DNA of 64,000 nucleotides, taken from Daejeonella oryzae DSM 19973. Its GTDB lineage: Bacteria; Bacteroidota; Bacteroidia; Sphingobacteriales; Sphingobacteriaceae. The notes under the pieces were generated by a model. It was not told the origin of the DNA and searched no databases. It saw nothing but the letters and a program-made list of their open reading frames with translations. Position 1 is the stretch's first letter. The number at the start of each line of letters is the position of its first letter. Where the stretch lies: NCBI RefSeq assembly GCF_000422945.1, contig NZ_AUHA01000002.1:62001-126000 (forward strand), read 5' to 3'. Of the stretch, positions 1 through 64,000 are shown piece by piece. The position numbers and the translations under genes were made by a program.

Positions 1-2667
1 TTGTTCCAATTAATTGGGGAGAATAAATTGGAGACAAAAAATGTGATTTCAAGCGGAATTTCCGGTGAATTTAAGTTATTATTTAACCTTTCACAGGATA
101 TGATCTGCGTTATGAATGCAGATGCATGTGTTCTAGAGGTTAATCAAAAATTTAAAGAGATTGTAGGTTTTACAGCGGCAGAGCTGCCCTGTAATGCGTT
201 AAACTACCTCCTTCTTTCTGAAGATTACTATCCTGTACTAAATCGGATTAATACTGCTCACCCAGAAAAACAGTTCAGTTTTTTAACCAGCATATTTTGC
301 GCTGATAACACATATAAAAAGGCTGAGTGTTTTGCAGTTAAAAATCCAAACGGACAAATCATTCTGAGCTGGAGATTATCCGGGTCCGAAAAAAGTTCAG
401 TTATTGAACAAAATCAAGCAAAAATTCCTAATAAAAATTTGACCGAACCTGAAAACATCAATGAAAGGCGGTTTAAAGTTTTAGTACAAAACGGCTCTGA
501 TCTTTTGGGAATTCTGACTGTGGAAGGAGAATACAAATACGTCAGTCCTTCGGTTAGTCATATTTTAGGGAATGATCCTGAATTCTACATTGGTAAAAAT
601 GCATTCGAATTTATACATCCCGAAAGTATTGACTATCTCTTAAAGGAATTTGAGACCATTAAAGATCATTATAAAATAGAATTAAAGCCCTACAGGTTTT
701 TAGATTCTGATGGCAACTGGCGCTGGCTTGAAACCGTAGTTACCAATTTACTTAATGACCCGGCTGTAAACGGAATTGTAGTCAATTCAAAAGATATAAC
801 AAGCAAAAAAGAATTTGAAGATGAAAAAAAGCAAATTTCTGGCCGCTTAGATAATGTACTTGAGAATTTCACAGATGGCTTGTTCATAATTAGTAAAGAC
901 TGGAAAATTACTTTTTTCAATCCTGCAGCACAGAAAATACTTAGAATACCAGCTGATAAATTTATAAACGCTGATTACTTCGACATTTTTCCGGAAGCTG
1001 TTAATCTTAAATTTTATAGAGAATACAAACGTGCTTACGAGCAAAATGTAAGTGTAAATTTTCAGGAGTTTAATCCCGTATTAAACAGGTGGTTTGAGGT
1101 TAATGCGTATCCATACGATAATTCTCTTACCGTTATTTTTAGAGATATTACTGAATTAAGAAATAAAGAGCTAACTCTTGCCCTGGAAAAGGAGGTTCTT
1201 GAAATGAACATTTTCTCCAGGTTCAATTTAAAAGAAGCAGTAGATCATTTATTAAAAGGCATAGAGAATATTTATCCCGGAATGATTTGCTCTGTATTAA
1301 AACTTGACCCCGAAGGCAAAAAAGTTTATCATCTTTCCTCACCCTCTCTTCCTCAGGAATATATAGACCTGATAAACGGGTTAGAAATAGGCCCTGATTC
1401 CGGCTCTTGTGGAACTGCAGCATTTCTAAAAAAAGAAATTATTGCTGACGATATAGAAAATAATCCCTGCTGGCAAAACTATAAACATATAGTAATTCCT
1501 TTAGGATTAAAATCCTGCTGGTCTTTCCCGATTATTACCTCAGATGGAAAAGTGATAGCAACATTTGGCGTATATCATTCGGCGATAAAAGCCCCTTCTG
1601 ATTTGGAGGTAAAAGCGTTTGAAAGAGTTAGTACTATTTTACAATTGCTCTTGGAAAACGATAAAAACCAAAAAGAAATTGAAGTTAGTAATGAGCGGTA
1701 TAAATACACTATAGCCGCAACCAATGATACCATTTGGGATTGGGATATGGTTTCAAAACAGCTTTACCGAGGAAAAGGATTTGAAAAATTTTTCAATCAT
1801 GACATCGGTGTAGAAAATGAAATTTCTAAAAATTGGGAATTTAACATACATCCCAAGGACCGGCAGCGAATTATAAACAGCCTGGAGGAAGTTGTTAATA
1901 ATCCTGAAAAAATTAAATGGAGCGAAGAATATAGATTTAAAAAGATAGATGGAACCTATGCAACCATACTGGATAAAGGCTATGTAATCCGAGATTCTAA
2001 TAAGCAGGCCATACGAATGGTTGGAGCAATGCAGGATATTACGGAGCGCAGAAAAAACACCGAAGAACTGCGTCAGTCGGAAGAAAACTATAAAATGTTA
2101 TTCTCAAGTAATCCCACTCCAATGTGGACTTATGATCTTGGAGCCGGAAAATTTTCTATGGTGAATGATGCGGCACTTGCATTATACGGATATACACGGG
2201 AAGAATTTTTATCACTCGATTTATTTTCTATCCGGGTTGAAGAAGAACACGCCCGCTTGAGGAAGCAGTTGAATTCGAAAGCCTTTCATGAGGATTATAC
2301 TTTTACCAGCGAATGGAAATACATCAAAAAGGATAAAACCATTGTGATTGTTGAAGTGATTTCTAACTATTTTGAAATTAATGGAGGCAAATACAGACTG
2401 GTTGCCATTAAAGATGTAACTGAACAAAAAAATGCGCAGATTGAGATCACTGAACAAAACACAAGACTGCGTGAAATTGCCCAAATCAGCTCTCATGAAT
2501 TTAGAAAACCGGTTGCCAGTATATTAGGACTTGTAAAATTATTCGATAGAGAGAATTTAAACTCGAAATTTAATGCAGAGATTATTGACTATCTGGAAAT
2601 AACTGCCAATGATTTGGATACGGTAATTCACACCATAGTTAAGAAAACCTGGAAAGAAGAGAACTAA
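1..2667 (+). CDS. Multi-PAS/GAF sensor protein with HisKA-like end and no ATPase domain
   Basis: Cytoplasmic signalling protein of about 880 residues with no membrane segment. Visible order: PAS near 25-130, PAS near 157-275, PAS near 283-390, GAF near 405-560, PAS near 567-690, PAS near 695-815, then a coiled segment and a HisKA-like dimerisation helix with SSHEFRKP around H832. The protein stops about 55 residues after that histidine, so the HATPase_c domain of a normal kinase is missing. Many sphingobacterial PAS proteins end this way; it may signal through a partner kinase (inference). The first base of the window is a possible TTG start, but a TTG at 28 preceded by GGGGAG looks better, and a start upstream of the window cannot be excluded. 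Confidence 0.8.
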   Translation: MFQLIGENKLETKNVISSGISGEFKLLFNLSQDMICVMNADACVLEVNQKFKEIVGFTAAELPCNALNYLLLSEDYYPVLNRINTAHPEKQFSFLTSIFCADNTYKKAECFAVKNPNGQIILSWRLSGSEKSSVIEQNQAKIPNKNLTEPENINERRFKVLVQNGSDLLGILTVEGEYKYVSPSVSHILGNDPEFYIGKNAFEFIHPESIDYLLKEFETIKDHYKIELKPYRFLDSDGNWRWLETVVTNLLNDPAVNGIVVNSKDITSKKEFEDEKKQISGRLDNVLENFTDGLFIISKDWKITFFNPAAQKILRIPADKFINADYFDIFPEAVNLKFYREYKRAYEQNVSVNFQEFNPVLNRWFEVNAYPYDNSLTVIFRDITELRNKELTLALEKEVLEMNIFSRFNLKEAVDHLLKGIENIYPGMICSVLKLDPEGKKVYHLSSPSLPQEYIDLINGLEIGPDSGSCGTAAFLKKEIIADDIENNPCWQNYKHIVIPLGLKSCWSFPIITSDGKVIATFGVYHSAIKAPSDLEVKAFERVSTILQLLLENDKNQKEIEVSNERYKYTIAATNDTIWDWDMVSKQLYRGKGFEKFFNHDIGVENEISKNWEFNIHPKDRQRIINSLEEVVNNPEKIKWSEEYRFKKIDGTYATILDKGYVIRDSNKQAIRMVGAMQDITERRKNTEELRQSEENYKMLFSSNPTPMWTYDLGAGKFSMVNDAALALYGYTREEFLSLDLFSIRVEEEHARLRKQLNSKAFHEDYTFTSEWKYIKKDKTIVIVEVISNYFEINGGKYRLVAIKDVTEQKNAQIEITEQNTRLREIAQISSHEFRKPVASILGLVKLFDRENLNSKFNAEIIDYLEITANDLDTVIHTIVKKTWKEEN

Positions 2668-2693
2668 ATAACAATCTTTTTTCAGGCTTGAAT

Positions 2694-3581
2694 TTAACTC
2701 ATTAGAATACTCCATGCAGTTTGAACATCTCCTTTTTCCAAAAAATCTTTGGCAAAAGAATGAAGCTTTAACTCCCGATCTGGAGAATTCTCAACAAGAC
2801 CTTTTAAAAAATCATGCACTTGCGGATTCTTATTACATTCTTCAATTTCCTGCAGGGAAGGTAAATGTTCAACATTTCCCAACTGACCCAGATTATTGCC
2901 GGTGAGTATTTTAGAATATCTGATGTTCTCCGGAAGGGAATCAACACCAATGCCAATTGTTCTTACGGGCTTTGCAACCTTAAACAAATTCTCTTTGGTT
3001 ACTCGGCAATACCAATCGCCTCCCAAGCGGGCCACCAGATCAATTTTTTCCTGATTTATTTTACCATCGGCATCCAAAATTTCTTCATTAATATGGATCA
3101 ATTTAATTTCAGCCAGTATCAAATTTCCGGCTCCCGCATTTTTCCCAAGAGAAATAACATCATTCACTACACATTCAAACTGAACCGGTGCCTCGGCCAC
3201 ACGCGGTGGTTTAACCAGTTCTGACTTTAATTCAGTAAAACCTGCTTTTTGAAATTCATTAATCCCTTTTGAGTATTCCACACTTGCCAGTGATGTTTGC
3301 TGAACCATATCATAATTTACAATATTGATCACGCATTCCGGCACTTCCAGTACATTTTCAAGAGTATGTTTTGTTGTATTATCACGAACTCTCCTTGCGG
3401 GAGAAAAAATACAAACCGGAGGATTGGTACTAAACATATTGAAAAAACTGAAAGGACTCAGATTTACATTTCCGGATTTATCAATAGTGGAAGCAAAACA
3501 GATGGGACGTGGAGCAATGGCATATTGCAAATAATTTTGCAACTCGGCAGTGCTAAGGTCAGAAATTTTAAGGCTAAGCAT
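2694..3581 (-). CDS. Flavin reductase-like (FMN split-barrel) family protein
   Basis: A 295-residue protein of the flavin-reductase-like family. The N-terminal half has the usual split-barrel signature: APRPICFASTID, then NLSPFSFFNMFSTNPP and a later FECVV strand. Such proteins bind FMN; some reduce flavin for oxygenases, and others have no known substrate. The C-terminal ~90 residues are an extension beyond the basic fold. It lies next to, and on the same strand as, the FAH-family gene of the tyrosine pathway, which suggests a link to aromatic catabolism (inference). It converges with the upstream sensor gene across a 26-bp gap. The family is clear; the substrate is not. Confidence 0.85.
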   Translation of the reverse strand: MLSLKISDLSTAELQNYLQYAIAPRPICFASTIDKSGNVNLSPFSFFNMFSTNPPVCIFSPARRVRDNTTKHTLENVLEVPECVINIVNYDMVQQTSLASVEYSKGINEFQKAGFTELKSELVKPPRVAEAPVQFECVVNDVISLGKNAGAGNLILAEIKLIHINEEILDADGKINQEKIDLVARLGGDWYCRVTKENLFKVAKPVRTIGIGVDSLPENIRYSKILTGNNLGQLGNVEHLPSLQEIEECNKNPQVHDFLKGLVENSPDRELKLHSFAKDFLEKGDVQTAWSILMS

Positions 3582-3767
3582 GAATGTAATTTTTCCTAAT
3601 TGGACATTGATGAACTAACTGGCTTTCCGGTTTTGTCAATGTAATATCTCCCCCGGAATTAATACAGAATATATTATTGACAGCATTTTCTTTCAAAAAA
3701 ACTTATCATAATATATCCTGTAAAGAGGCCCGGAATCCTGACGATGGTAATTTATATGGATAAATGA

Positions 3768-4766
3768 TTAATTTTTCTTCAGGGCCATTATTGAAAAATC
3801 ACTCTCTGATTTTCTAATAGTATTACTTAAGTGACCTAATCCGGTAATTTCCATTTCTACAACGTCACCCGGCTGAAGCCACTGTGGTTTAAAGTTGGGA
3901 TCATTTAACAATCCGGTTCCGTTTAATTCTAAAAAGCAACCCGTACCTACCGTACCAGAACCTATAACATCACCCGGTAAAATATCTACACCATAAGCGC
4001 AGCGTTCAATTATTTCAGCAAAAGTCCAGTCCATATCTCCTACCGAGCCGGAAGAAACTTCAATTCCGTTTACCCAGCATTTCATTTTAAGATCGTAGCG
4101 GTTTCCAACATGACCTTCCTTTGCAGCAACTTTATAAGGCTCAAGTTCATCAGGTGTAACCAACCACGGACCAATAACGGTAGAAAAATCTTTACCTTTT
4201 GCAGGGCCCAGATTTAAAACCATTTCTTCCATTTGCAGAGCACGGGCACTCATATCATTCATGATCATATATCCTGCAATGTATTGGTCGGCTTCTGAAG
4301 CTTTAATATTGCGTCCTTTTTTACCTATAACTACTGCGGCTTCCAGCTCAAAATCAAGTTTCTGAAAATGATCCGGCATACATTCTATATCGCCGGGCCC
4401 TTGTATAGCATTATGATTAGTAAAATAAAAGATTGGATATTGGTCGAATTCTGGAATCATATCTACTTTACGGTTGCGGCGGGCAGAAGCCACATGCTGA
4501 CGAAAAGCATATCCATCACGACAAGATGTTGGATGAGGTACAGGGGCTAACAGTTCGAAAAATATTTCTTCCTTTGCTTCCAGCTTTCCTGACAAAATTT
4601 CTTCATTTACTTTCTTTGCCCTTTCCATCAGTTCCTCACCACCGGTCAGAAATTCATTCATAGCATCAGGAATCAATTTATCGCATGAATTGAGGTTAAA
4701 AATATGCCCGTTAACCGAGATACCTAAATGTTCACGGTCTTCTGTTTTATAGGAAACTAATTTCAT
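3768..4766 (-). CDS. Fumarylacetoacetate hydrolase family protein
   Basis: A 332-residue FAH-family hydrolase. The C-terminal catalytic domain shows DFELEAAVVIGKKGRNI (acidic metal ligands), NDMSAR, GPWLVTPDEL and the closing GDVIGSGTVGTGCFLE. An N-terminal cap-like region of about 80 residues precedes it. Its position beside hmgA and hppD supports the last step of tyrosine breakdown, cleavage of fumarylacetoacetate to fumarate and acetoacetate. No maleylacetoacetate isomerase gene is nearby, so either it is elsewhere or this enzyme acts on maleylacetoacetate directly (inference). The gene is transcribed away from hmgA. Confidence 0.88.
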   Translation of the reverse strand: MKLVSYKTEDREHLGISVNGHIFNLNSCDKLIPDAMNEFLTGGEELMERAKKVNEEILSGKLEAKEEIFFELLAPVPHPTSCRDGYAFRQHVASARRNRKVDMIPEFDQYPIFYFTNHNAIQGPGDIECMPDHFQKLDFELEAAVVIGKKGRNIKASEADQYIAGYMIMNDMSARALQMEEMVLNLGPAKGKDFSTVIGPWLVTPDELEPYKVAAKEGHVGNRYDLKMKCWVNGIEVSSGSVGDMDWTFAEIIERCAYGVDILPGDVIGSGTVGTGCFLELNGTGLLNDPNFKPQWLQPGDVVEMEITGLGHLSNTIRKSESDFSIMALKKN

Positions 4767-5140
4767 ATGGGTTAATTAAGTAAATATCTTTTTCAAAACT
4801 AAGAAAAAAATAAAGCTTAGCTAACCCGCCGCCTGTATATTGAAAATCTTTTAATAGGATTTCAATCCCATTTACAAAATTAAAATCGGGTGTAAAACCC
4901 GACCTAATTTCAATAAAAAGTATACCTTAGCATGGCATAATGAACCAATCAAATTATCATCTTCAATATATAATTTCAGCGAATGCATTGGCAGCTTTCA
5001 GATATGCCATGCTTTCTAAGATTGTTTTCGCCCAATATTCTTTTTCCTGCATTACCTTCCGGACGATAGTCTAAAACACCTTATCAAATATTTTATCGTT
5101 AATTTTATGAATGATTTTACAAATTCATTAAACTAGTTTT
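4767..5140. other. Intergenic region between divergent FAH-family and hmgA genes
   Basis: This 374-bp stretch separates divergently transcribed catabolic genes and must hold both promoters. It contains a short perfect hairpin, TCGGGT-GTAAA-ACCCGA, at about 4887-4903. A 29-codon minus-strand frame (4963-5052) is open but has no recognisable product. No operator could be assigned with confidence. Confidence 0.5.
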
Positions 5141-6307
5141 ATGCCTATATATCATACATTAGGTACCATTCCGCATAAGCGACATACGGTTTTTCGTAAA
5201 CCCAATGGCGAATTGTATGCCGAGGAACTGGTATCTACAGAAGGTTTTTCCAGTTTATATTCACTGGTTTACCATACCCATCCTCCCACAATAGTAAAAT
5301 CTCTGGGCGAGCCGTATTCGGTGGAACCAAAAATTGCAAGGGAAAAACATCTTCGCCACACCAGTCTTATAGGTTTTAACATTCAGCCAGAAGATGATTA
5401 TCTCGAAAGCCGTAAACCTGTATTGGTAAATGCAGATCTCCATATATCGCTGGCTGCCCCACGTAAATCTATGACTGATTATTTTTACAAGAACAGCCAG
5501 GCAGATGAAGTGATTTTTATTCATGAAGGAACGGGGACATTGAAAACAGGCTTTGGAAAAATCCGTTTCGCATATGGCGACTACCTGGTAATTCCCCGGG
5601 GCACAATTTATCAAATGGAATTTGATACTGAGAAAAACAGGCTTTTTATCACAGAAAGTTTCAGCCCTATCCGCACTCCCAAGCGTTACAGAAACGAATG
5701 GGGACAATTAATGGAACATTCGCCATTTTGCGAACGTGATATTAAACGACCAACAGATCTGGAAACAATTGATGAATTCGGGAATTTTAAAGTACTCATA
5801 AAAAAGCAGGGTATAATTTATCCGTATACATATGGCACTCATCCATTTGATTTTATCGGCTGGGATGGTTTTCATTATCCCTGGGCTTTTTCAATCCATG
5901 ATTTTGAGCCCATAACAGGAAGAGTTCATCAGCCGCCTCCGGTACATCAAACTTTAGAGGGTCATAACTTTGTGATCTGCTCCTTCGTTCCCCGTAAATA
6001 TGATTACCATCCGGAAGCAATTCCTGCACCTTACAATCACAGCAATGTAGACAGCGATGAGGTATTGTACTACGTTGACGGCGACTTTATGAGCCGGAAA
6101 AGTGTGGTGAAAGGTCAAATCACCTTGCATCCCGGCGGGATTCCGCATGGACCGCATCCGGGTACGGTAGAAAAATCAATAGGTAAAGAACGGACTGAAG
6201 AATTAGCCGTTATGATAGATCCTTTTAAGCCTTTGATGCTGACAGATTATGCAATCAGCATAGAAGATGAAAATTATCATAAAAGCTGGCAGGAGAATGT
6301 GGAATAA
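5141..6307 (+). CDS. hmgA: Homogentisate 1,2-dioxygenase
   Basis: A 388-residue cupin-fold iron dioxygenase that opens the ring of homogentisate to maleylacetoacetate. Visible features are the N-terminal cupin strand HEGTGTLKTGFGKIRFAYGD with VIPRGT, and the C-terminal active-site region with NHSNVDSDEVLYYVDGDF followed by HPGGIPHGPHPG, which supplies the His and Glu iron ligands. The length is a little shorter than the 430-450 residues of proteobacterial and eukaryotic forms, as is usual for Bacteroidota. It is followed by hppD after 80 bp on the same strand, and the FAH-family gene is divergent upstream, giving three steps of the tyrosine pathway in one locus. Confidence 0.93.
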   Translation: MPIYHTLGTIPHKRHTVFRKPNGELYAEELVSTEGFSSLYSLVYHTHPPTIVKSLGEPYSVEPKIAREKHLRHTSLIGFNIQPEDDYLESRKPVLVNADLHISLAAPRKSMTDYFYKNSQADEVIFIHEGTGTLKTGFGKIRFAYGDYLVIPRGTIYQMEFDTEKNRLFITESFSPIRTPKRYRNEWGQLMEHSPFCERDIKRPTDLETIDEFGNFKVLIKKQGIIYPYTYGTHPFDFIGWDGFHYPWAFSIHDFEPITGRVHQPPPVHQTLEGHNFVICSFVPRKYDYHPEAIPAPYNHSNVDSDEVLYYVDGDFMSRKSVVKGQITLHPGGIPHGPHPGTVEKSIGKERTEELAVMIDPFKPLMLTDYAISIEDENYHKSWQENVE

Positions 6308-6387
6308 GAGATCCTTATAAAAGCAAGAAAAATATATTCAAAAACGTAGGTCTAAATGCAAAGTACCTGGTACTAAATAGTAATAAA

Positions 6388-7512
6388 ATGGAAACACAAT
6401 CAGCAGAAACAAAAACTCAAATCACCGATTTTTTACCCTTAAACGGTACTGATTTCGTTGAATTATATGTTGGAAATGCCAAACAGGCGGCTCATTTTTA
6501 TAAAACAGCTTTCGGTTTCCAGAGTATGGCGTACGCCGGACCGGAAACGGGGGTAAAAGACCGTGCTTCATATGTTCTTGTGCAAAACAAAATGCGTCTG
6601 GTGCTGACTACGCCATTAAAGCCAGATCATGAAATCAGCGCTCATTTAACAAAGCATGGCGATGGCGTTAAGATTATAGCTTTATGGGTTGACGACGCTT
6701 ATGATGCATTCGAACAAACCATAAAACGTGGTGCACGCCAGTATATGGAACCAAAAACGTTAACAGATGAGCATGGTGAAATCCGCATGAGCGGAATTTA
6801 CACCTACGGCGAAACTGTTCATTTATTTATAGAAAGAAAAAATTATTCGGGACCATTTATGCCCGGATATAAAAAGTGGGAAAGTCATTATAACCCGGAG
6901 CCGGTTGGATTGCTTTACGTAGATCATTGCGTAGGAAATGTGGGCTGGAACCAGATGAACAAATGGGTAAAGTTTTACGAAGATGTAATGGGCTTTCGTA
7001 ACATTTTAACTTTTGATGATAAGCAGATTTCTACAGAATATTCTGCCTTAATGAGTAAAGTAATGAGTAATGGAAATGGATATGTTAAATTTCCAATTAA
7101 TGAACCGGCTGAAGGCAAAAAGAAATCGCAGGTAGAAGAATACCTTGATTTTTATGGCGATGAAGGTGTTCAGCATGTGGCCATTGCAACTCATAATATT
7201 GTAGATACCGTAACACAGCTTCAAAACCGCGGAGTTGAATTTTTAAAAGTTCCGAATACCTATTATGATGATCTTGAAGCCCGTGTTGGAAAAATTGATG
7301 AAGATGTAGAACCATTAAAAGAACTTGGAATTTTGGTTGACCGCGATGATGAAGGATATCTTCTACAGATCTTTACCAAACCGATAGAAGATCGGCCAAC
7401 ATTATTTTTCGAAATAATACAACGTAAAGGAGCAAAATCGTTCGGAGCCGGAAACTTCAAAGCACTTTTTGAAGCTTTGGAACGTGAGCAGGATGCCCGG
7501 GGGAACCTATAA
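6388..7512 (+). CDS. hppD: 4-hydroxyphenylpyruvate dioxygenase
   Basis: A 374-residue iron(II) dioxygenase converting 4-hydroxyphenylpyruvate to homogentisate, the substrate of the gene just upstream. It has two vicinal-oxygen-chelate domains. The three C-terminal metal ligands are visible: His in YVDHCVGNV (about residue 180), His in GVQHVAIAT (about residue 260) and Glu in LFFEIIQRKG (about residue 342). The C-terminal helix FGAGNFKALFEALERE, which closes the active site in this family, is present. It is probably co-transcribed with hmgA. Confidence 0.95.
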   Translation: METQSAETKTQITDFLPLNGTDFVELYVGNAKQAAHFYKTAFGFQSMAYAGPETGVKDRASYVLVQNKMRLVLTTPLKPDHEISAHLTKHGDGVKIIALWVDDAYDAFEQTIKRGARQYMEPKTLTDEHGEIRMSGIYTYGETVHLFIERKNYSGPFMPGYKKWESHYNPEPVGLLYVDHCVGNVGWNQMNKWVKFYEDVMGFRNILTFDDKQISTEYSALMSKVMSNGNGYVKFPINEPAEGKKKSQVEEYLDFYGDEGVQHVAIATHNIVDTVTQLQNRGVEFLKVPNTYYDDLEARVGKIDEDVEPLKELGILVDRDDEGYLLQIFTKPIEDRPTLFFEIIQRKGAKSFGAGNFKALFEALEREQDARGNL

Positions 7513-7534
7513 CAACCCTAATTAGTGAAACTTC

Positions 7535-7598
7535 TATTTTCTGTAATCATTTTTGTCCTGAAGGTATTCCCAACGATCTGAAATGATTACAGAAAATA
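7535..7598. repeat. Perfect 18-bp inverted repeat downstream of hppD
   Basis: Arms TATTTTCTGTAATCATTT (7535-7552) and its exact complement (7581-7598) flank a 28-bp loop between hppD and the acetyltransferase gene. The stem is AT-rich and has no T-run directly after it, so it is not a typical intrinsic terminator. It could be an mRNA 3'-end stem or a spaced operator. Confidence 0.6.
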
Positions 7599-7643
7599 AA
7601 TAATACCAAAAATTATCCTCTTAGAAATTTAGCTTTTAAAACC

Positions 7644-8210
7644 ATGCTTCCCGAACTTCAGACTTTCAGAACCTGTTTAAAACCGCTAAATTTTTCGCAT
7701 GCCCCTCAAATTTTCGATCTTCGTTCCAATACCGAAGTAATGCGGTATATGGATTCTGAAAGTTGCCGCAATCTGGAAGATGCTGAAATGTTTATTTGCC
7801 GGCAAATCGAAGCCAATAAAGAAAATGAAGGAGCCAACTGGGGGATTTTTTTAAGAGATTCAGCGCAGCTAATTGGCTATGCCGGATTTTGGAGGATAAA
7901 TAAAGAACATTTCAGGGGAGAATTTGGCTATGCTCTTCACCCCGATTTCTGGAGAACCGGCTTGATGCTGGAAGTTCTGAACGACATCGCCTGTTATGGG
8001 TTTAAAAATCTGGGGCTTCATAGTATAGAGGCCAATATAAATCCTAAAAATTCGGCTTCGGCCGGTTTACTATTAAAGCTTGGATTTAAGCTTGAAGCTC
8101 AATTTTCCGAGAATTTTTATTTCAATGGCATTTTTCATGATAGTCATATCTATTCATTACTGGAAAAAAACTTTATTCAATCCTGCATTAATGAAAAATC
8201 TGAAACATAA
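7644..8210 (+). CDS. GNAT family N-acetyltransferase (RimJ/RimL-like)
   Basis: A 188-residue acetyltransferase of the GNAT fold. It begins with LQTFRTCLKPLNFSHAPQIF, the usual 'R-L-R' entry strand of RimJ/RimL-like enzymes. It continues with IGYAGFWRI, then GEFGYALHPDFWRTGLMLE, where the acetyl-CoA loop lies, and ends with the typical NPKNSASAGLLLKLGFK segment. These enzymes acetylate protein N-termini or small molecules; the substrate cannot be told from sequence. The gene converges on the PfpI gene with a shared terminator between them. Confidence 0.87.
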   Translation: MLPELQTFRTCLKPLNFSHAPQIFDLRSNTEVMRYMDSESCRNLEDAEMFICRQIEANKENEGANWGIFLRDSAQLIGYAGFWRINKEHFRGEFGYALHPDFWRTGLMLEVLNDIACYGFKNLGLHSIEANINPKNSASAGLLLKLGFKLEAQFSENFYFNGIFHDSHIYSLLEKNFIQSCINEKSET

Positions 8211-8213
8211 AAA

Positions 8214-8255
8214 TGCCGGAAAAAATCTGTTTAATTAAACAAACATTTCCCGGCA
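8214..8255. terminator. Shared hairpin between convergent genes
   Basis: TGCCGG and CCCGGCA at the two ends, with the perfect palindrome GTTTAATTAAAC (8229-8240) in the middle, form a long imperfect inverted repeat. It lies between the convergent acetyltransferase and PfpI genes and probably stops transcription from both sides. Confidence 0.55.
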
Positions 8256-8264
8256 ATAGATCTG

Positions 8265-8816
8265 CTAATGCTGAGGAACTCCTGCAGCAAATTCCTTAAC
8301 AATTTTTGCGTTAAAAGCCGGCAAATCCTCAGGTGAACGACTGGTAGTCAAGCCCTGATCTGTTACCACTTCTTCATCCACCCAGTTTCCGCCTGCATTA
8401 AGTAAATCTGTTTTAACAGAAGGAAAAGAAGTCATTTTTCTCCCTTTAACAACACCTGCTTCGATTAAAGTTTGTGGCCCGTGGCAGATTGCCGCTACCG
8501 GTTTCCCTGCATCAAAAAAATCTTTTACAAATTTTACTGCTTCTTTATTCCCTCGAAGCTGATCCGGGTTGATCACTCCTCCGGGCAGTAAAAGTCCATC
8601 GTAATTTTCTGCCTTTGCTTCAGAAAGAGTTACATCTACACTATAATTCTCTGACCATTCATGATCTTTCATTGCTCTAACCTTATCCTTTTGAGGAGAA
8701 ATTATATGCACCGTAGCGCCGGCCTCTTCCAAAGCCCTTTTTGGACTGATCAATTCTGATTCTTCAAATCCATTTTCGGTTAAAATGGCAATTTTTCTAT
8801 TTTTCAATATTTCCAT
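8265..8816 (-). CDS. DJ-1/PfpI family protein (type 1 glutamine amidotransferase-like)
   Basis: A 183-residue single-domain protein of the PfpI/DJ-1 superfamily. The nucleophile elbow AAICHGPQTLIEAG (Cys near residue 110) and the acidic residue in FEESELISPKRALEEAG are visible, with GLLLPGGVINPDQLR before the elbow. Family members include intracellular peptidases and deglycase or stress-protection proteins; the exact activity is open. It is a lone gene transcribed towards the acetyltransferase. Confidence 0.9.
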   Translation of the reverse strand: MEILKNRKIAILTENGFEESELISPKRALEEAGATVHIISPQKDKVRAMKDHEWSENYSVDVTLSEAKAENYDGLLLPGGVINPDQLRGNKEAVKFVKDFFDAGKPVAAICHGPQTLIEAGVVKGRKMTSFPSVKTDLLNAGGNWVDEEVVTDQGLTTSRSPEDLPAFNAKIVKEFAAGVPQH

Positions 8817-8904
8817 AAGTAGTAAATTTTAAAGTATTCGCTCCATAAACTACATTGCATAAAGCCGAATTGTTTATTAAAACCATATTTTATTGGGTTT
8901 TCAT

Positions 8905-8934
8905 TTTGATGAACCTCACAAAATAATATCTTTG
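8905..8934 (+). promoter_or_regulatory. Bacteroidota-type promoter for purN
   Basis: TTTG at 8905-8908 and TATCTTTG at 8927-8934 match the -33 TTTG and -7 TANNTTTG elements of the Bacteroidota sigma factor, separated by 18 bp. The -7 box ends 20 bp before the TTG start of purN. Confidence 0.65.
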
Positions 8935-8954
8935 ATGAAGTTAAAATCTCAAGT

Positions 8955-9536
8955 TTGAAGAAACACATCGCTATTTTCGCATCAGGTTCTGGTTCCAATG
9001 CCCAGAAAATAATGGAGTATTTCAAAAAGCATCCGGAGGCGGAAGTAACCCTCGTTTTAACCAACAATCCGGAGGCCTATGTTTTACAGCGTGCTGATAA
9101 TTTCGAAATCCCTTCCCATATTTTTGACAGGAATGAATTTTATCATACAGACAATATTGTAAATCTTCTTAAAAACCTGCAGATAGACATTGTTATCCTT
9201 GCGGGATTTCTGTGGCTCATTCCTCAAAATTTATTAAAAGCTTTCCCCAATAAAATCATCAATTTGCACCCGGCATTACTTCCAAAATATGGCGGTAAAG
9301 GTATGTACGGAGATAAAGTGCATACTTCTGTTCTGGAGGCCGGCGAAACCGAATCAGGAATTACCATTCATTTTGTGAATGAAAATTTTGATGAAGGAGA
9401 AATCATCCATCAATCCCGGTTTCATATTGATAAAAACGATGATTTGAAAATGGTTAAATTCAAGGGACAGCAGCTGGAACACCTCCATTATCCAAAAGTG
9501 ATTGAAAATCTTTTAAAAAAAATGAAAGAGATCTAA
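8955..9536 (+). CDS. purN: Phosphoribosylglycinamide formyltransferase
   Basis: A 193-residue GAR transformylase, which transfers the formyl group from 10-formyltetrahydrofolate to GAR in purine synthesis. It has the N-terminal phosphate loop IAIFASGSGSNAQKIMEYF, the IVILAGFLWLIP strand, the catalytic INLHPALLPKYGGKGMYG (Asn and His) and the ETESGITIHFVNENFDEGE region with the catalytic Asp. The start is TTG, giving MKKHIAIF; no ATG lies in a suitable place. It is followed by purH on the same strand with a separate promoter-like box between them. Confidence 0.93.
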   Translation: MKKHIAIFASGSGSNAQKIMEYFKKHPEAEVTLVLTNNPEAYVLQRADNFEIPSHIFDRNEFYHTDNIVNLLKNLQIDIVILAGFLWLIPQNLLKAFPNKIINLHPALLPKYGGKGMYGDKVHTSVLEAGETESGITIHFVNENFDEGEIIHQSRFHIDKNDDLKMVKFKGQQLEHLHYPKVIENLLKKMKEI

Positions 9537-9611
9537 TCTAATAATTCTTAAAATTCTCAGAAATTCAGAAGCAGTTCTGGCTATAAACGCTAAAAATCTG
9601 ATCAAAAAACC

Positions 9612-9619
9612 TATCTTTG
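9612..9619 (+). promoter_or_regulatory. TANNTTTG box upstream of purH
   Basis: TATCTTTG matches the Bacteroidota -7 element and lies 21 bp before the purH ATG. No clear -33 TTTG is seen, so the call rests on one element and its position. Confidence 0.5.
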
Positions 9620-9640
9620 CGGCTCCAAATAAAATTTCCG

Positions 9641-11167
9641 ATGAGCCATCCTGTAAAGATTAAAAACGCTTTAATATCCGTTTATTATAAAGATAATCTG
9701 GAGCCATTAGTGCTTCAGCTTCAAAAACTCGGAGTTACAATTTATTCTACCGGCGGAACAGAAAAATTTATCCGCGACCTTGGGGTTGAAGTTATTGCCG
9801 TAGAAGATCTTACCGGCTATCCGTCTATTTTAGGTGGCAGAGTGAAAACTTTACATCCAAAAGTTTTCGGCGGAATTTTAACCCGCAGAAACCATAAAAC
9901 TGATAATGCGCAAATCTCAGAATACGAAATTCCGGAAATCGACCTGGTTATTGTAGATCTATATCCATTTGAAGAAACGTTAAAATCGGGAGCTTCAGAA
10001 GAAGATATTATTGAAAAGATTGATATTGGCGGAATATCGCTTATTCGTGCCGCAGCCAAGAACTTCCAGGATGTGGTCATTTTATCTTCCAAAGATGATT
10101 ATCAAAAATTAAGCGATATTTTAACTGAGAATCAGGGTTACACTACTTTATCAGACCGTAAGAATTTTGCCCGTCAGGCATTCAATGTATCATCTCATTA
10201 TGATACTACTATATTTAATTATTTTAATACCGAGGAACCTTTATCAGTTTTTAAATACAGCGAACAGAAGGCAAACATCCTGCGGTATGGAGAAAACCCT
10301 CATCAGAAAGGATACTTTTATGGCGATCTGGAGGCTATGTTCGAAAAACTGAATGGAAAGGAACTTTCATATAACAACCTGGTTGATGTAGATGCAGCTG
10401 TTGCATTAATAGATGAATTTACTGAACCTACATTTGCTATTTTGAAGCATACAAATGCCTGCGGAATTGCAAGCAGAACCAGCATTTTAGAAGCATGGAA
10501 AGATGCTTTAGCCTGTGATCCGGTTTCGGCTTTCGGAGGCGTGCTGATCAGCAACAGGGAAATTGACCAAACTACGGCATCAGAAATTAATTCTTTATTT
10601 TTCGAAGTACTTATTGCACCTTCATTTACCGCAGAAGCTCAGGCTATTCTTTCGGCTAAAAAAAATCGCATCTTATTAAAAAGAAATAACGTACAAATGC
10701 CAGCGGTGCAATTTAAAAATTTACTGAATGGTGTTATTGTACAGGATAAAGATTTACAGATTGAAGGAATCGAGCAAATGAGCCCTGTAACAGACCGGAA
10801 ACCTACAGATCAGGAGTATGAAGACCTGGTTTTTGCCAATAAGCTGGCAAAACACAGCAAGTCAAATACAATTGTATTGGTAAAAAATGCATGCCTCACT
10901 GCGAGCGGAGTGGGTCAGACATCAAGGGTTGATGCTTTACAACAGGCAATTTCTAAAGCAAAATCATTTGGATTTAGCCTAAACGGTTGCGTAATGGCCT
11001 CTGACGCATTTTTCCCTTTCCCTGATTGCGTTGAAATTGCTGCAAAAGCCGGAATTACAATGGTTGTACAGCCGGGAGGATCTATTAAAGACAAAGAATC
11101 AATTGATATGGCCAACAGTAAAGGCATAGGCATGGTCACTACAGGAGTCAGACATTTTAAACATTAA
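9641..11167 (+). CDS. purH: Bifunctional AICAR transformylase / IMP cyclohydrolase
   Basis: A 508-residue enzyme of the last two steps of IMP synthesis. The N-terminal MGS-like cyclohydrolase domain begins at ALISVYYKDNLEPLV, with YSTGGTEKFIRD and GGRVKTLHPKVFGGIL. The C-terminal transformylase domain carries RYGENPHQKGYF, LKHTNACGIA (Lys-His catalytic pair) and DPVSAFGGVLISN. I chose the ATG at 9641 (MSHPVKIKNAL). An upstream in-frame TTG would add eight residues that overlap the promoter box and match nothing. Length fits the family. Confidence 0.96.
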   Translation: MSHPVKIKNALISVYYKDNLEPLVLQLQKLGVTIYSTGGTEKFIRDLGVEVIAVEDLTGYPSILGGRVKTLHPKVFGGILTRRNHKTDNAQISEYEIPEIDLVIVDLYPFEETLKSGASEEDIIEKIDIGGISLIRAAAKNFQDVVILSSKDDYQKLSDILTENQGYTTLSDRKNFARQAFNVSSHYDTTIFNYFNTEEPLSVFKYSEQKANILRYGENPHQKGYFYGDLEAMFEKLNGKELSYNNLVDVDAAVALIDEFTEPTFAILKHTNACGIASRTSILEAWKDALACDPVSAFGGVLISNREIDQTTASEINSLFFEVLIAPSFTAEAQAILSAKKNRILLKRNNVQMPAVQFKNLLNGVIVQDKDLQIEGIEQMSPVTDRKPTDQEYEDLVFANKLAKHSKSNTIVLVKNACLTASGVGQTSRVDALQQAISKAKSFGFSLNGCVMASDAFFPFPDCVEIAAKAGITMVVQPGGSIKDKESIDMANSKGIGMVTTGVRHFKH

Positions 11168-11293
11168 TTCAGCATCGCGAAGCTTAATTTTTAGAATATC
11201 CGTTAAATAGATTCGTTAGAATCAGGGTTTGAAAATATATGTAAATAATTGCGCTATAACTGCAGTAATAACATAGGATTACCAAAAAGAAAT

Positions 11294-11301
11294 TAACTTT
11301 G
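11294..11301 (+). promoter_or_regulatory. TANNTTTG box upstream of mreB
   Basis: TAACTTTG matches the Bacteroidota -7 element and lies 26 bp before the mreB start. A -33 element is not obvious. Confidence 0.5.
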
Positions 11302-11327
11302 CATACATTTTACAATAGAATTCACAA

Positions 11328-12350
11328 ATGGGTTTATTTAACTGGTTTACACAAGAAATAGCAATCGATTTAGGTACTGCAAATACCCTTATAATACATA
11401 ATGATAAAGTTGTAGTTGACGAACCGTCAATTGTTGCTTTTGACCGTACAACCAATAAAATTATCGCGATAGGAAGACAAGCCATGCAGATGGAAGGTAA
11501 AACGCACGATAATATCCGTACGGTTAGACCTTTGAAAGATGGTGTTATTGCTGATTTTAATGCGGCAGAACACATGATTCGCGGCATGATCAAAATGATC
11601 AACAACGGAAAAGGATGGTTTTTCCCATCTTTACGTATGGTTATTTGTATCCCTTCCGGAATTACCGAAGTGGAAAAACGTGCCGTAAGAGATTCTGCCG
11701 AAATTGCCGGAGCAAAAGAAGTATACCTCATCCATGAGCCGATGGCAGCAGCTGTAGGAATTGGAATTGATGTTGAAGAACCTATGGGAAACATGATCAT
11801 TGACATCGGCGGTGGTACTACAGAGATTGCTGTAATTGCTCTTTCGGGAATTGTGTGTGATCAATCTATCCGCGTTGCCGGAGATAATTTCGACAGTGAT
11901 ATTGTTCAGTACATCCGCCGCCAGCATAATATTATGATTGGTGACCGTACTGCTGAGAAAATAAAAATTGAAGTGGGATCTGCATTACCAGAACTTTCTG
12001 ATCCGCCTGCAGATTTCGCTGTTCAGGGACGTGACCTGATGACCGGCGTACCCAAGCAGATTACCGTATCCTATACTGAGATTGCTCATTGTTTAGATAA
12101 ATCAATTTCAAAAATTGAGGAAGCAATTTTAAAAGCATTGGAGATAACTCCCCCAGAGTTATCAGCAGATATTTACCAAACCGGAATTTATCTTACAGGC
12201 GGAGGGGCATTATTGCGTGGTTTGGATAAGCGTGTAGCTTCAAAAACTAAACTTCCGGTACATGTTGCCGAAGATCCTTTGCGTGCTGTAGTACGCGGAA
12301 CAGGAATTGCGCTTAAAAACATTCATGGCTTTAAATTCTTAATGCAGTAA
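11328..12350 (+). CDS. mreB: Rod shape-determining protein MreB (actin homologue)
   Basis: A 340-residue bacterial actin that forms membrane-bound filaments and steers lateral wall synthesis. The ATP-binding motifs are clear: phosphate 1 IAIDLGTANTLI, phosphate 2 MIIDIGGGTTEIAVIAL and the adenosine motif YLTGGGALLRGLDK. The N-terminal amphipathic stretch MGLFNWFTQEI is typical of the membrane anchor. It heads the mreB-mreC-mreD-mrdA-rodA cluster, in the conserved order. Confidence 0.97.
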   Translation: MGLFNWFTQEIAIDLGTANTLIIHNDKVVVDEPSIVAFDRTTNKIIAIGRQAMQMEGKTHDNIRTVRPLKDGVIADFNAAEHMIRGMIKMINNGKGWFFPSLRMVICIPSGITEVEKRAVRDSAEIAGAKEVYLIHEPMAAAVGIGIDVEEPMGNMIIDIGGGTTEIAVIALSGIVCDQSIRVAGDNFDSDIVQYIRRQHNIMIGDRTAEKIKIEVGSALPELSDPPADFAVQGRDLMTGVPKQITVSYTEIAHCLDKSISKIEEAILKALEITPPELSADIYQTGIYLTGGGALLRGLDKRVASKTKLPVHVAEDPLRAVVRGTGIALKNIHGFKFLMQ

Positions 12351-12365
12351 AAAGATTTGAGATAC

Positions 12366-12407
12366 GAGGTTTGAGATTTGAGATTTACAGCTCAGATTTC
12401 AAACCTC
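12366..12407. repeat. Inverted repeat in the mreB-mreC gap
   Basis: GAGGTTTGAGATTT (12366-12379) and AGATTTCAAACCTC (12394-12407) form a near-perfect stem. The left arm sits within short tandem TTTGAGA units. It could trim or attenuate the mreB transcript before mreC; nothing more can be said. Confidence 0.45.
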
Positions 12408-12438
12408 TACTCTATTTTCTAAATTCTAAAATCAAACT

Positions 12439-13266
12439 ATGCGTAACGTCTGGATATTTATCAGCAAGTACAACGCATTTTTTCTGCTGATCATCTTCCT
12501 GGTCATTTCATTTATATTGCTTGTAAATAACAATTCCTATCAGCGGGCAAGTACTTTAAATTCATCTAATCAATTGGTTGGAACAGCTTATGAACGGATA
12601 AATAATTTCACCAATTACCTGAATCTGGGCAGTACAAATGATAGCCTGGCTGCTGAAAATGCAAAACTCAAAGCTGCCTTAAAAGAATCTTATTTTAATG
12701 ACAGTATAGTTCAGGGAGAAGTAAAAGACAGTGTTAAATTACAGCAGTACACCTACATTGTTGCTAAAATAGTGAACAAATCCATTCATCAGAAAAACAA
12801 CTACATCACCATAAATCGCGGTAGCAGGCATGGAATTAAAAAAGGAATGGGCGTAATCAGCTCTAAAGGAATTGTAGGAATTATATTAAATGTATCCCCA
12901 AATTTCTCTACCATTCAGTCTTTATTACATAATGATACGCGGATAAGTGCCAGCGTAAACAATAATATTGGTTCACTAATCTGGGGCGAAGGAAACTACG
13001 ATTCCCGTCTGGCGATTTTAAAAGATATCCCAAATCATGTATCGGTTAAAAAAGGAGATTTGGTAACAACTTCAGGATATTCATTGTTCCCTGCGGGCCT
13101 TGAAATCGGCCGTATTACCAAAACCGGAATCAAGGGTGGCGATAGCTTTTTGGATATTGAAATTCAGCTTTCAACAGATTTTTCGACACTTCAATATGTG
13201 TATGTTGTAAATAATTTACTTTCCGGAGAACAAAACGAACTGGAATCTCAAAACAAAACCGAATAA
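12439..13266 (+). CDS. mreC: Rod shape-determining protein MreC
   Basis: A 275-residue membrane-anchored elongasome protein. A single transmembrane helix near residues 10-32 is followed by a coiled-coil segment rich in Ala, Glu and Lys (about 70-95) and the double beta-barrel MreC domain. That domain has ITINRGSRHGIKKGMGVIS and later VKKGDLVTTSGYS with FPAGLEIGRI. MreC links MreB and RodA/PBP2 in the periplasm. It follows mreB by 88 bp and precedes mreD by 1 bp. Confidence 0.94.
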   Translation: MRNVWIFISKYNAFFLLIIFLVISFILLVNNNSYQRASTLNSSNQLVGTAYERINNFTNYLNLGSTNDSLAAENAKLKAALKESYFNDSIVQGEVKDSVKLQQYTYIVAKIVNKSIHQKNNYITINRGSRHGIKKGMGVISSKGIVGIILNVSPNFSTIQSLLHNDTRISASVNNNIGSLIWGEGNYDSRLAILKDIPNHVSVKKGDLVTTSGYSLFPAGLEIGRITKTGIKGGDSFLDIEIQLSTDFSTLQYVYVVNNLLSGEQNELESQNKTE

Positions 13267-13267
13267 A

Positions 13268-13783
13268 ATGGGCAGGGTCATTCTGGTTAATTTAATCCGC
13301 TTTATAGTACTTATCTTTCTGCAGGTATTTCTGCTTAAGAACATGGGCTATTATAACCTGGCTGTACCATTCCTTTACATTCTGTTTATCCTGCTCCTGC
13401 CCTTTAAAATACCCAACGGACTTTTGTTTTTACTGGCATTTTTTACAGGATTAACTGTCGACGTTTTTTATGATACGCTTGGCTTAAATGCCGCCGCCTG
13501 TTCTGTACTGGCGTTTGTAAGGATCATTTTTATTAGCCTTACGGTACAGCGGGATGGTTTTGATAATGAACCCGACCCGAGTTTAGGAATTATGGGATTC
13601 AGGTGGTTCATTTTTTATGCGATCATTCTTACTTTCTCTCATCACTTAATACTGTTCACGTTCGAAACCTTCAGCTTTTATGAATTTGGATATACACTAT
13701 TGCGTGTAATTTTTAGTTCTTTATTCACGGTGATATTAATGCTGCTTGCCGAATTTATATTTTTCCGTAAGAAAATGCGATAA
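13268..13783 (+). CDS. mreD: Rod shape-determining protein MreD
   Basis: A 171-residue integral membrane protein with about five hydrophobic helices, including LNLIRFIVLIFLQVFLLKN-like and LLFLLAFFTGLTVDVFYDTL segments. The acidic TVDVFYDT turn is characteristic of MreD. It works with MreC in the elongasome. Its stop codon overlaps the start of mrdA by one base (TAATG), indicating translational coupling. Confidence 0.9.
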   Translation: MGRVILVNLIRFIVLIFLQVFLLKNMGYYNLAVPFLYILFILLLPFKIPNGLLFLLAFFTGLTVDVFYDTLGLNAAACSVLAFVRIIFISLTVQRDGFDNEPDPSLGIMGFRWFIFYAIILTFSHHLILFTFETFSFYEFGYTLLRVIFSSLFTVILMLLAEFIFFRKKMR

Positions 13784-15720
13784 TGAATAGATTTTTTGCC
13801 AGAAAGTTTGTAATACAGGGAATATTTATTGCTATCGCGATTATATTGTTAGCAAGGATTTTTTATATCCAGGTTATCAGTGATCAATACTTTCTTTCGG
13901 CCAATAACAATGTTCTTCGCAAAATTCTCATTTATCCAGCAAGAGGTATAATTTTGGATCGTAATGAACAAATACTGGTTCAAAATGAACCTGTATATGA
14001 TTTAATGGTAATCCCACGAGAGGTGCAGCCCTTTGATACCTTACTATTTTGCAGTCTGATTGGTATAGATAAAGCTGGTTTTGATAAGCGATTTAAAAAG
14101 TCAACCAATTATTCACCCTACAAGGCTTCTATTTTCGAAAAGCAATTATCTGCTCAAACGTATGCCAAATTCCAGGAGCATCTTTTTGAATACCCCGGTT
14201 TTTTTGTCCAGAACCGTACGGTTAGACGATATCCGGATAGTACTGCAGCACAGTTTCTGGGATACATCGGCGAAGTATCCGAGAAAGTTATTGAAAGTTC
14301 CAATGGATTTTACAGTCAGGGAGATTATATTGGCATCAGCGGAGTTGAAAAATCTTACGAAGAATTATTAAGAGGCAAGCGTGGAGTTCAGAACTTAATG
14401 GTTGATGCTTTGAACCGTCCCAAAGGTCATTTTGCAGATGGGAAATATGATACCTTGGCCGTATCGGGTGAGCAGATGATTTCATCCTTAGACAAAGAAC
14501 TTCAGAAATTTGGCGAAAAGCTGATGAAAAATAAAATCGGAAGTATTGTAGCTATAGAACCTTCAACCGGCGAAATTCTTTCTTTTGTCAGCAGTCCGGG
14601 ATATGATCCGAACATGATGGTGGGGCGCCAGAGAGGAAATAATTACATGAAGTTGTTGAATGAACCTTCAAAACCAATGTTCATTCGTCCAACCCAGGCA
14701 GAATATCCTCCCGGATCTATTTTTAAAGTAGTCAATGCTTTAGTGGCTCAGCAATTTGGATTAATAAATCCCAATACAACTTATTATTGCCCGGGCGGTT
14801 ATCGTTACAGCAGCCGCGGGGTGATGAAATGCACGCACGTTCACGGCTCTGTGAACCTGGAAAGATCGATAAAGGAATCTTGCAATACGTATTACGGATA
14901 TACATATAATCTGATGATCGATAAGGCGGGAATGAGACCGGTTAATGCCTATAAAAGATGGCGGGGTGCTGTTTCTAAATTCGGTATCGGCGATAAGTTA
15001 GGAATTGATCTTCCGGCCGAACGCAAGGGAATGCTGCCTACTGCTGATTATTACACCAAAATATTTAAAAGCGATAAATGGGGCTCCAGCTTTAATATTT
15101 CACTTTCAATTGGCCAGGGAGAATTAGGAATAACTCCGCTGCAAATGGCCAATGTGATGGCAATTGTAGCCAACCGTGGATATTATTACAAGCCCCATCT
15201 CATTCAGGCTATCGGCGCAAAAAAAGTAATTAAAGCAGAATACACTAAAAAGAATGATGTAGGTATTGATCCGAAATATTTTGGTAGTGTAATTAATGGT
15301 ATGAGCCAGGTTGTTAATGAACCCAGCGGTACCGCTATTTATTCAAAAATTAACGGCATTGAAATGTGCGGAAAAACCGGAACTGTTCAAAATCCGCATG
15401 GAGATGATCATTCAGTATTTGTTGCTTTTGCTCCGAGAGATAATCCTAAAATAGCCATAGCTGTAGTAGTTGAAAATGCCGGTTTCGGTTCAACCTGGTC
15501 TGCGCCAATTGCAAGCTTAATGGTCGAAAAATATATTCGTAAGTCTATAACCCGGCCCAAAGAATATCTAGATCGCTTATTTGAAGCCAACCTTTTACCA
15601 GGCGCTTTATTAAAACCTAAAGCTCCGGTTAAGCAAAAGCCGGATACCAGCAAAAAGGACACGGTAACTCCAAAAAAAATAAAAGCAGTAAGTACAAATT
15701 CTATAGCGGTAAATGAATAA
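13783..15720 (+). CDS. mrdA: Penicillin-binding protein 2 (elongasome transpeptidase)
   Basis: A 645-residue class B PBP that cross-links lateral wall peptidoglycan. One N-terminal membrane helix (about 8-25) is followed by the dimerisation/pedestal domain (ILDRNEQILVQNEPVYDLMV) and the transpeptidase domain. All three catalytic motifs are present: SxxK in PGSIFKVVNAL, SxN in KESCNTYYG and KTG in CGKTGTVQNPHGD. The C-terminal tail is rich in Lys, Pro and Thr. The last 8 bp overlap the rodA start, so the two partner proteins are translationally coupled. Confidence 0.95.
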   Translation: MNRFFARKFVIQGIFIAIAIILLARIFYIQVISDQYFLSANNNVLRKILIYPARGIILDRNEQILVQNEPVYDLMVIPREVQPFDTLLFCSLIGIDKAGFDKRFKKSTNYSPYKASIFEKQLSAQTYAKFQEHLFEYPGFFVQNRTVRRYPDSTAAQFLGYIGEVSEKVIESSNGFYSQGDYIGISGVEKSYEELLRGKRGVQNLMVDALNRPKGHFADGKYDTLAVSGEQMISSLDKELQKFGEKLMKNKIGSIVAIEPSTGEILSFVSSPGYDPNMMVGRQRGNNYMKLLNEPSKPMFIRPTQAEYPPGSIFKVVNALVAQQFGLINPNTTYYCPGGYRYSSRGVMKCTHVHGSVNLERSIKESCNTYYGYTYNLMIDKAGMRPVNAYKRWRGAVSKFGIGDKLGIDLPAERKGMLPTADYYTKIFKSDKWGSSFNISLSIGQGELGITPLQMANVMAIVANRGYYYKPHLIQAIGAKKVIKAEYTKKNDVGIDPKYFGSVINGMSQVVNEPSGTAIYSKINGIEMCGKTGTVQNPHGDDHSVFVAFAPRDNPKIAIAVVVENAGFGSTWSAPIASLMVEKYIRKSITRPKEYLDRLFEANLLPGALLKPKAPVKQKPDTSKKDTVTPKKIKAVSTNSIAVNE

Positions 15721-16972
15721 TCAGCGCAGCCCTTTTTTTAATGTAGACTGGATAGTCATACTGGTTTTCCTGGCGCTGTGTATCATTGGCTGGTTTAACA
15801 TCCATGCGGCTGTATATAATCCGGAAAAGCCCAGCATCTTCAATCTGGATACCAATTACGGTAAACAGCTGATTTTTATTGTATCAGCATTAATTATTGG
15901 GTTGGTTATATTACTGATGGACAGCAAATTTTTCAACACGTTCTCTCCTGTATTTTATGGCATTACCCTCCTGCTGCTTATACTGGTACTTATTGTTGGC
16001 CGAAATGTTGGAGGAAACCAGGCCTGGATCCCGATTGGAAGCTTCAGGCTGCAGCCTTCTGAATTTGCCAAATTTGCTACCTGCCTGCTATTAGCCCGTT
16101 ATCTAAGCATGAATAATGTCAAGGTTCAGGATTTAAAAACAAAAAGTATTTGTGCCGCCATTATTTTGCTGCCCATGGGTTTGATTATGCTGCAGCCTGA
16201 TACAGGTTCTGCACTTACCTTTTTCGCCCTTATTTTCGTGCTTTACCGTGAAGGACTATCCGGATATTTTCTAATTATCGGTGCCTTATTTATCGCCTTG
16301 TTTGTGCTGGTGCTTTTAATCAGTAAATTATATCTGATTCTTGCCCTCGTGGTTATTGGCGCATTACTCATCTATAATTATAAACGAAACCGATCTTTTA
16401 TCAGAGTAGTTATTGTTGGATTTTTAATCTCTGTGGCATATATTTTCACGGTAGACTTTGCCTACAATAACATTCTTCAATCTCACCAGCGAAACCGTAT
16501 TGACGTATTATTAGGAAAAGTTCAGGATTTGCGTGGCGAAGGCTACAATGTGAACCAAAGTAAAATTGCCATTGGTTCCGGCGGATTGCTGGGCAAAGGC
16601 TACTTAAAGGGCACACAAACACGGTATGATTTCGTTCCGGAACAAAGCACAGATTTTATCTTCTGTACCATCGGAGAGGAATGGGGTTTTGTTGGCAGTT
16701 TTGTGGTAATCGGCCTGTATCTTTTTCTGCTTTTGCGGATCATTAATATCGCCGAAAGGCAAAGATCATCCTTTTCAAGAATTTATGGCTACGGGGTTGC
16801 ATCTATCCTCTTTTTCCATTTCTTCATCAACATCGGCATGACCGTGGGATTAGCTCCCGTAATTGGTATTCCGCTTCCATTTATCAGCTACGGTGGATCA
16901 TCATTATGGAGCTTTACAATCTTATTATTTATCCTGTTAAAGCTTGATTCGAACAGAATGGGAATTATTTAG
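15713..16972 (+). CDS. rodA: Rod shape-determining protein RodA (SEDS glycosyltransferase)
   Basis: A 419-residue SEDS-family peptidoglycan polymerase with about ten membrane helices. Family signatures include NQAWIPIGSFRLQPSEFAK, MLQPDTGSALTF, the long loop with AIGSGGLLGKGYLKGTQT and EQSTDFIFCTIGEEWGF, and the closing GIPLPFISYGGSSL. It pairs with PBP2, encoded just upstream with an 8-bp overlap. It is the last gene of the rod cluster. Confidence 0.96.
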   Translation: MNNQRSPFFNVDWIVILVFLALCIIGWFNIHAAVYNPEKPSIFNLDTNYGKQLIFIVSALIIGLVILLMDSKFFNTFSPVFYGITLLLLILVLIVGRNVGGNQAWIPIGSFRLQPSEFAKFATCLLLARYLSMNNVKVQDLKTKSICAAIILLPMGLIMLQPDTGSALTFFALIFVLYREGLSGYFLIIGALFIALFVLVLLISKLYLILALVVIGALLIYNYKRNRSFIRVVIVGFLISVAYIFTVDFAYNNILQSHQRNRIDVLLGKVQDLRGEGYNVNQSKIAIGSGGLLGKGYLKGTQTRYDFVPEQSTDFIFCTIGEEWGFVGSFVVIGLYLFLLLRIINIAERQRSSFSRIYGYGVASILFFHFFINIGMTVGLAPVIGIPLPFISYGGSSLWSFTILLFILLKLDSNRMGII

Positions 16973-17026
16973 TTTTGAGTTTAAAGTCCGTATAAAAGCA
17001 TCCCAAGGAAATACCAAGGTATAACA

Positions 17027-17965
17027 TTAACTAAATCTCTTGTTTAAAACTTCATACAGCTTATCCACGCTGTGCTGTTTTTCGGGCCAGCCATTTTTAG
17101 CTGCATAATTTTGCTGAAGAAACTTATCAGCATCTTCAAAATTATCAAAGCGGTTAACCAGTTCAATAGCTTCACTGTATGCAAGACTATATCCGTTAAA
17201 CAAATCTTTAACAAACAACAACTTGTCGTTTAAGCTGATAATGCTTTTAAGGTCATTTATACTGTTGGTTCTGAATTGTGCGGAAACGGTATTTTGTGCA
17301 GACCGGCCCGATAATAAATCATTAATGGTAGGAACTTTATGAGTTATATCAGCAACTTCAGGAATTACTATTTCCCTAACTATCTCAGGTAAAGCCTGCT
17401 CCTCTTCCCGATTGTGCCCATTACCGAAGTTTGAAGATTGTATATCTGAGTAATTATCTTGTTTACTTTCAGAAAAATCACCGGCATCCACACTAGTTTT
17501 GTCCATAATAAAGGGAATCTGATCTTCAGAAAGTTCCATTTCTGAATCTTTCATTTCTGATGGAATTATGAAATCTACCTTTTCTGTAGTTTCAATTTCC
17601 GTATAGATTTCTTCTCTCTCTTGCTGTAAATTTTCAGATTCCAGTTTAAAACTCCAGTCGGTAACGGATTCCTCCGTTTTAACTATTTCCGCTTCTTCTT
17701 TGTAAGCTTCTTGAGGTATTTCAAGGATAACAGTTTCTTCGGGAATCGAACTGGTTTCAGAATTCAGGACAGCAGGTGGCTGACTTTGGGCATTGATTTT
17801 ATTAAGAATTGAAATATGCTCTGAAAGGAAATGCGAATTAGCCACAAATAATTCAAGCTCCAGTTCATTCAAATTCTCCGGATTTTCTGAAAGATATTGA
17901 TATTGTTCAGTGATTTCGGAGATTATATATCCAATTTTCTTAAAAATTATTTGCTTGTTCATCAT
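17027..17965 (-). CDS. Acidic hypothetical protein
   Basis: A 312-residue protein with no family I recognise. The N-terminal ~50 residues look helical (NKQIIFKKIGYIISEITEQY). The centre (about 70-220) is strongly acidic, rich in Glu, Ser, Thr and Ile, and probably disordered. The last ~90 residues (NDLLSGRSAQNTVS onwards to LYEVLNKRFS) look like a folded helical domain with SLNDKLLFVKDLFNGYS. There is no signal peptide or membrane helix. It lies between rodA and tdk, convergent with rodA. Confidence 0.75.
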   Translation of the reverse strand: MMNKQIIFKKIGYIISEITEQYQYLSENPENLNELELELFVANSHFLSEHISILNKINAQSQPPAVLNSETSSIPEETVILEIPQEAYKEEAEIVKTEESVTDWSFKLESENLQQEREEIYTEIETTEKVDFIIPSEMKDSEMELSEDQIPFIMDKTSVDAGDFSESKQDNYSDIQSSNFGNGHNREEEQALPEIVREIVIPEVADITHKVPTINDLLSGRSAQNTVSAQFRTNSINDLKSIISLNDKLLFVKDLFNGYSLAYSEAIELVNRFDNFEDADKFLQQNYAAKNGWPEKQHSVDKLYEVLNKRFS

Positions 17966-18165
17966 TAAAAATAACGGTAATGAATTTTAATTATTGGCAG
18001 ATTAGCAATAAATAAACCGATCTGGCTCTGCTGTTTATCGCTGATAAAGATAGAGACAATTATTTAGCCAATCCCCTTTGGGCTGAATATTGTTGAGGAA
18101 AAAACGCCCAATTTCATCTGAATTGTTGATATTAGTCGCGAAATAATTACAATCATTACCCAGGC

Positions 18166-18741
18166 ATGCTGTTTAGCGAACACAATTTTAAGCGCAGAAA
18201 AGAATTAGGTGGAAGTATAGAAGTAATCTGCGGATCTATGTTTTCGGGCAAAACAGAAGAATTAATCCGAAGGTTGAGACGAGCTCAGATTGCAAAGCTA
18301 AACGTAGAAATATTTAAGCCCAAAACAGATGTAAGATACGACGATACCGAAGTGGTTTCTCATGACAGAAATTCCATCCACTCAACTCCGGTAGAAAATG
18401 CGGCATCTATTTTATTACTGGGAGCCAACACAGAAGTTGTTGGTATTGATGAAGCCCAGTTTTTTGATGATGAACTTCCGGACGTGTGCAACAAATTAGC
18501 CAACCGGGGTATTCGGGTAATTATTGCAGGTTTAGATATGGATTTTCAGGGACGGCCTTTTGGCCCCATGCCTGCACTTATGTCCATTGCAGAACTGGTT
18601 ACAAAAGTGCATGCAGTATGTGTTCAGTGCGGTGCGCCGGCAACATATTCATACCGGACAGCGGCAAGCGATTCAAAAATTCTGCTGGGTGAAAAAGAGA
18701 GTTATGAACCCCGCTGCCGAATTTGCTATCACCTGCAATAA
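18166..18741 (+). CDS. tdk: Thymidine kinase
   Basis: A 191-residue type II thymidine kinase phosphorylating thymidine in the salvage pathway. The P-loop [19 protein letters not shown], the [14 protein letters not shown] motif with the catalytic base region, and the two zinc pairs ([13 protein letters not shown] and RCRICYH) are all present. The stop codon abuts the stop of the convergent subtilase gene with no gap. Confidence 0.95.
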
Positions 18742-21612
18742 CTAGCGGGCCACCATCAATTTTAGAGTTTTGGATTTATTTCCGTATTGCATTTTGTAGA
18801 GATAAATTCCGCTTTCAAGCTCCTGCAAGTTTACTGCAATTTTATACGCACCCGGATTTAAGTTTTCACTGAGCAGCGTTTTAACCTTTTTACCCAGAAT
18901 GGTATACAGTGATAACGTAACTGCCGACTCTTCCGGAATATTGAATTCTATATTCGTTTCATCAGCACCCGGGTTTGGATAATTTTGCTTCAGCTCAAAC
19001 GAAGCTGCGCTTGGATCTACCGGACTTAATCCTGATAAAATATTATATTTATTCTGCGCTGCCACCGCACTGTTTTGAATATCTTTAAGATCATCTCCGC
19101 CAATAAAAGCAAAAGCAGTTTTAACAGATCCGTTTGCCGGGATATTAAAGGGTCCGGCACCAATTACAAACATTACATCGTAGCCATTTGCTGAACTTTC
19201 GCCCAAGCTGCTTGCCTTTATCCCGCTTGAAAGGGTTTGGTATTTTTCGGCAATGGTAAATCCTCCGCCGGTCTCAAGCGGATCGCCCGAAACCTGGTAA
19301 GATAAAGGATAGTAACTCGCTTTATCTATATTGGTCAATAGTTTTACAGCAGTAAATGGAGTTCCTCCATTTTTTCCAAAAACGTAGCCCATCCCATTTA
19401 TAGCATCGTATTTAGTTACATCTCTCCCATTATCATCCACATCCCAATCGGTAAATAATCCGATATAAACACCCGAAAGATCTGTTGAGCCGGTATTCTG
19501 AATATCATACTCCGCAATTGTATATTTATCATCGGGCGCATTTGCATACGCCAGTTGCCGGTGTTTTACATATACGTTTAAAGGATTAGGGTTTCTGGAA
19601 TCGTTAAATTCTGAATTTGCTACAAATGCAGCTGTTGAATTCACATTTCGGGTTACTCTTAAGCGTTTGGCAAAATGTTCATCACTCGATCCGGAATCAT
19701 TTCTTGTATTATTTGAAACTTTGGTAGCCGAATTTCCAATCATTAAAGAAGCTTCATATAATAATGATTCCGTTTTATAAATAAATCCCAGTCCGTTTTG
19801 AGCTTCGGCAGAACTGTAGCCTACCCGCCCGTTACTGGTCATGGTGGTTGATATCTGATTTACTTCTACATTCTGGTAATCTCTGGAAACAGTAACCTGG
19901 AATTGTTCGAAATCTGAATAGGTATTATTATTGGCTGAGTACAGTATTTTAAAAATAATATCTCTGTTATCCGGTGTACCATTTTTTACAAAAACCCTAA
20001 ATGGTCCCACATTATTACGGCTTTCAAGCGTCATTAAATTGCCGGTGCTCACCTGATTATCAATTACCTCCACATCGGTGCTGGTACTAGAAAGATTCAA
20101 CGTTAAGCCATTCGCGGGCGCCAGAAAGTTTTTAATATTAAAAAATATCCTCAGGGTATCACCTGCCGGGATAGATCCGTTTGCTTTATCAGCCAGTATA
20201 ATCTGCTGGTTTCGTACAGAAGGACTGCTCTCGGTAACTGCTCTTAACACATTCACCCGTCCTTTTCCCAATTCACCTGTAAAGCCGGGATTCAGCGCAT
20301 CTATATTATCAGCAGTTACCCGCATTTGTTCTCCAACCTGCTGCATATTCAGATCAGGAAAGCGAGCTTTAACCAGTGCAGCCACGCTGGCAATCATTGG
20401 AGCCGACATGGAAGTTCCGGATTTAGAACCATATCTATTCCCGTTCAGCGTATTATATATTCCTGAACCCGGGGCCGAAATATCCACCTGGGGACCGAAA
20501 TTGGAAAAACTACTTTTTACGTCATTGGCATTTACGCTGGCTACAGAAAGTACGCCGCTATATGATGCCGGATAATCCGGTTCATCCGTATTATCATTAC
20601 CCGCAGCCGCAACAATCAGGCAATTTCTGCTTAAGGCGTAGGCCACAATATCCTCACCAAATGCACCTCCGCCCGGACCACCCCAGGAGCAGTTAATAAT
20701 CTGGGCACCGTGATCAGCAGCATATTTTATTCCTTCATATCCCCTGTAAATTGCTGTCGGGTTGTTATCGGCTCCCACCTTAACTATTAAAAGTTTGGCA
20801 TTAAAAGCCGCACTGGCCACCCCTACTCCATTATCCGAAACTGCCGAAGCAATGCCGCTGACATGCACACCATGGTCAGTACTATCACTTGTAACCTGGG
20901 GATTATTATCTTCTTTGATATTTCCGGCATTATTACCTATCAGATCCCAGCCTCTGTAATTATCCAGATATCCGTCACGGTCATCATCCAATCCATTAAC
21001 AGGATCGGCCTGATTTAAATATATGTTAGCCGCAAGGTCCGGGTGAACGAGATCTGATCCGGAATCAACAATTCCGATAACCACATTTGATGAATTTTTA
21101 ATGATATCCCAGGCCTGGGGAGTTTTTATCTGATTTAAATAATTCTGCCTGACAGAAAAAAGAGCGTCATTGGGAATATATTGATGATAATAAATATAGC
21201 GGGGCTCCGCGTATTCCACATTTTTATTCTGAAGGATATCATTGGCAAGCTCTTCAATATTCAGACTGTCAGAAAATTTCACTTCATAAATCCGGTCTAA
21301 TCCGTTTGTAATTCCCGCAAATGCAGATGTGGATGCAGAACGGGTATTGGGGTTATTTATAGTTTTGAATACTTGCTGGATTGATGTAATAGCAACGGAT
21401 CTATTTGAAAGAGTTAATGCTCCCATCGGATTGGTAAATACCTGGTTTTCTGCTTTTGCAGAAGCTTTAAATTTAACAATCAACATTCCGGGAACGTAGT
21501 CTTTTGAAGTTACTCCTTTAGGAAGTTTAAAAAGTTTATTTTTGAATGGATCATCTTTTGAATATGCAAAATTTGCAAGCAGCAGAAATACAGACAATAA
21601 AACTTTTTTCAT
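18742..21612 (-). CDS. Secreted S8 subtilisin-like protease with T9SS sorting domain
   Basis: A 956-residue extracellular serine protease. It has a signal peptide (MKKVLLSVFLLLANFAYS), an N-terminal propeptide-like region to about 150, then the S8 domain. The catalytic triad is visible: Asp in GIVDSGSDLVHPDL, His in DHGVHVSGIASA and Ser in GTSMSAPMIASVAAL. Beta-rich modules follow to about 870. The last ~80 residues (NYPNPGADETNIEF, then LYTILGKKVKTL and SGIYLYKMQ) are a type A T9SS C-terminal sorting domain, so it should be secreted and anchored or released by the type IX system found only in Bacteroidota. Confidence 0.93.
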   Translation of the reverse strand: MKKVLLSVFLLLANFAYSKDDPFKNKLFKLPKGVTSKDYVPGMLIVKFKASAKAENQVFTNPMGALTLSNRSVAITSIQQVFKTINNPNTRSASTSAFAGITNGLDRIYEVKFSDSLNIEELANDILQNKNVEYAEPRYIYYHQYIPNDALFSVRQNYLNQIKTPQAWDIIKNSSNVVIGIVDSGSDLVHPDLAANIYLNQADPVNGLDDDRDGYLDNYRGWDLIGNNAGNIKEDNNPQVTSDSTDHGVHVSGIASAVSDNGVGVASAAFNAKLLIVKVGADNNPTAIYRGYEGIKYAADHGAQIINCSWGGPGGGAFGEDIVAYALSRNCLIVAAAGNDNTDEPDYPASYSGVLSVASVNANDVKSSFSNFGPQVDISAPGSGIYNTLNGNRYGSKSGTSMSAPMIASVAALVKARFPDLNMQQVGEQMRVTADNIDALNPGFTGELGKGRVNVLRAVTESSPSVRNQQIILADKANGSIPAGDTLRIFFNIKNFLAPANGLTLNLSSTSTDVEVIDNQVSTGNLMTLESRNNVGPFRVFVKNGTPDNRDIIFKILYSANNNTYSDFEQFQVTVSRDYQNVEVNQISTTMTSNGRVGYSSAEAQNGLGFIYKTESLLYEASLMIGNSATKVSNNTRNDSGSSDEHFAKRLRVTRNVNSTAAFVANSEFNDSRNPNPLNVYVKHRQLAYANAPDDKYTIAEYDIQNTGSTDLSGVYIGLFTDWDVDDNGRDVTKYDAINGMGYVFGKNGGTPFTAVKLLTNIDKASYYPLSYQVSGDPLETGGGFTIAEKYQTLSSGIKASSLGESSANGYDVMFVIGAGPFNIPANGSVKTAFAFIGGDDLKDIQNSAVAAQNKYNILSGLSPVDPSAASFELKQNYPNPGADETNIEFNIPEESAVTLSLYTILGKKVKTLLSENLNPGAYKIAVNLQELESGIYLYKMQYGNKSKTLKLMVAR

Positions 21613-21848
21613 GAGCGTTGCAATGATAATGATGTATGGATTGATGAATTTTAGACCTTTGTAAATAAGTTACGGGTTTTAAATACTTTAAAACAATAAT
21701 ACTTCTTAATGCCCTAATGTCAAAAGTTAATTTTCGGGATAATCAGATAAACATTATGAGCTCTGAAATGTATTAAGGGTTGTATTAAAGCTTAAAAATT
21801 TAGTATATTTTATTAAGCTAATCATTTTGAATTAAAAAAGTTAATTTT

Positions 21849-22274
21849 ATGCAGTTCGCAAGTACCGCCCAAGACATGGAGATTAAACAAAAAATATTGA
21901 TCATCGATGACAGTCAGATTGACTTACCGGTAAGTGCGCTATTATTAAAGAACAGGCTCAATACGGCTGATATTCATCTGGCAAACAGCGGGGCAAACGG
22001 ACTTAGCTGGCTTGTTGAACATCAGGATGAATTAGAAAAAGGTTTGATTATCCTGTTGGATGTTAGAATGCCTGATATGGATGGTTTTGGATTCCTTAAC
22101 GAATACGATAATTTACCTGAAAAAATCAAAGAGAAAACCCGGATCATTATGCTTTCTTCCACCTTAGATCCCTACGATATTCAAAAGGCCAATCACAATC
22201 CCTATGTTGAAACGGTACTGAACAAACCCCTGCCGGTAAATGATCTGATCGGTTTATTAAAAGATATGCAATAA
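21849..22274 (+). CDS. Stand-alone response regulator receiver protein
   Basis: A 141-residue single-domain receiver. Seen are the acidic pocket IIDDSQID, the phospho-acceptor Asp in ILLDVRMPDMDGF, the Ser in IIMLSSTLDPYD and the Lys in VLNKPLPVNDL. There is no output domain, so it acts by protein contact or as a phosphorelay stage (inference). It may start at the ATG used here or at the in-frame ATG 33 bp later. A strong terminator follows. Confidence 0.9.
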   Translation: MQFASTAQDMEIKQKILIIDDSQIDLPVSALLLKNRLNTADIHLANSGANGLSWLVEHQDELEKGLIILLDVRMPDMDGFGFLNEYDNLPEKIKEKTRIIMLSSTLDPYDIQKANHNPYVETVLNKPLPVNDLIGLLKDMQ

Positions 22275-22302
22275 AGTAAAATCAGTATAAAAGACATAAA
22301 GT

Positions 22303-22341
22303 GCACAAAAAAACCTCAAATTCTTTGAGGTTTTTTTGTGC
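22303..22341. terminator. Perfect 18-bp stem terminator after the response regulator gene
   Basis: Arms 22303-22320 and 22324-22341 are exact complements with a 3-base loop; the stem includes AAAAAAACCTCA and its complement, giving T-runs on both strands. The central part resembles the terminator beside both tRNA-Phe copies, but such AACCTC/GAGGTT stems are common in this group. Confidence 0.8.
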
Positions 22342-22769
22342 GTTCTTACTTGTTTTTTGCTATAACTTTTAACAGAATTTAACTGTTTTAAAAACGAGCT
22401 TCATTTAATTCAGCACTTTATAAGCCGTCTGCAACTCTAGTAATGCGAGACTCCGAATCAGCCTCTTCGTGCTGTCATAGATTTAAATCTTTACACTTTA
22501 ATTTCTTATCAAAACATAAGCCTCCACTCATGTTCACAAAGAAGAATATATCAAGGTATCGCCTTTCAGTTTCATCTTATTTGACTCTCTTTCAGCTCAT
22601 AGAGATAGGAATGCTAGAAATCAATTAATCTCCGAGCTTTTAATGAATTTAGTTTTACCGTTCCCTCAATAATACCTACCGTTCACCCTTTTATCTTAAT
22701 TTAATGATATGTCTTAAATATTAAGAAGTTACATTTAAACATGAATTCTATTAAGTACTTATAATTCAA
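22342..22769. other. Gene-poor stretch at the left of the accessory region
   Basis: About 430 bp with no convincing gene. A 61-codon frame at 22443-22628 has unconvincing composition and no recognisable domain. The only structured signal is the LytTR-like direct repeat at 22656-22692. Confidence 0.5.
22656..22692. promoter_or_regulatory. LytTR-like direct-repeat site, copy 1
   Basis: TACCGTT occurs at 22656 and again at 22677, 21 bp apart, i.e. two helical turns. This fits the spacing and the [TA][AC][CA]GTT core of sites bound by LytTR-type regulators. A near-identical 37-bp copy is at 26897. It lies about 80 bp upstream of the DUF4917 gene. Confidence 0.5.
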
Positions 22770-23801
22770 ATGCTATCAAATAAACAGCTTGAGTCTATAG
22801 GCATATCCCAATGGCCTGACTACGGAAACACCTTCGACAATACTGACATTTTCATAGGCAATGGCTTTTCCATCAATCTATTTCAAGCACTATCCTATAA
22901 TAGCTTGTTTACTAAGTTTTCTGAAGATTGCGGATCTGATGTCATTAAATTGTTTAAAGCTTTCAATACATCAAATTTCGAATACGTAATGGAAGCTTTG
23001 AACAATACACAGCACGTTGGTACTATACTGGGTTTAGATTATTCTGCGATATCACCTGTCGTCGAAAGACTAAAAGAAGGGTTAATAAGAACGATTGGTG
23101 AGACTCACCCTTTGTATAGAGATGTTAACCCTTCAATATTCAGATCTCTAGCCGTAGACTTCATGCCATTTAGAAATATCTTTACGACTAATTATGATGT
23201 TTTCTTATACAAGATAATATTAGCCAATAACAACTTAATCGACCTTAAATTAATACAGAGTGCATCTTTTCAAGACGAGTTTTATGTCGATATGGGTAAG
23301 CACAGGTTAGGTATTGGTGATGATTATGAAAATTGCAGAAAAATATATTACTTACATGGAGCATTATTTTTATACCACGACCGTGGCATGACATATAAAT
23401 TTAGAAAAGGTGGTGAGGATGATGAATATATTAGGATGCTAAGAATGGAGATCGCAAACGGGAACATCCCTTTGTTTGTCTGTGAAGGAAAACCTGATGA
23501 TAAATTTAATGCTATAAATAACAACTATTATCTCAGATCCTGTGGTAATGCTTTAAAGAAAAATGACAAGTCTGACTTAGTAGTATATGGATCGGCTTTT
23601 CAATCATCCGATAAACATATTGTTGACTGGATAAACCAAGCAAATCCTAATAATTTAATAACATCACTGTATGTGCATGATAAGTCTGAAGAATCTTTAA
23701 AATCTGAGATTTCAAGGATTACAAATTTATTCGGTAACATAAGCGTTTCATTTTATGACTCTACCTCATTATTTAGCTTTAGCGAAAAACATAAATTTTA
23801 A
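22770..23801 (+). CDS. DUF4917-like (SIR2-like) protein, possible defence gene
   Basis: A 343-residue protein resembling DUF4917, a family with a SIR2-like Rossmann layout. The order of motifs supports this: IFIGNGFSINL (residues ~27-37), IFTTNYDVFLY (~137), KIYYLHGALFLYHD (~191) and VVYGSAFQSSDKHI (~271). SIR2-like proteins in islands often deplete NAD during phage attack; whether this one has that activity cannot be told, since catalytic residues are not firmly assigned. The gene stands alone, preceded by a LytTR-like repeat, in AT-rich accessory DNA left of the tRNA-Phe element. The family call is from memory of the motif pattern. Confidence 0.65.
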   Translation: MLSNKQLESIGISQWPDYGNTFDNTDIFIGNGFSINLFQALSYNSLFTKFSEDCGSDVIKLFKAFNTSNFEYVMEALNNTQHVGTILGLDYSAISPVVERLKEGLIRTIGETHPLYRDVNPSIFRSLAVDFMPFRNIFTTNYDVFLYKIILANNNLIDLKLIQSASFQDEFYVDMGKHRLGIGDDYENCRKIYYLHGALFLYHDRGMTYKFRKGGEDDEYIRMLRMEIANGNIPLFVCEGKPDDKFNAINNNYYLRSCGNALKKNDKSDLVVYGSAFQSSDKHIVDWINQANPNNLITSLYVHDKSEESLKSEISRITNLFGNISVSFYDSTSLFSFSEKHKF

Positions 23802-24136
23802 AGAATATTGTTTGTACCAAATTACGAATACATTATTCCAGAACGATGGCCATTCTTACTCTTTAAAATGTTAAGCTCTGAGGAAATACGAAATATTTCA
23901 AGCCCATTGAAAAATGAATCAGGGCTAATGAGGCAGTGGCTCATTTTAGATCACATCATACTGACCAGTGAAAGATTTTATAGGTTTACGAATGAGGGGA
24001 GGATGTAAAAATGCGTCAAATATGCGTCACTTGCGACTTAACTAAAGCTGAAAATAACTTTAAAAGATTATTTATCTAATAGATCCATAGTCTTGAAAAC
24101 GGTTAGTAAGGAAGTTTACAGTACATTTTAAAGGCG
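23802..24136. other. Stretch between the DUF4917 gene and the left attachment repeat
   Basis: About 335 bp with no supported gene. A 66-codon frame with a TTG start (23808-24008) is open but unrecognised and may be a remnant. A short tandem repeat at 24011-24029 is noted separately. Confidence 0.45.
24011..24029 (+). repeat. Tandem ATGCGTCA pair, candidate recombinase arm site
   Basis: ATGCGTCA occurs at 24011-24018 and 24022-24029, period 11. It sits about 150 bp on the 3' side of the tRNA-Phe fragment, matching the place of the arm-type pair beside the intact tRNA-Phe at the other end of the element. Confidence 0.35.
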
Positions 24137-24246
24137 TAAAAACAAAAAAACCTCAGATTTCTCTGAGGTTTTTTTTGTGGTGCCAGCTGGATTCGAACCA
24201 GCGACACAAGGATTTTCAGTCCTTTGCTCTACCAACTGAGCTATGG
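24137..24246. repeat. Left 110-bp attachment repeat (terminator plus tRNA-Phe fragment)
   Basis: This segment matches 43867-43976 with two mismatches (24171 and 24174, in the T-run). It holds a terminator stem (CCTCAG...CTGAGG, 24151-24168) and 69 nt of tRNA-Phe. It marks one end of the integrated element. Confidence 0.9.
24178..24246 (-). pseudogene. tRNA-Phe fragment lacking its 5' end
   Basis: Positions 5-73 of tRNA-Phe(GAA) are intact, but the first four bases (GGTG) are replaced by unrelated sequence, so the acceptor stem cannot pair. No TANNTTTG promoter lies upstream, unlike the intact copy at 43908-43980. It is best read as the displaced attachment copy, not a working tRNA. Confidence 0.85.
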
Positions 24247-24278
24247 TTTAAAACGGGTTTTTATGGTTGTAACGTTAA

Positions 24279-24299
24279 AACGGGCCACGTAACGTGCCA
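24279..24299 (+). repeat. Left integrase arm-type repeat pair
   Basis: AACGGGCCA (24279-24287) and AACGTGCCA (24291-24299) are 12 bp apart, just before the integrase start. The right end has the same pair (43726-43746) in the same orientation and spacing. This is the expected pattern for arm sites of a heterobivalent tyrosine recombinase. Confidence 0.6.
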
Positions 24300-24304
24300 A
24301 ATCA

Positions 24305-25423
24305 ATGTACACAGAACCCAAAATTATTACCAGTAATAGTCTTAAAACCAGGTCTTATATCACGTTTTACTTTAATGGGAAGAGAGTAAGAGAATTTAAC
24401 GGCCACAGACTGAATCTGAACATCAACCCAAATCATACTAAGTCTATACAGGATAGGGACAGGCTCCTGGAAGAGTTAAGGTTTAAACTGAAGAATGCTC
24501 TAAAAAACAACTCCTACCCTGCTGTTAAACCGGATACCGTAACTCCTTTAGCTTCCACTCTGACTGTACTGATGGATGTTTTAAACAGGAAATTGGATTC
24601 AGATCTCAGTGATTCCTATAAGACAGATCTTCGCTCTATTTATAATCACTTCATGGAATTCCTAACGGATGCGGAGAAAATCGGTTCTATAACAGAGATA
24701 ACACTTCCAAGGATTGAACTTTTCCTCACCCGATACAATTCCTCGGGCACCTATTACATGAATAAACGAAGAACTCTGGGCGTACTGTTTAATTCGGTAG
24801 GCAAAACCATTCAGAAAACGATAGAAGTAGTTCGGGAAACTTCTGTAAGGAGAACCACTTCAAAACTCCACAGGATCTATGAGAGAGAACAACTACTCAA
24901 AATCTTAGATTATCTAAAGACCCATCACTTTAACCTATATCTATGTTGTCTGATCAGTTACGGTTGCTTCCTGAGACCACATCAAGAAGTCAGATTACTT
25001 AAGGGAGTTCACTTCAAAAATGACTTTCGCGAAATACATCTCTCAGGAAGTGAGAACAAGGGTCGGAAAGTAAGAGTGGTGTATGTCCCGGACTATGTAA
25101 GATCTGTTTTACAATTGATACCCGGTTTACTACATGATACCAACTTGTTTACTTTATCTACAGATTATTATAACCCTTCTTACTTTAACACAGCCTGGTC
25201 GAGAGCCTGGAAAAATATGTACAAACAGGGTCTTGTACAAAAGAACCATACCATATACTCCTTTAGACATACCGCAGCAGTGGATGTTTTCCGGAGAACG
25301 AAAGATATCTACTTACTGCAAAAGCTTTTGGGTCATTCAACTATCGTAGTAACCCTAAGATACTTAAGAGGACTTGGTGAGTATAATTCAGAAGAACTCA
25401 GGGACGCCGCTCCAAGATTGTAA
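24305..25423 (+). CDS. Site-specific tyrosine recombinase (integrase)
   Basis: A 372-residue phage-type integrase, next to the left attachment repeat. An N-terminal arm-binding region (about 15-90) is followed by a SAM-like core-binding domain (about 90-180) and the catalytic domain. Catalytic residues visible: Arg I R224 in GCFLRPHQEV, Arg II R321 in IYSFRHTAAV (the usual His three residues earlier is Tyr), His in LLGHST and the nucleophile Y353 in TLRYLRG. It very likely inserted the element into tRNA-Phe. Family length is normal and the gene looks intact. Confidence 0.92.
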   Translation: MYTEPKIITSNSLKTRSYITFYFNGKRVREFNGHRLNLNINPNHTKSIQDRDRLLEELRFKLKNALKNNSYPAVKPDTVTPLASTLTVLMDVLNRKLDSDLSDSYKTDLRSIYNHFMEFLTDAEKIGSITEITLPRIELFLTRYNSSGTYYMNKRRTLGVLFNSVGKTIQKTIEVVRETSVRRTTSKLHRIYEREQLLKILDYLKTHHFNLYLCCLISYGCFLRPHQEVRLLKGVHFKNDFREIHLSGSENKGRKVRVVYVPDYVRSVLQLIPGLLHDTNLFTLSTDYYNPSYFNTAWSRAWKNMYKQGLVQKNHTIYSFRHTAAVDVFRRTKDIYLLQKLLGHSTIVVTLRYLRGLGEYNSEELRDAAPRL

Positions 25424-25426
25424 GTC

Positions 25427-26065
25427 TTAGAATAAGCTTGTATCGTCATCTAATTTCTTCATTTCTAATAACCTATCATTGGCTGCCAATCTGATATGTG
25501 CAAGAAACGAATCACGTTTTGAGGTAAAAAAGTCATCAACCTCCTTTTGATTGGTATTTATCAATTCCACAACTTGGTTTTTCTCCCTTTGTATGTCCTG
25601 AGCTACATCTTCTGGTTCTCCTTGAAAATAGTAATGCATAAGAAGTTTATTGGAAATAAAGCTAATAGGCAATTCCCTACTATTGTATTTAACTGTATTA
25701 TCCAGACATGACTTTTCCCCGGTGGTGTCGAAAGAGTATTCAAGATGGTACACTTTAACTTCATTGGAATTCATAGGAGTTTTAAATGCTTTTCCTACTA
25801 ATTCCCTACCTTCATTTATAGACACCATAGTATGTTCTAGCTTTCTTCCTGTAGAATCTGCAATCACTTGGAAGGTCTTCTTTGGAAGTAAGTCATTTAA
25901 AATATCAAACGATATACTTTGTAAATCAACTGTATTTGTAACAGACGAGATCCTTTTCAAATGTGGAGAATTTGAAGCTGCTATTAATAACTGTCTATAA
26001 TTATCATCAACTCTACTGAAAAAAACTCTCTTAGCTTCTCTTTTCATATTTTTATTTTTCGTCAA
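25427..26065 (-). CDS. Hypothetical protein
   Basis: A 212-residue protein with a basic N-terminus (MTKNKNMKREAKRVFFSRVD) and no membrane helix or signal peptide. The middle contains beta-rich segments such as KVYHLEYSFDTTGEK, and the last ~60 residues look helical (DIQREKNQVVELINTNQK). I do not recognise a family. It converges with the integrase with only 3 bp between stop codons. It may be an element-specific regulator or defence accessory, but nothing in the sequence decides. Confidence 0.65.
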   Translation of the reverse strand: MTKNKNMKREAKRVFFSRVDDNYRQLLIAASNSPHLKRISSVTNTVDLQSISFDILNDLLPKKTFQVIADSTGRKLEHTMVSINEGRELVGKAFKTPMNSNEVKVYHLEYSFDTTGEKSCLDNTVKYNSRELPISFISNKLLMHYYFQGEPEDVAQDIQREKNQVVELINTNQKEVDDFFTSKRDSFLAHIRLAANDRLLEMKKLDDDTSLF

Positions 26066-26298
26066 ATATATTCGTTTTAGTTAAATTTTCAATATGAACA
26101 ACTTGCGTTCCACAGGTTATGCTGTATTATGCTTTACTACTTTGATTTGAGACGGTTTAACCTGTTCAAATAAAAACCACTGAAATGTAAAGTAGATTTT
26201 AGTACCCTCTTCTATTTATAAAACCTTATCTAATAAGCATTCCTGATATCTTCTATTTAAGACATAGCTGACACTAATATTTTTAGTAATTTTGAACC

Positions 26299-26652
26299 AT
26301 GGCAGGAAAGTACAGAGACGACAGCAGGCGATCGAGTTTTGATCACGATTTTACCCAGGTACCTGCGGATGAGCGACCTATTATTAAGTCCTGTTCTCAG
26401 ATAGTACAGGAGGCGTTATCCAAAAAGTATTGGATTTTCGATCCGCAAGACCGGCACTGGTACACTCCCGAAGAACTATTAGATAAATACGGAAGAATTA
26501 CAAAGGGGGCTGAAGACTTCTTTAAACGTTTACAGATTAGAGACCCTCTTGAAGGTCTGAAAGCTGGTCATCAAAAAGCAGAGGATTTAAAGGTGTTAGT
26601 AGAGGCTTTATCCATTCGAGTAGTTGAGTATTATAAGAACAAAGTTAAATGA
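26299..26652 (+). CDS. Hypothetical protein
   Basis: A 117-residue soluble protein of unknown family. The first 25 residues are charged and probably disordered. The rest appears helical, with ALSKKYWIFDPQDRHWYTPE, a phrase reminiscent of 'what the reader must fill in' C-terminal modules in other Bacteroidota element proteins, but I cannot name it. It stands alone in the element, with intergenic DNA on both sides. Confidence 0.6.
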   Translation: MAGKYRDDSRRSSFDHDFTQVPADERPIIKSCSQIVQEALSKKYWIFDPQDRHWYTPEELLDKYGRITKGAEDFFKRLQIRDPLEGLKAGHQKAEDLKVLVEALSIRVVEYYKNKVK

Positions 26653-26751
26653 GTTATTAATAGTCAAAACTTATTCTAAGAGTTAGTTGTGCAAGACTGC
26701 GGATCAATTAGCTTCCTTCTATAAAGGCATTTGAAATTCAAGTGCACCTAC

Positions 26752-26883
26752 CTATTTTATGATTTCCCTCGCGATTACATCTTCGTAGGTGAACCTATTT
26801 AAGGATCGCATTTCATTTTCTCTTTTTCTACCCTCCATCAACTCAAAGGCGGCTAGCAAAATGGGATTAGTAGATAATCGCAT
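26752..26883 (-). CDS. Possible 43-residue small protein
   Basis: An ATG-started frame gives MRLSTNPILLAAFELMEG and then RKRENEMRSLNRFTYEDV, ending IAREIIK. The composition is protein-like, with an amphipathic helix, and starts only 14 bp from the LytTR-like repeat at 26897, which would sit in its promoter. It is too short to be sure and could be a remnant of a longer gene. Confidence 0.3.
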   Translation of the reverse strand: MRLSTNPILLAAFELMEGRKRENEMRSLNRFTYEDVIAREIIK

Positions 26884-26896
26884 TTGGTAGTTCTAT

Positions 26897-26930
26897 TACC
26901 GTTCCCTCAAAAATACCTACCGTTCACCCT
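26897..26930. promoter_or_regulatory. LytTR-like direct-repeat site, copy 2
   Basis: TACCGTT at 26897 and 26918, 21 bp apart, with nearly the same flanking bases as the copy at 22656. It lies 82 bp upstream of the lipoprotein gene and also just upstream of the small minus-strand frame. See copy 1 for the reasoning. Confidence 0.5.
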
Positions 26931-27011
26931 TTTTTTAGTGCAAAGCATGTACGTATAAGAATCCTTTGTGTAGCTTGATGAAATCTAACTACAACAAAAA
27001 TCATTAAACCT

Positions 27012-28139
27012 ATGAAGCATTCAAAATCAAATCTTTACAGCGTACTATTAATCTGTCTTTTGTTCATTTGTTCTTGCCAAAAGGAACCCGAAGCTGATAT
27101 CGAACCCCAGGAAGAATCCATCCTAAAAGTGTATGCTGGTTCAACAACGGGCTATAAAGATGGACCTGCATTAGAAGCACAGTTTGAAAACCCTACTCTT
27201 CTAGCGGTTGGCCCGGATAAATCATTGTTTGTCGTGGAAAGCAGGAGACCCGAAAGTATTTACCCAGGTTATCGAATAAGGAAAATTACTCCTAGTGGCA
27301 TAGTTACTACATTCTTCGATGCCAAAACATCTTCACATGGAGTTAGTAATATTAGTGGTATCGCAATTGAAAAAAATGGATGCGTTTTGATATCCGACGG
27401 GAATCAAATTAAAAGAATAAGCAGTGATGGAAATTTAGTTACTGTTGTAGCTGGAGATGGAACAAGCTTAGTGATGAAGGATGGTGTTGCGTTAAAAGCA
27501 ACTTTCTATCAACCACATGGGCTAGTTATTGACAAGAATGGTTGTGTTTATATCATGGACACTGGAAATAATGCCGTTCGTATATTGTCTAATGGAAAGG
27601 TAAGTACGCTTGCAGGCGGTGATAGGACTTTTGATCCACAATTTGATAGTGAAACGGGCGTCATCGGCCCTGAGCCAAAAGATGGAACCGGGAGTCAGGC
27701 AGAGTTTAATAATCCAGAATTTATTACGCTTGATCCATCTGGAAATATATACGTCAGCGGAGGTTATGGACCAAGCATTCGTAAAATTACTCAGAAAGGC
27801 GTCGTAACTACAATCAAACGTGGGCCATGGTGGGAAACAGACTTTTTTATGACTGTAAGAGGTATTACAATTCATAAAGATCAGATTTATTATAATGATA
27901 CCGATGCAAGGTATGTTCGAGCTACATACACCTTTAAATTAAATAGCTTATCACTTCTGACTAATCAAACTACAAATTTTGTTTCTAATATATGGGATAC
28001 GGACACCCATGGAGACGGTGGATTGCCACCTGTGACAACCGATGGATTGAATTTCCCTATGGGCATGGCAGTGGTTGACAATATATTATATATATGCAAT
28101 AATGGAGAAAACAGGATTCGCAAAATGGAATTAAACTAA
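27012..28139 (+). CDS. NHL-repeat lipoprotein
   Basis: A 375-residue exported lipoprotein. The signal peptide ends in LLFICSCQKEPE with a good lipobox Cys. The mature part is a beta-propeller of NHL-type repeats, seen as recurrent blocks: ENPTLLAVGPDKSLFV, QPHGLVIDKNGCVYIMDTG, NPEFITLDPSGNIYVSGG and a closing NFPMGMAVVDNILYICNNG, several followed by RKI or RIL. Such propellers bind protein or sugar ligands on the outer membrane surface. It is cargo within the element, preceded by a LytTR-like repeat, with no enzymatic role visible. Confidence 0.8.
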   Translation: MKHSKSNLYSVLLICLLFICSCQKEPEADIEPQEESILKVYAGSTTGYKDGPALEAQFENPTLLAVGPDKSLFVVESRRPESIYPGYRIRKITPSGIVTTFFDAKTSSHGVSNISGIAIEKNGCVLISDGNQIKRISSDGNLVTVVAGDGTSLVMKDGVALKATFYQPHGLVIDKNGCVYIMDTGNNAVRILSNGKVSTLAGGDRTFDPQFDSETGVIGPEPKDGTGSQAEFNNPEFITLDPSGNIYVSGGYGPSIRKITQKGVVTTIKRGPWWETDFFMTVRGITIHKDQIYYNDTDARYVRATYTFKLNSLSLLTNQTTNFVSNIWDTDTHGDGGLPPVTTDGLNFPMGMAVVDNILYICNNGENRIRKMELN

Positions 28140-28209
28140 ATCAACTCATATATATATATATCTAGTCAAAACGTAAACCTGAACAAAGATTAAAGTCAAT
28201 AAAACATAA

Positions 28210-28560
28210 CAAAAAACGATCAGTAACAAGTTAGGAGCTTTAAAACTTGCCAAGTATCAGAATACTTCCAGAGCTTGTAAAGTGATTGACTACCCAAAGG
28301 ACAGTTTTACACCAGCAAAGGGTCATTTGAGTTATATGTTGAATTGAGCTTTCCGGATCTGACCAAGCGAACCTATAGTTGAAAACCGAGTTAAACAACT
28401 CAGCAAAAGTCGATTGTAGAACTTGATACTGAGCGGAAGTATTCTTAGTTGAGGTATTTAAATGAAATGACAAAACCGGGCATTCTTATTCCTCCTGGAG
28501 AACGAGGTATTTTGCTAAGGCATGATTTACCATCATCTATGGGTCAAGGCAGAAACAATA
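28210..28560 (+). pseudogene. Decayed IS481-family transposase fragment
   Basis: From 28225 one frame reads KLGALKLAKYQNTSRACKV, the start of the helix-turn-helix of Bacteroidota IS481 transposases (typically LGxxELAK...SQACKVMGYS), continued by a degraded FYRYKELY-like part. Stop codons follow, then a second frame reads NEMTKPGILIPPGERGILL and RHDL, matching the family's NELxKRGVFISPGGVRCVWLRHDL block in order. About 110 residues of the N-terminal region survive in at least two frames. The rest of the transposase and the IS ends are not found. An 84-codon frame at 28449-28703 is explained by this fossil. Confidence 0.7.
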
Positions 28561-28915
28561 GTCACTACAAAAGAAATGAGGATGCAGTCTTTTACACTGG
28601 TAGTGTATTATTAGTTTTCATGCTAGTAATCATTGTTTCTGCTGTGTCGCCAGAGGAGTGGATTCTACAATTTACGGAACTACTTTTCGTAGTGGTGAAC
28701 TGATTAGATATTAGCGAACCTTCCTTGATGGGGCGAGTGTCCCAAGTTGGAGGTACCACTACTTAGAGTGGGTTCCAGAAGTAATAAAAGGGTTTTAACT
28801 TTATAAAGATTATAACAACTAGGATTACTGGTTAGTAAAGATTTCTTCTGATATAACAAGGTTATATTCTAAGTTAATTTTTTAATTTTACTCTATCTAT
28901 ACCAAACAAGACGTT
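28561..28915. other. Intergenic region upstream of hsdR
   Basis: About 355 bp between the IS481 fossil and hsdR. No intact gene is supported. The last ~60 bp are very AT-rich and probably hold the promoter of the restriction operon, but no clear TANNTTTG box is seen. Confidence 0.45.
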
Positions 28916-31696
28916 TTGAACCAAAATCCTGAACAAATATCCCGTGACAATATTGACCGTCAGCTAACACAGTGTGGATGGATCATTCAGTCAAAGAAAA
29001 ATATTAACCTTGCCGCAGGACTTGGTGTAGCAATAAGAGAGTATCAGACCGATGTAGGTCCTGCGGATTACTTACTATTTGTAGATAAAAAACCCGTTGG
29101 GCTGATTGAGGCCAAAAGAGAGGAAGAGGGATACCACCTTATAGAGGTAGAAGACCAATCCACCAATTACGCAAATGCGAAACTGAAATACTGTAATCAT
29201 GATCCGCTTTCTTTTGTATATGAAAGCACTGGGGTTATTACCCGTTTTACAGATTACCGGGATCCAAAACCTCGGTCAAGGGAGGTATTTACTTTTCATC
29301 GCCCGGAAACTTTTTTAGAGTGGATCAAACATGGCAGATCTTTACGAAGCCGTTTACAGGATATTCCCGATTTACCTACGTCCGGTTTAAGGGATTGTCA
29401 GGTGACAGCGATTCAAAATCTCGATGTCTCTTTTAAGGAAAGCAGACCCAAAGCACTGATACAAATGGCAACGGGTTCCGGAAAAACCTTTACTGCAATC
29501 ACTTTCGTGTACCGCCTTTTAAAATATGCGAAAGCAAAAAGAATTCTGTTTCTGGTTGATACGAAGAACCTGGGAGAACAAGCCGAGCAAGAGTTTATGG
29601 CCTATGTTCCGAATGATGATAATCGGAAGTTTACGGAATTATATGGTGCCACCCGTTTAAAGAGCAGTTTCATTACGCCTGATAATCAGGTTTATATCAG
29701 TACCATCCAGCGGATGTATTCAATCTTAAAGGGAACAGAGTTGGAGGAAAGTGCTGAAGAAACGAACCCTAATGAGTCCGGGTTTATATCGAAACAACCA
29801 CTTCCGGTAATATATAATGAAAGGATATCACCGGAGTTCTTCGACTTTATAGTCATTGACGAATGCCACCGCAGCATTTACAATCTTTGGAAACAGGTGC
29901 TGGACTACTTTGATGTATTCCAGGTCGGTTTAACAGCCACCCCTGATAACAGGACTTTTGCATACTTCAATCAAAACCTGGTGTCAGATTACGGCTACGA
30001 AAAGGCCGTCATTGATGGGGTATTAGTTCCATACAATGTATTTACTATACAAACCAAGATCACTAAGGATGGAAGCAAAATCGTTCTGGGCGAAAAAGTA
30101 GATAAGCGGGAACGATTAACCCGGAAAAAGTTTTGGGAAAACACAGATGAAGACATAGAGTATGCCGGTAAACAGCTCGATCAGGACATTGTAAATCCCA
30201 GTCAGATCCGTACGATCATCAGAGCCTTCAGAGAGAACCTACCATATATGTTTCCGGACCGAATGGATAAAGAGGGACTGTTTGAGGTCCCCAAAACGTT
30301 GATCTTTGCCAAAACCGACTCCCATGCAGAGGATATTATTGATATAGTTCGCGAGGAATTTGCGGAAGAAAACAAGTTCTGTAAAAAGATTACTTATAAA
30401 AGCGAGGAAGACCCAAAAACCGTACTTAGTCAGTTCAGAAATGATTACTATCCTCGTATTGCCGTAACTGTTGATATGATAGCGACCGGTACGGATATCA
30501 GACCCCTGGAAGTGTTGGTCTTTATGCGGGATGTAAAAAGTCGCAGTTACTATGAGCAAATGAAAGGGCGTGGTACCCGAACCTGTTCCTTAGAGCAGTT
30601 AAAAGCAACCGGTACTCCCGCAGCAAAATATACGAAAGATCACTTTGTAATCATTGATGCTATAGGAGTTGAAAGTACACAGAAAACCGATAGCAGACCT
30701 TTGGAGAAAGCACCCTGTATATCCCTTAAAGATTTGCTTCATCATGTTTCGATGGGTAATACTACCGAGGAGATCCTTTCCACTTTAGCCAACCGGTTGA
30801 TCAGGTTAGACAGGCAAATCAATGATAAGGAACGTATCCGGTTTGCGGAGAATGCAGATGGTTTTACCATCAATCACGTGGTCCGGCAGCTATTGAATGC
30901 TCATGATCCGGATACCATAGAGCAATTGCAACAAAAAGTTAGAAAACAGATGCTCGGTAGTTCCCCTGAAAGTATTGAACAAGCCATTGCAGAACAAAAG
31001 CAAGTGCTGATTAATACTGCAGTTGATGTGTTCAATAGCCCTGAGCTGAGAAACTTTATTGTTGTTGTGCGGAAAAAGTACGACCAGATCATTGATAACC
31101 ATAATATAGATGAAATTATCCAGATAGGATGGGTAAAAGATCAGATTGAAGCTGCTCAAACGCTTGTAAATAATTTCACACAGTGGATAAAAGATAACCG
31201 GAACGAGATTACTGCCTTACAGTTATTTTATGGTCAACCATACCAAAGAAGAGAGCTTACCTACAAAATGATTAAGGACTTATATGAAAAACTATCTACC
31301 AGTTCACCTAACTTAGCCACCCTCCCAGTTTGGAGAGCGTATGAGCAACTGGAACCTACCAATGGATCACCAAAAAATGAACTGGTAGCACTCGTAAGTC
31401 TGATCCGGAGAGTATCGGGTGTGGATACTTCTCTTACAGATTATGATAAAACGGTAGATAAAAACTTTAAAGACTGGTTATTTAAGCAGCAAGCCGGGAG
31501 TTTGAAATTTACCGAGGAGCAAATGACGTGGTTACGAATGATAAAAGATTACATAGCAAATTCCTTCCATCTTGAGAGGGAAGATTTTGAGTTAGATCCT
31601 TTCAATAAAAGTGGGGGATTGGGTAAGATGTGGCAGCTCTTTGGAGATAAAACGGATGGCATTATTGAGGAGTTGAATGAGGTATTAGCAGCATAA
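28916..31696 (+). CDS. hsdR: Type I restriction enzyme R subunit (nuclease/translocase)
   Basis: A 926-residue HsdR that translocates and cuts DNA lacking the cognate methylation. The N-terminal PD-(D/E)XK nuclease is visible as VGPADYLLFVDKKPVGLIEAKRE split around D and EAK near residue 62. The helicase core has Walker A QMATGSGKTF (~182), DECH box VIDECHRS (~312), GLTATP and QMKGRGTRT. The C-terminus ends GGLGKMWQLFGDKTD, as in the EcoEI/EcoAI (type IB) R subunits. The start is TTG, with no better ATG. It opens the operon; hsdS follows after 9 bp. Confidence 0.93.
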   Translation: MNQNPEQISRDNIDRQLTQCGWIIQSKKNINLAAGLGVAIREYQTDVGPADYLLFVDKKPVGLIEAKREEEGYHLIEVEDQSTNYANAKLKYCNHDPLSFVYESTGVITRFTDYRDPKPRSREVFTFHRPETFLEWIKHGRSLRSRLQDIPDLPTSGLRDCQVTAIQNLDVSFKESRPKALIQMATGSGKTFTAITFVYRLLKYAKAKRILFLVDTKNLGEQAEQEFMAYVPNDDNRKFTELYGATRLKSSFITPDNQVYISTIQRMYSILKGTELEESAEETNPNESGFISKQPLPVIYNERISPEFFDFIVIDECHRSIYNLWKQVLDYFDVFQVGLTATPDNRTFAYFNQNLVSDYGYEKAVIDGVLVPYNVFTIQTKITKDGSKIVLGEKVDKRERLTRKKFWENTDEDIEYAGKQLDQDIVNPSQIRTIIRAFRENLPYMFPDRMDKEGLFEVPKTLIFAKTDSHAEDIIDIVREEFAEENKFCKKITYKSEEDPKTVLSQFRNDYYPRIAVTVDMIATGTDIRPLEVLVFMRDVKSRSYYEQMKGRGTRTCSLEQLKATGTPAAKYTKDHFVIIDAIGVESTQKTDSRPLEKAPCISLKDLLHHVSMGNTTEEILSTLANRLIRLDRQINDKERIRFAENADGFTINHVVRQLLNAHDPDTIEQLQQKVRKQMLGSSPESIEQAIAEQKQVLINTAVDVFNSPELRNFIVVVRKKYDQIIDNHNIDEIIQIGWVKDQIEAAQTLVNNFTQWIKDNRNEITALQLFYGQPYQRRELTYKMIKDLYEKLSTSSPNLATLPVWRAYEQLEPTNGSPKNELVALVSLIRRVSGVDTSLTDYDKTVDKNFKDWLFKQQAGSLKFTEEQMTWLRMIKDYIANSFHLEREDFELDPFNKSGGLGKMWQLFGDKTDGIIEELNEVLAA

Positions 31697-31705
31697 CATT
31701 TAAAT

Positions 31706-32998
31706 ATGTACAAAAGTATTCCCGATAACTGGGAACTAGTTAAGTTAAGTAATTTATGTGACCTGCAAAATGGTTATGCGTTTAAGTCTAATGATTACGT
31801 AGAGCATTCTAGCACGTCGGTCTTTCGGATGAGTCAATTAAGGAGAGGTGGCAAATTGGATTTAGATCATAACTCCAAGTATTTACCAGACGTTTTCCGC
31901 TCGTTTTACGATTCCTATCTTTTAAGAGATGGAGACATAGTTATTGCTATGACCGATTTGGCTACTGAAACTAAGATCCTTGGGGTCCCCACATTCTTCA
32001 AGTCTGACGGGAGAAGCTTTCTCTTGAATCAACGGGTTGGGCGGTTCTTTAACATTAACCTAGACAGGTTGGATATCCAGTATCTAAGGTATGTGTTGTC
32101 TTCACCTACTATAAGAAATTACTATAAATCATTCGGAAAAGGAGCAGTACAAATCAACCTTAGTAAAGGGGATATATTAAACGTCACAATCCCCCTGCCT
32201 TCACTTAAAGCTCAACAAACGATAGTCTCGAAAATCGAAGAACTCTTTTCTGAACTGGATAAGGGTATAGAAAACTTAAAAGCAGCTCAGCAGCAGTTAA
32301 AAGTTTACCGGCAGAGTGTGTTAAAGTGGGCGTTTGAGGGAAAACTTACTAACGACAACGTAAACAATGGAGAACTACCAAAAGGCTGGGTATTCCTAAA
32401 AGTTCAAGATCTGGCAATAAAGATATTTGATGGTCCCTTTGGCTCAAATCTAAAAAGTATAGATTATAAACAAGAAGGTGTAAGAGTAATACGGTTAGAA
32501 AATATTGGAGTATTACAGTTTAGAAATGAGTATAAAACATATGTATCTGAAGAAAAATATTCCACTATTGATAAACATACTGTAAATGCGGGTGATATTA
32601 TATTTTCTTCTTTTATCATAGGAGAAATCCGCATAGTGGTACTTCCAAAAGGCATAACTAAAGCGGTTAATAAAGCTGACTGCTTTTGTATTAGAGCTAA
32701 TCCTGATAGAGTCAATGCCAGCTATCTTACTTACTATCTTTCAACTAAAGATGTCTACAACCAACTTGTAAAGGAAGTACATGGAGCTACAAGGCCAAGG
32801 ATCAATACTTCCCAGTTGAAAGCTTGTCAAGTACCAGTATGTGCTCTTGCGGAACAAAATAGAGTTATTCAGGAAATAGAGTCCAGACTATCGGTTGCTG
32901 ATAAAATGGAGGAAACCATTAACCAAAGTTTGCTTCAGTCTCAGTCCTTAAGGCAGAGTATCTTAAAGAAAGCATTTGAAGGGAAACTTGTTCAATAA
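31706..32998 (+). CDS. hsdS: Type I restriction enzyme specificity subunit
   Basis: A 430-residue HsdS with two target-recognition domains. TRD1 spans about 1-180 (IPDNWELVKLSNLCDLQNG), and TRD2 about 225-385 (LPKGWVFLKVQDLAIKIFDG). Each is followed by a conserved coiled-coil spacer: LFSELDKGIENLKAAQQQL with VLKWAFEGKL, and IESRLSVADKMEE with ILKKAFEGKL. It sets the bipartite recognition sequence of the complex. It sits directly after hsdR, while hsdM lies three genes further on, which is an unusual order. Confidence 0.93.
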   Translation: MYKSIPDNWELVKLSNLCDLQNGYAFKSNDYVEHSSTSVFRMSQLRRGGKLDLDHNSKYLPDVFRSFYDSYLLRDGDIVIAMTDLATETKILGVPTFFKSDGRSFLLNQRVGRFFNINLDRLDIQYLRYVLSSPTIRNYYKSFGKGAVQINLSKGDILNVTIPLPSLKAQQTIVSKIEELFSELDKGIENLKAAQQQLKVYRQSVLKWAFEGKLTNDNVNNGELPKGWVFLKVQDLAIKIFDGPFGSNLKSIDYKQEGVRVIRLENIGVLQFRNEYKTYVSEEKYSTIDKHTVNAGDIIFSSFIIGEIRIVVLPKGITKAVNKADCFCIRANPDRVNASYLTYYLSTKDVYNQLVKEVHGATRPRINTSQLKACQVPVCALAEQNRVIQEIESRLSVADKMEETINQSLLQSQSLRQSILKKAFEGKLVQ

Positions 32999-33003
32999 TC
33001 ATC

Positions 33004-33642
33004 ATGGATCATACTACGAAACAAGAGGTACTTGCACGACTAAAGGACATAGACCGTCTACCTGTTTCAGATACTTTGAACTGGCCGAATGCTTACTGTA
33101 AAGATCCGTCAAACATAAAAGCCATTGTACTTGGATGTGATCCCAGTAATACCCATGACAAGGAACTGAAATATGCCTTCGGTATAGAGACTGAAACACC
33201 ATTATTGAAAGGCTTCTTTGCGGGTATTCTCAAAAATCTAGCAGTCATTGGTATGTCCCTAAATGATGTGTATGTACAAAATCTTTGTCAGAACTACTTT
33301 GAGGAAGAAACTTCTAAAAACAAGAGTTGGAACAAAGCTGCTGCGGTTTGGATACCTTATCTAAAAGCAGAACTAGATCAATTACCAATAAGTAAAATTG
33401 TACCGGTGTTCTTAACAGCTGCACCATTGTACCAGGTGTTAACAGCAGATGGAATAAAAAAAATTAAACCTAGGGAACTTTATACAAAACCAGAACTACT
33501 TCCGGTAAAAGTTTCTGATAATTATCTGGAACGTCCATTATTCCCACTCTATCGGGGAGGACGGGGTGCTTATCAACTGGACCGTGAAGAGTGGAGTTTG
33601 TATGTTAAAAATATTCAATCTTATTTCAGTCATAACAGTTAA
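33004..33642 (+). CDS. Uracil-DNA glycosylase superfamily-like protein
   Basis: A 212-residue protein inside the restriction operon, 5 bp after hsdS. The strand-loop AIVLGCDPSNTHDKEL resembles motif A of the uracil-DNA glycosylase superfamily (GxDPY-like), and a later VFLTAAPLYQVL strand fits the central sheet. The final loop PLFPLYRGGRGAYQLDRE stands where the HPS motif would be, but the His is not evident. It could remove or sense a modified base, or be a structural relative with another role. The fold call is an inference from motif layout. Spacing implies co-translation with hsdS. Confidence 0.55.
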   Translation: MDHTTKQEVLARLKDIDRLPVSDTLNWPNAYCKDPSNIKAIVLGCDPSNTHDKELKYAFGIETETPLLKGFFAGILKNLAVIGMSLNDVYVQNLCQNYFEEETSKNKSWNKAAAVWIPYLKAELDQLPISKIVPVFLTAAPLYQVLTADGIKKIKPRELYTKPELLPVKVSDNYLERPLFPLYRGGRGAYQLDREEWSLYVKNIQSYFSHNS

Positions 33643-33643
33643 T

Positions 33644-33970
33644 ATGAAAAACAGTAACCTCTACTATCCTCTTTGGTTGAAATACTCCCCGGTTTTTGTA
33701 ATGCTGCTTAAGAAAGCAGTAAATGGAACTGAGACACTCAGTCTAAATAAGAACGACTTTGAAACTTTAGGAGATAGAAAAGTATCAGATTACACTTTCA
33801 ACTTGGAAATCAAAAACACTAAGGTAATTAATAATATAAGTGGCACTGCGGTAGCAAGAGATCTGTATGATGTCTTAGTAAATAACCCCAAAACAAAAGA
33901 ACTCTTACAGGACAAGCACTATAAACTGAGTCTGGGTAAAGAATATATTTTAAGAATATCAATCATATAA
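33644..33970 (+). CDS. Hypothetical small protein in the restriction operon
   Basis: A 108-residue protein starting at ATG 33644, one base after the previous stop. The sequence MKNSNLYYPLWLKYSPVFVM opens with a hydrophobic patch but no clear membrane helix. The rest is mixed alpha/beta (FETLGDRKVSDYTFNLEIKN). I do not recognise it. Its tight position between the glycosylase-like gene and the DUF262 gene (2-bp gap) suggests it belongs to the system. Confidence 0.7.
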   Translation: MKNSNLYYPLWLKYSPVFVMLLKKAVNGTETLSLNKNDFETLGDRKVSDYTFNLEIKNTKVINNISGTAVARDLYDVLVNNPKTKELLQDKHYKLSLGKEYILRISII

Positions 33971-33972
33971 AT

Positions 33973-35751
33973 ATGAACATAACTCCAAACAAATTAAGTA
34001 TTGCTCAATTGTTTGCTACTCCGAATGAACAATTTATTGTACCTCCTTATCAAAGAAGATATGCATGGGGATTTCAACAATATTTGGCTCTGTATGAAGA
34101 TATAGACATGTTAAAAGATGATGATGGACATTTATTTGGAATGGTAATTCTACATACAAGTTTTCATACGGCAGGCTTAAATCAACCCGAGTTAGTCGAC
34201 GGACAGCAAAGACTTACTACACTCGTCATCCTCTTAAGAGCTTTGGCCGACGTATTTTATAACCTAGACAAATTTGAGAAGTCAACGGAAATAGAAAAAA
34301 TGTTATCCTGTAATGGTTTAGATGATGTGAAAAAACCAAAGATTAGATTGGGAGAACTGGATAACATTGATATAGAGAACCTGTTACTACATAAAAATTC
34401 TACAAATATTTCAAACCCAAATATCCTTGCTGCATATGAAAGTTATAGGGAATGGCTGAGTGAACTCACATTCGAAGAAGTTAATAGATTTTATTTTAAG
34501 TTGACAAATACAGCTGTTATCATCCGATTGGATGTAGGCATGGCCCAGGATGCCTATAAGCTGTTCGAGACCATTAATAACAGGGGATTGAGGTTGACTG
34601 CCACAGATGTAATCAAGAATTTCCTACTAGGTCACGCAGCTAAAATAAATTCTGACCATACCCTGGATAAAGTCAAATCCTTATGGTCTGAGATTATAAC
34701 AAATCTGGATCAACTGGATTCTGATGACTTTCTCCGACATTTTATGTGTGCCACGCTTAAACATAAGTTAAGCATGAGCAAGTTAATCTATGAATTCAAA
34801 AAACATTATCTCCGGAACGTCGAGAATGCCGACCTCCTGGGAGAGTATGGATACTATGATTATGGTGTGCAGGATGACGACGAGGATGACGTTGAGACAG
34901 GTTCTAACTCTGAAGATACTATCTCTAACAAAATTAGTATTATAGAATTCCTTACTGGTCTATGTCATTTATCTGAAACTTATAAACAAATTTCAAAGGA
35001 AACTTTCAAAGACGTAAAAATTAATAGAAGAATAAGCAATTTGAATAACATATTATCAAAGCCCTCGTACATTTTCTTAATGTATTTTTTGCAAGATCCA
35101 AAGTATGTACAAAAAACAAAGCTACAGGTTCTGGAATATCTTGAAAGTTTAATGCTTAGGAGACATATTTGTGAAAACAGGACCAGTGACAATGATGATA
35201 TATTTTCAAAATTGGTTCAATTCCTGGGCAGTGATGACTTATTAAATGAAATAAAACAATTTATTGGAGAGAATGACTACATGCCTGATGATGAAGATTT
35301 TGCCTTGAGCTTCCCTAAGTATCAATTTAAAGGAAGACTGGTTGACAGAGCAAAATATATCTTAGCTACAATTGAATATCATTTAAGAGGAAATACCAAT
35401 GAACTTATAGTTTCGTCAAGCGGTGAGGTAGAACTTGAACATATCATACCCCAAACAATTGAGGACAAAAAGTCAAAGATATTGTACGGTAATTGGGAAG
35501 AATACTTAGGAAGTTACGCCCTCCCAAAGCATAAAAAACATGTAAACCTGATCGGCAATATGACTTTATTAGGAGAGTCATTAAATATCCAAGCATATAA
35601 TAACCCCTTTGCAAAAAAGAAAAATAGCTACAAAAATTCTAGTTTTCTGATTACTTCCGAACTAGGCAAATCGAATGACTTTAAATTTAACAATGTCATA
35701 AAAAGAGGGGAAAGCTACTCTGAATTGGCCTTAAAAATATGGAAATCATGA
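33973..35751 (+). CDS. GmrSD-like DUF262/DUF1524 protein (type IV restriction-like)
   Basis: A 592-residue protein with an N-terminal DUF262 domain (VPPYQRRYAWGFQQY and the signature ELVDGQQRLTTLVIL near residue 75) and a C-terminal DUF1524 HNH nuclease (EVELEHIIPQTIED near 486, HVNLIGNMTLLGESLN near 526). Members such as GmrSD and BrxU hydrolyse NTPs through the DGQQR site and cut DNA with modified cytosines. An acidic insert (DDDEDDVETG) lies near residue 310. It overlaps hsdM by ATGA, so it is translated with the methylase and sits between S and M subunit genes. Confidence 0.88.
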   Translation: MNITPNKLSIAQLFATPNEQFIVPPYQRRYAWGFQQYLALYEDIDMLKDDDGHLFGMVILHTSFHTAGLNQPELVDGQQRLTTLVILLRALADVFYNLDKFEKSTEIEKMLSCNGLDDVKKPKIRLGELDNIDIENLLLHKNSTNISNPNILAAYESYREWLSELTFEEVNRFYFKLTNTAVIIRLDVGMAQDAYKLFETINNRGLRLTATDVIKNFLLGHAAKINSDHTLDKVKSLWSEIITNLDQLDSDDFLRHFMCATLKHKLSMSKLIYEFKKHYLRNVENADLLGEYGYYDYGVQDDDEDDVETGSNSEDTISNKISIIEFLTGLCHLSETYKQISKETFKDVKINRRISNLNNILSKPSYIFLMYFLQDPKYVQKTKLQVLEYLESLMLRRHICENRTSDNDDIFSKLVQFLGSDDLLNEIKQFIGENDYMPDDEDFALSFPKYQFKGRLVDRAKYILATIEYHLRGNTNELIVSSSGEVELEHIIPQTIEDKKSKILYGNWEEYLGSYALPKHKKHVNLIGNMTLLGESLNIQAYNNPFAKKKNSYKNSSFLITSELGKSNDFKFNNVIKRGESYSELALKIWKS

Positions 35752-37235
35752 GTAACAATTCTTCTAGTATAGTTAATAAAGTATGGGCATTCTGTCAGAC
35801 TCTTAGAGATGACGGAGTAGGTTATGGGGATTACCTGGAACAATTGACCTATTTACTGTTTTTAAAAATGGCAGATGAATATACCCGGCCACCGTACAAC
35901 AGAACGATGCCTATCCCTGCTGAATATAGTTGGGAAACCTTAACATCTAAAAGTGGAGCTGATCTCGAATCTCACTATACGATTCTACTTAGAGAGTTGG
36001 GACAGGATAAAGGTATTTTAGGTCAGATTTTTACTAAAAGTCAGAATAAAATACAGGATCCTGCTAAACTATATAAGCTGATCAGCCTGATCGATGCGGA
36101 GCATTGGGTGATGATGGGTGTAAAAGACAAAGGTGATATTTACGAAGGTCTTTTAGAAAAGAATGCAGAAGATACCAAGAGTGGTGCAGGGCAATATTTT
36201 ACCCCGAGACCTTTAATAAAGGTGATGGTAGAATGTCTTCAGCCGGAACCCATGAAAACCATTGCCGACCCTGCATGTGGAACAGGTGGTTTCTTTTTAG
36301 CTGCGTACGACTGGCTCACGGATCACAAGGATCTGGATAAAGAACAAAAGGAGTTTTTAAAATACAAGACTTTTCATGGAAATGAAATCGTCGCCGGAAC
36401 CCGGCGTTTAGCGTTAATGAACTTGTTCCTCCATAATATCGGTGACATTGATTCAGATACGGCAATTTCTCCAACTGATTCGTTAATAGCAGATGCTGGT
36501 ATCCGATATGACTATGTATTAGCTAACCCTCCCTTCGGAAAGAAAAGCAGCATGACTTTCACGAACGAAGACGGCGAGCAGGAAAAAGAGGATCTGACCT
36601 ATAACCGTCAGGATTTTTGGGTAACTACCAGCAACAAGCAACTCAATTTCGTCCAGCATATAAAATCTATGTTAAAGACCACCGGTCACGCAGCCGTGGT
36701 GCTACCGGATAACGTGCTGTTTGAGGGTGGTGTGGGTGAGACTGTACGGAAAAAGCTTCTGGAAACCGCCGACCTGCATACCATTCTAAGATTACCTACG
36801 GGGATTTTCTATGCAAATGGGGTAAAAGCAAACGTATTATTTTGGGATGCTAAGCCTTCCAGTAAGAGTCCCTGGACCAAAGAAGTTTGGGTTTACGATT
36901 ACCGGACGAATGTGCACCACACCCTAAAGAAGAATCCCTTAAAAATGGATGATCTAAAGGAGTTCATTACTTTATATAATCCCGGAAACCGTCATAAAAG
37001 AGCCGAAACGTTTAATGCAGATACAAATCCTGATGGTCGGTGGAGAAAATTTTCGTACGATGAAATCATAGCCCGCGATAAAACTTCCCTCGATATAACC
37101 TGGCTTCGGGACAAATCCCTTGCAGACCTTGACAACCTTCCGGATCCGGATGTACTGGCTGAAGATATAGCTGAGAATCTGGCAGCAGCATTGGAGAATT
37201 TTAGGACTATTGTTGTAAGTTTAGACTCAAAGTGA
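35748..37235 (+). CDS. hsdM: Type I restriction enzyme M subunit (N6-adenine methylase)
   Basis: A 495-residue HsdM. The N-terminal helical domain (VWAFCQTLRDDGVGYGDYLE) is followed by the SAM site DPACGTGGFFLAAYDW (~174) and the catalytic motif IV in VLANPPFGKKS (~259). It methylates adenine in the site chosen by HsdS and protects host DNA. I chose the ATG at 35748, which overlaps the previous stop as ATGA; an in-frame ATG at 35739 is possible. The M subunit is separated from S by three genes, yet all are in one tight operon. Confidence 0.93.
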   Translation: MSNNSSSIVNKVWAFCQTLRDDGVGYGDYLEQLTYLLFLKMADEYTRPPYNRTMPIPAEYSWETLTSKSGADLESHYTILLRELGQDKGILGQIFTKSQNKIQDPAKLYKLISLIDAEHWVMMGVKDKGDIYEGLLEKNAEDTKSGAGQYFTPRPLIKVMVECLQPEPMKTIADPACGTGGFFLAAYDWLTDHKDLDKEQKEFLKYKTFHGNEIVAGTRRLALMNLFLHNIGDIDSDTAISPTDSLIADAGIRYDYVLANPPFGKKSSMTFTNEDGEQEKEDLTYNRQDFWVTTSNKQLNFVQHIKSMLKTTGHAAVVLPDNVLFEGGVGETVRKKLLETADLHTILRLPTGIFYANGVKANVLFWDAKPSSKSPWTKEVWVYDYRTNVHHTLKKNPLKMDDLKEFITLYNPGNRHKRAETFNADTNPDGRWRKFSYDEIIARDKTSLDITWLRDKSLADLDNLPDPDVLAEDIAENLAAALENFRTIVVSLDSK

Positions 37236-37242
37236 GAATAGG

Positions 37243-38403
37243 TTGAAAAAGTTATATATCTACTTTGATGAGTATGGTCATTTCAGTCCCAACACTGGAA
37301 AAGTAGGATCTTTCTCACATTTTATCTATACCGGCCTGATTTTTCAAACTCTGGTAGATAAAAACTTGTTTGAGGAAAAAGCAACTGAGATACTTAAGAA
37401 AAGGTTTAATGGAAAGTTGTTCAAGGCCAATAAGGTTAATATTAAGTCCAAACTAGATATCTTAGCAGAGTTATTGAACCTTAACTGGACACTATCTATC
37501 CTGGTTGTAGACCAAACCAAAACTGAGGGTGCGTTAAAAGAGTACGAGAAGAGTTTTATCAAGTTCATTCAGAAAACCTTCTTGAAAGAAACAACTGAAA
37601 ACTATGACCGGTTTGAAATAAACTTTGACAGAACGGGTAGTGAACAATTCCAAAAGTCCCTGATAACATACATTGATCAACATGTGGTTAAAAGAGACCT
37701 ATTCAGTCAGGACAAATCATATACTTTACATGATGAGAAGAAAGACCAACATGTTCTGTTGTGTTTTACAGATCTTTTTACCAACCCTATTGGTCAGTAT
37801 TTTTGCAAAAGTCATTATAAGGAGGAAAGTAAACTCTTTCTAGAGAAAATAGTAGATCGCCTTCAAGTAACTCATTTCCCTTATAAAGCCCTCTATGACC
37901 CAACTTACTTAGGTACAAAAGATCCCGTAAAGGACTCCATAATACGGGATGCTGCTAACTCTTTAGCTGCTGAAAAGCTATTAGAGCTAAGCCATCACGA
38001 AGAGAAAAAAGAACACCAGATATTATTAGAATACGTTTTATTAGCAAATCATATAAATCCTAATCGCCTGCTCCCACTTCAGGTAATAACCGACCACCTC
38101 AAACATTACTTCCCGGGTATCAATGATGACAGAACTAAAACTATAATTACTGACCTAAGGAATATGGGAGTTATTATTATCAGTTCAAAAGGAAGGGCCG
38201 GATATAAGCTACCTAACACGCATGCGGATTTTGAGATGTTTTTTAAGAGATATCTTGATAGTATAGTACCCATGATAAAGAGAATAAACCAGTCTCATGA
38301 TATTCTGTTTAGAAAATCAAGGACTGACATTGATCTCCTTAACACAGTTTCTGATTCTAAACTACTTAGGGATCTTATAGCAGTAATTAAATCAGTAAAC
38401 TGA
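37243..38403 (+). CDS. DUF3800-like protein
   Basis: A 386-residue protein with the DUF3800 entry motif LYIYFDEYGHF (residues 3-13; usually Y-DESGd-), an RNase H-like fold family common in islands and phage-defence loci. A mid-protein block (NFDRTGSEQF, then HDEKKDQHVLLCFTDLF) fits the rest of the fold, and the last ~120 residues resemble a winged-helix tail (TIITDLRNMGVIIISSKGRAGYKL). Start is TTG at 37243, 7 bp after hsdM. Likely the last gene of the operon. Its molecular role is unknown. Confidence 0.75.
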   Translation: MKKLYIYFDEYGHFSPNTGKVGSFSHFIYTGLIFQTLVDKNLFEEKATEILKKRFNGKLFKANKVNIKSKLDILAELLNLNWTLSILVVDQTKTEGALKEYEKSFIKFIQKTFLKETTENYDRFEINFDRTGSEQFQKSLITYIDQHVVKRDLFSQDKSYTLHDEKKDQHVLLCFTDLFTNPIGQYFCKSHYKEESKLFLEKIVDRLQVTHFPYKALYDPTYLGTKDPVKDSIIRDAANSLAAEKLLELSHHEEKKEHQILLEYVLLANHINPNRLLPLQVITDHLKHYFPGINDDRTKTIITDLRNMGVIIISSKGRAGYKLPNTHADFEMFFKRYLDSIVPMIKRINQSHDILFRKSRTDIDLLNTVSDSKLLRDLIAVIKSVN

Positions 38404-38413
38404 TGTCGATGAA

Positions 38414-40165
38414 CTATTCTAAATCACCAAGAGTATTCTCAGTCTCCTCATTATCTGAAAGGTAACGTGTACTTAAAATTTGTCTGTCACCTAGTTTTGG
38501 CATTCTATCTATAAGATGACGTCTTTCTTCCACAGAAAATTCAACATTTAAATTGGTATTAAGTTCGTTATAGTCTTCCTCTACTGTCTGGGGCAGTTCA
38601 TCTAGGGACTTCTGTACTGAGAAGTCATCAACCTTTAATCCCACAGGAATTCCTGTTAACCTAAGGATCACACTTTCCATGATTTCTTTCACCTGTTCAA
38701 CATGCTCAGGGGTAGTTAAAATTGAGTCATGGATCGGTATAAGAGGAGCATCAGGAAGTCTGTTATTGATTTCCTTACAAACAATATCCAATATGATCCG
38801 GCTCTCCAGTCTTTGAAGCAATATAGGGAGATAGTTTTCATCATCTCTGGTTGACACCTCATTGAAAATCTCCATCAACTGAGCTTCAAGGGGAAACAAC
38901 TGTTTAAATCTTATAACTGCAGGATAATACTTCTTCTGAGGATCTTTAGAATACAAGATGATCATTATTAGTTTTTTAACTGTCGAACGGTCCTTAAAAA
39001 TAAGATCAGTTGTACAAAAAACCTTTTTCTCTGCCAGGATAAGGTCATTATAGAAATCATCCGTCCAAACTACCTTCAAAAAAGACAATTCAACCTGTTG
39101 ATTATCAGCACCTTTCTGTTTATCTACACACATAAGGATATCATTAATCTTAAACTTGATATTACCTTCTTGTATAGAGGTATGTAACTCATGGTATAGA
39201 GAATGTATATCCAAACCACTTTCTGACTCCTCATAGCTTTCCTTCATTAGAAGCCGGGTAAACAGATATGGCTGACTAGACTTAATATCTATCCCTACCA
39301 AAGGTTTGTTATCATACGTCAGAAACCCTCTCAACTCTTTTTTGAGGTTGGTAATCGAAGAATGAAGTCTCCTATCTTTACCAGTCCTACTTAACTTGAA
39401 ATCTCCTTCTTCTATTCTCTTGATGGCTTGCAAAGAATTGTTATATCGTAATATAGTTTTGTTTTTTATAATATCCCTATGTTCCGGTTTCTGGCTATCT
39501 GCATATTTTAAAAGGTCCTTACGGTAGAACTCGATATAATCATGAATTGCATCAACGTTAATCTTCAACATCCCGGGATCAAACCATTTAGTGATATGAG
39601 GGATCTTTCGTAGTTCTAAATTATTTCGCTCAACCATTTCGGTCCTCACTTTTAATACCCTGTCCTTAATAGGACCCTCTGGCATTTCCCTAACTTTAGT
39701 CTCCCCGGAATATGGTCCTGACAACCTATATCCTTTACTATACCTTCCTTTAGAGTAACTTTCGTCAACTTCAATTATTCCATTGTCACGGAGGAAATCT
39801 AGGGCCTCTGAATACCTTTTACCACACACACTGTTTAATATGGAAGAACTCAGCCGATAGTATCCGTTACTTTCAAAATCGTCCTTGACCTGCCTGTTAT
39901 CACTCCGATGAATAATGGTATGTAGAATATAGTAAGAGGCAGCTTTAAGAGTTTTTTTTACCGTTTCACTTACTTTCCTCTTCTCAAACAACAATTCATC
40001 AAAGTCATAAGCTAGTGGTATTGTCATTGGACAAACCTCCTTAACAATTCTCCCGGCTTTTCTTTTAGAGGAATGACTCATAGTGTTTTTATTGGATTCT
40101 CTAATATAAACCATTTCAGGGTTTGGACAATACTTGCGGGTTAGCGTATGAAGGTTTACCGTCAT
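38414..40165 (-). CDS. Polymerase-like protein with family-A/T7-type palm motifs (TV-Pol-like)
   Basis: A 583-residue protein with all three palm motifs of the family-A DNA polymerase / single-subunit RNA polymerase class. Motif A: LVGIDIKSSQPYLF (D293). Motif B: RSTVKKLIMIILYSKD (K397/K398, Y405). Motif C: PLIPIHDSILTTPEHV (H479, D480). The motif C triad HDS, and K...M...Y in motif B, are closer to T7 RNA polymerase than to Pol I (HDE). Residues ~75-155 look like a winged helix. This fits the TV-Pol family of mobile elements and Sputnik-like viruses, thought to be primase-polymerases. I used ATG 40165; an in-frame GTG at 40189 would add eight residues. It probably replicates the element. Confidence 0.7.
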   Translation of the reverse strand: MTVNLHTLTRKYCPNPEMVYIRESNKNTMSHSSKRKAGRIVKEVCPMTIPLAYDFDELLFEKRKVSETVKKTLKAASYYILHTIIHRSDNRQVKDDFESNGYYRLSSSILNSVCGKRYSEALDFLRDNGIIEVDESYSKGRYSKGYRLSGPYSGETKVREMPEGPIKDRVLKVRTEMVERNNLELRKIPHITKWFDPGMLKINVDAIHDYIEFYRKDLLKYADSQKPEHRDIIKNKTILRYNNSLQAIKRIEEGDFKLSRTGKDRRLHSSITNLKKELRGFLTYDNKPLVGIDIKSSQPYLFTRLLMKESYEESESGLDIHSLYHELHTSIQEGNIKFKINDILMCVDKQKGADNQQVELSFLKVVWTDDFYNDLILAEKKVFCTTDLIFKDRSTVKKLIMIILYSKDPQKKYYPAVIRFKQLFPLEAQLMEIFNEVSTRDDENYLPILLQRLESRIILDIVCKEINNRLPDAPLIPIHDSILTTPEHVEQVKEIMESVILRLTGIPVGLKVDDFSVQKSLDELPQTVEEDYNELNTNLNVEFSVEERRHLIDRMPKLGDRQILSTRYLSDNEETENTLGDLE

Positions 40166-40181
40166 GGATTGTTTTATAACA

Positions 40182-40309
40182 ACCCACACGGCCTATCGGA
40201 TCACTACAGAAGTATTATAATTATATCTTAATAGCTATACCTACTTAGTGTGGGTCAAAAATAATTTTTTTCCAAAAAAAATCCTGTGTGCAATACACTG
40301 TGTAGGATT
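40182..40309. other. Divergent intergenic region with inverted repeats, candidate origin/operator
   Basis: Between the polymerase-like gene (minus) and the 40402 gene (plus). ACCCACAC (40182-40189) pairs with GTGTGGGT (40248-40255), and AATCCT (40280-40285) with AGGATT (40304-40309), the latter enclosing two CTGTGT units (40284 and 40298). Such clustered repeats beside a replication-type gene fit an origin or autoregulatory operator, but neither is proven. Confidence 0.4.
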
Positions 40310-40401
40310 ACTAACTAACAACTCCCCTCCCTTCTTTTACTGGATAGTACCCCCCGGGTGCAGCAGGAATTAACTCATTTTTTCACTTAAATAAAAAGAA
40401 A

Positions 40402-40746
40402 ATGGTAAAGATTAATGGCTATGTGATTCGTCAGAGAAAAAGCGACGGAGAATCATTTGTTTGTTTAGAAGTAGCAGGAGGAGTAGAAATTGTCCAAAGT
40501 CAGATCACAGGAAAAATGTATGCCACCATCAGGCACTGCAGTATCCCTTGTACGTTCGATGAAGCTACAGCAAAACAGATTGTAGGTAGTGAGCTGCCAG
40601 GAATTATTGTCAAACAGGAAACCGATCCTTATGAATATGTCAACAAAAAGACCGGAGAGGTGATGATGCTCAACTACTCCTACTCCTATCAGGCAAGTCC
40701 TCAATCTGAGTTGATTGGTAGTTCTAAGGATTTCCAGAGCGCCTAA
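40402..40746 (+). CDS. Hypothetical protein of the element replication module
   Basis: A 114-residue soluble protein. The pattern of short strands (GYVIRQRKSDGESFVCLEV, GKMYATIRHCSIPCTFD, GIIVKQETDPYEYVNKKTG) suggests a beta-rich fold, possibly OB-like, but no diagnostic motif is present. It is followed by its own terminator and then by the AAA ATPase genes, and faces away from the polymerase-like gene. A DNA-binding role is only a guess from context. Confidence 0.65.
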   Translation: MVKINGYVIRQRKSDGESFVCLEVAGGVEIVQSQITGKMYATIRHCSIPCTFDEATAKQIVGSELPGIIVKQETDPYEYVNKKTGEVMMLNYSYSYQASPQSELIGSSKDFQSA

Positions 40747-40766
40747 AGTACCAGGAAAAAACCTTT

Positions 40767-40798
40767 AAGGGTTAGCCGTTATGGTTAACCCTTTTTTT
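40767..40798 (+). terminator. Rho-independent terminator
   Basis: AAGGGTTA (40767-40774) and TAACCCTT (40786-40793) form the stem, followed by a run of T to 40798. It ends the 40402 transcript before the ATPase gene. Confidence 0.8.
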
Positions 40799-40827
40799 AA
40801 ACTTTTATCATTTAATACATAAACCTT

Positions 40828-41638
40828 ATGGATTTAAAACAAGCACAACGAAAGTTTGCTAAAATCAGGATGGCTTTACAAGGTCCGTCCGGTAGCGGGA
40901 AAACCTATTCCAGCTTACTTTTAGCATATGGGATCACTAAGGACTGGAGTAAAATAGCAGTTATCGATAGTGAAAACCATTCCGCAGAGTTATATTCTTC
41001 TCTAGGACCATACTATGTCTGTCCGTTAACTAGCCCGTTTACACCGGAGCAGTATATGGATGCGATCAGGCTATGTGAGAAATCAGATATCGAAGTTGTA
41101 ATAATAGATTCGGTCACCCATGAGTGGGAACATCTGCTGGATTATCATGCTAACCTTCCCGGAAACAGTTTTACGGCATGGGCCAAAGTAACTCCGAGAC
41201 ACAATGCATTTATACAGGCGATCATGCAGTCGTCCTGTCATGTTATCTGCACGGTAAGAACTAAACAGGACTATATATTGGTAGAGAAGAATGGAAAACA
41301 GGTTCCCGAAGGTTGGGTTAAAGTCTATCCAGCGTGACGGGTTAGAATATGACTTTACATTAGTATTCGATTTGGACATCAAAAACTATGCATCTCCCTC
41401 AAAAGACCGCACCGGAATTTTCACAGGGAAGCCCCAGCATGTAATCACCGTATCTACTGGTGAAACGCTGTTCCATTGGTGCAATTCAGTAAGCCCAACA
41501 GCAGAAGACATTATTGAGGATATTTCAAAAACCCATACCCTACAGGAGCTACTGAAGCTTTTCAATCAAAACCCTGCATTACAGGGATCCCTTAAACACA
41601 AGTTTGAAGAACGAAAACTACAGCTTCAGGCTAAATGA
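40828..41638 (+). pseudogene. AAA-family ATPase gene interrupted by one frameshift
   Basis: Frame 1 (40828-41337) encodes 169 residues with Walker A ALQGPSGSGKTYSSLLLA and Walker B VVIIDSVTHEW, then runs out of phase after KNGKQVPEG. The family continues as ...VPEKVGLK.VQRDG; that continuation is present in another frame (KVGLKSIQRDGLEYDF, up to 41638). A net change of +1 or -2 bases near 41308-41320 explains this. The protein resembles RecA-like ATPases of Bacteroidota phages and elements, used in recombination or replication. It may be a true pseudogene, a sequencing error or a programmed shift. The last codon overlaps the DUF3871 start by ATGA. Confidence 0.75.
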
Positions 41639-42648
41639 ATTCACAAACCCTAAAACGCATAATCATGGAGAATACCATCATTCGACTGGATCAAGTCCAG
41701 ACTAACCCTTCTGTAAAAGGGCAACCCATCAGTTCCTTTATTACAGCCAACACAACATGGTGTGCTATTGAAGAACTCCGGCATATTCATCATATTCCTG
41801 TCTTTGTAAAAGATAATGAACCGGTCATCAGTCAAGTGGACTTTATCGATACCACTGTAAATCTGATCTCTGATCTTTTTTACGGAGAAACTATATCAAC
41901 CCCGCAGATTCGATGCTCCCATCCAATAAAAGGAAGGATTGCAGAAGCGAAACACAAATCAGCCAATGAGCTGGAAGAACGCGAAAAAACAATTTATTAT
42001 GAACGGATGGCTTTTGTAGTGGAGATACCCTCCATTACGGAAAAAATCAATGGTAACCTCTTATCTCTTACGGTGGGCGGCGTAAAAGCCTATAACCTGG
42101 ATAACCTGTACAATAGAAAAGGAGCAGATGAAAGTTTTAAAGTCTTTATCGGCTTCCAGAATAAAGTTTGCACCAATATGTGCGTGTGGTCTGATGGATT
42201 TATTGGCGATCTGAAAGTTAAAAATCGTCAACAGCTCAAGGCGTCCATAGGTATGTTAATACAAAGCTATTCCGCTGCAGAACATCTGAAGAACCTGAAA
42301 CAACTTTGTGATCACAGTCTAACCGAGCAGCAGTTTGCTCAATTGGTCGGAAGATGCCGGATGTATCAGCACCTGCCGAAATCCTACAGGGAAAAACTGG
42401 TTTCAGATACACTAGCAATGACCGATACCCAGATTGGCGCAGTTGTCAAAGATTTTTACCACGATCTGGATTTTGGAGGAGATCAGTATAATACCATCTC
42501 TCTATGGAACCTATATAACCTTTTTACAGGAGTGAACAAGACCACTTATATCGATAATTTTCTGGATCGATCAGTAAATGCCTACCAATTCGTTAAAAAC
42601 CTTCAATATGGTCTGGAAAACAAATATTCTAACTGGTTTCTGAACTAA
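41635..42648 (+). CDS. DUF3871 family protein
   Basis: A 337-residue protein of the Bacteroidota DUF3871 family, recognised by ITANTTWCAIEELRHIHHIPVF followed in this form by VKDNEPVISQVDFID (usually IPVFSKDNE.TIS) and the LTVGGVKAYNLDNLYN block. DUF3871 genes travel with phage-like and conjugative elements; the function is unknown, though position with an ATPase and polymerase-like gene hints at DNA processing. The ATG at 41635 overlaps the preceding stop; an internal ATG at 41665 is an alternative start. Confidence 0.8.
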   Translation: MNSQTLKRIIMENTIIRLDQVQTNPSVKGQPISSFITANTTWCAIEELRHIHHIPVFVKDNEPVISQVDFIDTTVNLISDLFYGETISTPQIRCSHPIKGRIAEAKHKSANELEEREKTIYYERMAFVVEIPSITEKINGNLLSLTVGGVKAYNLDNLYNRKGADESFKVFIGFQNKVCTNMCVWSDGFIGDLKVKNRQQLKASIGMLIQSYSAAEHLKNLKQLCDHSLTEQQFAQLVGRCRMYQHLPKSYREKLVSDTLAMTDTQIGAVVKDFYHDLDFGGDQYNTISLWNLYNLFTGVNKTTYIDNFLDRSVNAYQFVKNLQYGLENKYSNWFLN

Positions 42649-42649
42649 T

Positions 42650-42895
42650 ATGGACTATAACGAGAAGTTAACCTTTTATGATGAACGTACACTGCTGGTT
42701 GTCAATCCCAAAGGACTTCTAAAACAGCTTCATGTTCCGTTTCAGGTAAAGTGCATTATTCCTTCCGGCCTCATCAAGACGAACACTATGGTTTACGTTG
42801 ATGCAGTAGCTCAACACCAGAAGTTCAGGATTATGTACCGGGTACTCAACCAATGGATCCCGTACCAGCATTTTCAGATAATGATCAGGTATTAA
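42650..42895 (+). CDS. Hypothetical small protein
   Basis: An 81-residue protein starting one base after the DUF3871 stop, so it is probably co-translated. The sequence is beta-rich (LTFYDERTLLVVNP, NTMVYVDAVAQHQKFRIMYR) and resembles small proteins that sit next to DUF3871 genes in other elements, but I cannot name a family. No membrane helix or signal is present. Confidence 0.7.
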   Translation: MDYNEKLTFYDERTLLVVNPKGLLKQLHVPFQVKCIIPSGLIKTNTMVYVDAVAQHQKFRIMYRVLNQWIPYQHFQIMIRY

Positions 42896-43012
42896 CAACA
42901 TGTCCATCAGTGAGAAATTATTGATGGACATTGTGTAGTCAGTTGTTCCCTGAATAAGAATTCATCCCGAAGACAAACCCTATATTTAAATTAATGTCTA
43001 TTACCTATAACT

Positions 43013-43654
43013 ATGAAAAACATTTTAAAGAAAACAGGTATAAAAGGAATGTTTATTCCTCTTTGTTTCTCCCTCATATTGACTTTTAATTGTAAGAAAG
43101 AGTCATCCGATCCGGTTCCCGATGTTAATACTTCCAGCTCTATAACTATCCAGTTCAAGGGAAAGACGTTTGTGATACCTTATATTAAGCCTCAAGGTGG
43201 GTTTCCAAGTATAGAAGGAGACACGTATTCAAGAAATGAGAACTTGGGATCAACACAACAACCGGTTTCATCCGTTGGAGTAGCAGGTTTCAGTAATGAA
43301 TTGATAATAGATATAGGAGGTAACAGAAGAGGGGAACCAATTGGTGTTTACAAGTTTGAGAAATACACTCAAGATTCAAATACATTCTACTTTGGGGTTT
43401 ATCTTCAAGCGAATGCCTCTATAAGTTACCTTGGAGGATCTATGTTAAATCAAAACACTTATACGGATGACTTCCAATTTGGAACCTTTACAGATTTAAC
43501 TGACGGAAGTAAAGACTGGGAAATTATACATAAAACCAGTACAATAGCCGTAACAAAGAGTGATGCCAAGAAGCTGGAAGGTTCGTTTTCATTGGATCTG
43601 AAGTATGCAAATTTGACACAAAAAGCCACAGGGGTATTTGATATTTACAAGTAG
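43013..43654 (+). CDS. Predicted lipoprotein
   Basis: A 213-residue exported protein with a signal sequence (FIPLCFSLILTFNC) ending at a Cys followed by KKESS, as in many Bacteroidota lipoproteins, though Asn at -1 is unusual. The mature part is predicted beta-rich (SITIQFKGKTFVIPYI, GSFSLDLKYANLTQ). No family recognised. It is the last gene before the right end of the element and reads as surface cargo. Confidence 0.75.
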   Translation: MKNILKKTGIKGMFIPLCFSLILTFNCKKESSDPVPDVNTSSSITIQFKGKTFVIPYIKPQGGFPSIEGDTYSRNENLGSTQQPVSSVGVAGFSNELIIDIGGNRRGEPIGVYKFEKYTQDSNTFYFGVYLQANASISYLGGSMLNQNTYTDDFQFGTFTDLTDGSKDWEIIHKTSTIAVTKSDAKKLEGSFSLDLKYANLTQKATGVFDIYK

Positions 43655-43725
43655 TCTGTCAAACTCATGTTTAGTGAAGCTTAGCTAAAGAAATAATATA
43701 TTCTCGTCATCGATTTCTTATCTCA

Positions 43726-43746
43726 AACGTGCCAGCTAACGTGCCA
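43726..43746 (+). repeat. Right integrase arm-type repeat pair
   Basis: AACGTGCCA at 43726-43734 and 43738-43746, period 12, matching the pair at 24279-24299 at the other end of the element in the same orientation. Confidence 0.6.
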
Positions 43747-43866
43747 AAAGTACCAGTAAAAACTTTTATATTAGAGAATAATAAACCGGTCTTAAAAACT
43801 TTACACAAAGAACCTGGATTACCTAAAGTAGAATTACAAACCTTCTTAGCGTATTCTAAACCTAAT

Positions 43867-43976
43867 TAAAAACAAAAAAACCTCAGATTTCTCTGAGGTT
43901 CTTATTGTGGTGCCAGCTGGATTCGAACCAGCGACACAAGGATTTTCAGTCCTTTGCTCTACCAACTGAGCTATGG
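43867..43976. repeat. Right 110-bp attachment repeat
   Basis: Second copy of the direct repeat at 24137-24246. It holds the terminator stem CCTCAG...CTGAGG (43881-43898) and all but the first four bases of the intact tRNA-Phe. The element carries its own copy of the tRNA 3' part and terminator, so insertion restores a full transcription unit. Confidence 0.9.
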
Positions 43977-43980
43977 CACC
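43908..43980 (-). tRNA. tRNA-Phe (GAA)
   Basis: 73 nt without an encoded CCA. The acceptor stem GGTGCC pairs with GGCACC, the D-stem begins GCTCAGTTGG, the anticodon loop is CTGAAAA with anticodon GAA, and the T-loop GGTTCGAATCC is standard. It is the intact copy and the insertion target of the element. A terminator lies just beyond its 3' end. Confidence 0.97.
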
Positions 43981-44005
43981 AAACCATATTCCCTTGTTGG
44001 GTCTG

Positions 44006-44013
44006 CAAATGTA
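44006..44013 (-). promoter_or_regulatory. TANNTTTG promoter box of tRNA-Phe
   Basis: On the minus strand it reads TACATTTG, 25 bp before the tRNA 5' end. It lies in chromosomal DNA outside the element, so the intact tRNA keeps its native promoter. Confidence 0.55.
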
Positions 44014-44161
44014 GCGTCTTTTTTGACTTCTGAAAATATTTTTTGAAAATAAATGATTTTTATTTTTCACTAATTTAAATTGTGTCTAAATCACTAATTC
44101 GGGCGCATCTTTTAGAACCTATTAAACTTAATAACTATTTTAGCCCAACTAACCTTAAAAG

Positions 44162-45463
44162 ATGATCGCTCAGCTTATATTTTTATTATTCACCATCGCG
44201 GCAGTTGTACTTTTTACAATCAATGTCCGCAAAATAATCCGGAACATCAATTTAGGCCGCCCGCTCAATCGCTCCGACCGCAAGGCCGAGAGATTGATGG
44301 TCATGTTAAAAGTGGCCTTCGGTCAAACCAAAATGACCAAAAAACCCGTTGCGGCTATTTTACACTTTTTTGTATACGTCGGGTTTATTATCATTAACCT
44401 CGAAGTTTTAGAAATCATCATTGATGGTTTATTTGGAACTCACCGGATATTCGCTGCACCTCTTGGTGGAATATATTCATTTCTGATTGGTTCATTTGAG
44501 ATTTTGGCAGCATTGGTTTTAGTTGGAGTGATCGCATTTTATGCAAGAAGAAACTTCATCAGGTTAAAACGCTTTACAGGCGTGGAGATGACATCGTGGC
44601 CAAAATCAGATGCGAATTACATTCTGATTATTGAAACGCTGTTGATGGCCGCATTTTTAATTATGAACGCTGCGGATTACAGATTACAGCAATTGGGTTC
44701 GCTGCACTACATAGAAGCCGGGGCATTTCCAATCAGCGGCTTAATCGCACCTTACCTTCCTTCTTCAGAATCGGCACTCATCATGATCGAAAGATCATGC
44801 TGGTGGTTTCACATCCTGGGAATTCTGGCTTTTTTAAATTACCTCCCCTATTCAAAGCATTTTCATATTCTTCTGGCTTTTCCAAATACCTATTATTCCA
44901 ATTTGGAGCCTAAGGGCGAATTTTCAAATATGGCCTCAGTAAGTAACGAAGTAAAGGCCATGTTAGATCCTTCCTATACTCCTGAACCTATTGCAGAAGG
45001 TGGCAAGTTTGGCGCTAAAGACATCAATGACCTCAGCTGGAAAAGTTTGATGGAAGCGTATACCTGTACCGAATGCGGAAGGTGTACTTCGGCCTGTCCG
45101 GCTAATATGACCGGGAAGCTTTTGTCGCCACGAAAAATCATGATGGATACCCGTGACCGAATGGAAGAGGTTGGGAAAAATATTGATAAACATGGGAAAG
45201 ATTTTAAAGATGATAAATCTCTGCTTGGAAATTACATCAGCCAGGAAGAAATCTGGGCCTGCACTACCTGCAACGCATGTACAGAAGCCTGCCCGGTTAA
45301 TATAGATCCATTATCCATAATAATGGAATTAAGACGATTCTCTGTAATGGAAGAATCTCAGGCACCGGCAAGTTTAAATGCTATGCTGGGAAATGTAGAG
45401 AATAATGGAGCACCATGGAAATATTCTCCTGCCGACAGACTGAACTGGGCCGAAACCAAATAG
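44162..45463 (+). CDS. Membrane (Fe-S)-binding oxidoreductase subunit
   Basis: A 433-residue protein with about five membrane helices in the first 240 residues (nitrate-reductase gamma/HdrE-like) and a C-terminal ferredoxin domain. Two [4Fe-4S] motifs are visible, CTECGRCTSACPANMTGK (~300) and CTTCNACTEACPVNID (~365). It resembles fused HdrE-HdrC type subunits that pass electrons between the quinone pool and a CCG-domain partner, which is the next gene (50 bp downstream). Substrate or redox partner is not known. Confidence 0.88.
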   Translation: MIAQLIFLLFTIAAVVLFTINVRKIIRNINLGRPLNRSDRKAERLMVMLKVAFGQTKMTKKPVAAILHFFVYVGFIIINLEVLEIIIDGLFGTHRIFAAPLGGIYSFLIGSFEILAALVLVGVIAFYARRNFIRLKRFTGVEMTSWPKSDANYILIIETLLMAAFLIMNAADYRLQQLGSLHYIEAGAFPISGLIAPYLPSSESALIMIERSCWWFHILGILAFLNYLPYSKHFHILLAFPNTYYSNLEPKGEFSNMASVSNEVKAMLDPSYTPEPIAEGGKFGAKDINDLSWKSLMEAYTCTECGRCTSACPANMTGKLLSPRKIMMDTRDRMEEVGKNIDKHGKDFKDDKSLLGNYISQEEIWACTTCNACTEACPVNIDPLSIIMELRRFSVMEESQAPASLNAMLGNVENNGAPWKYSPADRLNWAETK

Positions 45464-45512
45464 TCAATTGACCCAGCAGTATTTCACAATTGACAAATCA
45501 AAGAATTGACAA

Positions 45513-46304
45513 ATGAACGAATTAAACATACCAACAATGGCCGAGTTAGTGGCCAAAGGAGAAGAACCGGAAATTTTATTTTGGGTAGGATGTGCAGGCA
45601 GTTTTGACGAAAGAGCTCAGAAAATTACACGCGATATCTGCAAAATACTTCAGCATGTAGGAATTAAATTTGCAGTTCTCGGAACAGAAGAAAGCTGTAC
45701 CGGCGATCCGGCGAAACGTGCAGGCAATGAATTTTTGTTCCAGATGCAAGCCATGACTAATATCCAAATTCTCGACGGATATAATATCAGCAAAATAGTT
45801 ACCGGTTGTCCGCATTGCTTTAATACTATTAAAAACGAATATCCCGGACTGGGAGGAAATTATGAAGTAATTCATCATTCGCAATTAATTCAGCAGTTAA
45901 TTGATGAGGGAAAATTGAAAGCCGAAGGCGGAGAATCTTTCAAAGGCAAGAAAATCACTTTTCATGATCCCTGCTATTTAGGTCGCGGAAATAACGTTTA
46001 CGAAGCTCCGCGGGCTGCACTTGAAATTCTGGATGCAGAGCTCGTTGAAATGAAACGTTGTAAATCGAACGGTTTATGCTGCGGCGCAGGCGGAGCTCAA
46101 ATGTTTAAGGAACCGGAAAAGGGGATCAAAGACATAAATATTGAGCGTATTGATGAAGTTTTGGATTTAAACCCAAATATAGTAGCTGCCGGTTGCCCAT
46201 TTTGCATGACCATGCTAAGCGATGGCATAAAAAATTACAATAAAGAAGATGAGGTTAAAGTACTGGATATAGCCGAGATCACCGTTAGGGCAAATGGTTT
46301 ATAA
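45513..46304 (+). CDS. CCG-domain (Fe-S) oxidoreductase, HdrB/GlpC-like
   Basis: A 263-residue soluble protein with two cysteine-rich CCG-type domains: WVGCAGSFDERA, ESCTGDPAKRAGNE and VTGCPHCFNTI in the first, and HDPCYLGRGN, GLCCGAGGAQMF and AAGCPFCMTML in the second. The CxnCCG pattern binds a [4Fe-4S] cluster in heterodisulfide-reductase-like enzymes. It works with the membrane subunit upstream, as the pair is conserved in Bacteroidota. The substrate is unknown. Confidence 0.9.
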   Translation: MNELNIPTMAELVAKGEEPEILFWVGCAGSFDERAQKITRDICKILQHVGIKFAVLGTEESCTGDPAKRAGNEFLFQMQAMTNIQILDGYNISKIVTGCPHCFNTIKNEYPGLGGNYEVIHHSQLIQQLIDEGKLKAEGGESFKGKKITFHDPCYLGRGNNVYEAPRAALEILDAELVEMKRCKSNGLCCGAGGAQMFKEPEKGIKDINIERIDEVLDLNPNIVAAGCPFCMTMLSDGIKNYNKEDEVKVLDIAEITVRANGL

Positions 46305-46313
46305 CTTGCCGCT

Positions 46314-46802
46314 TTAATTTTTCTCCAGCTCTTTTTTGATCTGCATTAAATTGGTTTCAATAAAATGCAGATCATTTGGCTCTACATTTTTTAATGGCAA
46401 ATTTAAGTACCGGCTCATAGAATCCATATTTCCTTTCGGATCATTAAATGTTTGCACAATCACATCATCGTCCATTGTAAGCAAAACCAAATTTCCGCTT
46501 TCGGTATTACCTAAATATTTCAGATCCTTATAGCGGTTTAAATTGAATGAAAAATATTCCTGCTTGCCGCTTGCAGAGATTTTCTTGTACCGGATAAAAC
46601 CATCGTCGGTAATGAGAAGTTCAAATCTTTTAAGTTTAAGTGCTTCTGTATCCCCATTATAAAATTGATTTAATTTTACCTGAGTTTCAAATGCCAGATC
46701 GTGGATTGTTCGGTCAGTTTTAAGTGAAAAGCCTGACAGGAATAATACCGGGCAAATTAAAGACATGGCACTCGCAGCAATTACAACCTTACGGGAAAAC
46801 AT
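46314..46802 (-). CDS. Hypothetical exported protein
   Basis: A 162-residue protein with an N-terminal hydrophobic signal or anchor (VVIAASAMSLICPVLFLSGF). The rest is soluble and mixed alpha/beta (FELLITDDGFIRYKKISA, NLVLLTMDDDVIVQTFND). I recognise no family. It is convergent with the CCG-domain gene (9-bp gap) and divergent from the next gene. Confidence 0.7.
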   Translation of the reverse strand: MFSRKVVIAASAMSLICPVLFLSGFSLKTDRTIHDLAFETQVKLNQFYNGDTEALKLKRFELLITDDGFIRYKKISASGKQEYFSFNLNRYKDLKYLGNTESGNLVLLTMDDDVIVQTFNDPKGNMDSMSRYLNLPLKNVEPNDLHFIETNLMQIKKELEKN

Positions 46803-46843
46803 AAACAGGAGAAATAAGTTCCTTCGAAAATATTAAAATTCAA

Positions 46844-46851
46844 TAGCTTTG
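46844..46851 (+). promoter_or_regulatory. TANNTTTG box upstream of the 46856 gene
   Basis: TAGCTTTG matches the Bacteroidota -7 element and ends only 4 bp before the ATG, so the transcript would be nearly leaderless, which is common in this phylum. Confidence 0.5.
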
Positions 46852-46855
46852 CAAC

Positions 46856-47347
46856 ATGAATATTTCTGAAAATTCAAGAATATGGATCTACCAGTCTGAC
46901 AGGGTTTTAAATTCAGTTGAGCAGCAGCAGATACAACAGATATTAGATACTTTTACAGCTGGCTGGCTGGCTCATGGTCATCAGTTAGCGGCACAGGCAG
47001 AAATCTTTCATCAGCGTTTTATTATATTATCTGTTGATGAGCAGGTAGCAGGTGCCACGGGTTGCTCCATTGATAAATCTGTCAAATTACTCCAGGATAT
47101 CGAAAATCAATTTCACATAAATCTTTTCGATCGTTTTTTAATTGCTTACCGCAATGGAAGTTCTATTCAAAGCTGTAACCGGCAGGAATTTGAGAAACTG
47201 ATCGAAAACGGATCCGTTACCAGCGAAACCATTGTTTTTAATAATATGCTTACTAAGCGTTTTGAAATAAAAGATAAGTGGGAAGTTGCCTTGAAGGATA
47301 GCTGGCATGCGAAGGTTTTCCAGGTTAGTGTAGCCCAAAACACTTAA
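46856..47347 (+). CDS. Conserved hypothetical (often mislabelled ABC transporter ATPase)
   Basis: A 163-residue protein with the pattern RIWIYQSDRVLNSVEQQQI, FTAGWLAHGHQLAAQAEIFH, FIILSVDEQVAGATGCSID and LFDRFLIAYRN. This is a widespread Bacteroidota family that databases often call an ABC transporter ATPase, but no Walker A or signature motif is present. It is soluble and of unknown function. It leads a short run of genes, with a small membrane protein 8 bp downstream. Confidence 0.85.
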   Translation: MNISENSRIWIYQSDRVLNSVEQQQIQQILDTFTAGWLAHGHQLAAQAEIFHQRFIILSVDEQVAGATGCSIDKSVKLLQDIENQFHINLFDRFLIAYRNGSSIQSCNRQEFEKLIENGSVTSETIVFNNMLTKRFEIKDKWEVALKDSWHAKVFQVSVAQNT

Positions 47348-47354
47348 TAAACCG

Positions 47355-47567
47355 ATGGGTCTGTCAGCTATACTCCTCTTTTTTGAAATTATCCTTGCTC
47401 CCTTATTGTTGGCGCTAATCGCTCCGCAATTAATAGCGGCATTTTACGCTAAACAAATTGGCCGGAGTTTTTGGTTCTGGTTTTGGATATCGTTCATCCT
47501 TCCCATAATTTCTTTAATAATTTTAATGTATTTGCCAGATAAACAATCTGAAACAGAATCCAACTAA
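47355..47567 (+). CDS. Small two-helix membrane protein
   Basis: A 70-residue protein with two hydrophobic segments (about 5-30, ILLFFEIILAPLLLALIAPQ; about 38-60, WFWFWISFILPIISLIIL) and a polar tail. It follows the previous gene by 7 bp, so is likely co-transcribed. No function can be given. Confidence 0.7.
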   Translation: MGLSAILLFFEIILAPLLLALIAPQLIAAFYAKQIGRSFWFWFWISFILPIISLIILMYLPDKQSETESN

Positions 47568-47640
47568 TCCCCATCTAAACTGTTTAAATCTTTTTCCGAC
47601 ATAATATGTTGGTTTGTAGAATCAATTTATTGAATAAAAA

Positions 47641-48882
47641 ATGGTTGACCAGTGGCTTCGCAAAAAATTTAATTCAATTATTAGTAGCATTGCTTTTTAC
47701 CCCGCACTACTGGCCGCAGGATTCCTCCTGCTGTCTTACGTCATGCTTGAAATTGACTTTTCAGAATTTGGGAAAGATCTTAAAACACGGTTTACCTTTT
47801 TTAGGCTAAGGGATGCCGCGACAGCCCGCACAATTACCGCAACTATTGCCGGCAGCGTCCTTTCCCTTACTGTTTTCAGCTTTTCAATGGTCATGATCCT
47901 GTTGGTACAGGCTGCTACAAATTTGAGTAACAGAATGCTGGATACCATGATCGGGAATCGGCTTCAACAGGTTATCCTAGGCTTTTATATCGGAACTATC
48001 GTTTATGCGTTGTTTATTTTAAGTACTATTCGAGATATTCAAAGCGGAATTAATATTCCGGCAATAAGTATTTATATATTAATTTTCTTAACTATCATTG
48101 ATATTTTTCTGTTTATATATTTTCTGCATTACATTACAGATTCGGTAAAATACCAAACCGTCATCAACAGAATACACCAAAAAACGATGCTCTCTTTACG
48201 GAATGAGGCCGAACCTGAAGAAAACTTACGCTTTATAAGACCACCGGTCGACTTCCAAAAAAATGAAATAAAAGTCAAAGCAGCCAATTATTATCAAGGT
48301 TTTGATCACAGTAAACTTTTAAAGCATTGCCATGAACAAAATTATTATATCGAAATTGTCGAAAAATTGGGTAAATTTTTATTAAAGGGAGAAGCGATAG
48401 CATGCCTCTATTCAGAAAAAAAACTTACAATGGATGAAATGAATAAGGTGAATTCATTCTTTGATTTTTATCACGGTCAGCCTATCAATGTAAACGCCGA
48501 CTATGGTTTTAATCAAATTACTGAAATTGCGATAAAAGCATTAAGCCCCGGAATTAACGACCCGGGAACGGCCATATTAAGTTTAGAAGCTATATTTGAT
48601 TTGCTGCATTTCAAATTATCTCATCTTGAAAAAAACACATCCCTTGATAAGGAAAACGTAGTACGGATTTTATGGCATTCAAAACAATTTAAGGAGTTAT
48701 TTAGACAAAGCCTTATCCCGATTTGGGAATATGGGAAAAATGATTACCTCGTTCAGCATTCCATATCTCAATTACTTCTTCAATTAAAATCCAAAAGCGA
48801 AAATCATCAAGAAACGGATTTGATTAATCAGCTCTATTTAATTACTTCTAAAAAAGTGAGTAACAATATTCTGAATAATTAG
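47641..48882 (+). CDS. DUF2254 membrane protein
   Basis: A 413-residue protein of the DUF2254 family. About four membrane helices lie in the first 170 residues, with the family block DAATARTITATIAGSVLSLT and FSFSMVMILLVQAATNLSNR. The C-terminal half is cytoplasmic with KALSPGINDPGTAILSLEA, the most conserved part. Function is unknown; a channel or sensor role has been suggested for the family. It converges with mtgA and overlaps it by 4 bp. Confidence 0.87.
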   Translation: MVDQWLRKKFNSIISSIAFYPALLAAGFLLLSYVMLEIDFSEFGKDLKTRFTFFRLRDAATARTITATIAGSVLSLTVFSFSMVMILLVQAATNLSNRMLDTMIGNRLQQVILGFYIGTIVYALFILSTIRDIQSGINIPAISIYILIFLTIIDIFLFIYFLHYITDSVKYQTVINRIHQKTMLSLRNEAEPEENLRFIRPPVDFQKNEIKVKAANYYQGFDHSKLLKHCHEQNYYIEIVEKLGKFLLKGEAIACLYSEKKLTMDEMNKVNSFFDFYHGQPINVNADYGFNQITEIAIKALSPGINDPGTAILSLEAIFDLLHFKLSHLEKNTSLDKENVVRILWHSKQFKELFRQSLIPIWEYGKNDYLVQHSISQLLLQLKSKSENHQETDLINQLYLITSKKVSNNILNN

Positions 48883-49592
48883 AATTTTAAATGATTCAAT
48901 CTTCTCATATTTCGCAAAATTAAACTCCTTTTGTAATAAATGTAAGGAGTGGGTTTTGCAGGAGACCACTTGCGTGGATTGGGCAGAACCGCGATTAATA
49001 AGGCTGCCTGCGATTTAGTAAGACTTGTTGCAGACTTGCTGAAGTATTGCTGTGTTGCAGCTTCCGCTCCGTAAATTCCGTCTCCGGTTTCTATTACATT
49101 TAGATAAACCTCCAGAATGCGTTCCTTGCCCCAAAGCAGTTCGATTAAAGCTGTGAAATAAGCTTCAAATCCTTTACGGATATACGATCTGCCAGGCCAA
49201 AGAAATACATTTTTAGCGGTTTGCTGACTGATTGTACTTCCTCCTCTAATTTTTTTACCCGACTTATTTTTTTCAAAGGCTTTTTCCATCGCCTTGAAAT
49301 CAAAACCGCTATGCTTTAGAAAATTAACATCTTCTCCGGCAATTGCTGCGACCTTAAGGTTAGTAGAAAGTTCATCATAACTCAACCACTCCTTTTCAAT
49401 TTTCCAGGGTTTGTCATCAGCCTTACGCTCAAATCCACGCAAAACCATTAAAAACGTAACAGGCGGATTGATAAACCTCAGCAAAACAACCCATATAATG
49501 CTTACAGCAAAAAACCAAATAACAATTTTGCCAATTATGCGCCCAAACTTATTCCCCTTTCGTTTTGGTTTTAAAGATTTTTTACGTGGCAT
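48879..49592 (-). CDS. mtgA: Monofunctional biosynthetic peptidoglycan transglycosylase
   Basis: A 237-residue GT51 glycosyltransferase polymerising lipid II into glycan strands. One N-terminal membrane helix (about 18-40) follows a basic tail. The GT51 motifs are IAGEDVNFLKHSGFDF (catalytic Glu), GGSTISQQTAKNVFLWPGR, LLWGKERILEVYLNVIE and GIYGAEAATQQYF. There is no transpeptidase domain, so it is MtgA and not a class A PBP. Confidence 0.94.
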   Translation of the reverse strand: MPRKKSLKPKRKGNKFGRIIGKIVIWFFAVSIIWVVLLRFINPPVTFLMVLRGFERKADDKPWKIEKEWLSYDELSTNLKVAAIAGEDVNFLKHSGFDFKAMEKAFEKNKSGKKIRGGSTISQQTAKNVFLWPGRSYIRKGFEAYFTALIELLWGKERILEVYLNVIETGDGIYGAEAATQQYFSKSATSLTKSQAALLIAVLPNPRKWSPAKPTPYIYYKRSLILRNMRRLNHLKF

Positions 49593-49650
49593 TTTTTATT
49601 GAATTTGATAGAAGAGGCCGATAGAGCCTCTAAAATTTTCACTAAAAAAA

Positions 49651-49677
49651 AGTGCTTCCTGAATTTCAGAAAGCACT
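49651..49677 (-). terminator. Terminator of the ribosomal protein operon
   Basis: AGTGCTT and AAGCACT arms (49651-49657 and 49671-49677) with an additional TTCTGAA-like inner stem, followed on the minus strand by a T-run. It ends the rpsF-rpsR-rplI transcript. Confidence 0.8.
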
Positions 49678-49714
49678 ATAATAATCGTTAGCTAAACTCC
49701 TCAGAGTTGCAGGC

Positions 49715-50158
49715 TTACTCAGCTACAACTTCAAAAGGAACCTGAACTTTCACTTCTTTGTGTAAGTTTAAGTTAGCAATATATTCACCTACAAACTTAG
49801 GTTCAGTTTCAAACGTAATACGTCTGCGGTCAACTTCAAAGCCTTCTTTCTTTAAAGCATCAGCAACCTGGATTGTATTAACAGATCCAAAAATCTTTCC
49901 ACTTTCGCCGGCTTTAGCACCAATAGATAATTTAACACCTTCCAAACGAGATGCGATAGCCTCTGCGTCTTTCTTGATTTTATCTTGTTTAAAAGCGGCT
50001 TGCTTTAAGTTCTCAGCTAATACTTTCTTTGCAGAAATAGTAGCCATTGCTGCAAAACCTTGAGGGATCAGGTAATTACGACCATATCCAGCTTTTACTG
50101 TAACTACATCATCTTTCTCTCCGAGATTTTTGATGTCTTGTTTTAAAATTAGTTCCAT
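49715..50158 (-). CDS. rplI: 50S ribosomal protein L9
   Basis: A 147-residue L9 protein of the large subunit. The N-terminal RNA-binding domain MELILKQDIKNLGEKDDVVT is followed by the signature VKAGYGRNYLIPQGFA, a central helix and the C-terminal domain (KIFGSVNTIQVADALKK). Length and order are normal. Third gene of the rpsF-rpsR-rplI operon, with a strong terminator downstream. Confidence 0.97.
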   Translation of the reverse strand: MELILKQDIKNLGEKDDVVTVKAGYGRNYLIPQGFAAMATISAKKVLAENLKQAAFKQDKIKKDAEAIASRLEGVKLSIGAKAGESGKIFGSVNTIQVADALKKEGFEVDRRRITFETEPKFVGEYIANLNLHKEVKVQVPFEVVAE

Positions 50159-50174
50159 TTCGCTTATCTCCCTC

Positions 50175-50438
50175 TTATTTTAATGAATCAGTAACATAAG
50201 GCATTAAACCGATATGACGTGAACGTTTGATAGCCTGGGCTACTTTACGCTGGAACTTTAACGAAGTACCTGTTAAACGACGTGGTAAAACTTTACCCTG
50301 ATCATTTACAAACTTCAACAAAAAGCTGGCGTCTTTGTAATCGATAAATTTGATTCCGTTTTTCTTAAAACGGCAATATTTTTTACGGCTATCGTCCACT
50401 TTGGGAGCGGTAACGTATTGAATTTGATCTTTTGCCAT
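50175..50438 (-). CDS. rpsR: 30S ribosomal protein S18
   Basis: An 87-residue S18 protein. The core DYKDASFLLKFVNDQGKVLP and RRLTGTSLKFQRKVAQAIKR are typical, with RHIGLMPYVTD at the end. It binds next to S6 on the small-subunit platform, and its start overlaps the rpsF stop, consistent with coupled synthesis of the S6-S18 pair. Confidence 0.97.
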   Translation of the reverse strand: MAKDQIQYVTAPKVDDSRKKYCRFKKNGIKFIDYKDASFLLKFVNDQGKVLPRRLTGTSLKFQRKVAQAIKRSRHIGLMPYVTDSLK

Positions 50439-50806
50439 TACTTTGCTACTCCTTCTGTTTTAGTTTCTTTCTTTTTGTTGAAAGCACCGCTACGTTTTTT
50501 CTCGCTGTAAGCCATTGCATGCTTATCTAAAGAAATCGTTAAAAAGCGCATCACACGTTCGTCACGTCTGTATTCAACTTCAAGTTTGTTAATAAACTCA
50601 CCCGGAGCCTTAAATGTAGTTAGGTGATAGAACCCTGTTGTTTTCTTTTCAATAGGGTACGCTAATTTTTTCAAACCCCAATTATCTTCATCGATAATTT
50701 CGGCTCCGTTATCTGTCATGAGTTTGCTGAATTTGGTTAAAACCTCTTTCGCAGCCTCTTCTGATAACAACGGGGTAAGAATGATCACTGTTTCGTACTG
50801 TTGCAT
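50438..50806 (-). CDS. rpsF: 30S ribosomal protein S6
   Basis: A 122-residue S6 protein with the RRM-like fold: YETVIILTPLLSEEAAKEV, EIIDEDNWGLKKLAYPIEKK and VEYRRDERVMRFLTI. The C-terminal tail is basic and rich in Lys and Thr. It is the first gene of the operon and overlaps rpsR by one base. Confidence 0.97.
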   Translation of the reverse strand: MQQYETVIILTPLLSEEAAKEVLTKFSKLMTDNGAEIIDEDNWGLKKLAYPIEKKTTGFYHLTTFKAPGEFINKLEVEYRRDERVMRFLTISLDKHAMAYSEKKRSGAFNKKKETKTEGVAK

Positions 50807-50830
50807 TGTTGCTGTTTAATTATAAATTTT

Positions 50831-50858
50831 TCCGCTCTTATAGCGGAGCGCAAAAATA
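50831..50858 (-). promoter_or_regulatory. rpsF promoter box and leader hairpin
   Basis: On the minus strand TATTTTTG (50851-50858) matches the -7 TANNTTTG box, followed at 50831-50847 by a 6-bp hairpin, TCCGCT-ATAAG-AGCGGA. Transcripts would begin close to this stem and have a leader of about 40 nt. S6-S18 leaders are autoregulated in many phyla, but I cannot match the known motif with confidence. The remaining ~270 bp up to 51130 hold no gene. Confidence 0.45.
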
Positions 50859-51130
50859 GGGATATTTTTCTATTTATCAAGGGGTTTATCCAAATGAAAA
50901 TTCCAAATTTAAATGCATTAACTATTCTACTCTAGAAGCAGATCTTTTTATTGACTATGGAATTTAAGTTCGAAATCCGGGTATCCTCCAAAACTTTTTT
51001 CATTTAATTTCTGCAGCAATTATCACTGATGAATTAACATGTATTAATAATTAATTATATTTATGTAAGGTCTTCTACTTTAAAAGAATTTTTTTATTCA
51101 ATTATCATTTCACCTTTTAAAATTTGAAAT

Positions 51131-51478
51131 ATGTTGACTATTCATATTGTTGATGGCAATCCGGAGAACGGAATTTTAGAATTTGATGTTAATGGAAATC
51201 GGGGTAATGGAAATGGTGACGCGAAAAGAACCTGGCAGGTACATTGGATCGTAAAACCTGGCAGCGCTGTTTTAGGCATAACTAATATCAGCATGAAATC
51301 AGTACCCGGCAATACTGATATATTCACAAACGATCCACCGGCACAGCAAGGTAATGGACGACAATGGAAAGCAAAAGTGGATGATAATGCCCCCATCGCT
51401 GACTATTATTATGACATTGAGTGGGAAAGTGAATCAGGCGTAAAAACACACGATCCCAAAATTTCTGTCAAACCCTAA
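51131..51478 (+). CDS. Hypothetical beta-rich protein, paralogue of the next gene
   Basis: A 115-residue soluble protein with strands typical of an immunoglobulin-like sandwich (RTWQVHWIVKPGSAVLGI, ADYYYDIEWESESG). It ends with THDPKISVKP, which is identical to the matching segment of the protein at 51714. The block RQWKAKVDDNA also has a counterpart there. No signal peptide or motif of known function is present. Function is unknown. Confidence 0.7.
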   Translation: MLTIHIVDGNPENGILEFDVNGNRGNGNGDAKRTWQVHWIVKPGSAVLGITNISMKSVPGNTDIFTNDPPAQQGNGRQWKAKVDDNAPIADYYYDIEWESESGVKTHDPKISVKP

Positions 51479-51713
51479 TTCAGGCTTATACAGTTGCTTA
51501 TAATTTATTGTGAGATATCTATCCGGGCTGGGTCTTCAGTCAAAATAGAATTTTTGCATGCGATGGATATTATTCAATTCTAAAATTGTAAAGTTTTTTG
51601 GGTAATAAACTGTCTATTATTATCCAAAAACTATCCATTAATATTCATATTTTTAATATAATTCTGCGGCTATCTCAAACACTAGTAAAATCTCACCTTT
51701 AAAAATAATCGCT

Positions 51714-52121
51714 ATGGCTACAATTGGAATAATAAGCGGCAATCCTTCCACTCAGCAACTTAATTTATCTGACCACGGTCATACCCATGAGAATAAAGGA
51801 AAATCAATAAAATGGAAAATTGAGAAAAACTCAAATGTCGCATCCATTGAAAATATTGATTTGAAGCCTGGCTCTCCAAACATATTCTCAGAACGCCCGA
51901 AAAATGATGGTAAAAAATGGAAAGCCAAAATTGATAAAAATGCCAGCAATTATGCTGAAAGCGAGTATTTTATAAAATGGATGGACTTTAATGGACATCT
52001 GTACACACACGATCCAAAAATTTCTGTAAAACCATCATTCATGGCTCTAAAATGGCTTATCGTATGTATCGTTGGCTTATCGGTTGCCGAGCTACTGCGC
52101 AGGCAAATAAGTAAGAGGTAA
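51714..52121 (+). CDS. Hypothetical tail-anchored paralogue of the upstream gene
   Basis: A 135-residue protein whose first ~108 residues are paralogous to the 51131 product (KKWKAKIDKNAS, THDPKISVKP). It adds a C-terminal membrane helix, MALKWLIVCIVGLSVAELL, with a basic RRQISKR tail, so the domain should face the cytoplasm. The pair lies just upstream of a TPR histidine kinase; a link is possible but unproven. Confidence 0.72.
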   Translation: MATIGIISGNPSTQQLNLSDHGHTHENKGKSIKWKIEKNSNVASIENIDLKPGSPNIFSERPKNDGKKWKAKIDKNASNYAESEYFIKWMDFNGHLYTHDPKISVKPSFMALKWLIVCIVGLSVAELLRRQISKR

Positions 52122-52198
52122 TTAATGAGATGATTTTGAGAGGCAATTGCATTTTACATTAATAGAAACAATACATTCTAAATTTTCATCTGCCATAA

Positions 52199-54232
52199 AT
52201 GGCTTACAAAAAGGTTTTTACTTTTCTTTTTGGCTTATTTTGGATTAATATATCTCCGGTTTTTTCACAGGAACAGAAAATAGCCGATAGTCTGGCATAT
52301 ATCTATCAGCAAAAAACGCTTACTGATACAGCAGAATTGGAGCTGCTGTTAAATCTGTCTTTTAACGAATTAAGAGATTTAAATAAAGGCTTGAAGTATG
52401 CCGAAGAACTTATTAGCCTGGCCAAACAAAGCGAAAACAGCAACTATTTGCGCAGGGGTTATTTCCTGAAGGGAACAAAAGAAAGATCTCTTGGGAAGTT
52501 AGAGGAGGCTTTATCAGCGTACTTTATGAGTGCGGAAATAGCCCGAAAATCCAAACATTTAGGTGCCGAAGGAGAATCTTACGGTGCCATTGCTGATGTT
52601 TACTCAGTTGGCAACAATCACGTTAATGCCATTAATTACTACAATAAAGCAATCAGTATTCTTCGGCAGACGAAAGATTCAATTAGCCTGGCCTCTTCAC
52701 TTCTTAACGCCGGCGACGAGCTTCTCAAAACTAAAAAATATGATATTGCGCTTAAACATCTTCAGGAGGCAAAATTAATTTTCAACAAGTTTAATTATGA
52801 AAGCGGACAGGGATACAGTTTGGGCGGCTTAGGTATGCTGTATGCAAGTATCGGGAAAAACAGTCTGGCTGAGAAAAATATAAATGATGCAATCCGTATT
52901 CTGGAGAAGGCTCAGGATTATTATCCCATTTGTGATTACCTTATCTCCATGGCCGATATTTACTCTAACAAAGGAGTTAATCAAATAGCCCTGAATTATG
53001 CCTTAAGGAGTTTTCATCTTGCAGAACAGTATGGATTAAAAGAGCAGATTGAAAAAGCCAGCCTTAAACTATCGGAATTATATGAAAAAGACGGAGACAT
53101 AACGGAGTCTTATAAATATTACAAAAAGCATATCGCCTACAGAGATAGTATTCACAATATCCAAACTGTGCGGCAAATGGCCGACCTGCGCACAAATTAT
53201 GAAGTTTCTCAAAAACAAGCAGAGGTCAATATGCTTAACCGGCAGAAACAAAATGAGCGGTACTTAATTATTGCAATGGGTATTATTCTCGGCTTAACCA
53301 TCTTTATAATAGCCACTTTATTAAAAAGTAATCAGCATAAGCGAAAGGCATACAGAATTCTGCATTTACAAAAAAAGGAAACCGAAAAGCAAAAATTGAA
53401 AGCAGAAGATGCTCTTGCAGAATTGCAGGTAACTCAAAAACAACTCATACAAGCTGCAAAAATGGCTTCGCTGGGCGAACTGACCGCGGGAATAGCCCAT
53501 GAAATACAAAACCCTTTAAACTTTGTAAATAACTTCGCAGAAGTAACGGTTGAACTTCTTGGTGAATTAAGAGAAGGCGTGATGAATAAATTGAAAGCAT
53601 CAGACAATGCCGAAGCAGAGGAGATTATCAATAATCTGGAGAATAATCTTAAAAAAATAAGTGATCACGGAAAACGGGCAGATTCTATCGTAAAAGGAAT
53701 GTTGCAACATTCAAGGTCAAGTACGGGCAAAAAAGAATTCACCGATATTAATGCATTAGCTGATGAGTACCTTCGCTTAAGCTATCACGGTTTAAGAGCC
53801 AAAGACAAAGAGTTCAATTCCAGTTTCAATACCGATTTCGATCAAAGTATAGGCAAATTGGATATTCTGCCTCAGGATATCGGAAGAGTATTATTGAATT
53901 TATTCAACAATGCTTTTTATTCGGTAAACGAGAAAAAGAAACAACTGAATGGTGATTTTGAACCTCTTGTAACGGTAACAACTAAAAGAGTGGGCAGCAA
54001 AATAGAATTATCTGTTAAAGATAATGGATCAGGCATTGCTCAAAAATCTCTCGAAAAAATATTTCAGCCATTCTTCACAACAAAACCAACGGGACAAGGG
54101 ACAGGCCTTGGTTTATCGCTAAGTTATGACATCATAAAAGCACACGGGGGTGAGCTTAAAGTTGAAACTAAAGAAGGAGAATTTGCTGAATTCATTATTC
54201 AATTGCCGATAAGCAACCACAAAAAGGGATGA
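52199..54232 (+). CDS. TPR-domain sensor histidine kinase
   Basis: A 677-residue membrane kinase. A signal peptide (FTFLFGLFWINISPVFSQ) precedes about six tetratricopeptide repeats in the periplasm (to ~330), a membrane helix (~353-373, YLIIAMGIILGLTIFIIATL), then a coiled coil. The kinase core has the H box LTAGIAHEIQNPLNFVNNF, the N box LLNLFNNAFYSV and G boxes VKDNGSGIAQKSL and GQGTGLGLSLSYDI. No receiver domain or partner regulator gene is adjacent. Confidence 0.9.
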   Translation: MAYKKVFTFLFGLFWINISPVFSQEQKIADSLAYIYQQKTLTDTAELELLLNLSFNELRDLNKGLKYAEELISLAKQSENSNYLRRGYFLKGTKERSLGKLEEALSAYFMSAEIARKSKHLGAEGESYGAIADVYSVGNNHVNAINYYNKAISILRQTKDSISLASSLLNAGDELLKTKKYDIALKHLQEAKLIFNKFNYESGQGYSLGGLGMLYASIGKNSLAEKNINDAIRILEKAQDYYPICDYLISMADIYSNKGVNQIALNYALRSFHLAEQYGLKEQIEKASLKLSELYEKDGDITESYKYYKKHIAYRDSIHNIQTVRQMADLRTNYEVSQKQAEVNMLNRQKQNERYLIIAMGIILGLTIFIIATLLKSNQHKRKAYRILHLQKKETEKQKLKAEDALAELQVTQKQLIQAAKMASLGELTAGIAHEIQNPLNFVNNFAEVTVELLGELREGVMNKLKASDNAEAEEIINNLENNLKKISDHGKRADSIVKGMLQHSRSSTGKKEFTDINALADEYLRLSYHGLRAKDKEFNSSFNTDFDQSIGKLDILPQDIGRVLLNLFNNAFYSVNEKKKQLNGDFEPLVTVTTKRVGSKIELSVKDNGSGIAQKSLEKIFQPFFTTKPTGQGTGLGLSLSYDIIKAHGGELKVETKEGEFAEFIIQLPISNHKKG

Positions 54233-54395
54233 CATCAGTTGTGGTTAGAGTTGATCCAATGTCGACTGTAAGAAAAATCACGATGAAATCCATCTTAAAC
54301 ACTTTTTAGCGTTGCAGGCAATTCTCTAAATCCTGATTTTGCAGAAAGTTAATCCGCTTTCTATTATCTCACATCTTCTTATTATTTTAGCGGCG

Positions 54396-56225
54396 ATGGA
54401 TAATTTTATAGTTTCAGCACGTAAGTACCGACCGGCAACCTTTCAAACGGTTGTTGGTCAGCAACATATTACCAATACGCTGAAAAATGCTATTAAGAAT
54501 AATCAGCTTGCCCAGGCATTTTTATTCTGCGGACCACGAGGTGTGGGCAAAACTACCTGTGCCCGTATTCTTGCAAAAACCATCAATTGCCAGAATTTAA
54601 CCGAACAAAGTGAAGCCTGCGGAATTTGTGATTCATGCCGCTCATTTCAGAACGGTAACTCCTTCAATATACATGAACTGGATGCGGCGTCAAACAATTC
54701 GGTAGATGATATCCGAAGTCTGATTGAACAGGTTCGCATTCCGCCGCAAGCGGGAAAATATAAAATCTATATTATTGATGAGGTTCATATGCTTTCTCAG
54801 TCGGCATTTAATGCCTTCCTGAAAACATTGGAAGAACCGCCATCTTACGCCATTTTTATATTAGCCACAACCGAAAAGCACAAAATTCTTCCCACTATAT
54901 TATCCCGTTGTCAGATCTTTGATTTTAACAGGATTAAGGTGGATGATATGGCCAATCACCTGGCTGATATCGCAAAAAAAGAAAACGTCAATTATGACTC
55001 AGACGGCTTGCATCTGATCGCTCAAAAAGCAGATGGCGGTTTACGTGATGCCCTTTCAATGTTTGACCAGATTGTTAGTTTTTCTAACAGAAATGTTAAT
55101 TACAAAGCGGTAATTGACAATCTGAACATTCTGGATTATGATTATTATTTTAAGCTAACCGATGCACTGCTTGCAGAAAACGTGTCGGAAACCTTACTAA
55201 TTTTCGATGAGATTTTAACTCACGGATTTGACGGCAACCATTTTATTACCGGCCTGGCTACTCATTTAAGAAATCTTTTGGTTGGTAAAGATGCAATCAC
55301 TTTAAAATTACTGGAGGTTAGCGAAGGCATTAAGCAAAAATATCAGGAACAGGCTCAAGCAACCTCTGCCTCTTTTCTTATCTCTGGTTTAAACATCGCT
55401 AATCAATGCGATTTAAATTATAAAACCAGTAAAAACCAGCGATTGCAGGTTGAGCTGGCTCTGATCAAACTCTGCCATATTAAATCAGCATTAAATATTT
55501 CATCTTCATCCACTCAGGTTGAAGTAAAAAAAAAACCTGATTCACCAGTAAACCAGGCAAAAGTTCAGCAGCAACAAAAGCCCGCTGAGGAAATTAGCAA
55601 ACCGGAAATTACTGCTGTACCTGTTCCAGATAAGCCTTTAGATATTGCTAAAACAGCTCCGGCTTCAGAGCCAGTTCCATCGCCGGAGGCAGAAAAAAAC
55701 AATACGGCAAATCCAAGTCACGCAGAAAAACCGAAGATTAATATCTCTAAGCCAAGCTTGATGGCCGGTGCGTCTATCATTCCTAATCTGAATGATCTGA
55801 ATGCCAGTTACTCTAAAAAAGAAGAAGATAAAATTGACTATGTTTCGGGCGACAGTAGAAATATTTTTACAGAAGCAAGCATGCTTAAATTATGGAACGA
55901 GTATGCGGAAAGGATAAAAAAAGCCAACAAAATCAACATTTTTACTTTGATGACTTCCCATGCACCGGTATTATTGGAGAATCACCAAATTGAAGTAACT
56001 ATCGAAAATAAAATTCAGGAAAATCTGCTGAGTCATGAAAAAATTGACCTGCTGAATTTTCTGAGGGTGGAGCTTCAAAATTTCGAAATTGATATTTCAA
56101 CCCGTTTGATTGAGCAAACCGATAAAAAGCGCTTATATACTTCTTCTGAAAAATACGAACACATGATTGAGAAGAATCCTAAACTCGAAGAATTAAGAAA
56201 ACGCTTTAACCTGAATATTGATTAA
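54396..56225 (+). CDS. dnaX: DNA polymerase III subunit gamma/tau
   Basis: A 609-residue clamp-loader ATPase. The start used is ATG 54396 (MDNFIVSARKYRPATFQ), as the upstream extension has no match. Walker A FCGPRGVGKTTCAR lies at about 45-58, the zinc-binding Cys cluster (CGICDSC) near 75, Walker B DEVHML near 128 and the SRC motif in LSRCQIFDF near 170. The tail from ~385 to ~470 is Pro/Lys/Glu-rich, then a C-terminal domain follows. A ten-A run at codons 377-380 could produce a short gamma form (see the finding). Confidence 0.95.
   Translation: MDNFIVSARKYRPATFQTVVGQQHITNTLKNAIKNNQLAQAFLFCGPRGVGKTTCARILAKTINCQNLTEQSEACGICDSCRSFQNGNSFNIHELDAASNNSVDDIRSLIEQVRIPPQAGKYKIYIIDEVHMLSQSAFNAFLKTLEEPPSYAIFILATTEKHKILPTILSRCQIFDFNRIKVDDMANHLADIAKKENVNYDSDGLHLIAQKADGGLRDALSMFDQIVSFSNRNVNYKAVIDNLNILDYDYYFKLTDALLAENVSETLLIFDEILTHGFDGNHFITGLATHLRNLLVGKDAITLKLLEVSEGIKQKYQEQAQATSASFLISGLNIANQCDLNYKTSKNQRLQVELALIKLCHIKSALNISSSSTQVEVKKKPDSPVNQAKVQQQQKPAEEISKPEITAVPVPDKPLDIAKTAPASEPVPSPEAEKNNTANPSHAEKPKINISKPSLMAGASIIPNLNDLNASYSKKEEDKIDYVSGDSRNIFTEASMLKLWNEYAERIKKANKINIFTLMTSHAPVLLENHQIEVTIENKIQENLLSHEKIDLLNFLRVELQNFEIDISTRLIEQTDKKRLYTSSEKYEHMIEKNPKLEELRKRFNLNID
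55526..55535 (+). other. Ten-A slippery run in dnaX
   Basis: Codons GTA AAA AAA AAA CCT give ten consecutive A residues just after ATPase domain III. A -1 shift, or one extra A in the mRNA, reads AAA ACC TGA and stops at 55538-55540, making a ~381-residue gamma-like product. A +1 shift stops within six codons as well. Confidence 0.6.
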
Positions 56226-56257
56226 ATGATAAACATCCCAAAAAGGATGTTTATCAT
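56226..56257. terminator. Bidirectional hairpin after dnaX
   Basis: ATGATAAACATCC (56226-56238) and its exact complement (56245-56257) form a 13-bp stem between the convergent dnaX and acidic-protein genes. No long T-run follows, so the efficiency of termination is uncertain. Confidence 0.6.
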
Positions 56258-56262
56258 AATCA

Positions 56263-56691
56263 CTAAAATTTCTTTTTCTTTTCCATATCATTTTTAGGAT
56301 AACCTTCCTCATCCAGATCATCCCGGTCATCTTCCGGTGTGTGGGAAAGTTCGGCATCGATGGCGCTTAATTCAACAATTTTACCGTTGTCTATATGCAT
56401 TCCTAAATCTTCAAATGTAGATTCAACAGAAATATCGGTATCGTACTCCTCCATCGCGGTTGGATTGGCGGTATCGTAATCAGAATCCGCATCGCCGCCA
56501 TTTTTTACAGCGGTATTGTATGGATCAGGATGGTTATATTCTCCATCTTCTCCTTTTACATCAAATTCAAAACTTCCTTCAGATTTATTGTAGGACAAGT
56601 TATGCTTAGCTCCTTCTTTGGAATCAATTGAGGGAATTTCATTTTTATCTTCCTGGGAATTCTGTTTCGGCGAATTGTTATTCGTTTTCAT
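56263..56691 (-). CDS. Acidic disordered hypothetical protein
   Basis: A 142-residue, highly acidic protein with low complexity throughout (PKQNSQEDKNEIPSIDSKEG, ELSHTPEDDRDDLDEEGYP). It has no hydrophobic core, signal or membrane helix and is probably disordered. It converges with dnaX with a shared hairpin in between. The family is not recognised. Confidence 0.65.
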   Translation of the reverse strand: MKTNNNSPKQNSQEDKNEIPSIDSKEGAKHNLSYNKSEGSFEFDVKGEDGEYNHPDPYNTAVKNGGDADSDYDTANPTAMEEYDTDISVESTFEDLGMHIDNGKIVELSAIDAELSHTPEDDRDDLDEEGYPKNDMEKKKKF

Positions 56692-56815
56692 AATTAAAAT
56701 TTAAATGAACATCTGCATATTTAAAACTACCGGAAGTAACTTTTAGTTTTCAGTAAATAACTTAGTTTGGAAAATACCTGTTCTATTTACTGTCGGTCTT
56801 AAAATCAAAAATTTA

Positions 56816-56823
56816 TATCTTTG
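56816..56823 (+). promoter_or_regulatory. TANNTTTG promoter box of icd
   Basis: TATCTTTG matches the Bacteroidota -7 element and lies 37 bp before the icd ATG. A -33 TTTG is not clear. Confidence 0.5.
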
Positions 56824-56860
56824 CGGGCTCTCATAAATGTGTTAATAAGAAAAACGCCAT

Positions 56861-58099
56861 ATGTCAATAGAAAAAATTAAAGTAGCTAACCCTGTTGTCG
56901 AACTAGACGGGGACGAAATGACCCGGATTATCTGGAAATTTATAAAAGACAAACTGATATTTCCTTATCTGGACCTGGATATTAAATATTATGATCTGGG
57001 AATGGAATATCGCGATGAAACGAATGACCAGGTAACGATAGATGCAGCAAATGCTATCAAGCAATATGGCGTTGGAATTAAATGTGCAACTATTACTCCG
57101 GATGAGCAGCGTGTTGAAGAGTTTGGTTTAAAGCAGATGTGGAAATCTCCGAACGGAACCATCCGTAACATTCTGGATGGTACAGTTTTCCGCGAGCCTA
57201 TTGTAATGAGCAATGTTCCGCGTTTGGTACCAAACTGGACCGCTCCTATTTGCATTGGCCGTCATGCTTTTGGCGATCAGTACCGGGCTACAGATTTCTT
57301 AACAAAAGGAAAAGGTAAATTAAACATCACTTTCACGCCTGAAGATGGCGGCGAAGTTCAGTCGTATGAAGTTTATAATTTTCAGGGTGATGGTGTAGCT
57401 TTGGCTATGTATAACACGGATGAAAGTATCCGCGGTTTTGCCCGTGCTTGCTTTAACCAGGCTTTATTAAAAAAATGGCCTTTATACCTTTCAACTAAAA
57501 ACACGATCCTTAAAAAATACGACGGTCGTTTTAAAGATATTTTCGAAGAAATTTTCCAGGGAGAATTTAAATCGGAATTTGAGGCCAACGGCTTAACTTA
57601 CGAGCACCGTTTAATTGACGACATGGTTGCTTCTGCTTTAAAATGGCATGGTAATTTTGTATGGGCCTGTAAAAACTACGACGGAGATGTTCAATCTGAT
57701 ACTGTGGCCCAAGGTTTTGGTTCATTGGGATTAATGACTTCTACATTGGTAACTCCGGATGGAAAAACAATGGAAGCAGAAGCTGCTCACGGAACTGTAA
57801 CCCGTCACTACCGTGATCACCAGGCCGGAAAGCCAACTTCTACCAATCCGATTGCCTCTATTTTTGCATGGACCCGCGGTTTGGAATTCCGCGGAATGCT
57901 GGACGACAACCAGGAATTAGTTAATTTCTGTAAGACGTTAGAGCAGGTTTGTGTTGAAACCGTAGAAAGCGGAAAAATGACTAAAGATCTTGCGGTGAAT
58001 ATCCATGGAAATAAAGTAGCACATGGAGAGCATTACTTATACACGGAGGAATTTTTAGCAGCAATTGATGAAAATTTAAAAGCTAAGCTTTCAAAATAA
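56861..58099 (+). CDS. icd: NADP-dependent isocitrate dehydrogenase
   Basis: A 412-residue IDH of the type found in eukaryotes and many Bacteroidota (type II subfamily). It oxidises isocitrate to 2-oxoglutarate in the TCA cycle. Seen are the N-terminal [13 protein letters not shown], the substrate loop [19 protein letters not shown], the metal site [11 protein letters not shown] and the cofactor loop [22 protein letters not shown] terminator follows. The gene is monocistronic. Confidence 0.96.
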
Positions 58100-58123
58100 T
58101 TAATAATAGATTTCTTTAAAAAA

Positions 58124-58152
58124 CCGTTCAATTAATTGAGCGGTTTTTTTTT
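58124..58152 (+). terminator. Rho-independent terminator of icd
   Basis: A 10-bp stem, CCGTTCAATT with AATTGAGCGG (58124-58143, one G-U pair), is followed by a run of eight T residues. Confidence 0.85.
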
Positions 58153-58296
58153 GCCTTATGGAGGATAATTAATCTCTTGATATTCCTAAAGTTCATACAG
58201 AAGATTTTTTAAATTTATAAATGTAAATGCCGGGTAACTTAAAAGCCGGTTCATGTAAATCCTGAAAAGGTATCCCGATAATTTCAAATTACTAGT

Positions 58297-59136
58297 ATGA
58301 TTATTCCCTCAAAAATCTGGTTTATAACAGGCGTTTCCGGCGGATTGGGCCGTGCTTTAGCCAGAGAAGCTGCAGAAAGCGGCGATATAGTTTTCGGCAC
58401 CTTAAGAAAACCTGAGCAGGTTGAAGAATTCAACCAGTTAGTTAGTGGTAAAACCTTCGGACTGGAGCTGGATGTAAATGATCATTCTCGGGCCGATCAA
58501 TTGATCACCCATGTACGTGACCAGTTTGGCAGAATTGATATATTGGTCAATAACGCCGGTTACGGCCTTTTTGGCGCAATTGAAGAAGTTTCGATAGAAG
58601 AAGCCCGTCAGCAAATGGAAACAAATTTTTTCAGTGTTCTGGCATTAACACAACTGGTATTGCCCATTATGCGAAATCAGGAATCAGGGTCGATTATTCA
58701 GATTTCATCTATGGCCGGTATCCGTTCAAATCCCGGTTTGGGAATGTATAATGCCAGCAAATTTGCTTTGGAAGGATTTAGCGAAGCTCTGGCGCTTGAA
58801 ACTGCAGAAATGAATATCCGTGTTATGATTGTAGAGCCGGGACCATTCCGTACAGATTGGGCAGGCTCATCCGCTGTTCGATCTCAAAAGATTATAAATG
58901 AATACGATTCTACTGCTGGCGAACGAATCCGGATGATAAATAACTACAGCGGCACCCAGCCGGGCAATCCGGTTAAAGGTGCAAAAGCGATTATAAAAGC
59001 TATAAAAAGCGACAATCCTCCATTAAGATTGGTTTTAGGCAAACCCGCTTTAGATGGTATCCGCGAAAAGCTTAAATCTATAGAGCAAAATCTGTCTGAG
59101 TGGGAAGCAACAACCTTAAATACTTCATTCGATTAA
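58297..59136 (+). CDS. Short-chain dehydrogenase/reductase
   Basis: A 279-residue classical SDR. The cofactor loop TGVSGGLGRALAREAAES, the NNAGYG motif, the catalytic Ser in IIQISSMAGIRS and the YNASKFALEGF (Tyr-x-x-x-Lys) site are all present, followed by the PGPFRTDW segment. Substrate is not predictable. It overlaps the convergent kinase gene by 4 bp. Confidence 0.9.
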   Translation: MIIPSKIWFITGVSGGLGRALAREAAESGDIVFGTLRKPEQVEEFNQLVSGKTFGLELDVNDHSRADQLITHVRDQFGRIDILVNNAGYGLFGAIEEVSIEEARQQMETNFFSVLALTQLVLPIMRNQESGSIIQISSMAGIRSNPGLGMYNASKFALEGFSEALALETAEMNIRVMIVEPGPFRTDWAGSSAVRSQKIINEYDSTAGERIRMINNYSGTQPGNPVKGAKAIIKAIKSDNPPLRLVLGKPALDGIREKLKSIEQNLSEWEATTLNTSFD

Positions 59137-60623
59137 TTACCCCGTACAGGTAATGAAAAGAAAAATGTAGATCCTTGTCCCGGTTCGCTTTCAACCCAGA
59201 TCTCTCCCTGATGACGATCCAAAATTTCACTTGAGATAAATAAACCGATACCTAAACCTTGAAACTTCATATCGCTGTTTTCAACTCTGTAAAACCTTTT
59301 AAAGAGATTGTTTAAATTTTTGTTATCAATACCTATCCCAAAATCCGTAATAGAAACAAGCAGCCTGTTTTCAATAATCTTACTTTTTAATATTACCAGA
59401 TCAGCATCTGGCGAATATTTAACAGCATTCGTTAGAATATTGTGGATAACCTGTTCGATGCGCATTTTATCCCCAAAGCAATTAACCTCAGCCGATTCTT
59501 CAATTTCAATGCGGTGGGATTCTGTTGCGTGCTGTACACTTTCTACACATTCGGATAATAATTCACTAAATGAAAATTCCTCGAAATTGTAAATCATTTT
59601 ATCAGCCTTAATTTTTGAAACATCCAACAGATCAGCAATTAAATTCTCAAGGCGACGAATATAATGAGATGCTTTCCCCAGAAATTGAACCGGCAGAGCA
59701 TTGCCCGAAACCACACTTTTTTCCAGCAACTGAATATATGCCTTTAAGCTGGTTAGCGGAGTTTTAAGCTCATGGCTTGCCATACTCAAAAACTCATCTT
59801 TCTTTTCGTCGAGGATTTTTGACTGCATTAAGGCCGCTTGCTGCCTGATGATCTCCTGTTGCAATAATTTATGCTCTGTTATATCTGATATAAACGCAAT
59901 AAAAAGCCAATCATCATCAACTTTTACATTTGAGATACTCAGGTTAACCGGAAAAACGTGGCCTTTCTGGTGCAAAGCTTCAATTTCAATGGTTCGATTT
60001 AAGACCGGCCCCTCTCCGGTTTTTAAAAAATGGGCCATACCCATAGCATGAGCTTCCCTAAATTGAGGCGGAATGATAATATCCCCAAGAGGCCGATTTA
60101 GCACATCTTCTGTTTTAAACCCAAATATCTCCTCTGCTTTTGGGTTCCATTCAAGTACTGTTTGATTTTGATCAATGATTACTACAGCAGATGGTGCGCT
60201 TTTTAAAAATGTATTTAAACGCCGCTGATTCTTTTCCAAATTTAATTCAGCTACCCTTTTTGAAGTGATATTTTTGAAAACACCCCGGGTATAAACCGGT
60301 TCCTGAACGTCATAAACGCAGCCGATCTGACCTTCTGCAAGAATTTTTTGTCCGTCTTTCGTTCTTAATTCAAAACTGATATCTTCCAGCTTATTTGTGG
60401 CTATAACACTTGAACGGTAATTTTTATAGATCTCATGAGATTTCGGATCAATAAATTCATAAATACTTTTCCCGATTACTTCTTCTGCACTGAATTGCAA
60501 ATTATTTAACCAGGCAGGATTAACTTTTAAAATTTTGCTATCGATATCAAGAAAATGAATCAGGTCGCTGGTATTATCAAAAAGATCTTTAAAGTGAACA
60601 TCAAAATTTAGACTCTTCATCAA
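59133..60623 (-). CDS. PAS-domain hybrid-free sensor histidine kinase
   Basis: A 496-residue cytoplasmic histidine kinase: PAS1 (about 10-130, LFDNTSDLIHFLDIDS), PAS2 (about 140-250, APSAVVIIDQNQTVLEWNPK), HisKA with H box SMASHELKTPLTSLKAYIQL (~285), and HATPase_c with NILTNAVKYSPDA, TDFGIGIDNKN and FQGLGIGLFISSEIL. There is no receiver domain and no adjacent response regulator. It converges with the SDR gene. Confidence 0.92.
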   Translation of the reverse strand: MMKSLNFDVHFKDLFDNTSDLIHFLDIDSKILKVNPAWLNNLQFSAEEVIGKSIYEFIDPKSHEIYKNYRSSVIATNKLEDISFELRTKDGQKILAEGQIGCVYDVQEPVYTRGVFKNITSKRVAELNLEKNQRRLNTFLKSAPSAVVIIDQNQTVLEWNPKAEEIFGFKTEDVLNRPLGDIIIPPQFREAHAMGMAHFLKTGEGPVLNRTIEIEALHQKGHVFPVNLSISNVKVDDDWLFIAFISDITEHKLLQQEIIRQQAALMQSKILDEKKDEFLSMASHELKTPLTSLKAYIQLLEKSVVSGNALPVQFLGKASHYIRRLENLIADLLDVSKIKADKMIYNFEEFSFSELLSECVESVQHATESHRIEIEESAEVNCFGDKMRIEQVIHNILTNAVKYSPDADLVILKSKIIENRLLVSITDFGIGIDNKNLNNLFKRFYRVENSDMKFQGLGIGLFISSEILDRHQGEIWVESEPGQGSTFFFSLPVRGN

Positions 60624-60819
60624 ATAGTTTATAAATTAAAAGTGTAACAAAAATGATGCAAGTTGTAATCAAAGTTTAATAAAAATGTAAATCAAGGAAT
60701 TAGTTTGCTTAAGATTTTGAGTCTGACTGCAGTTTTAAAATGACGTTCAGCTGAATTCAGATTTTAATTCAAAATCCGGAATTTTTAAAGATATAGGTAT
60801 CTTTAAAAACTCATACATC

Positions 60820-61632
60820 ATGGACAAAATTTTTTTACAGCATATTTACAGCAAGCAGAAACAGTTCCAGGCAGTTCCATCGAATGAAACTATATCCCGC
60901 TGGGCTTCAGACCTTATCTGTTTACTGTTTCCCGAGCAGGCTAAATGCACTTTGAATTCAATTGAAGATGTAACGCGGGCATTTGCCGATAAAGAAAACG
61001 AATTGACCAGCATTTTGAACGCTACAACAGCCTGTCAGGATTGCAATAATCATTTAATTTCAGAAACTTTTTTTGAAAGACTCCCGGAACTTTACCGTGT
61101 ATTAACTACCGACATCAATGCAATTTTCGAAGGAGATCCGGCTGCAAAAAGCGAATTTGAAGTGATCAGAACTTATCCGGGTTTTCTGGCGATTTCTTTT
61201 TACCGGCTCGCTCATTTATTACTTCAGTTGGATGTGCCCCTTTTACCCCGGTTGCTTACGGAGTTTGCGCATTCAAAAACAGGCATAGACATTCATCCGG
61301 GAGCTAAAATTGATGAATCTTTATACATCGATCATGGAACCGGGATAGTTATTGGTGAAACCACCGAAATTGGAAAACATGTAAAGCTTTACCAGGGTGT
61401 AACTCTCGGCGCTTTAAGCGTGAATAAAACAATGGCGAATATCAAGCGGCATCCAACAGTAGAAGATCATGTGATCATTTATTCAGGCGCTACCATTCTT
61501 GGAGGCGAAACAGTTATCGGCCACCATAGTTTAATCGGAGGAAATGTGTGGTTAACTAAAAGCGTTCAACCTCATTCAACGGTATATCATATGCCTTCAA
61601 TAAAAGTAATTAAATCAAAAATCATCGATTAA
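60820..61632 (+). CDS. cysE: Serine O-acetyltransferase
   Basis: A 270-residue SAT that makes O-acetylserine from serine and acetyl-CoA. An N-terminal helical domain (to ~130) precedes the left-handed beta-helix: GIDIHPGAKIDESLYIDHGT and GIVIGETTEIGKHVKLYQGV. The catalytic His in DHGTG is present, with LGGETVIGHHSLIGGNVW further on. It is 9 bp upstream of cysM, which uses its product. Confidence 0.94.
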   Translation: MDKIFLQHIYSKQKQFQAVPSNETISRWASDLICLLFPEQAKCTLNSIEDVTRAFADKENELTSILNATTACQDCNNHLISETFFERLPELYRVLTTDINAIFEGDPAAKSEFEVIRTYPGFLAISFYRLAHLLLQLDVPLLPRLLTEFAHSKTGIDIHPGAKIDESLYIDHGTGIVIGETTEIGKHVKLYQGVTLGALSVNKTMANIKRHPTVEDHVIIYSGATILGGETVIGHHSLIGGNVWLTKSVQPHSTVYHMPSIKVIKSKIID

Positions 61633-61641
61633 TTTAATCTT

Positions 61642-62514
61642 ATGGCAAGTATTATAGATCTGGTTGGGAATACACCGATGGTGGAAATCCAAAAGTTAAA
61701 TCCCAATCCAGAAGTGAAAATATTCGCGAAGCTGGAAGGCAATAATCCCGGCGGCAGCGTGAAAGACCGTGCTGCGCTCAGTATGATTCGCAGTGCTATT
61801 GAACGGGGTGAAATCAAGCCGGGAATTAAACTGATTGAAGCCACCAGCGGAAACACCGGAATTGCACTGGCCATGATTGCCCGTTTGTACAACCTGGAGA
61901 TCGAACTGATTATGCCCTCTAGCTCTACCCGCGAAAGAACCCTGGCAATGGAAGCCTTCGGCGCCAAAGTAACTTTGCTGGATAGTATAGAAATCTGTCG
62001 GGATTACGCTGAAGATAAAGCCGCTACGGGAGAGTACTTTATTTTGAACCAGTTCTCCAACCCCGACAATTATAAAGCTCATTATAAAACCACCGGACCG
62101 GAAATGTGGAAGGATACCGATCACTTGATCACTCATTTTGTGAGTTCGATGGGTACTACGGGAACTATCATGGGTTCGTCAATGTATTTAAAGGAGCAAA
62201 ATCCGGCTATTCAGATTGTGGGATGTCAGCCCACAGAAGAATCCTCAATTCCCGGCATCAGGCGCTGGCCGGCGGAATACCTTCCCAAAATTTTCGATCC
62301 GAGCCGTGTGGATCGCATTATAGATGTATCGCAGCAAGAAGCAACCGCCATGACCCGCAAACTTGCAAAAGTAGAAGGGATTTTTGCAGGCATGAGCAGC
62401 GGAGGTGCCGCTTCGGCAGCGTTTCGTTTAGCTTCAGAACTGGAATCTGGATTAATCGTATTTATTGCTTGCGATCGCGGGGATAGGTATCTGAGTTCGG
62501 ATTTATTTGGATAA
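61642..62514 (+). CDS. cysM: Cysteine synthase (O-acetylserine sulfhydrylase, CysM-like)
   Basis: A 290-residue PLP enzyme joining O-acetylserine with sulfide. The PLP lysine lies in EGNNPGGSVKDRAALSM, followed by the substrate loop LIEATSGNTGIALAM. The phosphate-binding loop is in FVSSMGTTGTIMG, and the closing GIFAGMSSGGAAS is present. The short length and EGNNPGGSVKDR are typical of the CysM/type B branch. Encoded just after cysE, forming a two-gene cysteine operon. Confidence 0.93.
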   Translation: MASIIDLVGNTPMVEIQKLNPNPEVKIFAKLEGNNPGGSVKDRAALSMIRSAIERGEIKPGIKLIEATSGNTGIALAMIARLYNLEIELIMPSSSTRERTLAMEAFGAKVTLLDSIEICRDYAEDKAATGEYFILNQFSNPDNYKAHYKTTGPEMWKDTDHLITHFVSSMGTTGTIMGSSMYLKEQNPAIQIVGCQPTEESSIPGIRRWPAEYLPKIFDPSRVDRIIDVSQQEATAMTRKLAKVEGIFAGMSSGGAASAAFRLASELESGLIVFIACDRGDRYLSSDLFG

Positions 62515-62567
62515 GTAAATCCATTTCACTAAACGGAAATCATCTGATTAATAAAGAAACAAAAAAA

Positions 62568-62583
62568 GCCACCCAAGGGTGGC
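62568..62583 (-). terminator. Terminator shared by cysM and tRNA-Ala
   Basis: GCCACCC (62568-62574) and GGGTGGC (62577-62583) form a strong 7-bp stem with a 2-base loop. On the minus strand seven T residues follow, so it mainly ends the tRNA-Ala transcript; it also lies just beyond cysM. Confidence 0.8.
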
Positions 62584-62585
62584 TT

Positions 62586-62662
<77 letters not shown>

Positions 62663-62742
62663 GTTTGAGAGGTGCAATAATCATCATTTTTATTTCTTAA
62701 TGCAAATAATCATCTCGCTTTTTACAAATTCTGCAATTAATT

Positions 62743-62764
62743 GCACGTCAAAAGCACGTCAAAA
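62743..62764 (+). repeat. Tandem GCACGTCAAAA repeat, candidate integrase arm site
   Basis: GCACGTCAAAA occurs twice in direct tandem (62743-62753 and 62754-62764, period 11) between tRNA-Ala and the integrase start, in the same setting as the arm-type pair of the tRNA-Phe element. Confidence 0.5.
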
Positions 62765-62794
62765 ACACCGCAGTCTGACCACAATTTCAATGAT

Positions 62795-64000
62795 GTGGTA
62801 TCAATTAAGATTATTTTAGAAAAAAGAAAGCCCAAGAGGGATGGTTCATTTCCTCTTTACTTTCAAATCTGCTTCAAAAGAAAAACAACTACCAGGAGCA
62901 CAAAGATTTCCATCAATGAATCCTGTTGGGATGAGGATAAGAAGGAAATCAAAAGGAATCATCCGAATTTTAAGCTTTTAAATCAATCGCTTAAAAAGCA
63001 ATTTGCAGACATTCAGTCAGAGCTTTTATTGGCTGATGAAGAAAAAGTGATAAGCTATTTTAAACCTAAGGCAACTATAGCTTTTGTTCAAACGGAGGTA
63101 GAGATATTAAAAACGAAAAAAACTGTTTTCCAATTTGCTGAGGAACTGATAAAGGATCTGAAACTATCTAATAAGATTGGAAATGCCTGGGTTTACGAAT
63201 CTACAGTAAATGCCTTAAAGGGTTATCATCCTAACGAGATTCTGTTTGAACAGATAGATTATTTGTTTCTGGAGGATTATCAGAAGCATCTATTAAAGAG
63301 AGAAATTAAGCCAAATTCAATTTACTTATATATAAGAACCATCAGAATCTTCTACAATAAGGCGATTAAGCAAAAGCTTGTAGATAAAGCTTTATATCCC
63401 TTTGATGACTTCAAATTAAGACCTGAAAGGACTCGCAAGAGAGCTATCGACAAAGAACTAATCAAGCAGATAAAGAATTTAAGCCTTGTAGAAGACTCCA
63501 CCATCTGGCATGTTAGAAACTGGTTTTTGCTTTCCTTCTACCTTATTGGAATCTCAGTAATTGACTTAGCTCTTCTTATTAAGAAAAATTACCACGAAGG
63601 CAGAATTGAGTACAAGAGGAAAAAGACCGGGAAGTGGTATGATATAAAGATTGTACCCCAAGCTGCTGTAATATTAAAACTCTATCTAAATTCAGACAAA
63701 ACTTCAGGAGAATATATCTTACCTATTATTAACTATCAGCCAAAGAATGAAGAGAATTTAATGCGAATAGTTAAAAGCAGGACCAAACTAATCAATAAGT
63801 ACATAAAAAAGCTAGCTGAAATGATAGAATATGATGGTGAGATCACTTCATACACTGTCAGGCATTCTTGGGCAACCACCGCCAAAAAAATGGGTTATAG
63901 TAATGAGGTAATAGCAGAAGCACTCGGACATGAATATGGGAACGCAATAACTAATGTTTACCTGGATAAGTTTGATAAAGTCGTTGTCGATGAAGCGAAT
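62795..64000 (+). CDS. Tyrosine recombinase (IntDOT-like), partial at window end
   Basis: An open frame of about 400 codons running off the window. The probable start is GTG 62795 (VVSIKIILEKRKPKRDG); no ATG is suitable, and the frame is open from 62741. The N-terminal arm-binding domain (PLYFQICFKRKTTTRSTK), SAM-like core-binding domain (KTVFQFAEELIKDLKLSNK) and catalytic domain are visible. Arg II lies in YTVRHSWATTA, followed by EALGHEYGNAITNVYLDKF with the Tyr nucleophile at 63959. At the Arg I position, GISVIDLALL has Ser (63554-63556). It probably belongs to an element inserted at tRNA-Ala. Confidence 0.85.
   Translation, partial: MVSIKIILEKRKPKRDGSFPLYFQICFKRKTTTRSTKISINESCWDEDKKEIKRNHPNFKLLNQSLKKQFADIQSELLLADEEKVISYFKPKATIAFVQTEVEILKTKKTVFQFAEELIKDLKLSNKIGNAWVYESTVNALKGYHPNEILFEQIDYLFLEDYQKHLLKREIKPNSIYLYIRTIRIFYNKAIKQKLVDKALYPFDDFKLRPERTRKRAIDKELIKQIKNLSLVEDSTIWHVRNWFLLSFYLIGISVIDLALLIKKNYHEGRIEYKRKKTGKWYDIKIVPQAAVILKLYLNSDKTSGEYILPIINYQPKNEENLMRIVKSRTKLINKYIKKLAEMIEYDGEITSYTVRHSWATTAKKMGYSNEVIAEALGHEYGNAITNVYLDKFDKVVVDEAN

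Follow-up and report, generated by a model that had tools for sequence, protein, structure and literature searches.

A probable replicative polymerase of the TV-Pol type on an integrative element at a tRNA-Phe gene of Daejeonella oryzae

Introduction

Which polymerase family does the minus-strand gene at 38414-40189 belong to, and does its product copy the mobile DNA on which it resides? The question was raised by an earlier note on a 64,000-nucleotide stretch of Daejeonella oryzae DSM 19973 (contig NZ_AUHA01000002.1, positions 62,001 to 126,000), which is designated here as the window and to which the positions without a locus label refer. In this note the gene product was described as a palm polymerase that resembles the TV-Pol family. 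The members of this family were predicted to be primase-polymerases (Iyer, Abhiman and Aravind 2008; PMC2579912). The published set comprises, among others, Sputnik V13 and proteins from Psychroflexus, Polaribacter, and Cytophaga, and thus already includes Bacteroidetes; the phage Ma-LMM01 is also named there (PMC2579912). As of 2020, the sole such polymerase to have been tested was CcPol, a close relation of Pol I that works with a partner protein. Its primase and polymerase activities were demonstrated with the protein MP, and it primes only with MP (PMC7581432).

Results

The element and its integration site

The polymerase gene is part of an island of 19.7 kb, which lies between two direct repeats of 110 bp that are 98% identical and cover tRNA-Phe (Table 1). 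Together with the integrase gene and an island-free congener, this repeat confirms the tRNA-borne island postulated in the earlier note. In the congener G013, the left-flank genes, the tRNA-Phe, and the right-flank gene all fit into 11 kb, and the genes of the island are absent. The element of the window encodes no helicase except HsdR.

In a further congener (G011; L203, 8683-9147), the C-terminal remnant of a related polymerase was found beside the same tRNA-Phe, which suggests that this site is a shared integration hotspot. Note that the GmrSD-type gene of the cargo is located between hsdS and hsdM of the type I operon. A candidate defence gene (DUF4917, PADLOC PDC-S21; 22770-23801) is located just outside the left att site.

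Table 1. Features of the integrative element and its target gene in the window.
Feature	Position	Strand	Evidence
attL, 110 bp repeating the 3' part of tRNA-Phe and the hairpin downstream of it	24137..24246	.	98% identical to 43867-43976
Tyrosine recombinase (integrase), adjoins attL	24305..25423	+	PF00589 E 3.3e-9
Cargo: type I restriction HsdR	28916..31696	+	PF08463, PF04851, PF04313
Cargo: HsdS specificity subunit	31706..32998	+	PF01420 E 4e-25
Cargo: GmrSD-type restriction protein in hsd operon	33973..35751	+	PF03235 E 4e-31, PF07510 E 3e-21; PADLOC HEC-06/Orf5
Cargo: HsdM methyltransferase	35739..37235	+	PF02384 E 1e-67
Cargo: DUF3800 protein	37243..38403	+	PF12686 E 1.7e-6
Family-A polymerase, best called TV-Pol-type	38414..40189	-	ORF, conserved motifs, AF2 model, fold matches, TV-Pol profile match
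Small protein (114 aa), predicted OB fold (SSB-like)	40402..40746	+	AF2 model, PDB matches
Sak4-like RecA-fold ATPase, split by frameshift	40828..41638 (40828-41337 + 41291-41638)	+	PF13479 E 1.9e-14
DUF3871 protein	41635..42648	+	PF12987 E 3e-109
Small conserved protein, relatives in polymerase loci	42650..42895	+	6 matches in ORF set, window included
attR, within and beside tRNA-Phe	43867..43976	.	110-bp repeat
tRNA-Phe (GAA), integration target	43907..43980	-	ARAGORN

Start and conserved residues of the polymerase

The polymerase frame is open for 591 codons, beginning with a GTG at 40189 of the minus strand. The earlier note had let it start at the first ATG (40165); the likely start is the ATG at 40081 (555 aa), with which the start of the nearest relative aligns. 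The residue numbers used here are counted from this ATG; D265 and D452 correspond to D293 and D480 in the numbering of the note, where both positions were given correctly. The palm motifs listed there, namely GIDIKSSQP, VKKLIMIILYSK, and PIHDSILTTPEHV, are all contained in the open reading frame.

In 19 of 19 polymerase sequences, which were retrieved by whole-sequence search without the use of a motif, the residues P22, R238, D265, S269, Q270, Y344, K369, P397, Q423, E426, and D452 are invariant. Both Asp residues (D265, D452) as well as R238, K369, Q423, and E426 are essentially invariant across 83 sequences. Since some of these 83 sequences were collected by scanning for the pattern of motif A or of motif C, the conservation of these two motifs is inflated, whereas that of R238, K369, Q423, and E426 is not. 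The resulting pattern is the one of family A, with an Arg before the first palm strand and an Asp at the strand's end. The fingers helix contains R-x3-K and an aromatic residue at K+8, and a Gln precedes motif C with its His-Asp. Position 365 of R-x3-K is occupied by Arg in 35 and by Lys in five of the 41 members, and K369 is found in 41 of 41. A conserved Asp is among the published fingers features of TV-Pols; an inspection of the alignment identified no invariant Asp in the fingers columns of the present family. At position Asp+5 of motif A, a Gln is present in every sequence having this column; provided that motif A is correctly read without a gap, the sugar choice of the enzyme may differ.

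Predicted fold

An AlphaFold2 (AF2) model of the polymerase was built from a 41-sequence alignment; its mean pLDDT is 79.9 and its pTM 0.80. The best PDB matches determined by means of Foldseek were Taq, Klenow, and apicoplast Pol A, with E values of about 5e-5. The 50 PDB matches listed are family-A DNA polymerases, the only exceptions being three mitochondrial RNA polymerases toward the bottom of the list. Superposition with VIA-align yielded a Z of 17.7 for Pol theta (rmsd 3.2, 267 residues), of 16.6 for T7 DNA polymerase, and of 16.4 for Klenow. The palm fold expected in the earlier note is thus present rather than missing in the model, and as modelled the protein is a family-A polymerase.

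The predicted thumb is formed by the antiparallel helices 176-196 and 199-224, directly before the hairpin. The first 150 residues of the model comprise three helices, followed by two short strands. For this N-terminus a winged-helix-like structure had been claimed; the HTH_45 winged helix family is matched weakly (E 0.023) by two of the 41 members, which makes such a domain plausible.

Relationship to TV-Pol, Pol I, and T7 RNA polymerase

For the classification of the polymerase, family profiles were compared by means of hhalign. The score of the polymerase profile was 40.6 against the TV-Pol profile, which is thin and consists of five sequences, two of them near-identical. The corresponding null values were at most 18.0 for 60 column-permuted profiles, 14.8 for the reversed profile, and 13 to 19 for unrelated family controls. 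The scores for Pol I (23.2) and T7 RNA polymerase (23.9) are equal within noise. The TV-Pol match begins in the N-terminal domain and ends at motif C; within it, the Arg, motif A, and the Q-x2-E stretch are aligned with their counterparts. It substantiates the TV-Pol relation suggested in the earlier note, and on the basis of this thin profile the polymerase is most appropriately classified as belonging to a Bacteroidota branch of TV-Pol and not as a T7-RNA-polymerase-like enzyme. The note had also placed the protein closer to T7 RNA polymerase than to Pol I. This is true for the letters HDS of motif C alone; it agrees neither with the profile scores nor with the structural matches, which are almost all DNA polymerases. 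Kinship with T7 RNA polymerase was rejected because its profile score is no better than that of Pol I.

Among the TV-Pols used, MAP_030 of Microcystis phage Ma-LMM01 is located beside transposases and was assigned to the family by motif and context; the others come from plasmids of Polaromonas and Calothrix, on which they adjoin a serine recombinase or RepA gene. A search for further TV-Pols in viral contigs and plasmids yielded nothing beyond nearly identical copies in Microcystis phages and a further plasmid of Polaromonas. A Polaromonas TV-Pol had no match in 198 Bacteroidota genomes, a result that is uninformative by itself. On a 7.2-kb Polaromonas plasmid (L186, 37-2497), the TV-Pol gene directly precedes repA and is near parA. 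This plasmid constitutes a simple system for testing TV-Pol function.

Occurrence of the polymerase family

The window polymerase has no meaningful match in Pfam and NCBIfam. PF00476 (DNA_pol_A) matches none of the 41 members, while the genome's own Pol I reaches 545 bits, and an exonuclease domain is absent from all 41 members searched. PHROG 4756, a family of unknown function, is matched weakly. In sequence searches of the PDB, neither the protein nor its profile retrieved a relative.

The family was detected in 17 of 295 Bacteroidia genomes, the window's own included, and is distributed patchily across many taxonomic families. Pattern scans deduced from a tight alignment contributed a further 43 loci from genomes and 16 from viruses, and single-protein pattern scans of the genome and viral collections added no polymerase relatives. 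Viral relatives occur in phage genomes of 595-735 kb (LR756501, LR756503, LR756511, LR756504). A further relative is encoded on a Hymenobacter plasmid, which also possesses a Rep3 initiator and ParA; the polymerase is therefore not the sole replication protein of this plasmid. A tyrosine integrase family is located at most 9 kb from the polymerase in 44 of 74 loci. It was identified by clustering, as the profile of the window's own integrase was too divergent to find the integrases of other loci.

One of the 41 members carries a NUMOD4/HNH homing endonuclease, which is not an editing domain, and a long C-terminal polymerase extension in L073 (11459-12058) looks GIY-YIG-like. Homing endonucleases may target the polymerase gene. 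The member from a metagenome-assembled genome labelled Rhizobium (L088) groups with Chitinophagaceae; this genome is probably mislabelled or mixed.

Genes facing the polymerase

According to the earlier note, the polymerase faces a DUF3871/AAA module across a repeat-rich gap. The polymerase is indeed divergent to both genes, but the first gene across the gap codes for the small OB-like protein and not for the AAA protein. Repeats occur in the gap at chance level only, and between the polymerase and the OB-like gene neither iterons nor tandem repeats were found. The AF2 model of the 114-aa protein (pLDDT 85.6) has the order E-E-E-H-E-E, that is, an OB-type barrel of five strands and one helix. 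SSB, PriB, and PrgE, a plasmid protein, account for most of its best PDB matches, all of which are weak (Z at most 4.3). From this model, an OB fold is predicted. The Sak4-like ATPase matches phrog_1366 and the Sak4-like phrog_124. Near position 41300, its gene passes from one frame into another, while in relatives it is a single open reading frame; the island's copy may therefore be defective, leaving the element unable to complete its cycle, or the assembly may be wrong at this gene.

The co-occurrence of these genes was counted over 75 non-duplicate polymerase loci. The ATPase and DUF3871 are each present in 17 and the OB protein in 13 of them; 21 loci contain any of the three. In 14 of 17 cases, the ATPase gene is divergent from the polymerase. 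DUF3871 is rare (10 of 247 genomes), and its co-occurrence with the polymerase is therefore far above chance. However, the set of SSB, Sak4, and DUF3871 exists also without the polymerase (L180, L181), and most polymerase loci lack the set. On a quick tree of the polymerases, at least five changes of the partner-module label have to be assumed on supported branches, compared to 15 when the labels are shuffled. The main clade carrying the module has 12 members, and the window is paired with L024 outside of it. The association is therefore clustered, yet it was gained or lost more than once. A description of the partner set was not found in the literature searched, which was covered incompletely; DUF3871 was mentioned there in a single, unrelated paper.

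SSB-helicase cassettes in relatives

In L043 (92-4040), the polymerase gene is directly preceded by two DUF3127/SSB genes and directly followed by the gene of a DUF5906 (D5-like) helicase, all on one strand. In L030 (3939-8618) and L032 (10888-15294), a related SSB and the same helicase family are combined with a full Pol I-type polymerase, and both loci contain a copy of the TV-Pol-type family elsewhere. The exchange between L043 and the other two loci hints at a functional equivalence of the TV-Pol-type and the Pol I-type polymerase, as judged from one contig. It was from an exchange of this kind that a replicative function of TV-Pols was first deduced. L043 is the single contig on which a D5-like helicase adjoins the polymerase, and no more SSB-polymerase-helicase cassettes were found around related copies in G227. 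On the phage contigs L128-L130, a DnaB-type helicase is located about 4.5 kb from the polymerase. These cassettes, together with the OB-like, Sak4-like, and DUF3871 genes, represent a replication-type neighbourhood and are in line with the role in element replication considered in the earlier note.

Discussion

It is probable that the exonuclease-free, active-looking family-A polymerase of the TV-Pol type serves to copy the 19.7-kb integrative element at tRNA-Phe. A replicative polymerase of the element is the best reading of the data, and the enzyme is perhaps also a primase-polymerase. In the corresponding cycle, the integrase would excise or insert the element at the 110-bp att repeats, and the polymerase would copy its single-stranded or opened DNA, which the N-terminal winged-helix-like domain might help to hold. 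By analogy to the role of MP for CcPol, the OB-fold protein would supply single-strand binding and may permit primer-free synthesis. The Sak4-like ATPase would pair or anneal strands, and DUF3871 would have some auxiliary role. A more specific proposal, namely that the polymerase, the OB-fold protein, the strand-pairing Sak4-like ATPase, and DUF3871 constitute a helicase-free replication or recombination module of Bacteroidota mobile elements, which starts and carries out the copying of the element, and that the Gln replacing the sugar-gate Glu allows the polymerase to make its own primers, is doubtful.

The composition of the neighbourhood might also point to a recombination-coupled enzyme for gap filling or repair. 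Such a polymerase would extend the 3' ends in D-loops or in annealed strands made by the Sak4-like ATPase, and would help the element to integrate, to repair, or to acquire DNA without priming or replicating it. The partners in the window and in 16 other loci, where a Sak4-like ATPase is in many cases joined by an OB-like protein but not by a helicase, would suit this role, and an N-terminal domain plus palm is compatible with primer extension only. However, most polymerase loci lack a Sak4-like gene, and L043 combines the polymerase with a D5-like helicase behind two SSB genes, as in replication cassettes. A role restricted to gap filling or repair is therefore rather unlikely.

Much less credible are two other functions. 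A T7-like single-subunit RNA polymerase that transcribes the genes of the element would agree with the HDS in motif C, with the replacement of Pol I's ribonucleotide-excluding Glu (Asp+5) by Gln, and with the yeast mitochondrial RNA polymerases low in the Foldseek list (E 7e-4). Yet the profile score to T7 RNA polymerase does not exceed that to Pol I, the top structural matches are DNA polymerases, and the partner proteins belong to DNA replication or recombination, which makes a transcriptase most improbable. Due to its position next to the type I and GmrSD restriction genes and the DUF3800 gene, the polymerase might alternatively be part of the island's anti-phage cargo. PADLOC, however, finds no match for the polymerase, OB, Sak4-like, or DUF3871 proteins, and it is the integrase and HTH genes that are constant neighbours of the polymerase, whereas the restriction genes are not. 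A function in defence is accordingly hardly to be expected.

The replicative polymerase proposed here represents a branch that is distant from Pol I, escapes Pfam and NCBIfam, is present in Bacteroidota elements, a plasmid, and phages, and has a candidate OB-fold partner. With this branch, it can be examined directly whether TV-Pols in general are capable of priming. Moreover, the family assignment permits the naming of many unannotated genes.

With the published TV-Pols (PMC2579912), the polymerase shares an exonuclease-free family-A core with two palm Asp residues and an N-terminal extra domain, the absolutely conserved hairpin Arg that precedes the first palm strand (here R238), and R-x3-K. 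The genes of TV-Pols are described as fused to or adjacent to a D5 helicase, or as coding for an N-terminal domain and lying with an integrase, resolvase, or transposase near restriction operons. Further common features are the Q-x2-E before motif C, which is also found in the Ma-LMM01 and Polaromonas proteins, a thumb of two antiparallel helices (predicted here), the lack of a fused nuclease domain, and the proximity of a lambda-type integrase and restriction operons (here the integrase and the hsd operon). In contrast, motif C is HDS here and QHDG in the TV-Pols compared; the OB-like, Sak4-like ATPase, and DUF3871 partners are unmentioned in the text of PMC2579912; and a D5-like helicase adjoins the polymerase in one relative only. 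DNA polymerase I (PF00476) has the same palm, fingers, and thumb fold and the same catalytic landmarks, but the polymerase studied here has no Pfam match, lacks the exonuclease domains, and contains HDS instead of HDE. T7 RNA polymerase has in common with it the HDS of motif C and the two-metal palm, whereas the profile affinity is no greater than to Pol I.

The CcPol-MP and PolA-SSB primases of SCC-like elements (Bebel 2020, PMC7581432; Rice 2023, PMC10061031) likewise combine a family-A polymerase with a small OB-fold protein, which is predicted here, on an integrative element with restriction genes; in L043 a helicase is present too. Their polymerases are close to Pol I and have exonuclease remnants, whereas the polymerase of the window is missed by the Pol I profile. 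CcPol keeps at Asp+5 the ribonucleotide-excluding Glu of Pol I (E710; PMC7581432), and a Gln is found at that place here. The known systems come from Bacillota, where they are in most cases accompanied by a large serine recombinase and in all cases by a helicase (PMC7581432, PMC10061031); a D5 or DUF927 helicase is absent from the element of the window and was seen in L043 only. Finally, the OB-like gene of the window, whose product has weak structural matches, is divergent from the polymerase beside it and not in the same operon.
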